This document shows positions 1 to 64,000 of a stretch of DNA of 64,000 nucleotides, one piece after another. A program made the position numbers and the translations under genes. The notes below the pieces were generated by a model that was given only the letters and a program-made list of their open reading frames with translations, made no database searches and was not told the DNA's origin. Source of the stretch: Sphaerosporella brunnea (taxonomy: Eukaryota > Ascomycota > Pezizomycetes > Pezizales > Pyronemataceae); assembly GCA_008704415.1 (NCBI GenBank), contig VXIS01000210.1, forward strand, positions 21,668-85,667, written 5' to 3'. Each line of letters begins with the position of its first letter. Within the stretch, counting starts at the first letter, position 1.

Positions 1-1422
1 GTCAAGGAGACCCGGCGAACTAGATTACCCAAGAAGGAGAAGCGGGATACGAAGCCACGAGAGGTTCCCTCATCTGATGCTACCACCGTGTCGACCGCTC
101 CCTCCCCGGCCCCGTCGCCAGCCCCAACACCACTGCCCGCCCCGCAAGTTGGCTTCGACACAGTTGCCGGTGGCACAGATGGTATGCCATCGAATCGGCA
201 GATCATCCACGAACTAGCTCTGGACAAAGAATTCCGGCTGCAGCCGCGCAAGCGTAGTCAGCTAGAGCAGATGGTGGAGGACACAGCGAAGGCAGCATTC
301 TGGGCCACCATGCGTCAAGACATCGCCGACGGAAAGCTCGAGAAATGGATCCCATCTCTCGCAGAGACCGTACGCGCGAAGCTCTTGCGACTGCTAGATC
401 CCAACGGCACTTTCTACCGCGCGGTCGCAGACTCGATGGACATCGACCTGATCACGCAGCAGTGCCACGCGGGCTCGTACGACCACGAAAAGCTGCTCTC
501 CTACGTGCTTAGTCTCCTTCCCAAGATCTGCTCTCCTGCGCGCGACGACGACGTCAAGGCTCTCCTTGAGGACACTACGGGTGACTACATCTCGCGGCTG
601 CAAAAGCTTCTGGACGTGCTAGAAGCCATGCAGCTCGACCACGCCAACTTCCTCCTGATGATCTCCGCGCCACAAGTAGTGCCCGAAGCCATCCCGTACG
701 AGCGCCGGCTCTTCGCCGCCGACCTTGCCGCGGAAAGAACATCACTCACCAAAACCACCGCCTGGCTCACCCAAGCCAAGTCCCAGCTCCCAGACGGCAC
801 GGATCCGAAAGAAATTCACATGCACGCCTTCTTAAACATCCTCTTCTCCCTAGACCAACTAAAGTCCGATAACATCCCCGAGACCTTCCACCTCGACCAC
901 CAGCGCCTCACAGGCACCCGCGACACCCTCCGCGGCATCATCCTCGGCGGCGCAATCTCACTGACAGTAAAAACCCTCCTCCGCCGCGACGTCCGTGCCG
1001 TGTGGAAAGAGCTCAAATCCCACATCTCGCACCTCCTCCTCAAGGAGCCCCGTAGCAGCGACAAGGATATCGCTTCCGGTGTCCGCCGGTTTGTGGAAGA
1101 GACAAGCGCGCATCCCCTCGCCACGCTCGCCGCGGTCGAGAACGCGGTTATCAGGATTTTGCAGCGCGGCACGGCAGATCCGGTGGTCAGGGTCGTAGCG
1201 AATAGGCTGAGGGGATTTGTGAAAGAACGTCTGGCGGAGGGGAGTAGTGCGGAGAGGGTTAGGCTTGCGGCTAGTGCCGGGGAGGTTCTGGTGGGATGGG
1301 GCGTAGGTGAGTGGATTGCGGAGGTGGGGAGTGTGGTTGAGAAGGTCACCATTTGGAGGGCGGTGGATAGGGGGGTTTATGCAAGGTGGTATGATGAGAT
1401 TTTGGGGGTGAGGGGTGTATAG
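1..1422 (+). CDS. SOK1/Tcp11-family protein, 5' end outside the window
   Basis: The reading frame is open from base 1 to the TAG at 1420-1422 (473 codons visible) with no ATG near its visible start, so the gene begins to the left of the window. After a Pro/Ala/Ser-rich linker (around bases 90-150) the protein shows the helical Tcp11 pattern: 'SLAETVRAKLLRLL', 'LLPKICSPARDDDVKALL', and 'LLDVLEAMQLDHANFLL' followed by 'PYERRLF', the family's most conserved block. In fungi this family includes yeast SOK1, a high-copy suppressor of loss of protein kinase A, so a role near cAMP/PKA signalling is likely from family knowledge. No intron is needed in the visible part. The C-terminus is complete and a T-rich 3' region follows. 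Confidence 0.82.
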   Translation, partial: VKETRRTRLPKKEKRDTKPREVPSSDATTVSTAPSPAPSPAPTPLPAPQVGFDTVAGGTDGMPSNRQIIHELALDKEFRLQPRKRSQLEQMVEDTAKAAFWATMRQDIADGKLEKWIPSLAETVRAKLLRLLDPNGTFYRAVADSMDIDLITQQCHAGSYDHEKLLSYVLSLLPKICSPARDDDVKALLEDTTGDYISRLQKLLDVLEAMQLDHANFLLMISAPQVVPEAIPYERRLFAADLAAERTSLTKTTAWLTQAKSQLPDGTDPKEIHMHAFLNILFSLDQLKSDNIPETFHLDHQRLTGTRDTLRGIILGGAISLTVKTLLRRDVRAVWKELKSHISHLLLKEPRSSDKDIASGVRRFVEETSAHPLATLAAVENAVIRILQRGTADPVVRVVANRLRGFVKERLAEGSSAERVRLAASAGEVLVGWGVGEWIAEVGSVVEKVTIWRAVDRGVYARWYDEILGVRGV

Positions 1423-2984
1423 AATAGAGGGCGGCGGAGTTCCTTTTTCTTTTACTTTTGCGTTGCGTTTATTTTTGCGGAGGTTAGCATCCGTTTTTTT
1501 TTTTCGTTCTCGACTGGGAATTGTTTTCTGTTCTGTTACGGCTGGCTGGCTGGATGCTGTTGTTGTTATTATTTTTGATTGTTGATTGTTAATTGTTGAT
1601 TTGTGGTTACGGGATTGTGATGAGTTTTTTTTTTTCGTGCTTTTTTGCTTATACTTACGGCTTTTTAAAGTGTTTATTTATACATTATATATGAGAATTC
1701 GAATGGATGATATATTATGATATATGCTTTGGCGGTTGGATGGTGATGGTGAGAGAGGGAAGGAAGGAGAAGGGTTTGGGGGCGGCAGCCCTATCTTCTG
1801 GGTATCTAACCTCCATCTCGATAGATTTGGGGGCCTTGGAATGGTGGTGCGTGGGATAGCCTCGTCCGGTTGGGTCCTGCCCATGGTTTTATGATGGCCC
1901 CATCGAACATGTGCAGCGGTGGCCGCAGATCACGAGTTCGCACTCGGTGAAGCGTTAACTATCGTTCTCTCTGTAGGTTGCGGTCGATAGTACCAGCTGC
2001 AGCGAGTAGAGGAAGGAGTGTGAATCGGGTGGTGGAAGGTCACGGCGAATTGGCACAGTTCTTTTGATGGTTGGAAGTGTTACTAGGGGGAATTCGTCAA
2101 TGGCGGCGTCCAACTGCCGAGTGCTCGCTTACCTACCGCTTGTGAACCGAGCAGACTGAGGTTAACTTTTTCTGTCGACACGAGTACCTATTCCGTCTGC
2201 AAATACGGCGAAAGGGCTCTGATTCCCGGTGATTGCAGCGGCGTTGCAGTCCTGAGCGTGAAGGGGATCTGTACTGCTCTTCGGGGTGCTCGGGATGCTT
2301 GCCGTGGCATATACCAACAGGTTGATGGATACGTCCTCGGAAGTCGCTGCGTTTGGATGGACGGGAGAGTAAACCTGCGTTTAATCTTCCATGTAGGTAG
2401 GTGTTTCAGATTCTGGTGTCTACTGTTGGAAGGCAGGCGTTTAAGAGGAATCCATCGAGCCGTACAACGCAGAACTGTCGACCTCGCGTTCCTGGTGTCG
2501 AAGCTTGCCGGCGCTTCGGTCCACGTCGATTAGAGCGGCTAAGGTCACATGCTTCTCGATTACTAGTAGATCGCTTCGGAGATCGCTATCGCGTTTGTGG
2601 GGTGCTGCGTCTAGCAAAGCTTTGCTTGAGCTCACGCGAGCGCCAGCTCCGCCAGCACCCTGCACTCTGTTCAACTTCTTCGGAACTCAGAAGCGTGCCT
2701 TGCCTTGCATCGATCTTCATTTCGGGCCTTCCCGCAAATTGTCTGATCTAGATCGGCATTTCTACATGACTCCAAATTTGGGCTCCGGTTGCCAGAAGAC
2801 CTTGGCGCGCCAAGCCGGATTCAACAGAGGCCACGCCGCCTCTCAGCCACCTCCGAGAAACACACATCTCTCGCCAACGACGACGACGACGACGACGACG
2901 GCGAGCTCAGCTACTCCTCTCCCGAAGCTCTTACTGCCGTTGAAGCTCTAGTCGGAGGACACGCGCTTTTCGCCAACCGCCACA
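1423..2984. other. Intergenic region between SOK1-like gene and KEX1
   Basis: The first 300 bases are T-rich (runs near 1495-1504 and 1627-1636) and look like a 3' UTR. The rest is presumably the KEX1 promoter. Several short open frames at 2258-2951 have no family resemblance and overlap one another in different frames, so I do not call them. A small ACG microsatellite (eight units) lies at 2877-2900. Confidence 0.6.
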
Positions 2985-4842
2985 ATGCGGTTCTCCACGC
3001 TGACGGCTGCGGTCGCTCTCCTGATTGCTTCAGCTGAGATCACATGTGCCGCGTCGGCGGCCGCGGCGGACTACTTTGTACGATCATTACCGGGGCAACC
3101 GAACGATGGATCTCCGGTCAAGATGCATGCTGGGTGCGAACACCTGGAGGGTCTTAATAGACTTGGCTAACGCGCGCAGGCACATCGAGGTCGACGCTGA
3201 AAACAACGGCCACCTCTTCTTCTGGCACTTCCAAAACAAGCACATCGCGCAACGGCAACGAACAGTAATATGGCTGAATGGAGGACCGGGGTGCTCATCA
3301 ATGGACGGCGCAATGATGGAGATTGGTCCCTACAGATTAAAAGACGACCACACCCTGGTGGAGAACCCCGCTTCGTGGCACGAGTTTGCGAATGTGCTAT
3401 TTGTGGACCAACCTGTCGGCACCGGCTTTAGCTACGTGAACACGGACCACTACCTAACCGAGCTTAACCAAATGTCGGATCAGTTCATCATATTCTTGAC
3501 CAAGTTCTTCGAGATGTTCCCGGAGTACGAGGCCGATGATATCTACATTGCCGGAGAGTCTTATGCCGGCCAGCACATACCTTATATCACGGATGCCATT
3601 CTCAAGCGCAATGAACAGGCCGGAGTGAAGACGCCGTGGAGTGTCAAGGGACTGCTCATCGGCAATGGCTGGATTGATCCGGAACCACAATACCTTTCCT
3701 ACACCACATTCGCCTACAAACATGGAGTGCTCGAAAAGGACTCAAACAAGGCCAAAGCTATCGAGATGCAGCTCTCTATCTGCATGCAGGATCTCGCCCG
3801 CGGGGGTGCCAACCATGTCGACACTACTTCGTGTGAGCGGGTTTTGAACGACATCCTCAGCAGAACTCAGCATAAAAATGACAAGGGCGAAAACGTCTGC
3901 TACAACATGTACGACGTGCGTCTGACCGATTCCTTCCCGTCCTGCGGCATGAACTGGCCCCCGGACCTTGAAAAGCTCACCCCATACCTACGGCGGAAAG
4001 ACGTCACGGAAGCTCTCCACATCAACCCCGACAAAAAAGCCGGCTGGACCGAATGTGCCGGTGCCGTGTCCTCCGCCTTTAGAGCCCGGAACTCCAAACC
4101 CTCCGTCACCCTCCTCGCCAACATACTTGAAAAAGTCCCCGTTCTTCTTTTCTCCGGAGACCAGGATCTCATCTGCAACCATATCGGCACGGAGGAGCTC
4201 ATCAACAACCTATCATGGAACGGCGGTAAAGGATTTGAGCTCTCCCCCGGGAACTGGGCCCCACGTGAGGATTGGATGTTTGAAGGCAAGCCGGCAGGTA
4301 TCTACCAGAGCGCCCGCAACCTGACATACGTCCTGTTTTACAATGCGTCACACATGGTTCCTTACGACGTCCCGCATGCCAGCCGTGACATGCTGGATCG
4401 ATTCATGGGCGTCGACATCGCCGACATCGGCGGCTCGCCCAAAGACTCTAAAATTGCCGGTGAAAAAGGCCCGTTGATCGCAGTTGGTAACCACCCCAAC
4501 TCGACTGCTGCAAAGGAACAGGAAATCGCCAAGCTGCAGGCGGCCAAGTGGGAGGCTTATCGCAGATCCGGAGAGGTAGCGTTGGTGCTTGTCGCCTCGG
4601 CAGCCGTGATTTGGGGTGTTTTCATCTGGAGGCAGCGGCAGAAGAGGAATCGTTTAGGATACAAGGGAGTGCGCAGCGACGTTGGATTAGAGGAAGGACG
4701 GGAATGGGATGAAGGGCAATTGGAGGATTTGGCGCCGAGAAGAGATAGGCATAGATCCCTGGATGAAGAGCATTATTCTCTCGGTGGCGAGAGTAGTGAC
4801 GAGGAGGACAGTGCCACAGGGAAGGGAAAACATAAGATGTAG
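2985..4842 (+). CDS. KEX1: Pheromone-processing carboxypeptidase KEX1
   Basis: This is a serine carboxypeptidase (peptidase S10) that trims C-terminal Lys/Arg in the trans-Golgi after Kex2 cleavage. I join 2985-3133 and 3180-4842 (603 aa). The 46-nt intron starts GTGCGA, has a CTAAC branch site and ends GCAG; splicing restores the conserved 'KMHAG|HIEVDAE' junction. The first exon encodes a signal peptide (residues 1 to about 22). Catalytic residues are Ser177 in GESYAG, Asp379 in GDQDLICN and His441 in ASHMVPYD; the substrate loop '[14 protein letters not shown]' is present. A single membrane segment at about 514-534 is followed by a basic then acidic cytosolic tail, as expected for KEX1 and not for secreted relatives. 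Length and topology match the family. An ATG in another frame at 3025 is not the start. Confidence 0.95.
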
Positions 4843-5767
4843 TGGAATGAGCGTTGTTAGACGGGATTGTACACTGGAATTTGGGGACTCATTGCAAGGC
4901 CGGCTTGTTTTGTTCTGTTTTTTTCTTTTTTTGCTGCTACCCTATTGGCTTTTCTTACATTAGCTAGTCGCTCCGATATATATCTGTGAGGATACATGTA
5001 ATAGAAGCGATTTGATGATCGACAAGACTTGCGCATGCACACGATACCGGCGCTCTCTCGGAGTCTCCCATTTTCGAGTACTGACTTCTTACTCCAGCTA
5101 GGCGCTTCCGGGCAGGCTTCTGGAAAACGCTGACTGGAACGTCTCTATCCGATCGTGGGGTACCCGTGAGAATGAATCACGCCGGTTTCAACGGTTTCAA
5201 GTCAACATATGCTTACACCGCCATGCTTCAAGGCTGGATCCGGATACTCCCGGCGGCGGCTGCCTTTTCCCTGCGTCTGCATCTGCATGTGCCGAATCGC
5301 GATATGCAGCAGCATAGATATTCAAATTGATGATGTCTGTTTCGATAAATCGTAGGCAACCGGTGCTGTTCTTGGGTTATGCCGGCCGGAACGGAAAATG
5401 TAGGCAGCAGCCATGCAGGGGCATGTGCTTCGACGGCAGCGCTATGGCTGAAAAGGGGACCCATCAGAACTTTCGATATGAAATCCGCCCTCCCGCTCTC
5501 CCGCCCCCCGACTTGGCCAATCAACCGCACACTGAACATCATCAGTGCGCGCTGCGCGGCCCCTGCAATTACCATGCGCGGCCTGTCATTCCATCGTTCC
5601 GAGACGGGCTTCAAACAAAAAATTCAAGCCTCCTCTCTCCAGGGGGGAGGGGCGTAGATCCATCAACCTCCCACTGCCAACGCCACTGAAGGAAGATAAA
5701 AAAAAACAAAAAAACAAAAAAAAAAGTTAACCACAAACAAAAAACAAAAACAAACGGCTGAACCACG
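4843..5767. other. Intergenic region, KEX1 3' end to kinase-like gene promoter
   Basis: No gene is supported here. The 3' side of KEX1 is T-rich. A C-rich stretch precedes an A-rich tract at about 5695-5756 that ends 12 bases before the next ATG and looks like a leader or promoter element. Short ORFs on both strands are mutually overlapping and featureless. Confidence 0.55.
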
Positions 5768-7116
5768 ATGAATCTGATGACGACGCTACCCACCACCGGC
5801 ACCGAGGCGAATCGGCAACTAGGCGAGGATCTGGGCCAGCAGATCGAGGTTGACGATGCCGTCTTATCGCGTATGTTCCGAGCAGGAAGGACGAGGGATG
5901 GGACGTTGGCATTGACACGCGCAGGATTACCGCCCGGAACACAGATTCTGAGTGCTTCAAGGCACGGCTCAGACCGGTGGGCGCGCTCGGCAAAGGTGGT
6001 TGCGAAGCTTCCGGATGGTACTGTCCGGCCGTACTTTCTACGGGTATGCTCTCTCTTCCTCCTCTCTCCTCCCTCCTCCCCCTGTGCCGATGTGCTGACA
6101 CGCCTCAGGGCTCCGCCGGCGAATCAGGCAAGCAGATGATGCGCGGCGAATACGAGTCACTCCTCGCGATCTGGAACGTAGTCCCCACGTTCTGTCCGCG
6201 GCCCATAGGCTGGGGCGCCTTCAAGAGCAAGCCAAACACCTACTACAACCTCTCGGTCTTCCACGAGCGAGTGTCATCACCTCCGGATCCCGGCGCATTC
6301 GCCACGATGCTGGCACGCCTGCACACGCGGTCCAAGTCTCCCGACGGACGCTTCGGGTTCCCGGTGGCCACGTTCTTTGGCGAGGTGCTCAACGAGCGCG
6401 TGGGCGCCGACTCGTGGGAGGAGTGCTTTACGGCCGCAATACGCCACCTGCTGGCGCTGGACGAGGAGATCAACGGCGCCGACGAGGCGCTCGTCGAGCT
6501 CCGCGAGGAGCTGATCGCCCGCGTGATCCCCCGGCTCCTGCGCCCGCTGGTGAAGATAAAGCCCGCGCTGATCCACGGCGACCTGTGTTTGTCCAACGCG
6601 GGCATCGGGGACTCGGACTCGGTCGAGGGCAGCGGCAACGTCATGGTGTGGCGCCCGGCGGCAATGTACGCGCACAACGAGTTTGAACTCGGCATGTGGC
6701 GCGCCGTTGTGAACGGCTTCGATCGCAGGTTCTTGAGGGCGTATCTCAAGCAGGTGCCCATTTCCGAACCGAAGAGCGATTTTGAGGATCGAAATGCGTT
6801 GTACGCTCTGAGGCATGTGATCGCGTGCTCGATTCGATACCCAGGGAGCGCAAAGTATAGGCTCGCGATTGCGGATGAGATGAGGGCGCTGGTGAGAAGG
6901 TTCTCGCCGGGCCCAGACAAGGCGCTGCCGTTGCCAGGGGTGGATGAGGAGGAGACTCTGGTGGATGAGGTCGACGGTGATGGCGCTACCGTGCTTGTGG
7001 GCACTGGGACCGTGGCGCCTCCGCCGCCGCTGAATAAGGCGGCCAAGAGTGAAAAAGTGGGGAATAGGGCGAAAAGTAAAAGTATCGTGGGTGGGAAGTT
7101 GGTGAAGCGGTTATAG
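5768..7116 (+). CDS. Fructosamine/ketosamine-3-kinase-family protein (probable pseudoenzyme)
   Basis: Exons 5768-6043 and 6109-7116 (65-nt intron, GTATGC donor, CTGAC branch, CTCAG acceptor) give 427 aa. The order matches the aminoglycoside-phosphotransferase-like fructosamine kinase fold: an N-lobe with 'VVAKLPDGTVRPYFLR|GSAGESGKQMMRGEYESL', then 'LHTRSKSPDGRFGFP', the catalytic-loop motif 'LIHGDLCLSNAG' (Asp250, Asn255) and 'AAMYAHNEFELGMW'. The family normally has an Asp in 'F-D-P' just before that last block (the metal-binding DFG equivalent); here it reads W-R-P at 273-275, so the Mg-binding Asp is missing. The C-terminal 50 residues are Lys/Val-rich and low complexity. Family members phosphorylate glycated amines; catalysis by this copy is doubtful. 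The gene converges on the thiolase gene, 270 bp away. Confidence 0.75.
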
Positions 7117-7386
7117 ACGCTGCTGCTGCGCGGCTTTTGTATTTCTATGCAGGTTTGGCATTTCCTACGGGCGTTTGCGATAAATTGGATACATATTACC
7201 TTGGCACTACTCATGTATAACGCAGATAAACTAGTAATTGGGGTTGTGGGGTTGTTCTTCTAACACTATCATAGATTTCATTTTATGCATGGCTAATGCG
7301 GTGCATGCATCACTATATCAACCTTTGATAGTGATCATTCAATATATGAGCCTCAAGCCAATATTAGAGCCGTCAAAGTAGTCCGC

Positions 7387-8875
7387 TCACAGTTTACTCT
7401 CCTTCTGCGCCTCTTCATGCATAAATTTGCTTCCCATCTTCCTGCTGACCGCCCTCCTGATATCCTCATCAGACAGTCCCCTCGCTTCCACGGCGGGGTT
7501 GTACCCCCTCCCACCAACCTTCTCCGCCTCGCCATCCACCCTCTTACTCGCCGCTCCATCAGCGCGTTTATACACGGTGACGACGGCGGCGCCACCCAGG
7601 CCCAAATTGTGCTGCAACGCCGCATCAACACCGTCGACATTGCGCTCGCCGGCCCACCCCCTCAAATGCCACGTCAACTCGGCGCACTGCGCAATACCGG
7701 TAGCACCAAGCGGATGTCCCTTCGAGATCAGGCCGCCACTGGGATTGACGACGCAGCGGCCGCCATAGGTGATGTCGCCGCGGCGCACCATCTCGTGCGC
7801 CTTTCCCGGCGGGCACAGACCCAGCGCGTCGATCGTGACCATCTCGTTGGCGCTGAAACAGTCGTGCAGCTCCACCAGCTTGACGGACGAGGCTGCCACC
7901 CCGGCTTGGGCTAAGGCGGCTTTGGCCGCCCGCCGCGTCATGTCTGCGCCGACGAGCTCGATCGCCGAGTCGGAATACAGGCTCGGCGTGTCGGTGGCTA
8001 GAGACTGGCCTGCGATCAGAACGGCGCGCGGTTTTAGCTGCGGGTGCGTATCGAGGAAGGCTTGCGAGACGATTACGGCTGCGGCTGCGCCGTCGGATGT
8101 GGGGCAGCTGTAATGTGGGGTGGTATCAGCCAGTCTCCGGCACAACTCGGGGGGGTACCCACCACTGCAGCTTCGTCAACGGCGCATGGATCATGGGCGA
8201 GCCCAAGATTTGGTCCAAAGTATAAACGTCTCTAAACTGGGAGTAAGGGTTTCTAGTAGAGTGTTGATGGTTTACTCTAGCGATTTCCGCAAAGTCTTCG
8301 GGGTTCGCGCCGTGTTTCTCCATATACTCCCTGCCCGCGTTTCCGAACAGCTGGGCGGCGCCGGGCGCCTTCGGGTCGATGCCGCGCGTCGCGTGCAGCA
8401 GCTTGTAGGTTTTGTCCAAAGGGTTGGTCCGGTCTTTGTAGAAGCTTTGCAGGCTGCCGGGAAACATCTTTTCGAAGCCGACCACGAGGACTACGTTTGC
8501 GAGGCCCGAGGCGCAGAGTTGTCGCGCCATGAACAGCCCCGTGCTGCCCGTGCTGCAGTTGTTGTTGACGTTGTAGATGGGGATGCCGGTCATGCCTACC
8601 ACGTTCTTTCCCATCAGTATCTCTCTAATCTACAACACATGCACCAGCAAGATGTGAAAGTCACCAAATTGGTAGAACACGCGCTGTCCGCACGTCGAAT
8701 CGCCGTACGCGTAGCATGCAACTCCTTGGTCGACATCGTCGTAGTTTATCTCGGCGTCCACGAGTGCTTTGACGCCCGCCTCGAAACCCATCGCGGGATA
8801 GTCCACCTGGCCCCGCGGCTTGATGAATTTTGTCATGCCCACCCCGAGGACGTAGGTTGGACTTGCGGACGACAT
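7387..8875 (-). CDS. Peroxisomal SCP-x-type 3-ketoacyl-CoA thiolase
   Basis: I join 8875-8665, 8595-8163 and 8107-7387 on the minus strand (454 aa). Both introns (69 and 55 nt) have GT..AG ends and CTGAT branch sites, and splicing restores '[20 protein letters not shown]' and 'TKLQ-CCPTSDGA'. The nucleophile is Cys84 in NNNCSTGS; His296 lies in '[10 protein letters not shown]' and His346 in '[10 protein letters not shown]', the thiolase triad. The protein ends in Ser-Lys-Leu, a canonical PTS1, so it should work in peroxisomes on acyl-CoA beta-oxidation. It resembles the thiolase half of sterol carrier protein x and has no C-terminal SCP2 domain. The start Met at 8875 gives the expected '[16 protein letters not shown]' opening. 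Confidence 0.92.
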
Positions 8876-9471
8876 TGTAGCGTTTTGGTTGCTTGTTTTT
8901 TTTTTTTTGAGTGTGTTGGGTTTGTATGATGGGAGCTGGACATGTAGATGCTGGCAGGTAGGTCTATATAAGCTCGGGTTGGCGGCGGCTGTGGGGATGC
9001 CTTCCGCCCTCCCGAGCTTTGTGGGGAAACAAGGTCGTGGATGGATGGCCGAGGTCTGGGGATGCTTGTGATCCCCCCCCGCCCACCAAGCGAAGACGGA
9101 AATTCTGCTTACTAAACCTGTCGCTACAAATTCAACGACGCAAAGCTTCGCTGCGTGATTTCGAGGGCGAGAGGTTGACTACTGTACCCGCCACACGAGC
9201 AAGCACAAGGGTCCGTTGAGGGCATTATTCCCATGAGGGCCGCTCAGACAGGCGTTTATATTTTTTTTTTCGACGTTTCTGGATTTAAGGCCAGTTTCGG
9301 CGTCAAATGGCTTACAGGCATCGATCGATAAACAGCCGGTTGAAAATTCGGATATCCAAGTCAAAAACGCCCGTCTGAGCGGCCCTATGCATAATTTATG
9401 CCCTATTCTGGAGTTGTTGTGTTGTGTTTTTTTTGTGGGCGTGCGGCACAACGGGCCAAGAGCACCACGGG
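8876..9471. other. Thiolase upstream region up to the Tc1-type element
   Basis: The first 100 bases probably contain the thiolase promoter, with a T tract at about 8897-8907 on the plus strand. No coding region is recognised. The distal half carries the foldback repeat listed separately. Confidence 0.5.
9222..9400. repeat. Foldback/MITE-like element with 21-bp inverted repeats
   Basis: Bases 9237-9257 and 9365-9385 are inverted copies with one mismatch. Weaker similarity extends outward on both sides (GGGCAT..). The interior is about 107 bp and non-coding. I see no certain target duplication, so the ends are approximate and the class is open. Confidence 0.5.
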
Positions 9472-9473
9472 TA

Positions 9474-9586
9474 CACTGGAGCGCAAAAGTTCATGAATTC
9501 CGGGGCTAAGCGCAGCCGCGACACCTCAAATTTTCCGTAGAGCGAATACCAGCGACCGACCCCCTAAAACACCACCAAAATGCCTC
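9474..9586 (+). repeat. Left terminal inverted repeat of the Tc1-type element
   Basis: This is the left 113-bp end. It includes the presumed transposase promoter, ends in the ACCACCAAA context and contains the ATG at 9580. It matches the right end in inverted orientation almost base for base. Confidence 0.9.
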
Positions 9587-10916
9587 CCCGCAAGGCCTGC
9601 ACTCCGGCGCAGCATGAACAAGTGAAAATGATGTTAGAGCTTGGCACGGATCTCAAAACAATCGCGTCTTCGGTGACTCCGCCCATCAGCTACAACACGG
9701 TGTGCAAAATGGCTCGCAACTACCGAAGTTTCTCAACAACCAAAACTCCTCGCATGGTGTCGCAAGGCCGGCCGTGCCTAATCACGCCGTTTATGGAACA
9801 GGTAGGGCCTGGGTAGGGAGAAGATGTGGTGACGCGACGCGACTGACTGACGGGGTAAGGGGTTACGCGAATATTTGCAGGAGCGGCCAAGTGTCTACCT
9901 TGACGAGGTACAATGGTTTTTATGGGACGAGTTTGAAGTGTGGGTATCAGAGGATACTGTCTCAAGGTGGTTGACAAAGAGACGGTTCCGGAAGAAGCGC
10001 ATACGCTTTGTGGCTGAGGAGCTGTCACGGCTCAAGGTTAAGGGGTGGCTCGGCGCTAGGGTTAGGGTGTCACGTGACGCGCGGTCACGTGACGGGAAAG
10101 CATAAATGGCGAGGTTTCACTTGTTTTTGTTTCTTTTCTTCTTTTCTTCTTTACAGAACGTCTTGTATACTAGCGAACCTAGTAACCTTGAACCATCTTG
10201 TCTTGTCTCGTCTTCTTCTGCCTCTTGTCCTTGTCCTCCTGCCTCCGGTCCTTGCCTCGAAAGCTGCGTACCTTGGACGTTTCCTCGCGCCTGTCCCGTT
10301 ACAGGAGCAAGACGTGTTTTTACGCGATGATTGGATGCGGCGCCTCTCCCAATGGAAGCACTGGCAGCTTGTCTTTGTAGACGAGTCAGCAGCAAATGAA
10401 AGAACGAAGGATAGAAAGCATGGGTGGGCACCAATTGGTGTACGTCCTACTGAGCGGCGACCTCACAAAAGGTCCGAACGATGGTCAATCCTTCCAGCGT
10501 ATACCAGCCGCGGCGGCTACATCGCATACGAGATCATTCAAGGCGCCTTTACCAAAGAAGCCTTTCTGAGTTTCCTTCGAGACAAGGTATTGCCGCTGTG
10601 CAATCGGTACGATCCAGACAATCCACGGGAAAACTCGGTTTTGGTTATGGACAACGCGTCCATACATCGAGGTCCAGAGATACGCGCTCTTTGCGATGAA
10701 TTTGGAGTTCGATTGGAGTATCTGCCGCCTTATTCACCAGACTACAACCCGATTGAAGAGTCTTTTGCGGAGTTAAAGGCGTGGATGCGGAAGAATCGCG
10801 ATTTGGCGGACAGTTTTGCTGAGGACTTCGGGGGGTTTATCGAGCTTGGAGTAAAAACGCTGGTGTATAAAGCAGGAAAGCACTTCGCATCATGCTGTAT
10901 ATCATTGGAGGATTGA
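9580..10916 (+). CDS. Tc1-type transposase, DD34E
   Basis: I join 9580-9801, 9881-10036 and 10305-10916 (329 aa). Intron 1 (79 nt) is clear; intron 2 (268 nt) is long and its donor is less certain. The N-terminus is a helix-turn-helix region ('LGTDLKTIASSV', 'VSEDTVSRWL') for binding the terminal repeats. The catalytic core is a DDE_3 fold: Asp in 'LVFVDESAANE', Asp in 'VLVMDNASIH', and Glu in 'YSPDYNPIEESFAELK', with 34 residues between the second Asp and the Glu, which places it with Tc1-like DD34E enzymes. All three acidic residues are present and no stop interrupts the exons, so it may be active. Confidence 0.85.
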
Positions 10917-10970
10917 AGAGTGGAGATTTGTATATAAAACTAGTGTACATTGACTTATTGCACTGCCCAT

Positions 10971-12442
10971 TTACTTTCGAGACCGCTTAAACAACCTTAC
11001 TTCCCTAGCCAGACTGGCTCCAATACCCAAGGGCACTCCCAACTGCTCCCAGCCCTCTGTCTTCATCCCCTTCACTCCTTCTAAGTCCCAAAACGCGTCC
11101 TTTAGTGCTGTAAGCGCGTCTTTGACGCGTAGAGCTCGCTGAGTGGTAGACTCCTCCCCACCGCAATTACGTCGCAGGTACCACTTGAAGTACGCATCTA
11201 ACAGCTCCTCTGCGGACTCTTCAGCGGTAGGGCGGATAGGTGATGATTCGCGGTACGTATTATGGGTGGGAATTGGCGAGGATGGAACTGGTCGCGGGGG
11301 ATAGGGATAGGAAGGCGCGTATGGCGACATTATGTCGGGCGCCGCTGCATGCTGCAACCCCGGCAAACCAAAGAAGAAGTTGGGTGCACTTGGCATAGCT
11401 TGCGGAGTTGCAGGTTCTTGTTGCTTCAGCTTGGAACAGCCGCGCATTGGGGGAAGCTTTAACTGATCTACCGGGAACACATCCACCGTGCCGCGCCCCT
11501 TTCGTAGGATTTCATTCCACTGCCCCAACAACTGAGCAGGCATTGGTCAGCATTGGGTTTCCCCAGGTAGGCGAAGGCACGCCCCTGAAAAGTATTTCAG
11601 TATGACTCTGAAGGTAAGACAGCTCTGAGGGGGACGCGTCAAGGGCAGGAGAACGCGTTGATTCTCACCTTTTCCATACTCTGCGCAACGTGGTTCTGTA
11701 CACCTCCACCGCGTCATCAAATCAGTTACATAATTCTTTTCTTTTGCCTGTTCCTGCCGAGCCTTTTCCTTCTCAACTTCAGTGGCAGTGCGACGCTTCT
11801 TCTTAGGTGCGGGTCCGGGGACGGTTGGATGCTCTTCCTCCCCGCTGAGTATGAAGTCAGCATCCGTGTCGCCCTCCTCTTCAGATGGAGGCAGAGCATA
11901 GCGGACAGCTAGCAAGACTCGCACTGCTTTCTCCCGCCATCTATAAAAGACTTCACGAGTTTCTCCACCTCCTCTCAATCATCTGATCCCTCCACACTGC
12001 GCGCAGTCTGATTAAATCCCTTCCCTTCTGTAGCGATGGTCGCGCGACACTCAGCTCTAACAGCCCCGGTAGCCTTCAGCTCCTTCAGCTTGACGGCCAT
12101 CAGCCGGGCTTCCTTTTGCTCCCAGGAAGAGAAGTCATAAGTGCCGGTAAGGTACACTCCTGACTCTTCCAGCACCCTTTTTCCCCCAAAGCTGACTTCA
12201 GTCACCAGCACATAGCTGTAGACCTTCTCTTTTTTGACCTTTTTAGGGACAGGCGGGGGCGACAACAGTGGGAGGGGCGACGAGGGTGGCGGGGGCGAAA
12301 GGGTTGACGGCGAACTGGGTGGCGGCGGCGGGGCGACGGCTTTTTTGACCACCAGGTTGATTCTCTGGACTGGGGATTTGGCCGGAGCCTTGGAGTTCGA
12401 CTTTTTCTGCGCAGCGACACGGGAGCTCTTTCTCCGAGGCAT
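10971..12442 (-). CDS. Accessory gene of the Tc1-type element, SAM-like C-terminus (exon joins uncertain)
   Basis: The ATG at 12442 lies at the inner edge of the right terminal repeat and opens 'MPRRKSSRVAAQKK', parallel to 'MPPRKA' of the transposase. Coding blocks are 12442 to about 12000 (basic and Pro-rich, then 'YSYVLVTEVSFGGKRVLEESGVYLTG'), about 11950-11669 (acidic, then a nuclear-localisation-like PKKKRR, then 'RWRCTEPRCAEYGK', a possible zinc-binding Cys pair), and 11531-10971. The last block ends in 'DLEGVKGMKTEGWEQLGVPLGIG', a SAM-domain-like motif. A GTGAG donor at 11668 and a CTGAC/CAG acceptor at 11532 support introns; an extra small exon around 11630-11580 fits the phases. No enzymatic domain is seen. 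A role as a DNA- or protein-binding partner of the transposase is inference. Confidence 0.6.
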
Positions 12443-12549
12443 TTTGGTGGTGTTTTAGGGGGTCGGTCGCTGGTATTCTGATCTACGGAAAATTTGAGGT
12501 GTCGCGGCTGCGCTTAGCCCCGGAATTCATGAACTTTTGCGCTCCAGTG
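12436..12549 (-). repeat. Right terminal inverted repeat of the Tc1-type element
   Basis: This is the mirror of the left repeat. It carries the start codon (12442-12440) and presumed promoter of the accessory gene on the minus strand and ends in CTCCAGTG next to the TA target site. Confidence 0.9.
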
Positions 12550-12551
12550 TA

Positions 12552-13374
12552 TACCCCTCCAACCAATAGGGGCTTGTAATCAAAGCGCGAAACCAGTGTT
12601 CTGGACGGTGAAGGCGTGAGCCAATGGGAAGTGGCCATCTAGACGGACCCCCAGACGGCGATTTTTTTTAGAGGCGGCCTCCTTCAAGTAGGGGCGGCGT
12701 GGATCAAGAAGGCGCGTCAGTGATAACATGGCACCAGCGTCACATCGTGATGACGACGGATGGAAAAATAATTTTACAGCGGTAACCAAAATCGTCAGAA
12801 ACAAACTCAAGCAACCGCCGCCTCCAACCAATCTGGTGGATCTGCCGATGATTTCGTCCTCCAGCTCCACCAGCGCATCTTCATCTGAACAGAATTGGGT
12901 GCGTGCTTCCAGGGTCCTTTCGATCTATTTACATGGACGTGGCAGACCTTGTCTGCCACAGCAGGATCCAGAGAACTACGCTTTACATCCTGAGCCAGGT
13001 TACGGGTGGAAAACGGTCGCTCTGATGGGACAGGGTGTGCTATAGCCGCAAAGACAACTCACTCAATTCGAAGGTAAAGGGTTTTTATTTCCGTCCGCAA
13101 ACTGGGCCCTAAGTGATGGTGAATGACCGTACCTTTCAATAAACTCGAGAACATGACGCAGCTGCGTTGTATCGATAGGGGAATCGACATTGATGGGATT
13201 CAACAGAAAGGAAGTAAGATGAATGGCAGGAGTTTTCGGGCAGTTGCTTGCTCCTTCGCTGCTGCTGGGAAATCATTTGTAACTCTGCTTCATGTCGCCC
13301 GCCGTAAAGATATGAGCGTGCGAGTAGCCTTAGTACCGAGATAATACGGTATGGTGGAGTTCTTCTGTTCGCCG
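12552..13374. other. Region without a supported gene
   Basis: A 105-codon plus-strand frame at 12728-13045 and a 96-codon minus-strand frame at 12580-12870 are the only longer ORFs, and neither has a recognisable family or clear splice context. A copy of one MITE end lies at 13328-13351. Confidence 0.4.
13328..13351. repeat. Solo end of a CCGTA-type MITE
   Basis: These 24 bases (CCTTAGTACCGAG..TACGGTA) are identical to the right end of the MITE at 41948-42062. I find no matching left end nearby, so this is a truncated copy. Confidence 0.6.
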
Positions 13375-13959
13375 TCAGTGTGTCATTCCCGGGTCTACTT
13401 GCGGTGACAGCTCACCATATTCGCAGTGGTTAAGCATGTAAATGGTCGCGCATCCATAAACCATCATTGCTCCGTCATAGTCTATGTCTCTTTTCATGTC
13501 CACTGGCATATTCATCAATGGCCTGCCAGCGGCGCTGCCAGCGCCCCGGGCTGCCGATGGGTCAGTAGCAGTGTCTGCGTGACCCTCAGTACCTTGGGTC
13601 CTTGGACCCAGCCCGCATGCCTTCTTAAAATTCGCGTAACATTCCGGGTGTTGGCCCCGCCAATTTTGGCAATCCAGCAGGTGGCTCTTTTGCTTGCCAG
13701 CGTGCCTCGCAAATTCAGCTCTGCAGTAGTTGCATCGGGCCCGGATCCCCTGGGTGCGAGTGAGCTTTAGACTCAGATCCCGGCACTTTACTCTTTTTCG
13801 CCTTGAAGTTGGGTGTCCAAACTCTGTAAACCCCTCCTTCAATTCGATATTTCTTGTAGGCGGCCTTATGTAGCTTGTGTGCGCGAGGATGTGGTAGTGG
13901 GCGTGGTGCAAATTAAATCCAAGCTTGCAGCGGCGACTTGCGGTGAGCAGTATTCTCAA
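13375..13959 (-). pseudogene. hAT transposase N-terminal fragment with BED-like zinc finger
   Basis: The open frame covers 194 codons. The segment 'RARCNYCRAEFARHAGKQ' followed by 'KSHLLDCQNW' has the C-x2-C...H...C layout of BED/hAT zinc fingers, which bind the element's subterminal repeats. Downstream residues are Ala/Gly-rich and the frame stops long before an RNase-H-like catalytic core or hAT dimerisation domain, so this is a remnant. The true start is uncertain; the upstream frame at 13959 may be an internal Met. Confidence 0.55.
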
Positions 13960-14443
13960 TAGCCGGCCTTAAAAGCCCGTGTTGCAGGGCTGGCTACGGA
14001 AATTGGCTAGCTGGCTGCGGGCTGCGTCTTTGTATGCGAATCAGTCCAGCGTGATATTTAGTGAAGCAACGTTGGATCGATATCTCACCCTCCGCCAGCG
14101 TGCATCAACTTCTGCAAAAATAACCACTCCAGGGTAAATGGCTGACCTGAAGTCATGAAAAATAAGCCGCAGCTAGTGTGCCAGTGGGCATTAACGAATC
14201 AAGCCCAACTGACCAAGCCCACAAACGCCGGAGGCAAAAGCGAAGGCGCCAGACAAACACCACTGCAATGGCAACAGCAGGCAAAGCCATGGGAGATCTG
14301 AGAACTTGAAGCGGGTGATTAAGAGATTGTCAGAGGCGAGGGTGCAAACATTGTCGTAGCCCACAGCCAGCTAGCCGGGCTGTTTGATCAGCTGGTTGCA
14401 GCCCGACGCAGCCGGGCCGGCTGTCTGGGTGTTGAGAACACTG
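13375..14443 (-). mobile_element. 5' part of a hAT-type DNA transposon, truncated
   Basis: Read on the minus strand, the element begins at 14443 with CAGTGTTCTCAAC, the same terminus as the hAT MITE at 31429-31791. It continues through GC-rich subterminal repeats (CAGCC/GGCTG clusters at 14355-14425 and around 13985-14035) into an ORF with a BED-like zinc finger. The transposase catalytic region and the other terminus are absent. No target duplication can be paired. Confidence 0.6.
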
Positions 14444-14676
14444 ACAGTGAAAGCGTTCTGAGCCAACGACGGGTATGAATCACCCCAGTGATGCTGAACT
14501 TGGAAATTGAGGTCTGAAGAGCATTAATATTTCTCGAAATCAGTGCCACAGGCAGCTTACATTGTGGGGCATCCAATTTATTGGTCTGGTCCATATGGAC
14601 CAGAAACCGGCTAGGGGATACGATGCACATGCTTTGGTAGGCAAATAAATACGTGAGGGGCATTGAATATCACTCG

Positions 14677-14709
14677 CCGAAGGACTTCCCAGGAACGGAA
14701 GTCCTTCGG
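14677..14709. terminator. Perfect hairpin downstream of the P450 gene
   Basis: A perfect 13-bp stem (CCGAAGGACTTCC and its complement) encloses a 7-nt loop, 51 bases beyond the P450 stop codon. It may shape the 3' end of the transcript or be a tiny foldback insertion. The inverted repeat is directly visible; its role is unknown. Confidence 0.4.
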
Positions 14710-14759
14710 TGTTCAATTTTGGATAGACTTATTCGCTAATTCTACAAAACAAAGCTCCT

Positions 14760-16657
14760 TTATAGCTTCTTAAATACTACCTTATCCTTCATACTCGGCA
14801 GTCTCTGCTCCTCAAAATGCATCTCCATCTCCAACTTCTCGGATCCAGGCAGCACCTGGTACTGGTTCAGCAAGTACGCAATACCAAGTTTAACCACTGC
14901 CGTTGCGAAGAACCGTCCAGGACTACCCAATATCTGTCAGCACACATTTCCGCACATTTCTGCACAGCCGCTAGCTGCTATCTGAATCTTACCAAGGATG
15001 TTTCCCCCCGCCGAAGCCCAGATGCAAAGTTCCATCCACATCCGTAAAAAGGCGTCCCTGGTCGCCTTCCTTGCGGAGCTTGTAGAAGCGCATTCCGTCA
15101 AACTCTTCAGGCGAGGTATAGTACCGCGGATCTAGCTGGCGCGCGGAATACGACGCAGAGATGTAGGTGCCCGGCTTCAGGATGGTACCGTCGGACAGCG
15201 TTGTTTCGCGGATGACGGCGCGGTTTAGCATCACTGTAACTCGCCTATCAGCGGGGTGAGGGGTTAGGGGAAGCGGGGTAGCCTGGACGCACTATCAGCC
15301 AGTGGCCGCCACCGTCGCATCTCAACTAGAAAGCTATCTAGCTTTTCCAGGCTGTCGATAGCATCCATGCTCCAGCCCTTTTCGTCCACGGCCTGCCGAA
15401 CCTCCTCGCGGAGAATTGGTTGGTACTCCGGACGAACAGCGAGTTCCAGGAGTGCCATGGCGATCGTCTAGAGTACCTCCTATCAGGTCTATTTCCGATT
15501 AGACGGGGGAGGTGGGGAGGGCATACCGCAGAGGTTGTATGATGCGCGGCAAAAAAGTTCGAGCAAACCTCGGTCGCGAGCCGCGGTATGTCCCACATCT
15601 CTCCGGTCCCTTTTGCCCCATTCATTTCAATGGCCGCCAGACTGAGCGAGAAAAAATCTTTCTACAAGCACCATCACAGTCAGTTGCATAGATCCAAGGG
15701 TAGTACTGGTACACGAAAACTCGATAACATACCCCCTTCGGCCTATTCAGGTCCTTGGCCTGCGCCTCACAGGCCTCCTCAATATACCGCTTTACAGTTT
15801 CCCAGCGCGTAAGATACCTCACCGCCAGCCGCTTCAAAAACTTTCCGGGGAACATTCCAGCTAGTTGTGGTGCGACTCCAAACAGGTGCGTCATCTCATC
15901 AGTATTCTTGAGAAACTCTTCATCGCGGCACAGCGGTGCGCCAATAATCTGTCTCGCCACCGCGGGCAAGACAGCACAGCGCACAAGCGTATACACCGGC
16001 GCATCCTGCGGGGCTTTCGAAAACCCATACACCAGGTCGTCGAACAGGTCCGGGAAGTTCGTAGCGAGGTCTTTGGTCATGGGACCCTTGAAGAACCGGT
16101 GCGTGAGCTTTTGCACAAGCGGGGGCCATTGCACGAGCTTCTGCCCGCCGGTGTAGAGAGGGAGAATAGTGTCAAATTCAATAAGCTGGTGTTTCTTTTA
16201 GCTCCTCGTTCCACCACCACCTATCCTACACAAAGTGACGTACGTCTTGCGTCCATCTCGCGAAACTCAGTATCTCGTGCGGCGCATTCTTGAGTTCCGT
16301 GATGAGCTTGTCGCTGGAGACGACTACCTGTCTTCTTCCACGGATTGTTACGTATTGGAAGGTGCCTTGATTGTGCTGCTACCTGTCAGCAAACATTAGC
16401 GACATGGGGGATGGAAGCTGGGAGCAAACAGTTTTGTAGGCGGAGTGCAGCAGCGCCGTCATACCGCCCAGATGCTTCACTTTCTGAACGAACGAGCTGT
16501 GCAGCGTCGGTGCATTGCTTGGCTTTACTCGTGTTTGCTGGAGACGCTGATTAGCCTAGCCTGGCTGCCGGAGCTTGAGGCGGAATGGACGTACCCAGTG
16601 GAGAAGGTAGGCTGTGAGAACAAGCACGCCGGCGGTGAGCCAGACAACGACTGCCAT
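14760..16657 (-). CDS. Cytochrome P450 monooxygenase
   Basis: Eight exons on the minus strand (16657-16595, 16546-16430, 16378-16244, 16185-15733, 15661-15527, 15467-15293, 15233-14993, 14922-14760) give 493 aa with consistent phases. The N-terminal 'VVVWLTAGVLVLTAYLLHW' is a membrane anchor, placing the enzyme on the ER. The I-helix reads AAHHTTS (294-300), the K-helix ExxR is E350-R353, the meander contains 'PEEFDGMRF', and the haem loop is 'FGGGKHPCPGRF' with Cys440. The Cys codon is split by the last intron (TG|T), so the unspliced frame misleadingly shows Trp there. The I-helix and haem loop resemble fungal ent-kaurene-oxidase-type P450s; the substrate is unknown. No partner biosynthetic genes lie nearby. 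It appears intact despite the transposon-rich surroundings. Confidence 0.88.
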
Positions 16658-17613
16658 GTTGGATGTTGGGCTGCAAACACTCAGGAGCAGCAGTCGCAGG
16701 TCTTATAGTCTCGGTTACGTTTTTCCGGGAGATCATTGGTGAGGTACTATAAGTACGAAATTCGTAATCGCATATAATAACTAACGTATTGGGATGCTAG
16801 CAACCTATTTTGCGGTCCCAATACTTGAAAATCCGCTAGTACAATGATGCTACCCACCAGCATGTGATACCCTAGTGCACGTCAAGGCTGTTTTCTTGCG
16901 TGGGTATTTTCAAACTCGCCGGTTCTTGACAGGCATCAGAGCTTTGGAATTTGAGCAAAGTGCTTAGCTGTCCGTCTTTTTGTCAGCGGGGGCGGATATG
17001 ATCGGGTATGGAAGCGAAAATTGGAAAAAATACAGGGTTTCTGAATCAGCGGGTGATGCCTAGAGGACAATACATAGTAGTGCTTATTTTTCGAACTTCC
17101 ATATCTGAGTACCGCCGTGAGGTGAGAAAACGACACCTCAATCCTGGGAAAATATTGAAAAAGCAAATAAACTGGCAAGCGTTTGCAAACACCCCCTTTT
17201 CCCCAAAGTTTTTACAGCAAAAATTAAGAACTTATCATTACCACTAATAATGTTATCACCCTCACCGCTAGCCTTTGCTCAATTTATTGATATCGCGGCT
17301 TGAGAGAGTAGGGTACCGTGGAGTACCTACGTATAAGTAGAGCGAAGCTATGTTTAGTAAAGTTCACCGCAGCCTATCAAGATCAATCTACTATGGATGA
17401 CGACACAAGCACGGCCTAAAGTGGGTCGGAGGAATTCATCGTGATGGAGCTCGAGTGAGGGCAACTTTTTTCAACTTCATTGACCTTCCCCCTCAAGTCG
17501 GGCGCCGGCCTCGTTGCCCACCAGCTGGATAGAGTGTTGAATAGGGGGGGATAATGTAGCCGCAGATCCCTGCACATTGTGCATTGTGTGCGTCGTTTTA
17601 AACCTTCGCGACC
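16658..17613. other. Upstream of the P450, no gene seen
   Basis: The first part is the presumed P450 promoter. The rest is AT-richer with only short featureless ORFs on both strands (largest 80 codons at 16936-17178, minus). Confidence 0.45.
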
Positions 17614-17615
17614 TA

Positions 17616-17927
17616 CTCGACGGATTCTAAAGTATCCGGACACCTCAAATCCCTGTCCCATGCCGGGTATCCCTGTCCGACGTCTGGCGCTTTGGTGAAG
17701 ACTCAACATCACGAAAAAAATCATATCTTGCTCAATTGTGGCCCAAAAAAGACGAGCATACGCTCAAAAAAAAACTAAGAAGCGTAAGAGTAGAGTGTGA
17801 AATTACAGGAAAATTGTTTTTTAGAGAATCAAAAAAAAGAGCGAAAAAAAGGAACAGGGGTGCGGGTTAGGTTACCCGGCTTAGGACAGGGATTTTTAGG
17901 TGTCCGGATACTTTAGAATCCGTCGAG
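17616..17927. repeat. TA-flanked MITE with about 44-bp inverted repeats (copy 1)
   Basis: The element lies between TA at 17614-17615 and TA at 17928-17929. Its ends begin CTCGACGGATTC and the inverted repeats (17616-17657, 17884-17927) contain GTATCCGGACAC and CCCTGTCC. The interior is non-coding. The TA duplication suggests mobilisation by a Tc1/mariner-type transposase. Confidence 0.75.
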
Positions 17928-17929
17928 TA

Positions 17930-18182
17930 CTCGGGGGATTTTTAAGTATCCGGACACGTAATTTACCCGGCTTTGGGCAGGGATTGTCCCTCCCTCATAT
18001 TGGTTCGAACACCTACCTCTACGGATTATTGTACGCGCCATGATGTGGCCAGTAGATTGGATACTCTGGTAGCTGTGGGAGATGGCCGTAATACGGACGA
18101 TTGGGAGCTGATGGGGAACTCGGCCTCTAAGCCGACAAATCCCTGGTAAATTGCGTGTCCGGATACTTAAAAATCCCCCGAG
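17930..18182. repeat. TA-flanked MITE with about 35-bp inverted repeats (copy 2)
   Basis: Its ends begin CTCGGGGGATTTTTAAG and share the GTATCCGGACAC block with the neighbouring element. It is bounded by TA at 17928-17929, shared with copy 1, and TA at 18183-18184. It is non-coding. Confidence 0.75.
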
Positions 18183-18414
18183 TAGGGTTACCCGGCGTTT
18201 GGAGTTTTGTGCCTCGCACCATAGCACACGAGTGACTAAAGCCTCCTAATTGTAATCGCACTGCGTATGCGAACACGAACTTCTCTACTGCTAGAGAAGC
18301 TGGCGAGGCAACAGTGGAGCAAACCCTTCCATCGTACTCGAAATCATTTTGTCGACAGATAGGACAGAATGTTATAACGCTACCCGGTCATACAAGCAAA
18401 ACGTAAAGTGGCTA

Positions 18415-18632
18415 CCGTAAAAACTCGGATAAAAGATACCCCCCCCAGATTTGGTTAGCGGCAAATAATTGCCTTATAGGGAAACTTTTAAGCTTACGAA
18501 GGAGGGTTTTTGCTTACGAAGGAGGGTTTTTGTTTTTTACTGACTTCCTTTTGGAGACATTAACTTCCCTACAAGGCAATTATTTGCCGCTAACCAAATC
18601 TGGGGGGGTATCTTTTATCCGAGTTTTTACGG
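18415..18632. repeat. CCGTA-type MITE with about 68-bp inverted repeats
   Basis: The element is flanked by TA at 18413-18414 and 18633-18634. Its arms (18415-18484 and 18565-18632) are near perfect and begin CCGTAAAAACTCGG. The short interior contains a 20-bp direct repeat (GCTTACGAAGG..) at 18492-18531. The termini match those of 41948-42062 and 43214-43327, while the arm sequence further in differs. Confidence 0.8.
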
Positions 18633-18634
18633 TA

Positions 18635-20008
18635 TTTCTTTTATGTGAACCACGCACCACGCGCACATTAACGCAAAAAGTACAGCCAAATAATATATTA
18701 AAAATGCTTCACTCAAAACCACTCCCACATTCAATCTGAGCGCTTTAGAATAGCCGTTTTGATGTTCCAAAAGTAAAACAGCATGATTCCGGCCTCTCTG
18801 GCAAGTTTTCGATTATGAGTGAACCAGCATTGTTTATTTGGTTGGGGACACCCGTAGCCGTAGCACTTTAGTACCACCACCACAACACTTTTAAAAATTA
18901 AAAGCTCGATATAGATCGATAAAGAATCATCGAAAGTATCATTCTATAGGCTCAGAAAAAAAGATTGTTGTGGAAGTTGGTGGAGCGGATCAATTTGGTA
19001 TGTCGCTCCTCAAACTTGCCAAATACAGCAAGAAATCGCTTATTAAACTCATATAATTACCATATCCGGTAACATGAGTGCGAGTCCGTGAAGAAACTGG
19101 TCACTTTACACTGAAAGCCATCAACACAAGAACCAAAGAACACACAAAATCACCCCGGTTTTTGCGAAATCTGGGCCGAAAGCGCTCGTGCGGGCTCAAA
19201 AAGGCCTTATTTTGGTAATGTCGCCGCGCTCCGGGACTAGGTGTCCCCAACTATTCGGAATGAGTGAATGACGCAATATATGTATAAATAATAATGCTAT
19301 AGTAATGAGCGTTTGATGCATTAACGACATGTGTGATTGACACATTTTTAGACGCATGTACTATTCCGTTAGTTTTTGAGGTGGTGCTTAGTAAGCTTTC
19401 GCACTAGTCTCGAACTGCCACCCGAGTGATCTCCAGTGCATGGCTGACGTGAAACATCACCAGACATGTCTCTTGGTGTTGTTGCATTTTACCGTTCTCT
19501 CTACTGCACGCTACTTTAAAGTAGCGGGCACGGCATTGTCACTTTTGCCAGTCAGTTTTTGAAACCGTGTTTTCCATTCTCTTATATACTCTACCTGCAG
19601 GTTGAGATGCTCGAGGACATACTCTCCAACAGGGGAGCGTTGTTTGATTGTGATCATGATGGTGACGGCGGCGTCCTATGATGCCCCAACTTCCTCCCCG
19701 CTGCGTCCCAGCCTCGACTGAAGCTGAGGTTGCCAGGTCTGGTTGGACGTCGTGTCTCAATATATTAAGCACGCATATCAATGCGTGCAGATTGACTTTC
19801 CTGACTATGTGACACGCGCATTTTGATGCGTGACTGACGCAATAATTCACGCTAGTTTCACACACGGCTCACGCATATTTCCCACATAACCAATTCACGC
19901 ATTATTCACGCATTAATTTTCATGCCGCATTGACGTTTTCATTATATGAACGGGCTACCATTTCGCCTATTCATGTGAATTATTCTCACTCTTACTGGTA
20001 CAATGTAA
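18635..20008. other. Gene-free repeat-rich stretch
   Basis: No gene is supported. A 12-bp inverted pair GTTGGGGACACC (18841-18852) and GGTGTCCCCAAC (19240-19251) may bound a degenerate element, and another copy of the second end occurs at 31127-31138. A cluster of CACGCAT motifs is listed separately. Confidence 0.4.
19769..19910. repeat. Cluster of CACGCAT motifs in both orientations
   Basis: At least six copies of CACGCAT, ATGCGTG or close variants occur in 140 bases, including a perfect 8-bp stem with a 4-nt loop at 19769-19788. Such dense short repeats resemble transposase-binding subterminal repeats. They lie just outside the inverted-repeat element that begins near 20009. Confidence 0.4.
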
Positions 20009-20699
20009 TACCGGATATGCTCGCCAATATGGATGACCGGGAATCTCAGAATCTTGCCCGGGAGGGAGCGGGAGCGGGGAGACCCAGGTGCCGAATACCA
20101 AAAAATTTATTTTGTGGTCTTCAAGTGCGCAGTAAGGTGGTGGGCAAAATGCCGTCAATTTGGGAAAATTATTTACCTGCCAGTGCACCTCGACCTCAGA
20201 CAGCCCCAGAGCTTGCCAGCGGTCACATCTTGAACAGGGAGGGCTATCCGGGGGAGATGATAGACCGCTTGACTCTGGCCCCACCGTATCTTCCTCCTCC
20301 CTCGACCTCCTCCCCCTCGTCACCCTCATCCTCCGCACCCTCCTCGTCCCGGTCCGCGTCACCTACACCGCCTATAAGCTCTTCAGAATACTGCGCTTGC
20401 CCTACCTGCCTAGTTTTTTTAGGACGCGAGCGGGTTCCAGTGAAGGTGTTCTCTCACTCCTCTACCTGCGCTGTGTATTCATGGGGCTCTTTCTTTGAGG
20501 TCCCCGGCGATGCGCGTTGTTGCTGTCGCGCCATTTTTTTTTTTTTTTTTTGTTTTAATCATCCTGTATTCGGCCGCTTGCGGCCATGACATGTGACTAT
20601 GTACATAAATCTACCCTTGGACCTCATGTGTCCACAGACGGGCGTGATTCAATAAACATACCAAGGAAAGTCGTGTTCAATGTGTGACAAAGGGAAGAC

Positions 20700-21019
20700 A
20701 ACAGGAAAAACAAAGGGAAGAACAGGCGGGGTCATTCTTGTGGCTTCTCTGGCCACTTTCCTACATGCGTGCTCGACAGGAAGCCCAACAGGGCTTCCGT
20801 ACACCTGGCGTCTGCCAGGACCCTGGCCACCGGAGTGGAGGACCTCTTCCAGCCCTCCTTGCCGCCTACTTTCGTTGCCAGCCCTATGGCCTTCCATAGG
20901 GCTTCCTGCTCTTTCGTCCATCTTGCGCACCTCTTCAGAAGATGCTCCCTCGTCTGCTTGGGGGCCTTGCGGCACACTGTCGCGCCATTTGGTAGTACTG
21001 GCGGTGGCAGTGGATTCAA
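20700..21019 (-). pseudogene. Non-LTR retrotransposon C-terminal fragment
   Basis: The minus-strand frame 21019-20732 reads 'VCRKAPKQTREHLLKRCARW', the Cys/His knuckle that ends fungal LINE reverse transcriptase ORFs, followed by 'ALLGFLSSTHVGK', similar to 'LNETEIGR' at the end of the copies at 25.1 kb and in the palindrome. The reverse transcriptase is absent. No simple-repeat tail is visible. Confidence 0.55.
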
Positions 21020-21040
21020 GTTGTGAAGTCGCGGGCAGGG

Positions 21041-21190
21041 GGACTCGGATGAATGCAGAATTTGGCTTAAATGGGCGGCATGCTCGGCGTGCAGAGGAGG
21101 GTCTCGGACTGGACCTGCCAGTGGAGACTCAGATGAATGAAGAATTCGACTTAAGGGAGCTGCATGCTCGGTTGAATGAGGAAGTTAAAT
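21041..21190 (+). repeat. Imperfect tandem duplication, period about 84 bp
   Basis: Two diverged units start at about 21047 and 21131 and share GATGAATG.AGAATT and GCATGCTCGG blocks. They translate as 'MNAEFGLNGRHARRAEEG' and 'MNEEFDLRELHARLNEEV' in one frame. The origin is unknown. Confidence 0.5.
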
Positions 21191-21469
21191 ACTTTCGGAG
21201 CTGCAGCTGCGTGTTGATTGGGGTTGAGACGAGCACAGAATCTGGCTGAGCGAACAGGCGGGCATTTGGACGGTCGATTGCAGCGGGACTGTGAGTTGAT
21301 GACGATACTAGTATATCGCCCCCCACCATCGCCGATCGCCGCTGCCGGGCATGGTCGTCAAAAAATAATTTCGGGCCGTCAGCCAAGCGAGTGGGGACCC
21401 TGGCCGCCGGGCCAGCCCGGGCGAGATTCTGAGATTCCCGGTCTTCCATATTGGCGAGTATATCCAATA

Positions 21470-24136
21470 TACGGTTCGAGATAATCCGCAAAAGACTAGT
21501 TGTAATTAAGCGATTTCCAGAACGTTGGGTTGTGTCGGCCAAAAGATTGCCTTCCATTGAGTCTGACATGAAGTGCTGTGCGTGTGTAATCAACTTTATT
21601 GCGTGCTTAGGACTAGGTGCCGTGTAACAACTCTCACATGTTTCCCAACGTCATTAAGTACAGTACCAAAAAAGAGATTGCTACCGCAGTTCTACCACAG
21701 TCTTCGAGATACTGTAACAGGCTTTGGGGGATAGTACGCCACCGGTCATCGGGGGGTGTTTGTACCTTAATATGTATTGACTTTGTCACTGTCACCCGCG
21801 GTTTGTTCCTGGAACAAATACATGTATGTCACCAGACGAGTGTTTTATGACCAAAGCTGATAAGGATGTCGAGGTCACCGCTGCGAAAAAAACCCGCGAT
21901 CCACGGCTCCCCACATATACCCGCAGAGCAAATCATAATGTTCAAGTTCGCGGGTGCTCAAGTCTACATACTTCAAACCACAGTGAGGCTGGCGCAGGCC
22001 CAGGCGTGTTACCAACCGTTATGCCCGTGGGATGGTAAGAAAAGTGAATATTCGAAGTGGTTTGTACTAGTAGTGTCGGTGGGCTGGCGAGCGAGGGGAG
22101 ACGAAAGGAATCCCAGATGGAAGGTGAGGGTAGACGGAGAGCATCAATAATTCTAATCCACTCGGAACCTATTAATTTATAGGTTACCGTGCTGCTGTTC
22201 CTTCGCATTTGGCTGTCACTACCATATGTCACAGCGAACTGTTGTACTATCTTCAAAGCCTGTTACAGTAGGTACTGGATTGACTCGAAACGACAGCATT
22301 GCGACAGTTTTGCTATATTATCCTCTGGCAAATACCGAGTGAACTCCCAAGATACCTGATAAGTAGTACCGTTGTGAAGAAAGCCGTCTTTCCCCTTCCG
22401 TTCCGTGATCCTACATCGGTAAAGTGACCTTGAACTCTGCGCTCGGGTACGTTCAATTCACCTTCCTAGACCAGACAACAAAACATCCACATTGCATGGA
22501 ACCAACCGTTCCCAAGTACCTTCTTGCGGCACCCCGACCTCCTTGCGGCACCCCGACCAGCAATTAATGTATCCAGGCGGCGCGGCTGCACACTCTTAAC
22601 CTCACTGTGGAATTCTCTCGGCCTACCACTACCTGGGTGCCCTCAGGCTTTGATCTGACCGTTTACAAGGGCTCGTTCTAGTCGGTCTGTTGGCCGCTCG
22701 AGCTTTATTTACCAAAGGTTGGGAGAGAGACGAAAGTGCTGGGACAGCTCTTCTCAACCCGTCAGGACCGTCGGGAAATGTTTTTTAAGAACAAAACTTC
22801 ACTGGGAAAATTACCTAGCTTGATTAACCCCCGAACCATTCAACTTTTATTTTGTCATTCGTTTTGCCGATCCACTAAGCCTAATACGACAATTTCGAGT
22901 GATCTATAAAGTGCTTATATGCATATGATCTCACTCAAGGCTCGCTCCGCAAATTTCAAGTGCTATCTCTGTCACAGCCGGATGGTATAATTTATTTTTG
23001 ACGTTGCAAATTGTTAGGCAAGATGCTTCTCTACAAATCTATGGAGCCATTTTCTCCGCTTTCTTTGTTGTGGTCGCGATGTCCGGGGTCAACATGTTGA
23101 AGCTGTTTTTTGGTGAACACCATAATGGATGGAACGGCTTATTTACCTTACAGCGAGGCAATTGGTTGTGAAAAAGGGTTTACCAGGAAAATAAAAATGC
23201 CTCACTACAAAGGTCGCTTATGTTGTACAACACCCAAACGTGCCCTAAGCAGCGGATAACAGGTATCCTCAGTTACTTCACATCCCGATAAGGCTATCTG
23301 AAGGGCATCGCTTGCCGGTTTTCATCGCCTGCGGCAGCGGTGTCTATCCGCCTGGGTCTCCTTATACCTGGCTATTCCCTGTACTTCCCACGTGCTGCAA
23401 CTGAATTTCAGAAACGGTAGTATTCCGAGCTTCGCATCGAATGCCGTCATCCAGGCTCATTCCAGGTAGATTCCTCCTTTCAAAGCCCAATAGCAATAGA
23501 GGCTCGAAAGTCTCCTGCCTTTCAATGTTAGCTGGGTATTCGAGTGTACAGAGCAGAGTAAGTGGTGTGTACGATGAAAAACTCGGAGGTAGCGCCAGAT
23601 AAACACTGCCTCACTAGCCAGCTCTCGGTCCACACGTCAGGACGCATATTCCAACAATAAATCGGTGAAATATGAGATAGATAAGATCAACCATGATTTT
23701 GCGTGGCACCCCACCAAATTTTTTTGTGAGAGTGATTTTAGGTGACGCATTGCCTAGCCTGCCTAGCAGCAACACTGACCAGCGTCCACTCACAATCAAC
23801 GCCTCGCCGGAGAGTAATATTGGCCGTGGCTTACTATTGGATGACGGCTATTAATCCCACTGGCAACACTACCAGCATGGACAGCGACAGGACAGCTGAG
23901 AGCTCCGAGAGCCGGACAATATGAGCTGTTTAGGGAGGAAAAGGAACGTCGTGAGGCGCGACAGTTAGTATTTACAGCAGCAGGCCAAAGAAAAGTGTCA
24001 ACAGGCCACTGGCAAGGGCGTCAGCGGGGTTGGAAGGAAGAGAAAGATTTCAGAGAACGCTTCATAATAGTCTACGTTTGATTGAAGTATAGCGCCAAAA
24101 TCAAAGTCGGTTTGATCTTATCTCACGGACCTCGCA
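21470..24136. other. Gene-free stretch
   Basis: Only short, featureless ORFs occur. A 17-bp direct repeat (CTTGCGGCACCCCGACC) is present twice at 22523-22539 and 22542-22558. The 21-mer at about 23636 (GTCAGGACGCATATTCC..) recurs at about 27435. Confidence 0.45.
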
Positions 24137-24819
24137 TCACACCGACAGGGACTTTAGTGCCCAAGAACTGCTTGGTTCCGGTTTATCTTCGACGCCTTTT
24201 GGTCCACTGAGAAACTGGATTGTCGCCTTGATTGTACTTGCTCCCGACCGTCGTGGGTCAGCAATAACAGCCCTCCACTGCGTCAAAAGGGACAATTCGC
24301 AAAACAAGGGTTGCTCCAAGAACTCTGAAAAGAGTGCCTTCGCCGCCTCTGCTATCTTTTCTGGCCACTTCTCTTCATTCCCAAAGAACAACCTGCCGCT
24401 CTCTGGATAGGTCTCATCTAGGAGTTGACACATCAACCACGGACCCTCGCACACCAGCGGCGGGTTGTGAGATTATATTGGCTCCGAGTTTTCGCCGAGG
24501 ACAAGAACACCATTTACAAACAAGCAAAACTCCCGCGGCTGAAGAGGAAACAGGGCCGGCAGTGGCAATCACTTCTTTCCCACCAGCTAAGCCTCCCAGC
24601 ATCTGCATATATTGGCGAAATTCTCCAGGGTTTCGAGGTGAATGATCGGCCAGTAACATCTCCCTTACAGGTCTTGTCCCCTACGTTGACAGTCCTTCCA
24701 CGTAAATCGGGTCGGTAGTCGTAGTTCGCAAGATCGTCCACTCCACGCAACAACTTCCGATGGTCATGGTTACGCCTCATTTTCACCTTCTGGTTCTCCA
24801 AACTCTCAACGAGATCCAA
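24137..24819 (-). pseudogene. Unrecognised, possibly multi-exon or decayed coding region
   Basis: Three overlapping minus-strand frames read on from one another: 24819-24680 ('LLRGVDDLANYDYRPDLRG'), 24640-24530 ('PGEFRQYMQMLGGLAGGKE') and 24454-24137 ('WLMCQLLDETYPESGRLFFG', 'WPEKIAEAAKALFSEFLEQP'). A GTAAGG donor near 24670 fits a first intron. I do not recognise the family. It could be a real small gene, or a decayed one interrupted by frameshifts. Confidence 0.3.
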
Positions 24820-25139
24820 TTCGAGCAGATCCTTCTGAATTGGTTGTTGCGATCAGGGAGGAAAAGGTGACTCCCCTTCACCAACTGGATGTCCCACACC
24901 TCGGGTCTCTTTTTCTAGCCGTCATTCTTCCAATGGATATGCAGGTCCGACGACCTCAACTTCTGATCAAAGAATGCGTCGATATCCCTTTCACAGAAGT
25001 GGCAGATTCTTATATGCCCTGCCAGAGAATATGATATTGCGGTGGGTAGCTATGGACGGGGTTGTGACAATTTGACTCACTGCAAATCACTCGGTCAGCT
25101 CCGAGTTGGTAAGCGAACCTTCGGTACCGTATTAATCGT

Positions 25140-25908
25140 TGGAGCAGAGGGTGGCGAAATCGCAGACCGGCTCACAGCGGGAAGGGAAAATCCCACCGAA
25201 TGGACATCACTCGCGCACGTCAACCGAATGGCCACCGACGTCGAGTCAGACACTCAGCAGAGATGGATCGCTGACAAGCTTGAGAATGACCACCGATACA
25301 AGCCAAGGACAGTTAGAGGCAGAATACAGTGGAAAGTCCGCAAAGACACTGCCAAGATCCCCAAACAGAGGGCCCAAGTATACTACCAACTGATGTCCGG
25401 TCATGCGGTAACCAACGACTACCTACTCAAGCGAAAACGACGAGACTCCAATCGATGCGATTGGTGCAACGACGACACCCCACAAACGAGAAGCCACCTT
25501 ATGCTGCACTGCAAAAGGTGGAAGGAACAGCGCAAAGACTTCTTCAGAGGGGTGGAGAGGATATGGGGACGGCGCAGACAAAAGAGAGTGAGGGCTATTT
25601 TTTGTGACGACAGGATGACGGCGGTTGTGCTGAAATTCCTCAACGAAACTGAAATTGGCAGACGTACGGGTTAAGTCCCTATTAAAGGGCTGACACCAAT
25701 GATTTAGGGCGAGTTTAATGGTGTGGTTTGCTTTTCATGAATTTCCTTTGTATGGGGAGCCCCAACAGACGGGTAAAACCGTGGGGACAGGATACCAGGT
25801 TTCTTTTGTCCGTCATAGGCCTTTGGCCTCACTCCGATTCGCAAGATAGGAGGCACTTGGGCTAATGTCCTTGTGTACGATGTATGATTTAAACAAACAA
25901 ACAAACAA
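25140..25908 (+). mobile_element. 5'-truncated non-LTR retrotransposon (LINE) with AAAC tail
   Basis: The insert is flanked by a 14-bp target duplication, ACCGTATTAATCGT, at 25126-25139 and 25909-25922. It ends in an (AAAC)n tail after TGTATGATTTAAAC. The coding part is the extreme C-terminus of the reverse transcriptase ORF: 'VYYQLMSGHAVTN', the zinc knuckle 'CDWCNDDTPQTRSHLMLHC', and 'LNETEIGRRTG' before the stop near 25674. The rest of the element is missing, typical of aborted target-primed reverse transcription. It is related to the copies at 54456-55358 and 61955-62852. Confidence 0.85.
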
Positions 25909-25922
25909 ACCGTATTAATCGT

Positions 25923-26707
25923 AGCTATAGGGGAAAAAAATACCCTGCAACCTACTGGCCTTCTAGTGGCTGACAATAGAAGAACTGATCATCATTTTAC
26001 CTTTCCTTGAGATCAGCCGGTACCACTTTCACCTCCAAAAGACTACCCCCTCCAGTCCTATGTGTCACCCACCAGTGCCAAAAGCTTACTTTTCACCAAA
26101 GCGTTCCACCTTTCGCTCCATATAATATGGTACCGCCGGACCACGTCGACACTAGCGGGCATAATAAGAAGAGAGGGTGATGATATTGATAGATCGTTTC
26201 CCGCAAGACAAGAATGGCTCGAGACTGAGAGGTGCTACTGCATCTGGAGTATTACCCTCATTTTTGTGTGGGATTGTGCTGTATTAGACAACAGTGGAAC
26301 ATGTTTCGAGTGGCTGGCTCCGGAGTAGAAGAGCGTCAAACAAAAAACTACCCTACTAATATAGACTCTTTGTCACTGCTGAGGATAACCGCCCGGGAAT
26401 AAGCTGTACGAATCATGGTCGGACGAAACCCCCATCAACAATGGCACCTTCCCTCTACACCCGCATTTGCTTAGCTCTATGTATAGTAGGTAATTACATG
26501 CTGAACTTTGGAGGTCAATTTTGACCATCAGGATGAGAGGGCCACTCGCGGACCTAGAAAGCTCAAGGTCCAGCCAGCTTTTGGTTTGGTTCTCGAGGTT
26601 TTGCAGTTCGAAAGTTCTATGTGCGATAAACTAAACCTACAGTACACAACGGATTCAGACCAGTCAGCAGCAGTGATGGCTTCCTTCTGTGAAGCGTCCA
26701 TTCACTC
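25923..26707. other. Region without a supported gene
   Basis: Short ORFs only (88 codons at 26062-26328, plus). The 130-codon frame at 26508-26900 runs into the foldback element that follows and has no family resemblance. Confidence 0.4.
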
Positions 26708-26929
26708 TATGGTGCAGGCAGCTATAAACCTGGTTGTCGGAGATGGACGACCACAACCAAAGCCGTCGTCCCCGCGTCGGAAATCAGAGCAAAACAAGCA
26801 TCAAGCACCCAAAGCAGATGCGCTCTACAATCCAGTGCTTTCCATTCCACTGTTTCTGCACTTGTGTGCTGCTTGTTTTCCGGCGAAAATATCCGTGTGA
26901 CGACTAGGTTTATAGCTGCCTGCACCATA
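26708..26929. repeat. MITE with 30-bp inverted repeats
   Basis: Bases 26709-26738 and 26899-26928 are inverted copies (TATGGTGCAGGCAGC..) with two mismatches. The element is about 222 bp and non-coding; it may use a TA target because both ends read TATGG/CCATA. Confidence 0.65.
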
Positions 26930-28530
26930 ATTATTGAAGGCATGAAAACGGATATTCTTCCATCCAAGGACTTGGACTTCATAATAACAGGAGGATACTT
27001 CCAATAAATGAGACTTATGGAGATACCAACAAAAAACCAGCCCAGGATCGACAAACGGAAGCAAACGTGAACAGTCAAAAGTAGAACCGCAATCGACACT
27101 ATGCGCATCCCACGAGATACCTCCGCGTAGCAAACACCGTACTAAGATTAGGACTTCCGTCCGCAGACAGAACGTGTATATCCTCTGCATCTCTCAGGAT
27201 CCTTCCGACGCGCCCCCCAGCACCTGGGAACACCGTAAAACTTAAGGTGCCAGGGTAGAGGCGTTAAGTGACAATAGCGCCTAAAAGGCCGATATAGCGA
27301 GGCCTAGACGGCCGTAGGTGCCAGGAAACGACCGGGGAGGACACGGCGACGGGATGCCGACCCGCCGTGGGGCCGGGAGGCCGTGGGACGCGCAGGGGGA
27401 CGGGATGCCTACCAGCCACGGGCCCAGCATTATGTCAGGACGCATATTCCAACAGCCGTCAAGAGCTGCATGTATGCCCGGGGCGAAAGGATTGTTTTTT
27501 CGCTCCCCCTTTCTATCGAATGGAGCTATAGAGCGTGAATAGAAGCAAAAAATCTATAATGAACCAGGTTCAAAAAGCGGTCTGTCGAAGATTTTGCCCG
27601 CTAGCTGCAACACCCGCCGGACTTTTCTCTAGGACCCCTGGCCTCATGCCCCCCTCCCCCGGCATCTCCTCATAGAATCTACGGGAAGTGGGTGCTTCTA
27701 TTGGCGTTCTATTATTATAGAACCGGGCGATCTTTCGGCCTCCTATAGTGCGACGGGAAGTCTTCCACTAGACTGGGTGACTTCCCGTCGCCCTATAGCT
27801 GCCGAATAGATCGATGTTCTATGCAACAAACAACCATTTATACTTGCTATATAGATCCAATGAATAGAAAAGGGGGTGGAGGGCCCCTTATATGCTCCGG
27901 CCTGTACGCGACCAAATCCCCGTCGCGACTGGTATTCCTACTGACGAACGTCTACTGTACTCGTACTCTACTGGTAGTTGAGGACTAGAACTTCCTCACT
28001 AAATCATATACTTCAAATACCTGAATTAACTCTCATAATCACGCAGACGTCCTTAATGATGCTGATGTCGGAATTGTCTAGGTGAAGGGTTAGGGTTTCC
28101 GCGTTACACCGAACCTATCTACAACAACCAGCCCAAAATGCCGCCGCAGTGGAAGAAAAAACGACAGGACAATCACAATTGCAAGAGAGGATGACAGGAA
28201 GAGGAATGAGCAGAACGAAAAGGAGGAGGAGGATGAGGAGGATGAGGACGGCGGTGATGAAGAAGAGATTTGGCAATGTTTCTCCGTATCCAACAGTTAA
28301 AGTTCCATTCATTCGCTCAAGGGCCTGAGATTACCGTAGTCATACTCGGTGGAATGACAATAAACTGAATAATATCGTTTATAAAGCGTGATGTTCTCTG
28401 CGCTATGGGTTAACTACTTGTTCGCATGTAGGACGTCCTAGTCGCGAACGGGGATATCAGTCACGACGTGGAGCCCAGTCACAACTGGGTTTGGTCGCGA
28501 ACGGCATGGAACATATATCCTTCAGACTTA
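26930..28530. other. Gene-free stretch with foldback and low-complexity DNA
   Basis: Contains GC-rich imperfect repeats at 27340-27440, the foldback at 27715-27823 and a purine-rich GGA tract at about 28215-28265. That tract produces spurious Ser/Leu-rich minus-strand ORFs. Confidence 0.45.
27715..27823. repeat. Foldback repeat with a perfect 13-bp core stem
   Basis: GCGACGGGAAGTC at 27750-27762 pairs perfectly with 27779-27791. Outside this the arms continue to pair imperfectly (CTATAG, CGATCT..CGGC, ATAGAAC) to about 27715 and 27823. Probably a small non-autonomous element. Confidence 0.5.
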
Positions 28531-28640
28531 GGGCCAGTTCGGCCCGCGAGACATGGTTTTGACAAACATAGGAAACCATGAACTCGCAGCCAGTTGTCAA
28601 CTTGTAGACTTTGCAGCAGCGTTCGGTAATAATAAATCCC
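28531..28640. repeat. Partial copy of a GGGCCAGTTCGG repeat
   Basis: This segment shares GGGCCAGTTCGG at its start and TCAACTTG.AGACTTTGCAG inside with the element at 29203-29430. Both copies are preceded by TTA. Confidence 0.45.
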
Positions 28641-28940
28641 AGTCATAGTTTTACTCCTTTGAACCACCACAACGGCAACCACAACCACGCCACCTTCACC
28701 GCTCATAATACCTTTACTCTCACGTAACAATGTCCGACTCTTCACAACAATTTAAAGGCTCCTAAGAAACAACTGCCAGTGACTCTCAAGCCTTTCAATT
28801 TTGAAGGCGGTTTTTACGGGCATAAGTGCCGCTTAGTAACCTCCCAAGTGTACACTTTTACAGCCATTGGCGGCCGCTTAATGGTCAGAGCGGGGGATCT
28901 AGTATATAGGCTACATTCACCTCCGCACTAATACACTTAA

Positions 28941-29030
28941 GCCTGGCTAGCTCAATGGTCAGAGCATGGGACTTTTACAATGATCATCCCGATCATCCCA
29001 AGGCTGCGGGTTCGAGTCCCGCGTCAGGCT
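28941..29030 (+). tRNA. tRNA-Lys (UUU) with a 17-nt intron
   Basis: All four stems can be drawn: acceptor GCCTGGC/GTCAGGC (one G-T pair), D stem GCTC/GAGC, anticodon stem TGGGA/TCCCA with loop CTTTTAA, and T arm GCGGG-TTCGAGT-CCCGC. The anticodon TTT is at 28974-28976. A 17-nt intron (28978-28994) lies one base 3' of the anticodon, the nuclear position. The A and B boxes are intact and a T run follows immediately. No CCA is encoded. Confidence 0.93.
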
Positions 29031-29036
29031 TTTTTT
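29030..29036 (+). terminator. RNA polymerase III terminator of tRNA-Lys
   Basis: Seven T residues, including the discriminator position, directly follow the acceptor stem. Confidence 0.85.
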
Positions 29037-29202
29037 ATGCTCACCGAGCACCCCAACCCCCACTAGCTTTCCAACATCTCACCGGCTGCCGAGTTTGAGA
29101 GTGCGCCGCTGGAAGGCACGCTTACTGACTGACCTTCATAGTCCACCGATACCGCGATGGTCATCCACTGTTGACAGAATTCACAACTTTTCGGTTCTCT
29201 TA

Positions 29203-29430
29203 GGGCCAGTTCGGTGGCACAATGGTTTTGGCCCCAATACAAACTCGCAAAACCATGAAAAAGTCAACTTGCAGACTTTGCAGGAGAGTACGGCAGCGCG
29301 ACCATGGTTTCACTGGTGGTGGTAAAGCCTCATAGTTTTTGAGCTGCCGAACGATCGCTGTAACTCAAAATCCACGACTCGCGGCTTTTTTCATGGTAAC
29401 TCCAAAACCAAGAGATAACCGAACAGGCCC
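29203..29430. repeat. MITE with GGGCC.GTTCGGT termini
   Basis: The left end GGGCCAGTTCGGT and the right end ACCGAACAGGCCC (complement GGGCCTGTTCGGT) form 13-bp inverted termini with one mismatch. A 3-bp TTA precedes the left end but is not repeated on the right. The ends resemble PIF/Harbinger-type MITEs, but that class is tentative. Confidence 0.5.
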
Positions 29431-31098
29431 ATGGAGAATAGGTCCGGCCGCCGTCCCTGACCATGTTGGCATCTTGTCCTTCCTTGAGGGTGGCAATATG
29501 CCGTCCCAAGACTTCTTCGATGTCGGGGGTGGGAGTGGCCGGAGGGAAGTCCGAGCCCGCGTCCTGCATCTCCGCATCGCGCGCCGCCGGGTCTGGAGGT
29601 GGGTTATGCACCTCCATCCACTCTCTTGTGAACACCTCGAGGAGCACCTGCGAGTACACTCCTTCCAAGTGGCCGAAAATTCCGCACCGGACGGACGGGG
29701 TGTTAGTTTCCGTTATAATAAGTGTGCTGCTACATTTCACCACGCAGAAAATTGTGTTGGGCACGACTCAATTGACAAGAAATTTGCTGAACCGCGCCCA
29801 TTTTTTCCTTTTGTTGAATCACTGTCGCGTGCCCAACACGACCAATCGGCGCCTTCAACATCACGCAGAGACATGACAACTGCCGCATGAAATACACGTT
29901 GCGGCAATTTATTTATTTATTTATCGGTTAATGTTTAAGATGCCCCGGGCTTTCGTGCGAACTGATTCTATGCCCGCAATGTTCAAGATGCCCCAGTACA
30001 TAGTCGAGACACCACCATCCCCGGTTCTTTTTGGATTCGGCTTGTGGGCCCATGCATGCTTACAGTGGGGGCGAGACTCGTCGAATGTTTTTGTAGCTTC
30101 AAGTTAGTGATAGTTTCGTTTGACATGTGATTACATGTGACTTCAAGCAGATGCAAAAAAGCCCCTGTTTCAATGGTATAAACAAGATTGGAACCCTTGA
30201 GGTGGCGGGCTCAGATTTTCTCATGGGATTATTCCCATGAGTTTTTGTCAAACTGTATGATTTCTGGGTCTTTGAAGGAGAATCATAGTGGGTCACTCGT
30301 TCGATTGTAGGGAAGTCGGTCACACTGACCAACGTGACGGACCGTGACTGACCGGCCGCAAGCGGTCCGTGACCGCGCCGTTACAGGAGACTATATGGGA
30401 GACGAAGAGACGGCAGTAGGGACAGTATAGTCAGAGCGAACACGGAAGCATATTAGTAGCACTCCCCACTGGCAACGATACAGACCCCATGAAGTTGGAA
30501 AAACGCTGCAAGCTTAAAAGAATGAACCCCACCAGATGAGATGAAAACCCCGCCCCAGCAAACAAGGACTAGTGGAGTTCGAGTTTGAGGCGCCCGGAAG
30601 AATTACCGATGTCAAGAAGAGCGGCAGTTGCAGGGTGATGCATACCGACGCAAGCTGCGACGGTTGGTGTGAAAAAAGCACGGTTGATATGCTCTTTATG
30701 ATACACCCCCACCCCCGTCTTCGAAGGAGAATGTGTTCCATGCTTAGGAGCATCGTCTGTTAAGGGAGTAATCTTGATTAAGCTATCAATGCCCAGGCGC
30801 GTGCGCATGCTCTCCCTTAGGAGTTTGCCTTTATGGTTGGGGGCTCCTAGTCACTGTGGGATTTCTGACATTCATTTCGCTTAGTAACACATACAAAAGT
30901 GCCGAGTGATGAGCGTGAATCTTCCTTTTTTGACCATATAACTGACATTTGTCCCCGGGGAGGGTCCTGTTTTCTCAACAACCAGGCAGAATTCGGAAAT
31001 TCTGAGTTAATCAGTCGATAGAGCGAGCGAAAACTAGGCCCCTGAGAGTGTTATTTTTTAAAATAACTTTTTTTTGGTGGAGGATGCTCTGTCCAAAG
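29431..31098. other. Region without a supported gene
   Basis: A 144-codon minus-strand frame at 29330-29764 ('EVFTREWMEVHNPPPDPAAR', 'DIEEVLGRHIATLKEG') looks vaguely protein-like but overlaps the preceding MITE and matches no family I know. A short TTTA repeat is at about 29908-29925. Nothing else is recognised. Confidence 0.4.
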
Positions 31099-31104
31099 TC
31101 AGGG

Positions 31105-31420
31105 TACCCAAACCCCTCCGTCTTTAGGTGTCCCCAACCATAGTCCCCCACCACTTCCCCACCGGCTCCCTCCTCGTGCCCTGCCTGCTCTACCTAATCC
31201 TTCTAGATTCTTGTCCCACACCTTCCTCCCAGTAGCCACTTTCTCGTGGCAATGCCAGTCCATTTTAGGGAGCACTGCTGGGCCTCGAATCCTCTGTTGT
31301 CGTACAGTAAGCCTTGTAGACGGGCTTTTCTGTCGTGTTTTCGGAACATGGAGACCATCTCTCGTCGTGCATTGCTGTAAAGAGGACATTGCATGATGAG
31401 GTGGTGCCGTGGCGGGCTGT
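31105..31420 (-). pseudogene. LINE reverse transcriptase C-terminal remnant
   Basis: The minus strand reads 'HHLMQCPLYSNARREMVSMF', the His/Cys knuckle at the end of non-LTR retrotransposon ORF2, then 'RKARLQGLLYDNRG'. Downstream the frame is lost. It abuts the hAT MITE, which inserted at its upstream side. It differs from the other LINE family in this window. Confidence 0.45.
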
Positions 31421-31428
31421 CTACCGGC

Positions 31429-31791
31429 CAGTGTTCTCAGTAGCCAGCCCGGCGGGCTTTTTGCATCAGCCCAAACGGCCCAGCCTGCTGTCGGGCCAGC
31501 CCAGCTGCCAGGGCTTTGAGTGATCTCCCGTGGCGGAGTTCGATAAACTTATTAGGATCTGTAATGTTATAGTAAACTCCTATCTAGTTATTCCCTCCTA
31601 GTCGTCATTTTCCACGGCGAACATCTTTATGTACTTTCCATTTCATAGCAGTATCATGGTGGTCGTATTTGTCGTCATTGTGATCTCCGTCGCGGGCCGC
31701 AGCCCAAATAGCCAGCCCACGATTTTCGCAGCCTAAACAGCCACATCCGCCCAACGCAGCCGGCCGGGCTGGCCGGCTGTTGAGAACACTG
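31429..31791. mobile_element. Non-autonomous hAT element (MITE) with 8-bp target duplication
   Basis: Termini are CAGTGTTCTCAG and its complement CTGAGAACACTG-like end (..TTGAGAACACTG). The flanks are CTACCGGC (31421-31428) and CTGCCGGC (31792-31799), an 8-bp duplication with one mismatch, as hAT elements make. Subterminal CAGCC/GGCTGG clusters match the larger hAT remnant at 13375-14443, the likely family source. The 363 bp are non-coding. Confidence 0.8.
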
Positions 31792-31799
31792 CTGCCGGC

Positions 31800-32085
31800 T
31801 GGTCGATCTTGGACTTCGGTAGACTACTGAGGTAGTCTCGTATGTATGTATCCGCAGCTGTGTGATTGTGGAGACCATCTGTCTGTCGTTGGCGCACGTT
31901 GTGGCAAAATTGCATTCCCGAGTTATAAAAGAAAAGAAAAACGCCCCGAGAACCCGACTACAAAAATAATTCTAATACATGGGATCACTTCAAATATCAT
32001 GCGAAACGCCAGATCATAACATCCCATAAACAAAAATTGCTCACCTTCCAAAAATAACCCCTATTTCCCCAGCTATATCAAATCC
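31800..32085. other. Downstream flank of the MHYT gene
   Basis: AT-rich 3' region without coding signals. Confidence 0.4.
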
Positions 32086-34694
32086 TCACATCACTACACT
32101 CCGCAACAGCGCCTCGCACCACGTCAGGTTATCTGCCGACTCATCCAGCTTTGTGACCGCCACTCTGGGCCCCAAGTCTTTCATCTCATTTGCAGTCGTA
32201 GGCTCAACTACGTTGATCGTCACGGTTTGACTGACCATGATACCCGCCAAAGCGAACGGATCGTTGTTCGCGACCAACTTCTTCTCTGAAGACACGCTAG
32301 GACTGCGGGAACAGGAGCTTCCTGCCGTTATGCCGCGGCTGACTCGCCCAAATTGGGATGACGCGCCTTTCCAGAAGCCGGCTCTTGGTTTTGATCGCGC
32401 GCCGACAGCCGGGGCGGCCCTCCCAGAGAATTCGCGATAGACACGCCGAGCGTGCACTTCGTGCTCGGCACAGCCAGGGTAGCTGCGCTGCTGCGTGGCA
32501 AAGAAGGTGAGTGGTGTGAAGACAAGGTTCGGAGCCGTGACGGTAGCATTCGCCGGAACCAGTGTCTTGAAGACAATCATCTGCCCAACCGTCCCTATCC
32601 CTGGGCGAGACATAGCCTCCTCCGACGTAGCCGTGGGGAGGAACTGCGGGTTCGCATCTAGGACGGCTTGGTTGAAGAAGCTATCTTTGGTTTCGAGCAG
32701 AAGACGTGACAGGGCCTCGCTCCACTGGCTTGCAAACGACTCCGGCAGACCGGCCGCCTGCGCTGCCTCTTTAATGCTCGGCCGGAGGGTGGTCGTAAGC
32801 TCGCCGGCTGTTCGGCCGTTGTACGTCTGCAGGAAACGGAAATGCCCTGGTGTCAACACGCTTATCCCGAGGGAATGCATCGGCAGTCGACTCGTTGCTC
32901 CTTCTCTGATCAAAACATTGTAACCACCGTTCTCGTCTGATTGAACCGCGAAACAGCCCAAATAAACCCCAGGAGAGATAAGCGCTTCCCGATCCGGATC
33001 AGACGCGGCCATGGATGCCACTACCTTCGAAAGATCGTGCTTGGGCACTTGCATTACCCTGGAAAGGACGTCGTAAACATTCGATGGCGGCGTGAATCGG
33101 AAGCCGAATGTTGCCAGCCGCGCGGACTCTGCCTTATCAACATTCTTGACAAGGAACAGCACCTTCCCTCTACCCCGATTGCGCTTGGTTCCAGCCTCCG
33201 GGTCCATCTTTGAGGCCAAGCTGGCACCCCCAGAAATTTGACCAGTGATAAGCATGTCTTCGTGAAGGACTCCCACAGATTGCAACGGCTGGTGGGTAGC
33301 ATCAGCCAGATCTTTGGCTGCGACGCAAAACATCTCACGGAAAAGAACCGAATACTCATCCTCTTGCCTCTGGCCATCTTTCTCCGTGGTGCATGCTCTC
33401 AGGTGCCGTCGCATCCCAGGAATCAAGTCATTCACTCCTCGCCAGTTGCGTGATGTGCGGTAGAGCCACTGGAAGACTTGGTGTCGCTTACCAAAGTGCT
33501 CTTCGAACGACTAGGCCACGGTCAGTTGAAGTAAGCTAGACCGCTTGGTAGACCTACCTGCTCCGAAAAGGTATCGGTAATCGTCTTCATGGGAAGCGTT
33601 CCATCCGGCAGCACCATCAACTTTCCATCTTCAAACGTTGCAGACGCCAACACGATCCGCTGGGCCCGTTGATTCTGAATCCGGCGGTTGCGGCCAGCAG
33701 CTAATGCAAACCCCAAAAGGACAACACAGCAGAAGACCGACTGGCACACGTCAGCACAACACCCGACCTTGCCATGGAACAATGCCTTACCAGCGCAATG
33801 ACAATGATTACCATCCACCGACGCGACAGCTCCACCTGGCCCGTGTGGCTCTCTTTTCTGACATGAAATTTCGTCCCCACCGAGGCAGTCCAGTGCATGG
33901 CTGAAACACCGCCTGCCAGTATGAAAGCCAGCAGAACTCGTTTCCACCAGCAGTTGGTAAAATTCTTCCTCATCAAGAAGAACAAGGTCAACGCGATGCT
34001 TGTTGCTGCTACTGCGATGATGACCGATCCCACAACATGTGGTATTGAGTAAGTTGCCTGGTAATTCGCAATACCTATGTATCTTAGTCTAAGCTTACGC
34101 GCTGCCATCTTACTGCCAGCGGCAGTGGAACGTCTTACCTGCGTCTCCCAAGTAATGCATACCACATATACTGGAACCTGCAAAAACCCCTCCCAGGCCC
34201 ACCCGTATTTGTTGCACCTCATCTGTGCCACTACCTGCAAGTGAATACGCTCCAAAGAGGACCAATATCGGGACAAAGAACGAGAGAACAGTATAGGTGG
34301 GGTTATAAGCCAGCTGGTATTCAGTTTGACCATCAAGGAGTATTGTTGCGCGGTTTCCGACCTAGCGCAAACCAACATCAGCGACGAAGTCGTAAAGCAG
34401 TGCAAGACGACGGCATACAAAGTGCATAGACCAAATAGCTGCGCCCAGTCTGTCAACTTCCTATCCTCGGAGCAAGAACACAAAATACACACCAATGCCT
34501 CCCATTGTCACACTGCTTCCGGCCACAAGATACCAATTGTACATTCCCCGTCCAGATGTTCGCAGATGTAGGAGCTCGAGTGTGGAGAGCGAGCCCACGA
34601 AGGATACGCAATATGACAGTGCAACATATCCAGCTAAGTAGTGTCGTGGAACAAAGGCGCCGCTGCTCATGATCTCGGCGGAGGTATCAGCCAT
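32086..34694 (-). CDS. MHYT-domain membrane signalling protein
   Basis: Six exons on the minus strand (34694-34493, 34438-34419, 34361-34139, 34074-33791, 33740-33558, 33510-32086) give 778 aa in frame; the 20-nt second exon is forced by the conserved 'GGIAIWSMHF|VGNRA' sequence. The N-terminal 240 residues form about seven membrane segments with three MHYT-type motifs: M72-H73-F, M142-H143-Y and M208-H209-W, each at a helix end. In bacteria this module is proposed to bind metal and sense O2, CO or NO. The C-terminal half is cytosolic, with 'NRRIQNQRAQRIVLASATFE', and 'LMVLPDGTLPMKTITDTF' and 'DLIPGMRRHL'; these are typical of fungal MHYT proteins, and I see no kinase or GGDEF domain. The ligand and output are unknown. 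Confidence 0.85.
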
Positions 34695-36277
34695 GTGGGC
34701 ACATCAAGCAGTACTGTCGTTTCGAACGGCTATCAGGACGACCGAGCGCGCCGCCTGTGTGGTGAGGGTCGATTGAGATGTGTGTACCGTCTCTTGATAC
34801 TTCTATTAGCTCGAAAAGGACGCAACTAGTGGGGGGTGGTTAAACGAACGTCGAAGGCAAACGGACATCCACCAGAACGGGAGGATGCGAGCTGCTTTTG
34901 TATACAGAAACACTCGGCTAAAATATCCAATCTGCAGGTAATATATTCGGGGTGGACTCTCGCTTGCAATTGGCCAGATTTATCTCGACAGTACTACCGC
35001 TCGTGCATTCCACATGGCCAACGCCGGGAGTAAGTCTCAGCTGGAGACACTGTCAATGGGAAATAGCGACCTACATACACATGTTATTCAGGATTATGTA
35101 CTAGTACACGTAAAAAAGCACCTTATACTCACGCCACTTTAGCACAAGTATCGTCGGAGTATGTATGCAAATATCTGTCCGTGATATTAAACACGCATCT
35201 ACCTTATGCGCGGTAACAGGGGGGTCAAATAGAGTGTGCTTTCAGCCAGGGTACTGCTGACTGAAAAATCTTCATTGGAGCTGAACATGCGAGGCGGCAT
35301 GGATAGGGTAGATAAACTTTTTTTTCCCTCAGCCCCCATTTAATCGCGTTCTTTGCCGGCGAATCACACTTCAACTAGTTTACGGAGAGCAACAGTAAAA
35401 AAAGTTCAAATTCGTGACTTCTGCCCACTTGGCTGGCGATCATCAGGTTTCGGCCAGCTCGGTAGTCGTATGCCGATATCGACATATTCCACAAGTGTTG
35501 AAAAGGGTCCGCGCACTGCCTGAAGCCAGTGGGCGGCACGTACTGCATGCGAAAACACGCAGATTACCTTCCTGTTTGGCGGCACCTGCATTCTACACGA
35601 AAGCCACAGTGGTTTCGAACTCTGATACAACACAAACACCGTTTCCAGAACGCCATTATTGCATCTGGGCCGAGTACTAATTGATCCGCTTATTTTCCGG
35701 TTCGAGGCGGGTATCTTAATTGCCCGACCTCAGATCCAACATGCAAGGAAAGTCCATGTGCCAAAGCCGCTTCTAGCCCCAAGCTCTTCTACAAACAAGC
35801 AAAAAAAAAAAACCATCCTGTAGCCTTCCACTTGATCTAGAAACTCGAATCCGTGCACTTAAGACACTACTAAGTCCCTGTTCTGACTGTAAGTAACTTC
35901 GCTCCCCAAGGAGGAAACCAGCGGAGTTTCCCTGTCAACCCGGGATTAGATAATATATCTCCCGCACCACCGAAAACAACCCCCTTTACGATTCGGGAAC
36001 TAGCACAAGCCCTGTTTTTCGCTCAAGCCCGGCCGTTAACGTTGTGCAATATTCTAGATAAGATGTTGTTTACAGTAGAAGCCGTCTGTAAGAATATGGC
36101 TTATAAGAATAAGCTGTGTGTTAGAATACCTGGTCGCGGTCCCGACGATTTTGTATGGGGAATAAGGATATTTTTTTCTTATAAAAAAGGGGAGGCCTGG
36201 CACCCTTGGTGGTGTCTGACGAGGATGATGAACCACCGGAGCCCAAAAGCACACTGCGCGGGGCTTCAGAGGCTTTG

Positions 36278-36335
36278 GAGCAGGTACTATTGTTTGATCA
36301 GCAGCGGAGCAGGTATTATTGTTTGATCAGCAGCG
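36278..36335 (+). repeat. 29-bp tandem duplication
   Basis: Two copies of GAGCAGGTAYTATTGTTTGA.. lie head to tail (36278-36306, 36307-36335) with one difference. The duplication interrupts a short ORF (36206-36418) by shifting its frame. Confidence 0.7.
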
Positions 36336-38500
36336 GGACCCAAAGAAGCGGAATGCGAAAGGAACCAGCGCTCCAAGGTGTTAGACAAAGACCTACACAG
36401 AGAGCGCTTGATGCTTAGAGAAAATATGCCGCAGACCCGGTTTGAGGATTTCTTTGGGCGCATGTAGAACCTAGACTTTGTAACTACAGAATGGAACGCC
36501 GATGTTGAGGAGCGGGACGTTCCTGGGGACGCTCTCGGGGACGCGTCACTTGTGATCACTCATACACCAAGCCACGCCCTCTCTAAGAATAATCGCTGCA
36601 CAAGAATACACCCCCCCTGGGACCAGCGTTTTCTCATAGACAGCTTCTACTGTATTAAAAAGTACCTAGTTACCTATCTCTGTACTGCAGTGATGAGGCA
36701 TCCCCACACCGTGCACCTAATAGCCAGCCAAAAAATCTAGGCGTGGTGGGCGGGCTTCATAAGGCGAACAGTCGGGCTATTGATTGCTGTCCCATGACGA
36801 CGGGTCTGCGAGTGATATACCGTGAGTTGTATTGGCACTGCAACCGTGCAGTTGTGCAAATGGATTGTATAATACAGCGGCAGCGTCTATCATGGATGAA
36901 CTCTGCCCGCTGCCCCCCGCACACGAAACACAAGCTCCCATCCTCACCCTACGATGCGTTAAATGATCCGGTGCTTGTAGTGTTTGATGATGGTACAGTT
37001 CTTCATTGGGAAGCTAGATACTAGGATCATTACTGCGTGGAAGGCTTAGGCCCTGGCATTCTGTATCTTGAAAAAAAAACTACTGTCACGGTGACTGGCA
37101 GCCGCCAGCCTTTTTTAGCAGCCCGCAGCCCAACTGCTGGCTGGGAAAACTGTCCTCACAGTCTGGCATATATCTCCCCGCCTGTTTTTACCCTTTCTTT
37201 CGGGATCCGTGAACTCAAACGCTGCCTGTTTCTCCAGTGAATGTTTATGGCTGGGTACGTCATAGGCCGGCCATGTGTCAGCACAGCCTGACCTCAGAAA
37301 GTACCCAGCTTTCTTCTCATGGGCCCGGCAGTGAACACTTGTGGAAGCCAATTCTGGATTGCTGCCCAAAACGGTCGCTCAGCTCAACGCACCAAACCCC
37401 TTTAACTCTCCTTAAGGTGCAACATGTACAAAAAGAATAGAAACGATGAAATCCTACACCAATCCAGCCCTTCCATCCGCACACGCAAGACTGTTATTTT
37501 CTATTTCCACTCTTTGAAATCTCCTCCTGTGAACCGATGTAATTCTGCGGAGTAAAACCACTTTTCCCTCCGGCGAACGTCGGGTATCTACCATAAAGAT
37601 TGTCTATCATATCTTCTCCGCTTTTCCTTTCACTTTTCCTTGCATTAGACAACCTGAGTTGTTCTTTCACGAACCTGCTTCGCCCGATTCTTCTGCCTCA
37701 CTGAAATATCGGCAACCGCTGTCCACCGTCGCTAATGACCATGAGCGAGTCGGCACTGGAGGCATGCTGGAGAGATTCAGTTCGTCGGAGGGCGCTCCTA
37801 GCTCTTTGTGGCCAGGTCAAAAACCGTAGCCTCTCTGACGAACGTTTTTCATGATACCAACCGTTGGGTAACAACAACGTTCAGCCGAGTATCAATAGGA
37901 GATTTGAGTGGGAGCCCGAATCAGATGAATAGGCTTCCACGGCATCCTTCGACTCTTTGAAAAACGTTGATTTGCCGAGGTACAATTGTAATGGCTGCGT
38001 CAAAGGCGGGAAATCAACAGTAGACCATTGATGTGGTAGGCCGTATGACAGAAAAGTCAACCGACATGTGTTGTCTTCCGGGCACGTTTCGGGCGATCAC
38101 AATCCTGCTGATTGTAGTCAGCACTAAGGCTTTCACGTCGCGACAATCTCGCATCATTAGTCTTTTCAGAGCGAGGGCCATTGGCGCCATTATCGGCCCG
38201 CTGAGACGCTGGCGCCGTATTGCCATCCAACAGACGAAGCGGCGGCGGGCGACGTTCTGGGATCCTGGGACTAGACGCGAACCAGCAATGCCGGTGCCGA
38301 AAGCCTTCATACCAGCGATGGATGGAGTAGATGTGGACTTGGGATTCAACAGATGCAGTGGTGGTGGGGTGTGAGTCCGACAGCTAATAATCCGTTGAAT
38401 CTGGATGTACTTCGCCCGCTGTCCCGCCTAATTGCTGCCGTGGGATGCTTCGGCTGATCTGACTTGTATTATGGAAAACTCTAGGTGCAACCCTGAATTG

Positions 38501-38622
38501 AAGAGAGTTGGTGGCGATGATAGTGATCGTTCGCTTTGCACTATTTGGCCCCAGCACTGGTTGGGCGGAGAACCCACCGTACGCGGCCCAACCCACGCCG
38601 TAGTTTGCCCGCCAACTCTCTT
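38501..38622. repeat. Small inverted-repeat element
   Basis: AAGAGAGTTGGT at 38501-38512 pairs with GCCAACTCTCTT at 38611-38622 with one mismatch. This 122-bp non-coding unit could be a short MITE; support is weak. Confidence 0.35.
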
Positions 38623-40968
38623 TTTTGTGTTTTCCGCGAATAACGTGCGGAATAACAATCGAGGATCCCCGCAAACTGTGGACTGTAGAGTGCAATGCGA
38701 CACAGACGGAGGCCAGCGGTGGCAATTTAGATGGTAGCGGTGGCAGTGGCAGGTATTGGCGAGCCACTGCTGAAAATTTCGAGTCTACAGGCACCCGCAA
38801 CATTCCGTCTGACCTGGCCGTTCTCTGAGAACCAGCTGCCAATCAGCAATCCATCCAGACCTATTTTCGTCACTCCGCGGACTTCACTGGGTATCACTCG
38901 GTGCCAACCCCCATAGCTCCGACACCGGCTCAGTAACTTTGAGCTTGGAGTACTCGGTGGCCACAATTGATGCTGGTGGGTGCGGTTGTGGCTGCTTTGG
39001 GTTGAATTGGGTTGAGGTGGGAGATGAGCGAATGGTCATGTGGTGACCACGAAAAAATAACAGACGGAGACCCCCTAGCGACAGGTAACGTCCACTCATT
39101 TCTCGCTACAGTAGAGTAAACCTAGATTTATTACAGAGAGGATAAGATAAAGAAAGTAGGAAGCGTGGCAGTAAGGAAGCTGTTCGAGTGCGGACAGATG
39201 ACCGAGTGATAAAGCGTGGATTAGTGAAGGACTTCTATCTGACCACGACGACAATTATAAAGAAGGGTTATTTGAGGGTTTTGACGATTTGGATGATGCG
39301 CAGGAACATTAGGCATTTTGCACTGAACATACCCAATTTGCATGGCAGCAGATCGGTTGAATAAACTCCCCCATGATTCATGATACCCACCCCCGGGCGT
39401 TCCTTGCCCATCAACCAACCTTCCTCCTGCTATCAGACAGCTCATATATTGCTCGAGCTTGCCAAACGGTCGACGTCGTTAACACTTTGCTGTTTATAGC
39501 TAGAAGGATGGAATCATCCTCATCAGGTTGTGAAGGACTTGGAATTGCCCTTACTGGCAAGGCAGGAAAAAACAACACTGTGCACGGACTCTTGATTCAC
39601 TAGATGTTGCTCAGCGTATACGGATGGCCTCAGGAATAAGATATGCCACAGAAAGCCAGGGGAAATAAGACGGAAACTGGCGCTTGGTTTATCACACTGG
39701 AGTAATAAACCGGCTCGTCACTTCGCTCAAGAATTATCACTTACATAAATCCCCGAAGGTATCTTTCCAGAGAGTCAACTAATCACATCAACTCGGTTCA
39801 TACCTCCGGTGGTCGGAATCCACGGCACATGAATCGCAACCGATGCCTTCTGTTAAGAAGAAGAAGCTCCACTAGCAGACATCGAAAAGGTGTCGGTGCC
39901 AGTACCTGGGATCAGCAACCTCCCACAGAAGCGCCGAAGCCGGAAAAGTCCTGAACAGAGCCAATGGATGCAGCCTACTACGGAATCCAACCCCTTGGCC
40001 TGTCTTCTCTCTGTTTGTGCATATGATGACCGAGCCACCCGATATATATTAGACTTGTATCTCGATACTGAATTAACTCCTCACCGATGATCATGATGGG
40101 CATCTAAATCCTCCGCATCCAATGCAATTGTGAACTTGAGCGGCTCCGGATCCGTGGGGCTCACCGGTTGCCCCTTCCTCACAAGTTTGCCATGCTTCTC
40201 GAAAACACTTCCAGTTCTTTGGGAATGACGCTCATCTCCTTATATAAGCATCTTTGCCGCAGGCATACGTCGTTTCGTGATAGTAGGCTGAAATCGTAAC
40301 GCAGCTTCACAAATCAAAAACACCCCCCACGAGCAACTTGAAAACAATGCCATCTCAAAAAGCCCAAGCCTGAGATGTGGTGCGCGTGACTACCGGCATT
40401 AAGCTTTTTCTGCACTCCAGCTGGTGCTGCTGCTGCTTCGCTGCTACCGCCGCAGGGAGATGCAGAACTCGTCGCTGTGGTGTTGGTGAAGTTTATGGAT
40501 CGCTGTGGAGGTGCATGTCCTTGCCTAACAGGCTGGCGGGTGGCGCTGACATGCTGTGGTCGGGGGTGTTGTGATAGTTGTGGTGGCAGGCATGCCAGCG
40601 GTTAGTCAGCCTCCCCAGTGCCGAACCCCACCACATCGATTCCCGCGATCATCCCTCCCGCATCTCCTCCCGGGGTTGTGAAGTGGGGGCACGTTGCAGG
40701 GCGTCACCCGCGATCCAGAGGTCTCCGTCCGCTATTCTTTTCGCTGTCACCTCAATGGACTTCGCGCCGAGCGGTCCCTTATTTTTGAGGGAACGGCCAG
40801 TTCTGGATCGGCTGTTGGCGAACCGTAAGCGGGCTCGGCGACCAGCCACTTGCACCTGCCATCCGTCGATCAAAAGCGTCGCCAGATCCCCGTCCGGTCA
40901 AAGCTGGCTACAGCAATCCCCGCAATCCCGCAATCCCGCAATCCCGCAACCCCACCATCACATCAGCC

Positions 40969-41544
40969 ATGTACAAAACCCTCCTGCGCCGCCCCGTCAG
41001 CACGCTTCTCGCCACCACGACCACGACCACCACGACCTCCGCCACGGCCCGCCGAATCCGCGCAAGAATGTCCACCACCACCACCACCACCACCACCACC
41101 ACCACCAGCAGCGGCGATCAAAAGTGGGAATGGCTCTGCATCCTGCCCGACTTCCCAGGAGTGCACGAGAAGCGGCTCGAAGTGCGTCCGTTGCATTTTG
41201 CGGGCATCCAGGCACTGGTTGAGGAGGGATTCCTGACCTGGGGCGGTGAGTTTTTTTTTTTTTTTTCCCCTTCTGTTGATTCTTCCCCCTCCCCCTCCCC
41301 CCCCCCCTTTCGCTGCTGACGCGATTTCGTAGGCGCTGCCCTCAATGATCTCCCCAGTGACGCCAACGACGCGAAAACCTTCAGCTTCCACGGAAGCGTC
41401 TTGACCGTGGTTGGGACGCGCAAGGAGGAGGTATTGGCGAAGCTGAAGGAGGACCCGTATGCGAAGGCCGGTGTGTGGGATATGGAAAAGGCGCAGATTA
41501 TGCCGTACAAGTGTGCGGTGAGGGAACCGTTGAAGCCGTTGTGA
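40969..41544 (+). CDS. YCII-related domain protein, probably mitochondrial
   Basis: Exons 40969-41245 and 41333-41544 (87-nt intron, GTGAG donor, CTGAC branch, GTAG acceptor) give 162 aa. The N-terminal 35 residues ('YKTLLRRPVSTLLA') are basic and Ser/Thr-rich like a mitochondrial presequence. A Thr run encoded by an ACC repeat follows. Residues about 50-160 match the fungal YCII family: 'WEWLCILPDFPGVHEKRLEV', 'PLHFAGIQALVEEGFLTWGG', 'FHGSVLTVVGTRKEEVLAKL', 'AGVWDMEKAQIMPYKCAVR'. YCII proteins are small alpha/beta dimers with a conserved His (here in 'RPLHFAG'); their reactions are mostly undefined. The intron contains long T and C runs. Confidence 0.85.
41068..41107 (+). repeat. ACC/CAC trinucleotide microsatellite inside the YCII gene
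   Basis: About 13 CAC/ACC units encode a poly-Thr tract in the first exon. Length variation here would change the protein without breaking the frame. Confidence 0.8.
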
Positions 41545-41945
41545 GCGGTGTAGATACCCCTTGTATATAGTTTAACGCTAGAATCCGTAAGCTGGCGATA
41601 CCATGAGGACAAAAAAATGGACACATACACACCATGTCAGATGACTGGTATTTTCCAGCATCTGGACAGCTGGTTTATAGATATCACTCCAAGAGTGGTG
41701 GACAATAGAGTCTTGGATTTCCATCTCGAGGCTTTACTGTAGACGGGGACGAACAACGGCCAGACGCGAAGATTCGTGACCTGCCCAGGTCTCATAGACT
41801 TAAACAGTCGAGTGGCTCGTTTGCGGGTAGAAGCATGATAACAAGAGACTTTATCGGCATCACAAAGCGCAAATATAATTGAAAAGGAGAAAATTGATCA
41901 ATTCTATAGCCTTGAGGTACAGTATTGAAAACAGTAGCGAATGGC
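41545..41945. other. 3' region of the YCII gene
   Basis: No gene is seen in these 400 bases. Confidence 0.4.
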
Positions 41946-41947
41946 TA

Positions 41948-42062
41948 CCGTAGAGGTTCGGTACTAAGGCAATGTGGCCAAGTGACTTTGCCAGGGGGCT
42001 GAGAGACTTCCCCACAGAGCGCAGTGACTTTGCCACATTGCCTTAGTACCGAGATAATACGG
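41948..42062. repeat. CCGTA-type MITE, 115 bp
   Basis: Flanked by TA at 41946-41947 and 42063-42064. Arms of about 45 bp pair with small mismatches (CGGTACTAAGGCAATGTGGC on the left). The right end is identical to the solo copy at 13328-13351. Confidence 0.75.
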
Positions 42063-42316
42063 TACTCCTCAACGTCAAAAGTATTGGAAACGTCTATAAC
42101 CCTAACCCTGTGGGTAAAAGAGAACCCAATCGCAGAGTCACAGTTTTCAGCGCTTCACCGAATACATGACCTTGTAGAGTAGCTTCCTAGGTTTAATATA
42201 AGTCCTTGGTCGACCAAATTGCTTCCAAACTCGTGGAGTCAAAGGTGTTAAAGGTGTTTTTGTTTGTGGTCGCAAATTTACCGATAGCAGGGTTAGGGTT
42301 TCCCAGATTTCCAATA

Positions 42317-42734
42317 GCGGTTGTCAATAACCTCCGTTCAGCTCCCGTTGTGACGTCCGTTTGCCAGAAAGTCAAAACGAACGGGAGAGCGGAAAATCTT
42401 CTCATTGGCCACGGTTGCAGAACGCCGCAACGCAAATCTGGTGCTCGCGAGCACCAGATTCAACCACGTCTGGCCGTTTCTCTCATCGCCCCAACTCCTC
42501 CTCCACTTTCCAACCATGCAAGACACCCCAAAAGTGGAAATTATTTTCGCATTCCACAGAGGACCCATCAGCCGTGCTTTGCCCCCCCATTTTGTCTGCT
42601 AATTCGCTATTTGAACTTATGACCGGACGGTGACGGCATCGGTGGATGGTCAATAAGCTTCTGGAAAACGCAGTGGCAACCGTTCAGCAACGAACGGGCT
42701 ACCGGACGTGTGAACGGAGGTTATTGACAACCGC
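42317..42734. repeat. MITE with perfect 24-bp inverted repeats, 418 bp
   Basis: Flanked by TA at 42315-42316 and 42735-42736. Arms 42317-42340 and 42711-42734 (GCGGTTGTCAATAACC..) are perfect complements. The interior holds a perfect 26-bp palindrome at 42435-42460. ORFs on both strands inside are mirror artefacts of the repeats. Confidence 0.75.
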
Positions 42735-42736
42735 TA

Positions 42737-43211
42737 ATAGTTGAATAAGACAACCCCTCCTACGTCTTTCTAATACCCGCTCGCTCGAGACTTCGACGCT
42801 CTGCATCCAGATCACGGTGGTTAAAATAACCGGTCGCACCCTCATGGCTCCAGCAGCGGCAGCGACCATGGCCCTCCTGCTGCTGACCTATACGCGCTCG
42901 TCAATAGCGCAGGCGCATTCGGCGGGCTCTGGATGACTCAAGACAAGGCGCCATGGCCATGGGGCAGCGGCGGATGGTAGTGGCAGTGGAGGGGACAGAC
43001 TGGGAGGAGTGTGGGGCTAGCATTGGATGGAGATGAGGTACAGGTGGAGAGGATAACGGAGGCGGGGAGGGGGCGATTGTGGGCAGAAGAAACGCCGTAG
43101 ATTATTTGCTATGAACTTTGGCTTCTTGCTTCTCATTAAAAAACGGCACGTCACGGATGGAAGGTGAAACAATTTGCATTCTTCAATCCCCACCATCGAT
43201 ACTTTTACATC
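42737..43211. other. Region without a supported gene
   Basis: No ORF of note and no repeat recognised between the two MITEs. Confidence 0.4.
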
Positions 43212-43213
43212 TA

Positions 43214-43327
43214 CCGTAAAAACTCGCGAGTAAGGGAATGGGCTACGTCACTGCGCCATGTGGCAAAGTCACTAAGCCTACATGGTGCAGTGACCTAGCC
43301 CATTCCCTTACTCGCGAGTTTATGCGG
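43214..43327. repeat. CCGTA-type MITE, 114 bp
   Basis: Flanked by TA at 43212-43213 and 43328-43329. The arms (CCGTAAAAACTCGCGAG..) are nearly perfect over about 50 bp. It shares CCGTAAAAACTCG with the element at 18415-18632 and the GTGGCAAAGTCACT block with 41948-42062. Confidence 0.75.
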
Positions 43328-43546
43328 TATCTCTAGAGATATCGATGGGTGAAAGCAAGCGTTCAGGTTTTATGCAGTACGGCAATCGCGTGCACGCTAG
43401 CTGCGCTGGACCAATCGGAACATGGCGCACGCGACGCTTCAATAGATATCTGGCACAGCAATACTCACTGAACGGGAGCCTTTCAGCGTGGCCATTGCCC
43501 ACGCCTATTTTTATGCTTCACATTGCCCTGAACCACCGAAACCACC

Positions 43547-44211
43547 ATGCCCGAACAAACACTCGGCCAGCAGCTCCTCGCATATTTCGCGGGCCCGGCG
43601 TTGGAGTCCATCACTGCCACAGCCATCGAGATCCCGAAAGCGCTCGATGCACTGCAACATACCACTCATAAAGCCGAGGAGACGGCCGCGCAAATCCGGT
43701 ATCAGCACTCTTCATGTGAGATATATGTATATCATTGATCACAGAAGCTGATCGGTGATGCCGATGGTAGCGATGTTCTTTCCAACCCCGGCGGCGGTCT
43801 CAGCGGCCAGCCGACAATCCCGCGCGGCGAGTTCACCCAAAAGTTAGCCGCGTTCTATTCGCGGGTGTTTCCTGAACATCACGTACTGGTGGTTTATGAC
43901 CGCGCAGCCAGACTTGTGAGCTTCAAGGGAGTGTTGGGCGGGAATGGGCGTTACGTTGCGGGACCCACGGAGATGTGGACTTGCCATAAGAAGATCCATC
44001 GTGGGAAAGGGATGATAGGGCTGTGGGGATTCCATGTGTGGGTGTTTAGGGAGGGAGAGTTTGAGCTGTTGGGAGATGGCGGGTGAGATTCCTAACTGGT
44101 CTGTTCTGACAGGACGCAATCGCTGATGTGGGAAGGTTTATCAATTGGTGCTTCCAGAGTCCGAGCTTCAAGAGAGATGGGAAGAGGGTGACATTTTATA
44201 AACTTGAATGA
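43547..44211 (+). CDS. Conserved-looking protein of unknown function
   Basis: Exons 43547-43698, 43771-44082 and 44136-44211 (introns 72 and 53 nt, both with CTGAT branch sites, acceptors GTAG and GAAG) give 179 aa in phase. The first exon encodes an amphipathic helical segment with a possible coiled-coil ('ALDALQHTTHKAEETAAQ'). The second and third encode a compact beta-rich domain: 'FTQKLAAFYSRVFPEHHVLV', 'PTEMWTCHKKIHRGKG', 'FHVWVFREGEFELLGDGGFI', then 'NWCFQSPSFKRDGK'. The 'GDGGFINW' join strongly supports the last intron, because the unspliced frame stops just before it. I do not recognise a named family and propose no function. Confidence 0.65.
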
Positions 44212-44465
44212 CATTATTGGAAAGGTGAGAGGGCCAGTCATCGGAGTTTGGCTTTCTGTTGGAATTCACCGTTTGAAATAATCGAATGAATAATGGCCGC
44301 CGTCACTACCTACTTAACTGCGTGAAGTGATAGCCCCGGCCTGGAATGGAACCCATCATATCTCTCTTTTCCTTCTTTCTTTCCATCTGGTATTTAGGGT
44401 GGTCGCAATTGACGCATGAGATAATTTCAATAAGGCGGCGGCCAGGATATCAGGATATGGGGGGG
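44212..44465. other. Flank of the retrotransposon insertion
   Basis: AT-rich 3' sequence ending in a run of seven G, within which the Ty3/gypsy element inserted. Confidence 0.4.
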
Positions 44466-44632
44466 TGTGAACCCGGAACGCTCAAGAGGCGTGGGGATCA
44501 CGAAAGCGTAAGAAGCTGTGAAGATGAAGAAGTGTATTAAGGATGATGAGCAAACTCTCTGTCTCCGAGCAACTTTATCTAACACCCCTGTCCACATGTA
44601 AACCCTAACCTGCTTAGTCACCGGTTGTGACA
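44466..44632 (-). repeat. 3' LTR
   Basis: Begins TGTGAACCCGG and ends GGTTGTGACA on the plus strand; no difference from the other LTR was found by eye. Confidence 0.93.
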
Positions 44633-44645
44633 TCTCCCCCCGTTC
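44633..44645 (-). promoter_or_regulatory. Polypurine tract
   Basis: On the minus strand the sequence GAACGGGGGGAGA lies one base from the 3' LTR, the expected site for plus-strand priming. Confidence 0.7.
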
Positions 44646-44818
44646 TAACAAAGAGCTCTCCCGAGCGTCGCAAAACTATCGTCTAGTAAATCCACAGCAA
44701 CTACTGTCCTTCAATCCGCCTGCAAATCTCAATGTAAACGCAAACCATCAATACATGCAATCGTGTATGAGATAGTAAACCACAAGAATCAGAAACTTTT
44801 CAAACGCGATATCCTCCG

Positions 44819-47800
44819 CTAACCCGCGGTCCCTGTCCTGCCATCCTGCCTATCATGCTTTCCTTCTGCGCCACCCGCCGTACCGGAAGAGGATCCTCGC
44901 TCCGCCGGGGTTGTGTACCGCGCTCTCGACAACGGGTCCACCATCTGTATCAGCTTTCCCGGCCGGTATACGACGTCCATGTTGTCCAAATATGGCTGCA
45001 GCAGCATGCGGTATTTGTCGAGGCGCTTCGACATCTTCACGTTCGGCGCCGCCTGGAGTACATCGCGCGTCGACTCGTGATCGGTAAACACCGTGAAAGA
45101 GTTACCTTCCAAGTACAGGGAGAGTTTGTTCACTGCCCAGTATAGGCAAGCCAGTTCCCGTTCCGTGGATTCGTATGAAGGTTCCCCCCCTGTCGTCTGG
45201 CGGGCGATATAGAGGATTGGGCGCTCCAGCGTTTCCCCCGGCCGAGGCTTGCGGGACTCGAATGGTTCGTCTACGCCTCGTCGGGCCGTCGGTGTCGTCA
45301 CGTGGACCTGGGGTTTCTCTTTATAGACGTTAAGCGCGTGGCGATCAACGGCGTCTTCCGGAATCCAGCGGGGGTTCCGGTTGTCTCCCAATGATACCTT
45401 GTAGCGTGTACCATAGCGTGTAGTGCGGTGGTCGAGGATTTCGTAGGGTGCCTGGATAGCTTCGAGAAAAGAATTGCGTTCCTCGAAGTCGTGTAGGAGC
45501 TCCGCTGGTGGATTCAGGTTCCATGTATCTGAAGCTGGATCGTCGCCACGTCGTAACCGGTACTCCATCTGACCAGGTCGACGACTGGACATCCGGGAGT
45601 CGACTATCCGCAGTATTGAAGCGGTCGCGGCGTAGCGGTCGAATGGGTCCTTTGCCGGATCCTGAGCCTTTTTGACATGCTGTACACTGACGATGGGGTG
45701 GATGTTGAGATTCGAGGGGATATCCAATTCCACGCTTCTCCCACCGGAATGGACGCCAATTACGCGGAAAGGTGGCAGTTTCTGTTGGCTTAGCTTATTC
45801 CGTTTGACAGTCGAAACCGGGTGTAAGTCTAGCCGGATGGAGACGAAGTCTCCGACGGCGATGTTCGGGAGCTCAGAATGGCGCCGATCGTAATAGGCTT
45901 TCTGAGCCGAAAGAGCCTTTATGATTGCCTGTTGGGCGTCTTGGAGCCTTGCGGACACACCATCCAGGAACTCCTCGGCGTGCTCATTGCGATCGTCGTC
46001 TTCCTCTGTGGGTGGAGCAGGGTGCAGGAGCCGTTCCATCGGTTCCATGGGGTTTGCGTAGAGGAGCTCATTCGGACTGAATCCGGTCCCAGGGTGCTCC
46101 GCCGTATTGTATGCGAGCTGAATCAGTCCCAGGTACCGATGCCAGTTGTTCTGGCGTTGATTGACGTAGGCTCGGAGCGCGATTTCCAACGTTTGGTTTG
46201 CCCGCTCCGCTGCTCCATCTGCCTGGGCGTGATACGCCGCTGTCTTCCGATGATCGAAACCTAGCCGCGCGGCCAGCGACCTCCAAAAAGACCTGATAAG
46301 TCGGGGGTCCCGGTCGGTGATGAATTTCAGAGGTAAAAATCCCCGGGACACGACATGTTCGAAAAACGTGTCAGCGAGGGATGCCGCGGTGAAATCGGAC
46401 GTTGTTGGAGCGAATATCACAGCCTTGGTATATCGGTCCACCACAGTCAGTACCGCGTCGTAACCTCCGCTTTTCGGTAGTCCAACAATGAGATCCATGT
46501 TGACAGACTCAAATGCCTTCGGTATCCGTCCGTACGGTGGGTCAATTGAAAGTAGCGATCCAAACGGCCGGCGCCTGGAGGTCTTATTCATTCCACATTC
46601 CCGGCAATGTCTGACGTAGTCTGCAACGATAGTCGATAGGCCGGGCCGGTAATAGGTAGCAGTCACTCGATCGTACGTCTTGTCCACGCCGAAATGACCC
46701 AGTGCATCATGTGCTAATGCTAAGCATTCAGCAATCATGTCCTTGGGCAAACACACCCTATCCCCGTAAGAGGTTCTGTAGTGGAGTGTCCCATCACTCA
46801 GAAGCGTATATCCGACTGTCGATGGGCTTGCTTTTTTATTCTGAAGTTGGTGGTACACCAAACGGAATGCAGGATCGCCGCCATAGCTCGCTTCCCAGTC
46901 TCGTACGGCTGTGGAATGGAAATTATGCATCGAGTCGACTGAGTCCGTTTCGTAGTCCTCTTCAGTCCATCGCTGCATAAGGACTGCGCCGAAGGCCTCC
47001 GCGGAAGCGTCGGTATACAATACGAAAGGTCTTCCATCAAACTTCGGGTGTGCCAGGATGGGTGCCGAGCATAACCTCTTCTTCAGTTCCTCGAACGCCG
47101 CTTGTGCGCCGTCTGACCACGCAATTGGTCTCTTGGAATTGTAATCTACGCCGGACTGCGTGGAGCGTTTCAAAAGCTCGAGGGGGCGTGCGATCTTGGG
47201 GTAGTTCCGAATGAAGCCACGGTAGTATCCGAACATCCCGAGAAGCCGGTAGAGCTCTCCCAGAGTCTGCGGTGCCGCCAGATCCGTGATTGCCTTTACC
47301 TTGTCTTCGAGCGTAAACATGCCGTACCGACCGAGGCCGAGACCCAGCAGTCGTAACTCAGAGAACGCGAAACGACATTTCTCCTTGCTGAACATCAATC
47401 CTGCGTCTCTGCACGAAGCGAAAAGACGTCGGAGGTGAGCGATGTGTTGTTCCCAAGTGTCCGAAAAGACCAGAACATCGTCGATGTAGCAAAGGGCCGC
47501 TTCCCAACGTAAAGATCCTAGGATCGTATCCATCATCCTTTGGAATTGTGCCGGAGCGTTGTGCAGACCAAACGGCATGCGCTTGAATTGGAACAGGCCT
47601 CGGTGGGTGATGAAAGCCGTCTTGTATCGATCCTGCTCTGCAATTTCCACCTGATGGTACCCTTTGACCGCGTCTAACGCGCTGAAAAATCTCTTCCCTG
47701 CGAGCGAGGAGAATATGTAGTCGGAGCGTAGCATTGGGTAACAGTCCTTAATCGTGACTTTGTTCAGCTCCCGGAAATCGACGCAGAAACGCCACTTGTT

Positions 47801-49726
47801 GTTCTGCCACACCAGGACCACCGCCGAGGCGGTCGGTGAGTTGGACCGCTCGATGACGTCCCAATCCTCCATCTGTGACAGTGCTTGGTCGACCACCGCG
47901 CGTTTGGCCGGCCCAATTGGACGGAGTCTAGCCGCCGGGGGAAGCTCGCCATCCACGGTCTTGATGGTGGCAGCCACAGCCTTAACTTGTCCGATCGTCC
48001 GTCCGTCACTGAAAACATCATTGAACTCCGACAGGAGATGCAGGAGTTCCGAAGCCTGCGCTGGGTTGAGGTCCTCCGACATCGTCCATGATACCGTTTG
48101 GCCATCGTCCACTGGCAAGCTCGGAAACGCTACGTCAGCGTCTTCCAAGTGGTTCTCCGGGAATTGAGCACCAGCCACACGTTTCTCCGCGGTGGAGGCG
48201 ATCAATCGGATGGTGGTCTCTGATAGGGATCGTTTACGTGGGACCTCTCGTCCCAGTGTATCGAAGCGTAAATCGTCTTCATAGGTATATTGATCCGTAT
48301 GTGCGGTGGCGCCGGTGATGTGGAAAATTGTCAACTCGTGGATTTCCTTCTCCAGAAGTTCCTCCATGGCGACGGTCGCTGGGGCTTTCAACCCGATCGA
48401 GGGTAGGCCGGGTTGCCGAGGATGGATCAGATCGTCCCATCTAACAATATGCGAGGTAGCCGAACCGACCGCACCGAATAAAACTGCCTCAGCCTCGCCC
48501 AGAATCTGACGTTTCTCAATACGCATAGGGTGCTCTGAGTGGTTGGAGAACATAATGAAGCGCGTCTCGCTGTCGATTATCGCTCGCGGCATCTGCGGCG
48601 CTGTCGGGATCGACAATTCCGCCGTCAGGTAAGGAGTGAAGATATAGTCCGTTCCCTCCATACACGCTGTATGCACTGGGATTGGGACCGTCGAGCGTCC
48701 TGGAACCACCAAGCGTTTCTCAGAGAAAACCTTCACCGACTGAAACTTAGGCGCTGCCGTCGAAAAAAGGGGAAACGACAGGCCGCCGATGTTGCCTTGC
48801 ATCCTGCTCGTCATGATGTCGATCCCGTAGTCGCGGATCGCATCCAGACCAATCAGGAGACCTGGGGCGAAAGATTCCAAGACGTGTAGTTCGACGTCGA
48901 ATTCTGCGAGAATTCGCTCGCTCGTTGTGTCGTCATGGCATTTAAGCCAGACCGGAATTACTGTGAAACCGATCGTTGTAGTCTCGCCTACGCCCGAAAT
49001 CTTCTTTTGCGTAGGGAAAATCGAACTGTCTGGATAGTACTTGTGCAGGAGGTCCTTGTCGATGAGGCCGACGTTGGAACACACATCCGTGAGCCCTGGG
49101 ACTTCGTTCGACGCGGATGATGCCGAGCCTAGGCGAAACTTTGCCGCCAGTGGTGAGCATCGTAGATAGCTTTTACCATTTCCAGCCAGTTGGTGCGGGC
49201 GCTCCAATCGCCGTACCTGGATCTGATCAGCGTCCTGCTTGGAATTGGGGGAAGGTCGACTTCCCCTGGTGTACCCCTGGGCCAGTCCACTCGGGGGGTT
49301 ACCCCAGCTGCTGCCAGCCACAGGGGAAGTGGATTCGTCCTCGTCCGTACCGCCTCGACCTCTAACCTTGTGCCTACTCTGTTTTCCCTCGCCTCCGATC
49401 CACCAGGTGTCTCGCGAAAATTCGTCTTCTGTCCTTCGGAGTCCTTCCAGATCAATCGGACTTTGCAGAATTTTGTTGGTCGTTTTCATTCGGGACTTCT
49501 TCACATTTGGTCCGAACTTCTCAGGATCCCGGCGAGGGTTGATCGTGTGGGATGCATCGTGTGAATTTAGCCGCGCAGGGACAGTCTGTGTTATATCAGC
49601 TTCGATACGGGACGTGGCATCGGGTTGACTTCCCCGTGTCAACCCCCGGGCCAGACTACTCGCCGGGTCACGGCAGCTGCTGCCAGCCACGGGGGTGGGA
49701 TGGGTCTCCTCCTCTTCCTCTTTCAT
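44819..49726 (-). CDS. pol: Ty3/gypsy Pol polyprotein with RNase H split around integrase
   Basis: A single 1,635-codon frame. Order: linker with an internal duplication (1-170); aspartic-protease-like region (209-305) whose active-site motif reads D214-V-C-S instead of DTG-S/A; reverse transcriptase (about 590-800) with FCVDF and YIDD (747-750); first RNase H strands 'FVLYTDASAEAFGAVLMQ' (901-918); integrase with zinc finger H1006/H1011/C1041/C1044 and catalytic D1078, D1138, E1174 (35 residues between the last two); a chromodomain-like segment (about 1428-1461, 'RYKVSLGDNRNPRWIPEDAV'); then the remaining RNase H, 'RPILYIARQ', 'YESTERELACLYWAV', 'FTVFTDHEST' and 'DPLSRARY' (1502-1604). RNase H is thus in two pieces about 580 residues apart. 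The frame is -1 relative to gag and stays open upstream through the gag stop, so frameshifting may produce it. Confidence 0.9.
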   Translation of the reverse strand: MKEEEEETHPTPVAGSSCRDPASSLARGLTRGSQPDATSRIEADITQTVPARLNSHDASHTINPRRDPEKFGPNVKKSRMKTTNKILQSPIDLEGLRRTEDEFSRDTWWIGGEGKQSRHKVRGRGGTDEDESTSPVAGSSWGNPPSGLAQGYTRGSRPSPNSKQDADQIQVRRLERPHQLAGNGKSYLRCSPLAAKFRLGSASSASNEVPGLTDVCSNVGLIDKDLLHKYYPDSSIFPTQKKISGVGETTTIGFTVIPVWLKCHDDTTSERILAEFDVELHVLESFAPGLLIGLDAIRDYGIDIMTSRMQGNIGGLSFPLFSTAAPKFQSVKVFSEKRLVVPGRSTVPIPVHTACMEGTDYIFTPYLTAELSIPTAPQMPRAIIDSETRFIMFSNHSEHPMRIEKRQILGEAEAVLFGAVGSATSHIVRWDDLIHPRQPGLPSIGLKAPATVAMEELLEKEIHELTIFHITGATAHTDQYTYEDDLRFDTLGREVPRKRSLSETTIRLIASTAEKRVAGAQFPENHLEDADVAFPSLPVDDGQTVSWTMSEDLNPAQASELLHLLSEFNDVFSDGRTIGQVKAVAATIKTVDGELPPAARLRPIGPAKRAVVDQALSQMEDWDVIERSNSPTASAVVLVWQNNKWRFCVDFRELNKVTIKDCYPMLRSDYIFSSLAGKRFFSALDAVKGYHQVEIAEQDRYKTAFITHRGLFQFKRMPFGLHNAPAQFQRMMDTILGSLRWEAALCYIDDVLVFSDTWEQHIAHLRRLFASCRDAGLMFSKEKCRFAFSELRLLGLGLGRYGMFTLEDKVKAITDLAAPQTLGELYRLLGMFGYYRGFIRNYPKIARPLELLKRSTQSGVDYNSKRPIAWSDGAQAAFEELKKRLCSAPILAHPKFDGRPFVLYTDASAEAFGAVLMQRWTEEDYETDSVDSMHNFHSTAVRDWEASYGGDPAFRLVYHQLQNKKASPSTVGYTLLSDGTLHYRTSYGDRVCLPKDMIAECLALAHDALGHFGVDKTYDRVTATYYRPGLSTIVADYVRHCRECGMNKTSRRRPFGSLLSIDPPYGRIPKAFESVNMDLIVGLPKSGGYDAVLTVVDRYTKAVIFAPTTSDFTAASLADTFFEHVVSRGFLPLKFITDRDPRLIRSFWRSLAARLGFDHRKTAAYHAQADGAAERANQTLEIALRAYVNQRQNNWHRYLGLIQLAYNTAEHPGTGFSPNELLYANPMEPMERLLHPAPPTEEDDDRNEHAEEFLDGVSARLQDAQQAIIKALSAQKAYYDRRHSELPNIAVGDFVSIRLDLHPVSTVKRNKLSQQKLPPFRVIGVHSGGRSVELDIPSNLNIHPIVSVQHVKKAQDPAKDPFDRYAATASILRIVDSRMSSRRPGQMEYRLRRGDDPASDTWNLNPPAELLHDFEERNSFLEAIQAPYEILDHRTTRYGTRYKVSLGDNRNPRWIPEDAVDRHALNVYKEKPQVHVTTPTARRGVDEPFESRKPRPGETLERPILYIARQTTGGEPSYESTERELACLYWAVNKLSLYLEGNSFTVFTDHESTRDVLQAAPNVKMSKRLDKYRMLLQPYLDNMDVVYRPGKLIQMVDPLSRARYTTPAERGSSSGTAGGAEGKHDRQDGRTGTAG

Positions 49727-49803
49727 CCGGGACTTCTTGCCGTCAGGTCCGTACTTATCCGGGATCTGACGAGGGGTTTCGTGTTGGGGATCGGTAGCCC
49801 GAT

Positions 49804-51951
49804 CTACTGATCCCCGAGGCCATTTCCCGCCTCCGATTCGTCCCGATCGTCATCCTCATGGTAGAGGACAGTCATATGGGAGGCATTCGCGTGTTGAAAA
49901 TTGTACGAAGTAAGGTTACCGGACTCACTGCGATAGAGCTGGACTTCCAGCTTGTCTCCCGGATCCTCAACGTCTCCGATGTGCGTCCGCGGCTTGGTGT
50001 TGTAGTTACACTCAAAACTGAAATGCATCTGGTTCGGCTTTCCATTCTTCTCGCATACGCTGCATGCGTGTTTGATAAAAACAGGCTTCCCCTGGTAATT
50101 CAGGTACGATCGCACCATTCTTCCGTTCTCCGGGTTGAGCCGGTTCTGAATGGTAGATTTTCGGTCCTGGCCGGTACGGTCGATCGCTTTGCCTTTGTCC
50201 TTCGAGGGGCGTGAAGCACTCGGACCGGTCTCAGGGTTTCCGAACTGATTCCCGAGGAACCGTCCCGTCGCTTTCGGCTCGTATTGCATAGGGGCAGCAG
50301 CCGGAACAAAACTTTCGGGGGAAAAGATCCTTCCAGGGGACCGCGTGACAGCGGGCGAAGTGCGGTCGTAATCCATCAGTTCGCTGATAAAGCCGTCTAT
50401 GCTGGACTTCTCCTTGCAAAACCGTACGACCTCGGTGTCCATTACTGCCTTCATTTTCAGGATGATATTTGCCTCCTCGGATCCCTCGTAAGCGCGTTTC
50501 AGTAGTCTATACTTGCGGATGCCGAAGGCTGCCCAGCTGTCCCCGTGGGGTTTGCGATATGAGTCGGCCTCGAATTGCATTACACCGAGATCCGGCTTAA
50601 ACCGTGCTCGAAGCAGCGTCTTGAAGCGGTCCCAACAGCCTTCACCGGTCGTCACAAAGAGGTGCACCTCGGAAGGCTTGGTGAGGTACCAATCCCTCAT
50701 CGGATCTCCGACGGCGAAACAGCGGTGAAGGATATGTGGGCACACCGCCAGTTCTCCAAACGAGGTGACGATGTGATCAATCTGTGAAATCCACTCTTCC
50801 AAATCATCGCCGAACAGGATACTCGGAAGATCACTGGGATTAAACCTGGGTTTCGCCGGGCCGCTACCAGCCGTCATAGCCACTGGTGCCATGTAGATGC
50901 TGGTGGGGCTCAGCGGAGTTGTGGGGCCCGTCCACCCACCAGACCGTATCTGGTTGCGTTCCTCATCGATAGCAGCCCTCTTGACATCCATATTGTGGAG
51001 TTCCGCACGTAGGGCTCTATCCCGAACCTCTGGATCATCCGCTCTGTTCTCTCGTTGCAGCTCCAGTCGAATAAGCTGTTTGATCTGTGCTAGAAGTGTG
51101 GCGTTTGAGTCGTTGGAAGGCGTGTTTCCAGTGTCCGACGAGCCTGCTCCGCCAGACGTGCGGCCCGATCCGGATGGAGCGGCTGAGCTGGAAGATCCCG
51201 CAGCAGGTATTGTAGAGTCTTTGTTATCTGATGAAGGGGGCGAGGAAGGCGGCGAAGATAGGGGGCTCGATTGAGGTTCTCGGAAGCGTTCGGTGTTCCA
51301 CTGGTCGAGTAGGAGCTGTTCCTGCTCCCGGCGAGCAGCTTCGAGAAGCCAAGATTTGCTTCTGGTTTCTGGTGCCACGTCTACCAAGAAACGTGCGAAC
51401 GCGAATGGGAGAACGAGGGCCTGCTTCAAGATCCTAGCACCAACACAAAGAGCCTCCCAGGATGGGACGAAATTCCAAGTGCTGGTTGAGTCACCCGGAG
51501 TCGGCTCGATGAGGCGTTTTTGACGGGAAAGGGGTCGCGGGGGTGAGTCTGGCTCCTCTACTTCGTACGCTTGCAGAGTGGTAGTCTCGGGATTGAGGAC
51601 TTCACCCAGACGCTGTAAAGCTGTAAAGGTTTCTTCTGATTGCTGCTTCCGGCGAGGAGAAGGGAAAGAAGTCTGGCCGAAGACAACCGGAAGTCCTACG
51701 TCGAAGCTTTGTCGCACCGCTAGTTGGTTGTGCTCAGTGGACTGAGTTTCCGGTTCTCTCTGGAAACGGGTTCCGAGACCTAATTTTCGACGGCAGGACT
51801 TCTGATTCCAATACTTGCCGTCGAGATCGGACGTAAGTCTCTCGAGCCGGCGCTTTTTTGCTGTCCCTGGATTTGTGTTAGGTTCCTTGATTACTCGTTT
51901 ATGAGAGACATCCATCAGCGGCCTGATAACAGGCCGCGAAGAAAAGAACAC
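49804..51951 (-). CDS. gag: Ty3/gypsy Gag protein
   Basis: 715 codons. The N-terminal half is basic and Ser/Pro-rich with an EQLLLDQW-type helix. The capsid-like retrotransposon gag domain spans roughly residues 370-530 ('LFGDDLEEWISQIDHIVTSF', 'WDRFKTLLRARFKPD', 'AFGIRKYRLLKRAYEG'). Near the C-terminus 'CSVCEKNGKPNQMHFSFEC' has C-x2-C..H-x4-C spacing, a non-standard zinc knuckle. It should form the virus-like particle and bind the element RNA. The stop at 49804-49806 lies 77 bases before the pol ATG. Confidence 0.88.
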   Translation of the reverse strand: MFFSSRPVIRPLMDVSHKRVIKEPNTNPGTAKKRRLERLTSDLDGKYWNQKSCRRKLGLGTRFQREPETQSTEHNQLAVRQSFDVGLPVVFGQTSFPSPRRKQQSEETFTALQRLGEVLNPETTTLQAYEVEEPDSPPRPLSRQKRLIEPTPGDSTSTWNFVPSWEALCVGARILKQALVLPFAFARFLVDVAPETRSKSWLLEAARREQEQLLLDQWNTERFREPQSSPLSSPPSSPPSSDNKDSTIPAAGSSSSAAPSGSGRTSGGAGSSDTGNTPSNDSNATLLAQIKQLIRLELQRENRADDPEVRDRALRAELHNMDVKRAAIDEERNQIRSGGWTGPTTPLSPTSIYMAPVAMTAGSGPAKPRFNPSDLPSILFGDDLEEWISQIDHIVTSFGELAVCPHILHRCFAVGDPMRDWYLTKPSEVHLFVTTGEGCWDRFKTLLRARFKPDLGVMQFEADSYRKPHGDSWAAFGIRKYRLLKRAYEGSEEANIILKMKAVMDTEVVRFCKEKSSIDGFISELMDYDRTSPAVTRSPGRIFSPESFVPAAAPMQYEPKATGRFLGNQFGNPETGPSASRPSKDKGKAIDRTGQDRKSTIQNRLNPENGRMVRSYLNYQGKPVFIKHACSVCEKNGKPNQMHFSFECNYNTKPRTHIGDVEDPGDKLEVQLYRSESGNLTSYNFQHANASHMTVLYHEDDDRDESEAGNGLGDQ

Positions 51952-52118
51952 TTAGCAAGAACTTGATAAGCTCTGAGCAGAGCAGCGGGTTATTGCCGGA
52001 AACGCAGCGGGATTGATGCTCAGGGCTTGGGAGATGCAGCGGGTCGAGTGATGGGGAGGGTTCGAGCGGGAAAGAAACGAAAAACAGAAGGAAAAACGGA
52101 GCGTGGTGCGGAGGTTTC

Positions 52119-52136
52119 ACTGTCCTTGACGCCAGA
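52119..52136 (-). promoter_or_regulatory. Presumed primer-binding site region
   Basis: On the minus strand TCTGGCGTCAAGGACAG follows the 5' LTR directly, where the primer binds. I cannot assign the tRNA; self-priming is also possible. Confidence 0.45.
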
Positions 52137-52303
52137 TGTGAACCCGGAACGCTCAAGAGGCGTGGGGATCACGAAAGCGTAAGAAGCTGTGAAGATGAAG
52201 AAGTGTATTAAGGATGATGAGCAAACTCTCTGTCTCCGAGCAACTTTATCTAACACCCCTGTCCACATGTAAACCCTAACCTGCTTAGTCACCGGTTGTG
52301 ACA
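52137..52303 (-). repeat. 5' LTR
   Basis: 167 bp, TG..CA, no difference from the 3' LTR seen. The promoter for element transcription (minus strand) should lie here. Confidence 0.93.
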
Positions 52304-52310
52304 GGGGGGG

Positions 52311-52972
52311 TCTGCAATAATCTTTTTATATATGATCACAGCAATCTGGGAAGATGACGAGCAAGTGAATGTCGCTCAGACCCGTTTAGGCTGACAGTCG
52401 ATACTCATAATTGTCGAACGGTAGGTATGCCGTCGACTGATTATGCATGTGAGGCAAGGTTGGCATCACATAGTGATTTTGTTTTTTCCGGCATCAACCG
52501 CAATGCATCGCCATTAGCCTCTCTTCATTTCTTCACTGCCACGCACAATAATCGAAACCTCTGTCTGGCCGCGGTATCCACTGAAAGACTTCCCATGACT
52601 CTTCGGACCGAATATTCTATAATAAATTTCTATGTGAAGTCGTTGAAAGTCCGTTAGAAGAGGGGGGAGTGCGGACCCCCTCTCTATAGATCTGATCTAC
52701 CTACGTCGATAGAGCCCCAAATATCCACGCTCACCCCCTTGCTGCTGTCGGAGCTGGCGCAGAAAGCCAATCACCCCCCACCCACAATGTGCCGCTGCGC
52801 GTTTCAGACTTCCGGACGTTCTATTAAGCGCCTATAGATCTTTCAACGTCGACCACGAAAAAGGAAAATAGATTTTTGTGGATTTTCCTTCATTTTGCCC
52901 CTTCTAACGGCACCGAGTAGAGTCGCAGGAAGTCATCCACTGAACAAAGGAATGGTGCATTTCTCGAGCACC
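52311..52972. other. Region between the retrotransposon and the palindrome
   Basis: Short featureless ORFs only. The sequence at 52737-52760 is pyrimidine-rich. No gene is supported. Confidence 0.4.
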
Positions 52973-53485
52973 TTATCTTTCCTCTTTGCGCTGCAGCTGT
53001 CGCCGTCTTTCGTGTTCCTTCCATCCGCATATCATCGCCCTACCCAGCGGTCGCTCATTCCTTCTTCTCCCCGTCGGCGGCTTCCACACCTCAAGCGTTT
53101 CCTTCTTCTCCTCTGTCCACTTTCCCTTCCATCCACCAGGTTTCATTCTCAAACCTCGCACAAGCAGTCCCCACCTCTTCCCGTCCCCACCTTCAATACG
53201 TTCCCAGTGGCTGTCATCCTCCAAAGTGAACAATTCATAGCTGTCGAGTTCATACGCCATGTGCACCAGCTTCTCTTTGATCATATCCCACGTCAGCGGT
53301 TGCTTCCGCGAACATTTCCGGGGCCACACCCGGCGGAGATGTTCCTCCTCCGAATGCGGGTAGTGGAGGCGACCTGGGCGCGTATAGCGGTAAATGGTAG
53401 AGAGAATGAGCGAAATCATCCGCTCAGATACATTGCGGGCCCGCAGCTGACGCGATAAAGTGGTCCGGTCGCAGGGTGTATGCAT
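52973..53485 (-). CDS. Hypothetical protein, 170 codons, start duplicated in the palindrome
   Basis: Open frame from ATG at 53485 to the stop at 52973. It is rich in Arg, Lys, Glu and Trp: 'LSRQLRARNVSERMISLILS', 'RPGRLHYPHSEEEHLRRVWP', then a charged tail. I recognise no family. Its first half lies inside the left palindrome arm, so the mirrored copy starts at 63823 on the plus strand and runs off the window end. It may be a real small gene or a transposon fragment. Confidence 0.35.
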   Translation of the reverse strand: MHTPCDRTTLSRQLRARNVSERMISLILSTIYRYTRPGRLHYPHSEEEHLRRVWPRKCSRKQPLTWDMIKEKLVHMAYELDSYELFTLEDDSHWERIEGGDGKRWGLLVRGLRMKPGGWKGKWTEEKKETLEVWKPPTGRRRNERPLGRAMICGWKEHERRRQLQRKEER

Positions 53486-54442
53486 GCAGGGGGGAATGGA
53501 GGTAAGATGGGTTGCAATTCGGTCGCAGACATCTAGAAGGTCCCAGTTGTAATGGTAGCTGCCGCAGTTAGTTGAGCACGCGGAGAAAGGGGGAAGGCGA
53601 CCTCACTGCATACCTGTACGGCGGTGGTACGCATCTCTCCCACCGCCATTCGCTTCCAGATGGAGAACTAGGCGGCGGGTGTATTGAAAGGGAGATGTGC
53701 TGTATAACGGCGATTCTTCGGTCATTGAACTACTCTATTGCGGCGCTGAGCAGAGGTAGCTGAGGATTGCGTGGAGTTTTATGCATGTACAGGAGGAATG
53801 CATCGGTCGTTAAAACTTGCCTGTTTTGGCTGTTTTGGATTGATATGTTTCATAATGAGTAATGCAAACTCACTTCACGCAGTTGGGAGTCATGGTGTCA
53901 TGGTAACTAACTACATCATAAGTGTGGATAATGATGGAGCTTTGGGTCTTTTCGAGTGATTGAGGAAAGGGATTGTTAGAAGAACAGCGAAAAAGACCAT
54001 CTATTCCGCGGGCTGTGGAGAAAATCAATAGTCAAGACAGTTTCTACAGGAGTCAACCGCGCTGCTGGACCACTTCAATTCTAGTTATTCTAGACGAAAT
54101 CCCGAACTGTGCTATCCTTGATGACGGGTACAAATTACTGTCTCGTACATTGCTGATTTTCCATTGGTGATCTGAAGGCGCGACGATCAGCCGGGCGTCC
54201 CTGCGGAGAGCTAGAGATGACCGACCAGATCCCGAGACAAGCCTTTCGACAAGGGTTTACTCTTTGGTGGCTCCAGCTAGTTCGTGCTCAGGTATATCAC
54301 TTTTTCAAATGACTTTCTGTAGTGGGGTGCAGCTTCGCAAACCTGTCATGGACTTCCATAGGAAACCCCGTAGGAGAGACAGCTTCGCTAAGACGTGATT
54401 CCTCTACGGCCGCTGTTCTGGTGAAACATATCCAATGTTGGT
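53486..54442. other. Left-arm DNA without a recognised gene
   Basis: Only 60-65-codon ORFs, mirrored at 62867-63822. Nothing is recognised. Confidence 0.4.
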
Positions 54443-54455
54443 TTTAGAGGTTTTT

Positions 54456-55358
54456 TTGTTTTGTTTTGTTTTGTTTTAAATCATACATCGTACACAAGGA
54501 CGTTAGCCCAAGTGCCTCCTATCTTGCGAATCGGAGTGAGGCCAAAGGCCTATGACGGACAAAAGAAACCTGGTATCCTGTCCCCACGGTTTTACCCGTC
54601 TGTTGGGGCTCCCCATACAAAAGAAATACCTAAAAGCAAATCGAACCATTAAACACGCCTTAAGTCAGTGGTATTAGCCCCTTAATGGGGACTTAACCCG
54701 TACGTCTTCCAATTTCAGTTTCGTTAAGAAATCCTAGCACGACCGTCGTCATCCTATCATCTCCGAACATGTCTTTCACTCTCTTTTGCCTGCGCCGTCC
54801 CCATATTCCTTCCACTCCTCTGAAGAAATCCTTGCGCTGTTCTTTCCACCTCTTGCAATGTAGCAGAAGGTGGCTTCTCGTTTGCGGGGTGTCGTGGTCG
54901 CACCAATCACACCGATTGGAGTCCCGTCGTTTTCGCTTGAACAGGTAGTTGTTGGTTACCGCATGACCGGACATCAGTTGGTAGTACACCTGGGCTCTCT
55001 GCTTGGGGATCTTGGCAGTGGCTTTGCGGACTTTCCACTGTATTTTCCCTCTGACCATTCTTAGCTTGTATCGGTGGTCATTTTTAAGCTTGTCGGCAAT
55101 CCATTTTTGCTGGGCTTCTGATTCAAGGTCGGTAGCCATTCGGTTGACGTGCGCGAGTGACGTCCATTCTGCTGGCTCCTCCCTTCCCGCTGTGAGTCGG
55201 TCTGCAATTTCTCCACCTTCAGCTCCACTTTTGGCTAGTCTGTCCGCGGCCTCGTTGCCTTTGATCCCAACATGTGCCGGTGTCCACCGGTATTCCAGGT
55301 GAATGTTCCGTTTCGTGAGGGTTGTTTCCCATCGGTATAGCCACCTAGTGACCATGGA
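54456..55358 (-). mobile_element. 5'-truncated LINE in the left arm, AAAAC tail
   Basis: On the minus strand the insert runs from 55358 to the (AAAAC)n tail at about 54456-54477. It is flanked by a 13-bp duplication (TTTAGAGGTTTTT at 54443-54455 and 55359-55371). The ORF 55358-54693 encodes the end of an RNase H domain ('RWTPAHVGIKGNEAADRLAK') and the terminal zinc knuckle 'CDWCDHDTPQTRSHLLLHC', ending in 'LNETEIGRRTG'. It retains more 5' sequence than the copy at 25140-25908. Confidence 0.85.
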
Positions 55359-55371
55359 TTTAGAGGTTTTT

Positions 55372-55989
55372 CGTTTGACGAACGTCATCTTTCGTAGAAA
55401 TCGAGTGCTTATTTGTGACGGCACCCGTGGCAATGCAGCGGCCAGCATTATATAAGTCGCTGAGACCAATTACTTTCTTACCGGATACGTTTCTAGCAAT
55501 ATAGGTTGATCAGTTGCTGTTTGGGAGGAGATTTTCACGCCCACAAAATCGACACAATATTAGTCGGACGGCCGGTGGAACAATACTGTATGTGTAACCA
55601 GGTGGACGTTCGAAGCCTGGCCAAACAACAAAGGAGTGCTGCATGGAGCCTACCGTGAGGCATGACCAGTCCGGCCATTGACTCACAATTCAGGACAAAA
55701 TCAAAACTGTTTGGCCAGCTCGAGTGATATATAGTGAAGGTGCCAGCTTCGGCCAACCATCTATTTCTAACTTCACCGCCAACAAAACGTTTGCAAATAC
55801 GGTAATTATGCAGCATACCCCCGTCCGAGGTTGAAATTTGCAGGATACCCCCGACCCAAAAACCTATGTAGGATACCCCCAACTATTTCGCGTGGGTTAG
55901 TCGCTACCGTGAGCAACCGCCCATCACCCCTCGAACCCCTCGCCCCGCAGCCCCCGTCCCTTCACCCCCTACACCCCCCGTCTCTCAGA
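55372..55989. other. Left-arm stretch with three GATACCCCC-type repeats
   Basis: No supported gene. At 55811-55880 the motif (GCAG or GTAG)-(C/G)ATACCCCC occurs three times at spacings of about 27-31 bases. It is mirrored at 61432-61503. Confidence 0.4.
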
Positions 55990-56890
55990 GTAAGTCTCCC
56001 AATGGAAGACGTTGATGAGCCGATCTACAATGCCGAGCCAGCCCAAGCTGTGCTACCAGAAGCTTTTGAAGTCGGGACGGAGTTTGATACCTTTCAAGTT
56101 GTCAGCACAGTTTGGGATGGACGCGCGCAAGCAATTTTGGACGATTGCTAAAGCGCAGACAGAAGCTGCGTTTACAGCCGCTCTGACGGAAATGGAGGAA
56201 CGCAAACCCCAAGCAGCATGATATCTCGCTGATACCACGTGCTCGGTACGCCACCGCTTTCTTTCCGGGCCGCCGTTATGGCCACCTCACGTCAAACAAT
56301 GTGGAATCTACCAATGCTTTCTTTCTTGCGGAGCGTGAGCTAGCGGTGTTAGACATGCTGGACGGCCTCTGGCACAAGGAGATGGATCGCCGAGCCTTCA
56401 AACTGCAGCGTGCCACCAAGGAGGCCCGCGAACGCCCACTCACCCCCTTGGGGGCTCGCAAGATTTCAGGGAGGTGGCTTCTTCGCCGGCCGGAACGACG
56501 TTTTGACAGAGGAGCTGTTACCCAATAGGATGGGTGTCGATTTCAAGTTGATTTGGAGGACTTCCCAGACTACATCAAAAGGGAGTCATCAGGGACACAA
56601 CACCTAGCGAATCGACTTGGCCGAGGTTAAACAGGTGTACTGTGAGGGGAGAATGCTCAGCGCCAACTCACACTCAGACAGCGATGACAGCGGTCTCTAT
56701 GAGCCTCCACTCGATGACTGCAATGCACCGTTGACTCGCGTGGCCACCAAAAAAACGGCTGCGCAAGGGCAACGTCAGGCGATTTCAACGGCCGGCCCTT
56801 GATGGCTTGCCCGACAGGGCACCACCAAGATTCAGCACATGCAACATAGTTGGTCACTATGCGAATTCCCGTACACGGCTTCACATCTGA
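55990..56890 (+). pseudogene. Decayed MULE (Mutator-like) transposase, C-terminal part (left arm)
   Basis: The coding sense jumps between frames. 'FGMDARKQFWTIAKAQTEAA' and 'FTAALTEMEERKPQAA' are followed by a stop. 'RYGHLTSNNVESTNAFFLAE' with 'ELAVLDMLDGLWHKEMDRRA' corresponds to the conserved TSN-ES region that ends MULE transposases. 'WPPKKRLRKGNVRRFQ' and 'RFSTCNIVGHYANSRTRLH' are the basic tail and a degenerate zinc knuckle. The catalytic DDE core lies outside or is lost. Stops and frame changes show it is dead. Confidence 0.6.
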
Positions 56891-57323
56891 TGGCTAGTAG
56901 GCGCCCGTTATTTTTTTTTTTTGTAGGGACAGGTGTCATTCTTTTGCGAGTTGGGGGAGCGGGAAGGCTGCGGGTGTATATGGTGTCTAGCAATCATTAC
57001 ATGCAACAACAGCGTAAGCCGGTTACCCAAAATGTCGGGGTGGTGCGAGTCAGATCTTCCCTTCGAAAACGGCATGCTGCAAAGGCAATACTCGGGATTT
57101 CAGGAAGGACATCACTTCCTTCCGGCGAGAGCACACAATATCATCTGAGACTAACTGGCCGCTGCGGGGGTTGAACCCCAGAAAGTTTGACTTCCACACC
57201 TGACGAGCGAGTCTTTGTCTCGCGGGTCGAGGCTAGCTTCCCCTGGCCCGTGCCATCTATACTCGCCTATCCGCATGCGATAATTCTCCTCAATGCTCGA
57301 TGGGTTTTCGTCTAAGGTTCAAA
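56891..57323. other. Left-arm stretch without a recognised gene
   Basis: Contains a T12 run at 56911-56922. No ORF of note and no RNA gene (a tRNA-like T arm was examined and rejected). Confidence 0.4.
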
Positions 57324-57978
57324 TTAGAGCCAGCCATAACGGCGGCTAGACATTTTGAGTACAAAGCATACCATCGGCTGGTTTCTTGCCCGTGCTGTCC
57401 CCATTCTCGCCTTCAAGTTCTCGTCCTTCCCATATTGCTTGAGGTTCACCCCCACCCTCTGCAATTTCATCGATAGTTGTCGATGCTCTTTCAACGCTGT
57501 TTGTGGTTCCGGAAAACTCTCTGCTAAGGCCGTCATCGATACGCTGCAGCCGAGTCAGGCCGTCATAGCTCCTGGCATCTATTTCTTCTCCTAAAGTACC
57601 ACATCAAACGCCAACACCAACGTCTGGCGGCCCCATAGTGTGGCAAGTACGATTTCCCTCGTCTCTGAGCAGTGTGCGCCCAATTGTGAGATCATCTAGG
57701 GTGGTAGCCTCGGCAGAGCGGTGTTGTGAAAAGCCTACTTGAGTTTCATTCTCGACGGCGCAATTGTCTTTCTCTTGGCCGAGTCGCTCATGGTCTGCGG
57801 GTTCATTGCTATCGCCCGCCCCCTCAGAGAACAGATGAACAAGCCCGTCGTGCCAGGAAAGGAGGGTCTCACAATTGAAGTTGTCTATGACGTGCAACTT
57901 GGCCCGTTGGTATGAAGCAAGTCGGCAAGCCTCGTCGACAGGATGATGTGCCCCGATGACTCGGGGCCGCTCGTTCAT
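57324..57978 (-). CDS. Hypothetical gene, possibly two exons (left arm)
   Basis: The ATG at 57978 opens 124 codons ('RPRVIGAHHPVDEACRLASY', 'FNCETLLSWHDGLVHLFSEG'). A GT near 57612 and TTTAG near 57594 would splice it to a second segment ('EEIDARSYDGLTRLQRIDDG' and a helical 'NSVERASTTIDEIAEGGG') ending near 57345. No family is recognised. The mirrored copy is at 59343-59997. Confidence 0.35.
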
Positions 57979-58229
57979 TTTCTTTGCAACCTTCGCGCTG
58001 ATTGTGACTGAGCGGTGTTGCTGAGGCTGTTTTGATGATCTGGATAGCCGGAGCAGCGGGGGTTAGGGTTTGAGGCGATCGGTTACCCTGCAAATTGCGC
58101 TGACGTCTGGTTACATGGATACGACGGAACGTCGATCACTCCTATTAACCCGCGTCCTCTGTCCTGCAGAACCACACTTACTTTAAGACTGAGCTCTTCA
58201 CTCACGCATACAAACATCACATTTCAACA

Positions 58230-58658
58230 ATGTCCATGCACGACGATGATCCAGACGAATCTGAACTGTCCCCCGATTACCGTCTTGCGAGTTTACTGGA
58301 GGAATCGGGGATCAAGAGCTGCGTCGTGGGCGAAGCAGTAACCATGTATTACGGGTCAAACCAAGTTCTTCCAGAACTTCACATCGTTATTGCCGACGAA
58401 CAGTTTGACGGCGCACGGGCGATGCTACGCTCTTCTGGCTGAGAAGAGATCGAACTCTGGGAATACCACGACGTGAGCTTTCCCACGGTACTACGCCAAT
58501 TGCAATATCGGCTCCTCTGCTACCCAGAAACGGTCGTGATGGCTCCTGCTAGCGTGTGGCACCTCGAAATTGACGACAGCACGACGTTTCTTTTGCCAAA
58601 CACGTCGATTCGCATGCCGCATTTCCTCGCGTATCTGAGAGGTGCGTTTTATGTTTAA
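58230..58658 (+). pseudogene. Nucleotidyltransferase-like gene fragment cut at the palindrome axis (left copy)
   Basis: From ATG 58230 the frame encodes 'DYRLASLLEESGIKSCVVGE', 'AVTMYYGSNQVLPELHIVIA' and 'DEQFDGARAMLRSSG', then a TGA at 58440-58442, and continues in the same frame with 'EEIELWEYHDVSFPTVLRQL' and 'FLLPNTSIRMPHFLAYLRG' to a stop created at the axis. The layout resembles small fungal nucleotidyltransferase-fold proteins, but I am not sure of the family. The in-frame TGA is in both arms and the 3' end is missing, so no complete protein is encoded here. Confidence 0.45.
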
Positions 58659-58667
58659 TGTTTGGCT
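58655..58667. other. Unpaired centre of the palindrome
   Basis: Thirteen bases (TTAATGTTTGGCT) remain unpaired between the arms. They do not resemble a PacBio SMRTbell adapter as I know it. Confidence 0.7.
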
Positions 58668-59091
58668 ACATAATACTCACCTCTCAGATACGCGAGGAAA
58701 TGCGGCATGCGAATCGACGTGTTTGGCAAAAGAAACGTCGTGCTGTCGTCAATTTCGAGGTGCCACACGCTAGCAGGAGCCATCACGACCGTTTCTGGGT
58801 AGCAGAGGAGCCGATATTGCAATTGGCGTAGTACCGTGGGAAAGCTCACGTCGTGGTATTCCCAGAGTTCGATCTCTTCTCAGCCAGAAGAGCGTAGCAT
58901 CGCCCGTGCGCCGTCAAACTGTTCGTCGGCAATAACGATGTGAAGTTCTGGAAGAACTTGGTTTGACCCGTAATACATGGTTACTGCTTCGCCCACGACG
59001 CAGCTCTGATCCCCGATTCCTCCAGTAAACTCGCAAGACGGTAATCGGGGGACAGTTCAGATTCGTCTGGATCATCGTCGTGCATGGACAT
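58668..59091 (-). pseudogene. Right-arm copy of the nucleotidyltransferase-like fragment
   Basis: Mirror of 58230-58654, with start at 59091. A one-base deletion in a T pair near 59011 shifts the frame early, and the same TGA is present. Its axis end differs from the left copy by two substitutions. Confidence 0.45.
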
Positions 59092-59342
59092 TGTTGAAAT
59101 GTGATGTTTGTATGCGTGAGTGAAGAGCTCAGTCTTAAAGTAAGTGTGGTTCTGCAGGACAGAGGACGCGGGTTAATAGGAGTGATCGACGTTCCGTCGT
59201 ATCCATGTAACCAGACGTCAGCGCAATTTGCAGGGTAACCGATCGCCTCAAACCCTAACCCCCGCTGCTCCGGCTATCCAGATCATCAAAACAGCCTCAG
59301 CAACACCGCTCAGTCACAATCAGCGCGAAGGTTGCAAAGAAA

Positions 59343-59997
59343 ATGAACGAGCGGCCCCGAGTCATCGGGGCACATCATCCTGTCGACGAGGCTTGCCGAC
59401 TTGCTTCATACCAACGGGCCAAGTTGCACGTCATAGACAACTTCAATTGTGAGACCCTCCTTTCCTGGCACGACGGGCTTGTTCATCTGTTCTCTGAGGG
59501 GGCGGGCGATAGCAATGAACCCGCAGACCATGAGCGACTCGGCCAAGAGAAAGACAATTGCGCCGTCGAGAATGAAACTCAAGTAGGCTTTTCACAACAC
59601 CGCTCTGCCGAGGCTACCACCCTAGATGATCTCACAATTGGGCGCACACTGCTCAGAGACGAGGGAAATCGTACTTGCCACACTATGGGGCCGCCAGACG
59701 TTGGTGTTGGCGTTTGATGTGGTACTTTAGGAGAAGAAATAGATGCCAGGAGCTATGACGGCCTGACTCGGCTGCAGCGTATCGATGACGCCCTTAGCAG
59801 AGAGTTTTCCGGAACCACAAACAGCGTTGAAAGAGCATCGACAACTATCGATGAAATTGCAGAGGGTGGGGGTGAACCTCAAGCAATATGGGAAGGACGA
59901 GAACTTGAAGGCGAGAATGGGGACAGCACGGGCAAGAAACCAGCCGATGGTATGCTTTGTACTCAAAATGTCTAGCCGCCGTTATGGCTGGCTCTAA
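59343..59997 (+). CDS. Right-arm copy of the hypothetical gene at 57324-57978
   Basis: Identical first exon (59343-59717). The second segment differs by one substitution that changes Ala to Pro in another frame. See the left-arm entry. Confidence 0.35.
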
Positions 59998-60429
59998 TTT
60001 GAACCTTAGACGAAAACCCATCGAGCATTGAGGAGAATTATCGCATGCGGATAGGCGAGTATAGATGGCACGGCCAGGGGAAGCTAGCCTCGACCCGCGA
60101 GACAAAGACTCGCTCGTCAGGTGTGGAAGTCAAACTTTCTGGGGTTCAACCCCCGCAGCGGCCAGTTAGTCTCAGATGATATTGTGTGCTCTCGCCGGAA
60201 GGAAGTGATGTCCTTCCTGAAATCCCGAGTATTGCCTTTGCAGCATGCCGTTTTCGAAGGGAAGATCTGACTCGCACCACCCCGACATTTTGGGTAACCG
60301 GCTTACGCTGTTGTTGCATGTAATGATTGCTAGACACCATATACACCCGCAGCCTTCCCGCTCCCCAACTCGCAAAAGAATGACACCTGTCCCTACAAAA
60401 AAAAAAAATAACGGGCGCCTACTAGCCCT

Positions 60430-61320
60430 CAGATGTGAAGCCGTGTACGGAATTCGCATAGTGACCAACTATGTTGCATGTGCTGAATCTTGGTGGTGCC
60501 CTGTCGGGCAAGCCATCAAGGGCCGGCCGTTGAAATCGCCTGACGTTGCCCTTGCGCAGCCGTTTTTTTGGTGGCCACGCGAGTCAACGGTGCATTGCAG
60601 TCATCGAGTGGAGGCTCATAGAGACCGCTGTCATCGCTGTCTGAGTGTGAGTTGGCGCTGAGCATTCTCCCCTCACAGTACACCTGTTTAACCTCGGCCA
60701 AGTCGATTCGCTAGGTGTTGTGTCCCTGATGACTCCCTTTTGATGTAGTCTGGGAAGTCCTCCAAATCAACTTGAAATCGACACCCATCCTATTGGGTAA
60801 CAGCTCCTCTGTCAAAACGTCGTTCCGGCCGGCGAAGAAGCCACCTCCCTGAAATCTTGCGAGCCCCCAAGGGGGTGAGTGGGCGTTCGCGGGCCTCCTT
60901 GGTGGCACGCTGCAGTTTGAAGGCTCGGCGATCCATCTCCTTGTGCCAGAGGCCGTCCAGCATGTCTAACACCGCTAGCTCACGCTCCGCAAGAAAGAAA
61001 GCATTGTAGATTCCACATTGTTTGACGTGAGGTGGCCATAACGGCGGCCCGGAAAGAAAGCGGTGGCGTACCGAGCACGTGGTATCAGCGAGATATCATG
61101 CTGCTTGGGGTTTGCGTTCCTCCATTTCCGTCAGAGCGGCTGTAACGCAGCTTCTGTCTGCGCTTTAGCAATCGTCCAAAATTGCTTGCGCGCGTCCATC
61201 CCAAACTGTGCTGACAACTGAAAGGTATCAAACTCCGTCCCGACTTCAAAAGCTTCTGGTAGCACAGCTTGGGCTGGCTCGGCATTGTAGATCGGCTCAT
61301 CAACGTCTTCCATTGGGAGA
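60430..61320 (-). pseudogene. Decayed MULE transposase (right arm)
   Basis: Mirror of 55990-56890. One A fewer at about 61220 joins 'VGTEFDTFQ' to 'LSAQFGMDARKQFWTIAKAQ' in a single frame, while a missing T near 61143 breaks the next block. At this one point the right arm reads better than the left. Confidence 0.55.
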
Positions 61321-61954
61321 CTTACTCTGAGAGACGGGGGGTGTAGGGGGTGAAGGGACGGGGGCTGCGGGGCGAGGGGTTCGAGGGGTGATGGGCGGTT
61401 GCTCACGGTAGCGACTAACCACGCGAAATAGTTGGGGGTATCCTACATAGGTTTTTTGGGTCGGGGGTATCCTGCAAATTTCAACCTCGGACGGGGTATG
61501 CTGCATAATTACCGTATTTGCAAACGTTTTGTTGGCGGTGAAGTTAGAAATAGATGGTTGGCCGAAGCTGGCACCTTCACTATATATCACTCGAGCTGGC
61601 CAAACAGTTTTGATTTTGTCCTGAATTGTGAGTCAATGGCCGGACTGGTCATGCCTCACGGTAGGCTCCATGCAGCACTCCTTTGTTGTTTTGGCCAGGC
61701 TTCGAACGTCCACCTGGTTACACATACAGTATTGTTCCACCGGCCGTCCGACTAATATTGTGTCGATTTTGTGGGCGTGAAAATCTCCTCCCAAACAGCA
61801 ACTGATCAACCTATATTGCTAGAAACGTATCCGGTAAGAAAGTAATTGGTCTCAGCGACTTATATAATGCTGGCCGCTGCATTGCCACGGGTGCCGTCAC
61901 AAATAAGCACTCGATTCTACGAAGATGACGTTCGTCAAACGAAAAACCTCTAAA

Positions 61955-62852
61955 TCCATGGTCACTAGGTGGCTATACCGATGGGAAACAACCCTCACGA
62001 AACGGAACATTCACCTGGAATACCGGTGGACACCGGCACATGTTGGGATCAAAGGCAACGAGGCCGCGGACAGACTAGCCAAAAGTGGAGCTGAAGTGGA
62101 GAAATTGCAGACCGACTCACAGCGGGAAGGGAGGAGCCAGCAGAATGGACGTCACTCGCGCACGTCAACCGAATGGCTACCGACCTTGAATCAGAAGCCA
62201 GCAAAATGGATTGCCGACAAGCTTAAAATGACCACCGATACAAGCTAAGAATGGTCAGAGGAAAATACAGTGGAAAGTCCGCAAAGCCACTGCCAAGATC
62301 CCCAAGCAGAGAGCCCAGGTGTACTACCAACTGATGTCCGGTCATGCGGTAACCAACAACTACCTGTTCAAGCGAAAACGACGGGACTCCAATCGGTGTG
62401 ATTGGTGCGACCACGACACCCCGCAAACGAGAAGCCACCTTCTGCTACATTGCAAGAGGTGGAAAGAACAGCGCAAGGATTTCTTCAGAGGAGTGGAAGG
62501 AATATGGGGACGGCGCAGGCAAAAGAGAGTGAAAGACATGTTCGGAGATGATAGGATGACGACGGTCGTGCTAGGATTTCTTAACGAAACTGAAATTGGA
62601 AGACGTACGGGTTAAGTCCCCATTAAGGGGCTAATACCACTGACTTAAGGCGTGTTTAATGGTTCGATTTGCTTTTAGGTATTTCTTTTGTATGGGGAGC
62701 CCCAACAGACGGGTAAAACCGTGGGGACAGGATACCAGGTTTCTTTTGTCCGTCATAGGCCTTTGGCCTCACTCCGATTCGCAAGATAGGAGGCACTTGG
62801 GCTAACGTCCTTGTGTACGATGTATGATTTAAAACAAAACAAAACAAAACAA
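61955..62852 (+). mobile_element. 5'-truncated LINE (right arm)
   Basis: Mirror of 54456-55358, flanked by AAAAACCTCTAAA at 61942-61954 and 62853-62865, with the (AAAAC)n tail before the second copy. Several one-base deletions in homopolymers break the ORF that is open in the left arm. Confidence 0.85.
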
Positions 62853-62866
62853 AAAAACCTCTAAAA

Positions 62867-63822
62867 CCAACATTGGATATGTTTCACCAGAACAGCGGCC
62901 GTAGAGGAATCACGTCTTAGCGAAGCTGTCTCTCCTACGGGGTTTCCTATGGAAGTCCATGACAGGTTTGCGAAGCTGCACCCCACTACAGAAAGTCATT
63001 TGAAAAAGTGATATACCTGAGCACGAACTAGCTGGAGCCACCAAAGAGTAAACCCTTGTCGAAAGGCTTGTCTCGGGATCTGGTCGGTCATCTCTAGCTC
63101 TCCGCAGGGACGCCCGGCTGATCGTCGCGCCTTCAGATCACCAATGGAAAATCAGCAATGTACGAGACAGTAATTTGTACCCGTCATCAAGGATAGCACA
63201 GTTCGGGATTTCGTCTAGAATAACTAGAATTGAAGTGGTCCAGCAGCGCGGTTGACTCCTGTAGAAACTGTCTTGACTATTGATTTTCTCCACAGCCCGC
63301 GGAATAGATGGTCTTTTTCGCTGTTCTTCTAACAATCCCTTTCCTCAATCACTCGAAAAGACCCAAAGCTCCATCATTATCCACACTTATGATGTAGTTA
63401 GTTACCATGACACCATGACTCCCAACTGCGTGAAGTGAGTTTGCATTACTCATTATGAAACATATCAATCCAAAACAGCCAAAACAGGCAAGTTTTAACG
63501 ACCGATGCATTCCTCCTGTACATGCATAAAACTCCACGCAATCCTCAGCTACCTCTGCTCAGCGCCGCAATAGAGTAGTTCAATGACCGAAGAATCGCCG
63601 TTATACAGCACATCTCCCTTTCAATACACCCGCCGCCTAGTTCTCCATCTGGAAGCGAATGGCGGTGGGAGAGATGCGTACCACCGCCGTACAGGTATGC
63701 AGTGAGGTCGCCTTCCCCCTTTCTCCGCGTGCTCAACTAACTGCGGCAGCTACCATTACAACTGGGACCTTCTAGATGTCTGCGACCGAATTGCAACCCA
63801 TCTTACCTCCATTCCCCCCTGC
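62867..63822. other. Right-arm DNA without a recognised gene
   Basis: Mirror of the left-arm stretch 53486-54442; only short ORFs. Confidence 0.4.
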
Positions 63823-64000
63823 ATGCATACACCCTGCGACCGGACCACTTTATCGCGTCAGCTGCGGGCCCGCAATGTATCTGAGCGGATGATTTCGCTC
63901 ATTCTCTCTACCATTTACCGCTATACGCGCCCAGGTCGCCTCCACTACCCGCATTCGGAGGAGGAACATCTCCGCCGGGTGTGGCCCCGGAAATGTTCGC
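63823..64000 (+). CDS. Right-arm start of the 170-codon hypothetical protein, cut by the window end
   Basis: Opens MHTPCDRTTL.. like the ORF at 53485-52973 and is still open at base 64000. Confidence 0.35.
   Translation, partial: MHTPCDRTTLSRQLRARNVSERMISLILSTIYRYTRPGRLHYPHSEEEHLRRVWPRKCS

Follow-up and report, generated by a model that had tools for sequence, protein, structure and literature searches.

LTR retrotransposons of the Ty3/gypsy type are recognized by long terminal repeats (LTRs) with TG...CA ends around gag and pol, a Ty3/gypsy reverse transcriptase (RT), the domain order PR-RT-RNase H-IN, and a primer-binding site that matches a tRNA and adjoins the 5′ LTR. The RT-RNase H-IN order counts as one of their defining traits, and RNase H is regarded as one contiguous block behind RT; a chromodomain at the C terminus of integrase (IN) marks the chromoviruses, DTG or DSG is the active-site motif of retropepsins, and in some elements with two RNase H domains the extra one lies behind integrase. 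A survey of fungal LTR elements states, in the portion available, that Ty3/gypsy pol usually ends with integrase (PMC3248453). The dual RNase H elements (Tat, Chronos, Archon, Odin and the retroviruses) have, according to the accessible parts of two reports, gained a second RNase H, and their first has lost residues (PMC5348765, PMC9040795). For Ty3 of Saccharomyces cerevisiae (Metaviridae), the excerpted text gives D358, E401, D426 and D469 as the active-site acids of RNase H (PMC5371799). Excerpts on the P element (PMC7776569) and Hermes (PMC3985635) transposases describe another domain inserted in an RNase H-like catalytic domain, and the Hermes excerpt calls insertions between the first three strands of this fold relatively rare.

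The window analyzed here, a 64,000-nucleotide stretch of a Sphaerosporella brunnea contig (VXIS01000210.1), carries an LTR retrotransposon at window positions 44466–52303 on its minus strand, on which all element features given below lie. Its two 167-bp LTRs (5′ LTR, 52137..52303, TGTCAC...TTCACA; 3′ LTR, 44466..44632, with a purine-rich tract just before it) form a direct repeat of 100% identity that encloses gag and pol. C runs flank the LTRs on both sides and are compatible with a short target duplication, which the run makes ambiguous. As read from the letters, a TGGCGTCAAGGACAGTG stretch begins 2 nt past the inner end of the 5′ LTR; Rfam, at the gathering threshold, gave no match in the element and one tRNA elsewhere in the window. 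The gag-like ORF (49804..51951, 715 aa, from the ORF listing) matched zero Pfam families above cut-off. The pol ORF (44819..49726) encodes 1635 aa without an internal stop, and frame translation places the pol frame at −1 relative to gag; the heptamer GGGAAAT at 49822..49828, located inside the gag/pol overlap by the same translation and a slippery-site pattern scan, is a putative functional slippery site. An earlier reading of the sequence alone (the sequence-only reading) had reported an uninterrupted pol frame and apparently identical LTRs, and both descriptions hold. Near the N terminus of pol a 73-bp repeat (81%; 49254–49326 and 49623–49695) codes for a TPVAGSS..GLAQGYTRGS-like motif, which is also present in relatives.

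Within pol, Pfam detected RVT_1, RT_RNaseH_2, Integrase_H2C2, rve, SH3_Tf2-1 and RT_RNaseH, in that order; RT precedes integrase as in other Ty3/gypsy elements, but no whole RNase H stands before integrase. The RT (47162..47809, residues 640–855 by a clade HMM; RVT_1 at 643–796, E 8.3e-32) is of the Ty3/gypsy type, the top PDB sequence match of residues 596–925, which span RT and the first RNase H piece, being Ty3 4ol8 (E 6.1e-59). This first piece (46961..47119, residues 870–922) comprises strands 1 and 2 with D906 and covers positions 1–52 of the 100 in the RT_RNaseH_2 profile. The second piece (44915..45229, residues 1500–1604) runs from strand 3 to the end of the domain and holds E1524, D1549 and D1597, with the Pfam family RT_RNaseH matching residues 1501–1579 (profile 30–105 of 105). 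A profile built for the second RNase H half had a single match in the window's pol, at 1500–1604, and none between RT and integrase, and Pfam found no second RNase H family in this protein. When aligned with Ty3 (7q5b), RT plus the first piece reached Ty3 residue 904 (E 7.6e-58) and the C-terminal piece started at residue 917 (a weak single-sequence match, E 0.42); relative to Ty3, the two pieces together lack only the loop joining strands 2 and 3, some 12 residues. By our reading of the Ty3 alignments, from which the numbering step derives, D358, E401, D426 and D469 of Ty3 correspond to D906, E1524, D1549 and D1597.

These results confirm that the split RNase H layout of the window's pol is real. 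They bear out, by Pfam and half-domain profiles, the sequence-only reading's placement of the strands with D906 behind RT and of the remainder past integrase, and, by the Ty3 alignment, its placement of the cut at the loop between strands 2 and 3. It had also raised the possibility of a complete RNase H core at residues 800–930, where Pfam and the profiles found none. Its assignment of the catalytic Glu to STERE stands, with the residue now specified as the second E of that motif (E1524) and D1597 added as the fourth acid.

The integrase (45782..46756, residues 991–1315), comprising an H2C2 zinc region and a DDE core, thus lies inside RNase H. Pfam placed Integrase_H2C2 at residues 994–1049, rve at 1073–1166 (below its curated cut-off) and SH3_Tf2-1 at 1292–1354 (also below cut-off). 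The chromodomain-like segment proposed by the sequence-only reading (45302..45445, about residues 1428–1475) is weak here: it aligns with the Pfam Chromo region of the database protein P0010, and precomputed chromodomain matches exist for split proteins such as P0012, P0015 and P0047, but the window's own pol had no Pfam Chromo match at E up to 1. Upstream, alignment and a motif scan suggest that residues 205–330 (48737..49114) are a retropepsin-like region, in which Pfam gave no protease match in the window's pol. LLIGLD is kept there, but DVCSN (residues about 212–216) takes the place of the expected DTG or DSG. Where the motif was matched in the window's branch, it reads D-x-(C/Y/D)-S-N instead of DTG (DTCSN, DPCSN, DLYSN and DPDSN in the window copy's relatives), whereas several Tilletia-branch members have DTGAS.

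Three protein searches, one of them limited to the best 120 of 572 matches, yielded 142 proteins, or 143 with the window's own, which we classed by HMMs for RT, the first RNase H piece (RNase H-N), IN and the second piece (RNase H-C). Among these listed matches, 45 (including the window's) were split, 64 had the ordinary order, 22 were without the C-terminal piece and 12 were incomplete; with 45 of 143 listed proteins sharing it, the layout is beyond chance. The 44 split database proteins listed come from the jgi, lgn, ena and ncbi sources and include proteins named Tilletia indica and T. controversa, and the distance from strand 2 to strand 3 in split proteins is 461 to 668 residues. The 22 proteins without a C-terminal piece end at most 152 residues past the integrase match, short of or roughly at the expected start of the piece, and because their ends fall so near integrase they are no counter-evidence. 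At a looser threshold, six of the 12 incomplete proteins showed the ordinary order, P0069 and the fragment P0046 looked split, and four were undecidable. No intermediate that combines a complete RNase H with a further C-terminal copy is among the 143 listed proteins; the extra RNase H matches that ten of them have at E under 0.05 are short and, with E at or above 0.005, weak. Seven ordinary proteins (P0021, P0079, P0083 and P0086–P0089) carry 56–58 inserted residues at the very strand 2–3 loop that is cut in split elements, compared with at most 21 residues in the remaining 57 ordinary proteins. Named nearby relatives are fungal (Tilletia, Antrodiella), and 11 pattern matches in viral contigs included zero relatives. 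One split gypsy pol, P0013, is labelled as a Rhodoferax MAG and is probably contamination.

The catalytic acids are conserved across the gap. Among the listed split proteins, D906 and E1524 are each present in 45 of 45, D1549 in all 44 rows with a letter (one row has none) and D1597 in 40 of 41 (four rows have none), the exception being P0052, which has E at that position and whose end departs from the family pattern. In the in-genome loci with matches the acids are also kept, except for S at D1549 in the mosaic locus L019. Silent sites are saturated between nine in-genome copies (fourfold identity 0.17–0.45 in the segments counted), and the median dN of RNase H-N (0.111) and RNase H-C (0.068) compares with 0.091 for RT, 0.090 for IN, 0.413 for the linker and 0.232 for the segment from integrase to RNase H-C. 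Median dN/dS, computable for 6 of 36 pairs per piece, was 0.046 for RNase H-N and 0.027 for RNase H-C. Purifying selection acts on both RNase H pieces.

The split proteins form a single clade. In an RT tree of 106 of the 109 split or ordinary proteins (three were left out, their match being too short), 44 split proteins occupied one side of a single branch (support 99/95; 98% of bootstrap trees), and the integrase and RNase H-C trees agreed on this group (support 95 and 98), although the RNase H-C tree rests on few columns and leaves many forks unresolved. The nearest ordinary relatives in the RT tree are chromodomain gypsy elements (P0011, which has a long branch there, P0019, P0079 from Antrodiella, and neighbours). 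P0011 and P0019 are also the closest two ordinary neighbours of the split group in the integrase tree and again in the RNase H-C tree, and the seven insertion-bearing ordinary proteins branch near that group in the RT tree. These relatives differ in having RNase H upstream of integrase, broken at most by the 56–58-residue insertion of those seven. Given this agreement between the integrase and RNase H-C trees, the C-terminal piece seems to be a relocated part of the element's own RNase H rather than a foreign acquisition. The trees are consistent with one origin of the split clade, which is present at least in the window's genome and in Tilletia.

Compared with Ty3, the window's element has the same type of RT and RNase H, the same four acids, a zinc-binding DDE integrase, LTRs, gag and pol; the difference is that RNase H is contiguous between RT and integrase in Ty3, whereas here integrase separates strand 2 from strand 3. 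Like the dual RNase H elements (plant Tat, oomycete Chronos and Archon, retroviruses, Odin), it has extra RNase H sequence in Pol, but those, as far as the cited excerpts go, combine an old degraded domain with a captured complete one, whereas this is one domain halved, its acids kept. Instead of a degraded first and a foreign second domain we found complementary halves and agreeing RNase H-C and integrase trees; halves and tree position rule out a second, captured RNase H and uphold the sequence-only reading's view of one gypsy-type domain in two pieces, unlike the extra RNase H of Tat and oomycete elements. The P element and Hermes transposases, to judge from the excerpts, likewise hold a whole domain inside an RNase H fold that still forms, but as mobile elements they are unrelated to this one. 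In the open-licence literature, to the extent that its text was accessible and with Repbase-type reports outside its scope, we found no description of a gypsy RNase H that is split, bipartite, interrupted or relocated, in agreement with the earlier remark that the layout had not been seen described.

A search of 50.6 Mb in 640 contigs of the same genome found the order RT, RNase H-N, IN, RNase H-C at eight more loci (L009–L016), whose second pieces are 78–91% identical to that of the window element; L017 holds the 3′ part of an element only. A diverged locus, L018 (G000 C636), has the same split order at 39–52% identity in RT, IN and both RNase H pieces (41% in the second piece). It represents a second, distant branch of split elements in this genome, is 71% identical to the metagenome protein P0053, and has one stop in pol. 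L019 (G000 C244) also has the split order and is a mosaic, 98–100% identical to the window element up to the linker and 42–51% from IN onward, being either a recombinant or an assembly junction. Several sibling copies have stops or frame changes, with a stop in the first piece of L015 and in the second piece of L012. Among five comparator gypsy loci, the RNase H-C match fell between RT and integrase in L020, L021 and L024 and behind RT in L023, a stretch without an integrase match, and L022 gave no RNase H-C match. LTR-region matches between window 44466–52303 and L009–L016 are 70–92% identical (80% or more in L010, L011, L013, L014 and L015). RT proteins are 79–91% identical between siblings, yet fourfold silent sites in pol are near random, and few near-identical copies were found in the genome (the counts being lower bounds); one candidate cause is homology-dependent silencing, under which divergence of the DNA would be favoured.

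Two AlphaFold2 models bear on whether the pieces could fold together, as the sequence-only reading had suggested. In the first, from 17 sequences and covering residues 596–1613, the RNase H domain did not form (pLDDT averaged 57.8 and was below 50 in the first RNase H strands); this shallower model was too poor to show a joint fold. In the second, deeper, single-chain model the RNase H domain was predicted to form from both pieces, which supports the suggestion; its pTM was 0.41, it comes without inter-piece error estimates, and cis and trans arrangements are indistinguishable in it. The match list of the second model has two RNase H rows, at ranks 20 and 37, below integrase rows, their ranges giving first and last residue. 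The modelled joint domain may also derive from AlphaFold2's memory of a familiar fold.

We consider it highly probable that an ancestral rearrangement of RNase H left two pieces that form one active domain, most likely within one Pol chain. We infer that a single event moved the segment from strand 3 to the end, with three of the four acids, from behind RT to the C terminus of Pol, behind integrase and the chromodomain-like segment, and that strands 1 and 2, which hold the first catalytic Asp, kept their place after RT. After translation, the two pieces would pack, as modelled, into one RNase H whose D-E-D-D active site is complete; most likely they meet in one Pol chain, from which integrase would loop out as a very large strand 2–3 insertion, and the reassembled RNase H would degrade template RNA, as Ty3 RNase H does. 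A serious though unlikely rival is assembly in trans, in which RNase H-C of one Pol, or a proteolytic C-terminal fragment, completes RNase H-N on another RT. It is serious because Ty3 RT is, in the excerpted account, an asymmetric homodimer that draws its polymerase and RNase H activities from different subunits (PMC5371799), and the canonical DTGAS of several Tilletia-type members means that Pol may be cut there. Against it, the domain is predicted to form in a single-chain model, even if exchange stays compatible with that model, and the loss of the DTG glycine in the window's branch would argue against ordinary cleavage; if the protease of this branch is inactive, Pol may stay uncut, which would favour assembly in cis.

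That the C-terminal piece is a structural or nucleic-acid-binding tail, with host RNase H removing template RNA, seems to us very unlikely. The support for RNase H activity is computational, and retroviruses, Tat and oomycete elements do contain RNase H-like domains that are devoid of catalytic residues; in those the residues have been lost (PMC5348765, in the portion available), whereas here the four acids are nearly invariant over both pieces in proteins down to 26% identity. We give a negligible probability to an assembly error or a rearrangement private to the window copy. The mosaic L019 does show that odd junctions exist in the assembly; nevertheless, eight in-genome copies (78–91%), one diverged copy (41%) and at least 44 database proteins share the layout, and its recurrence in Tilletia-named proteins and separate metagenome contigs as well as in this genome refutes a local rearrangement or misassembly, a possibility that the sequence-only reading had itself raised.

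The clade breaks the Pol-order rule in the middle of a catalytic domain whose active site is still conserved, and it provides a natural means of testing whether reverse transcription requires RT and IN to remain together. It is also a warning that annotation by domain order may misread split elements as truncated. More tentatively, and with somewhat less than even probability, the element could encode an enzyme that is naturally split and has an active site only once the stretch beyond integrase reaches back to RT, Pol in the window's branch perhaps being an uncut RT-IN-RNase H machine; if so, RT and integrase would be obliged to act as one particle, and RNase H would check for full-length Pol. 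Elsewhere in the window, simple repeats at 40850–41391 are read in overlapping ORFs as runs of poly-His, poly-Pro and poly-Gly.
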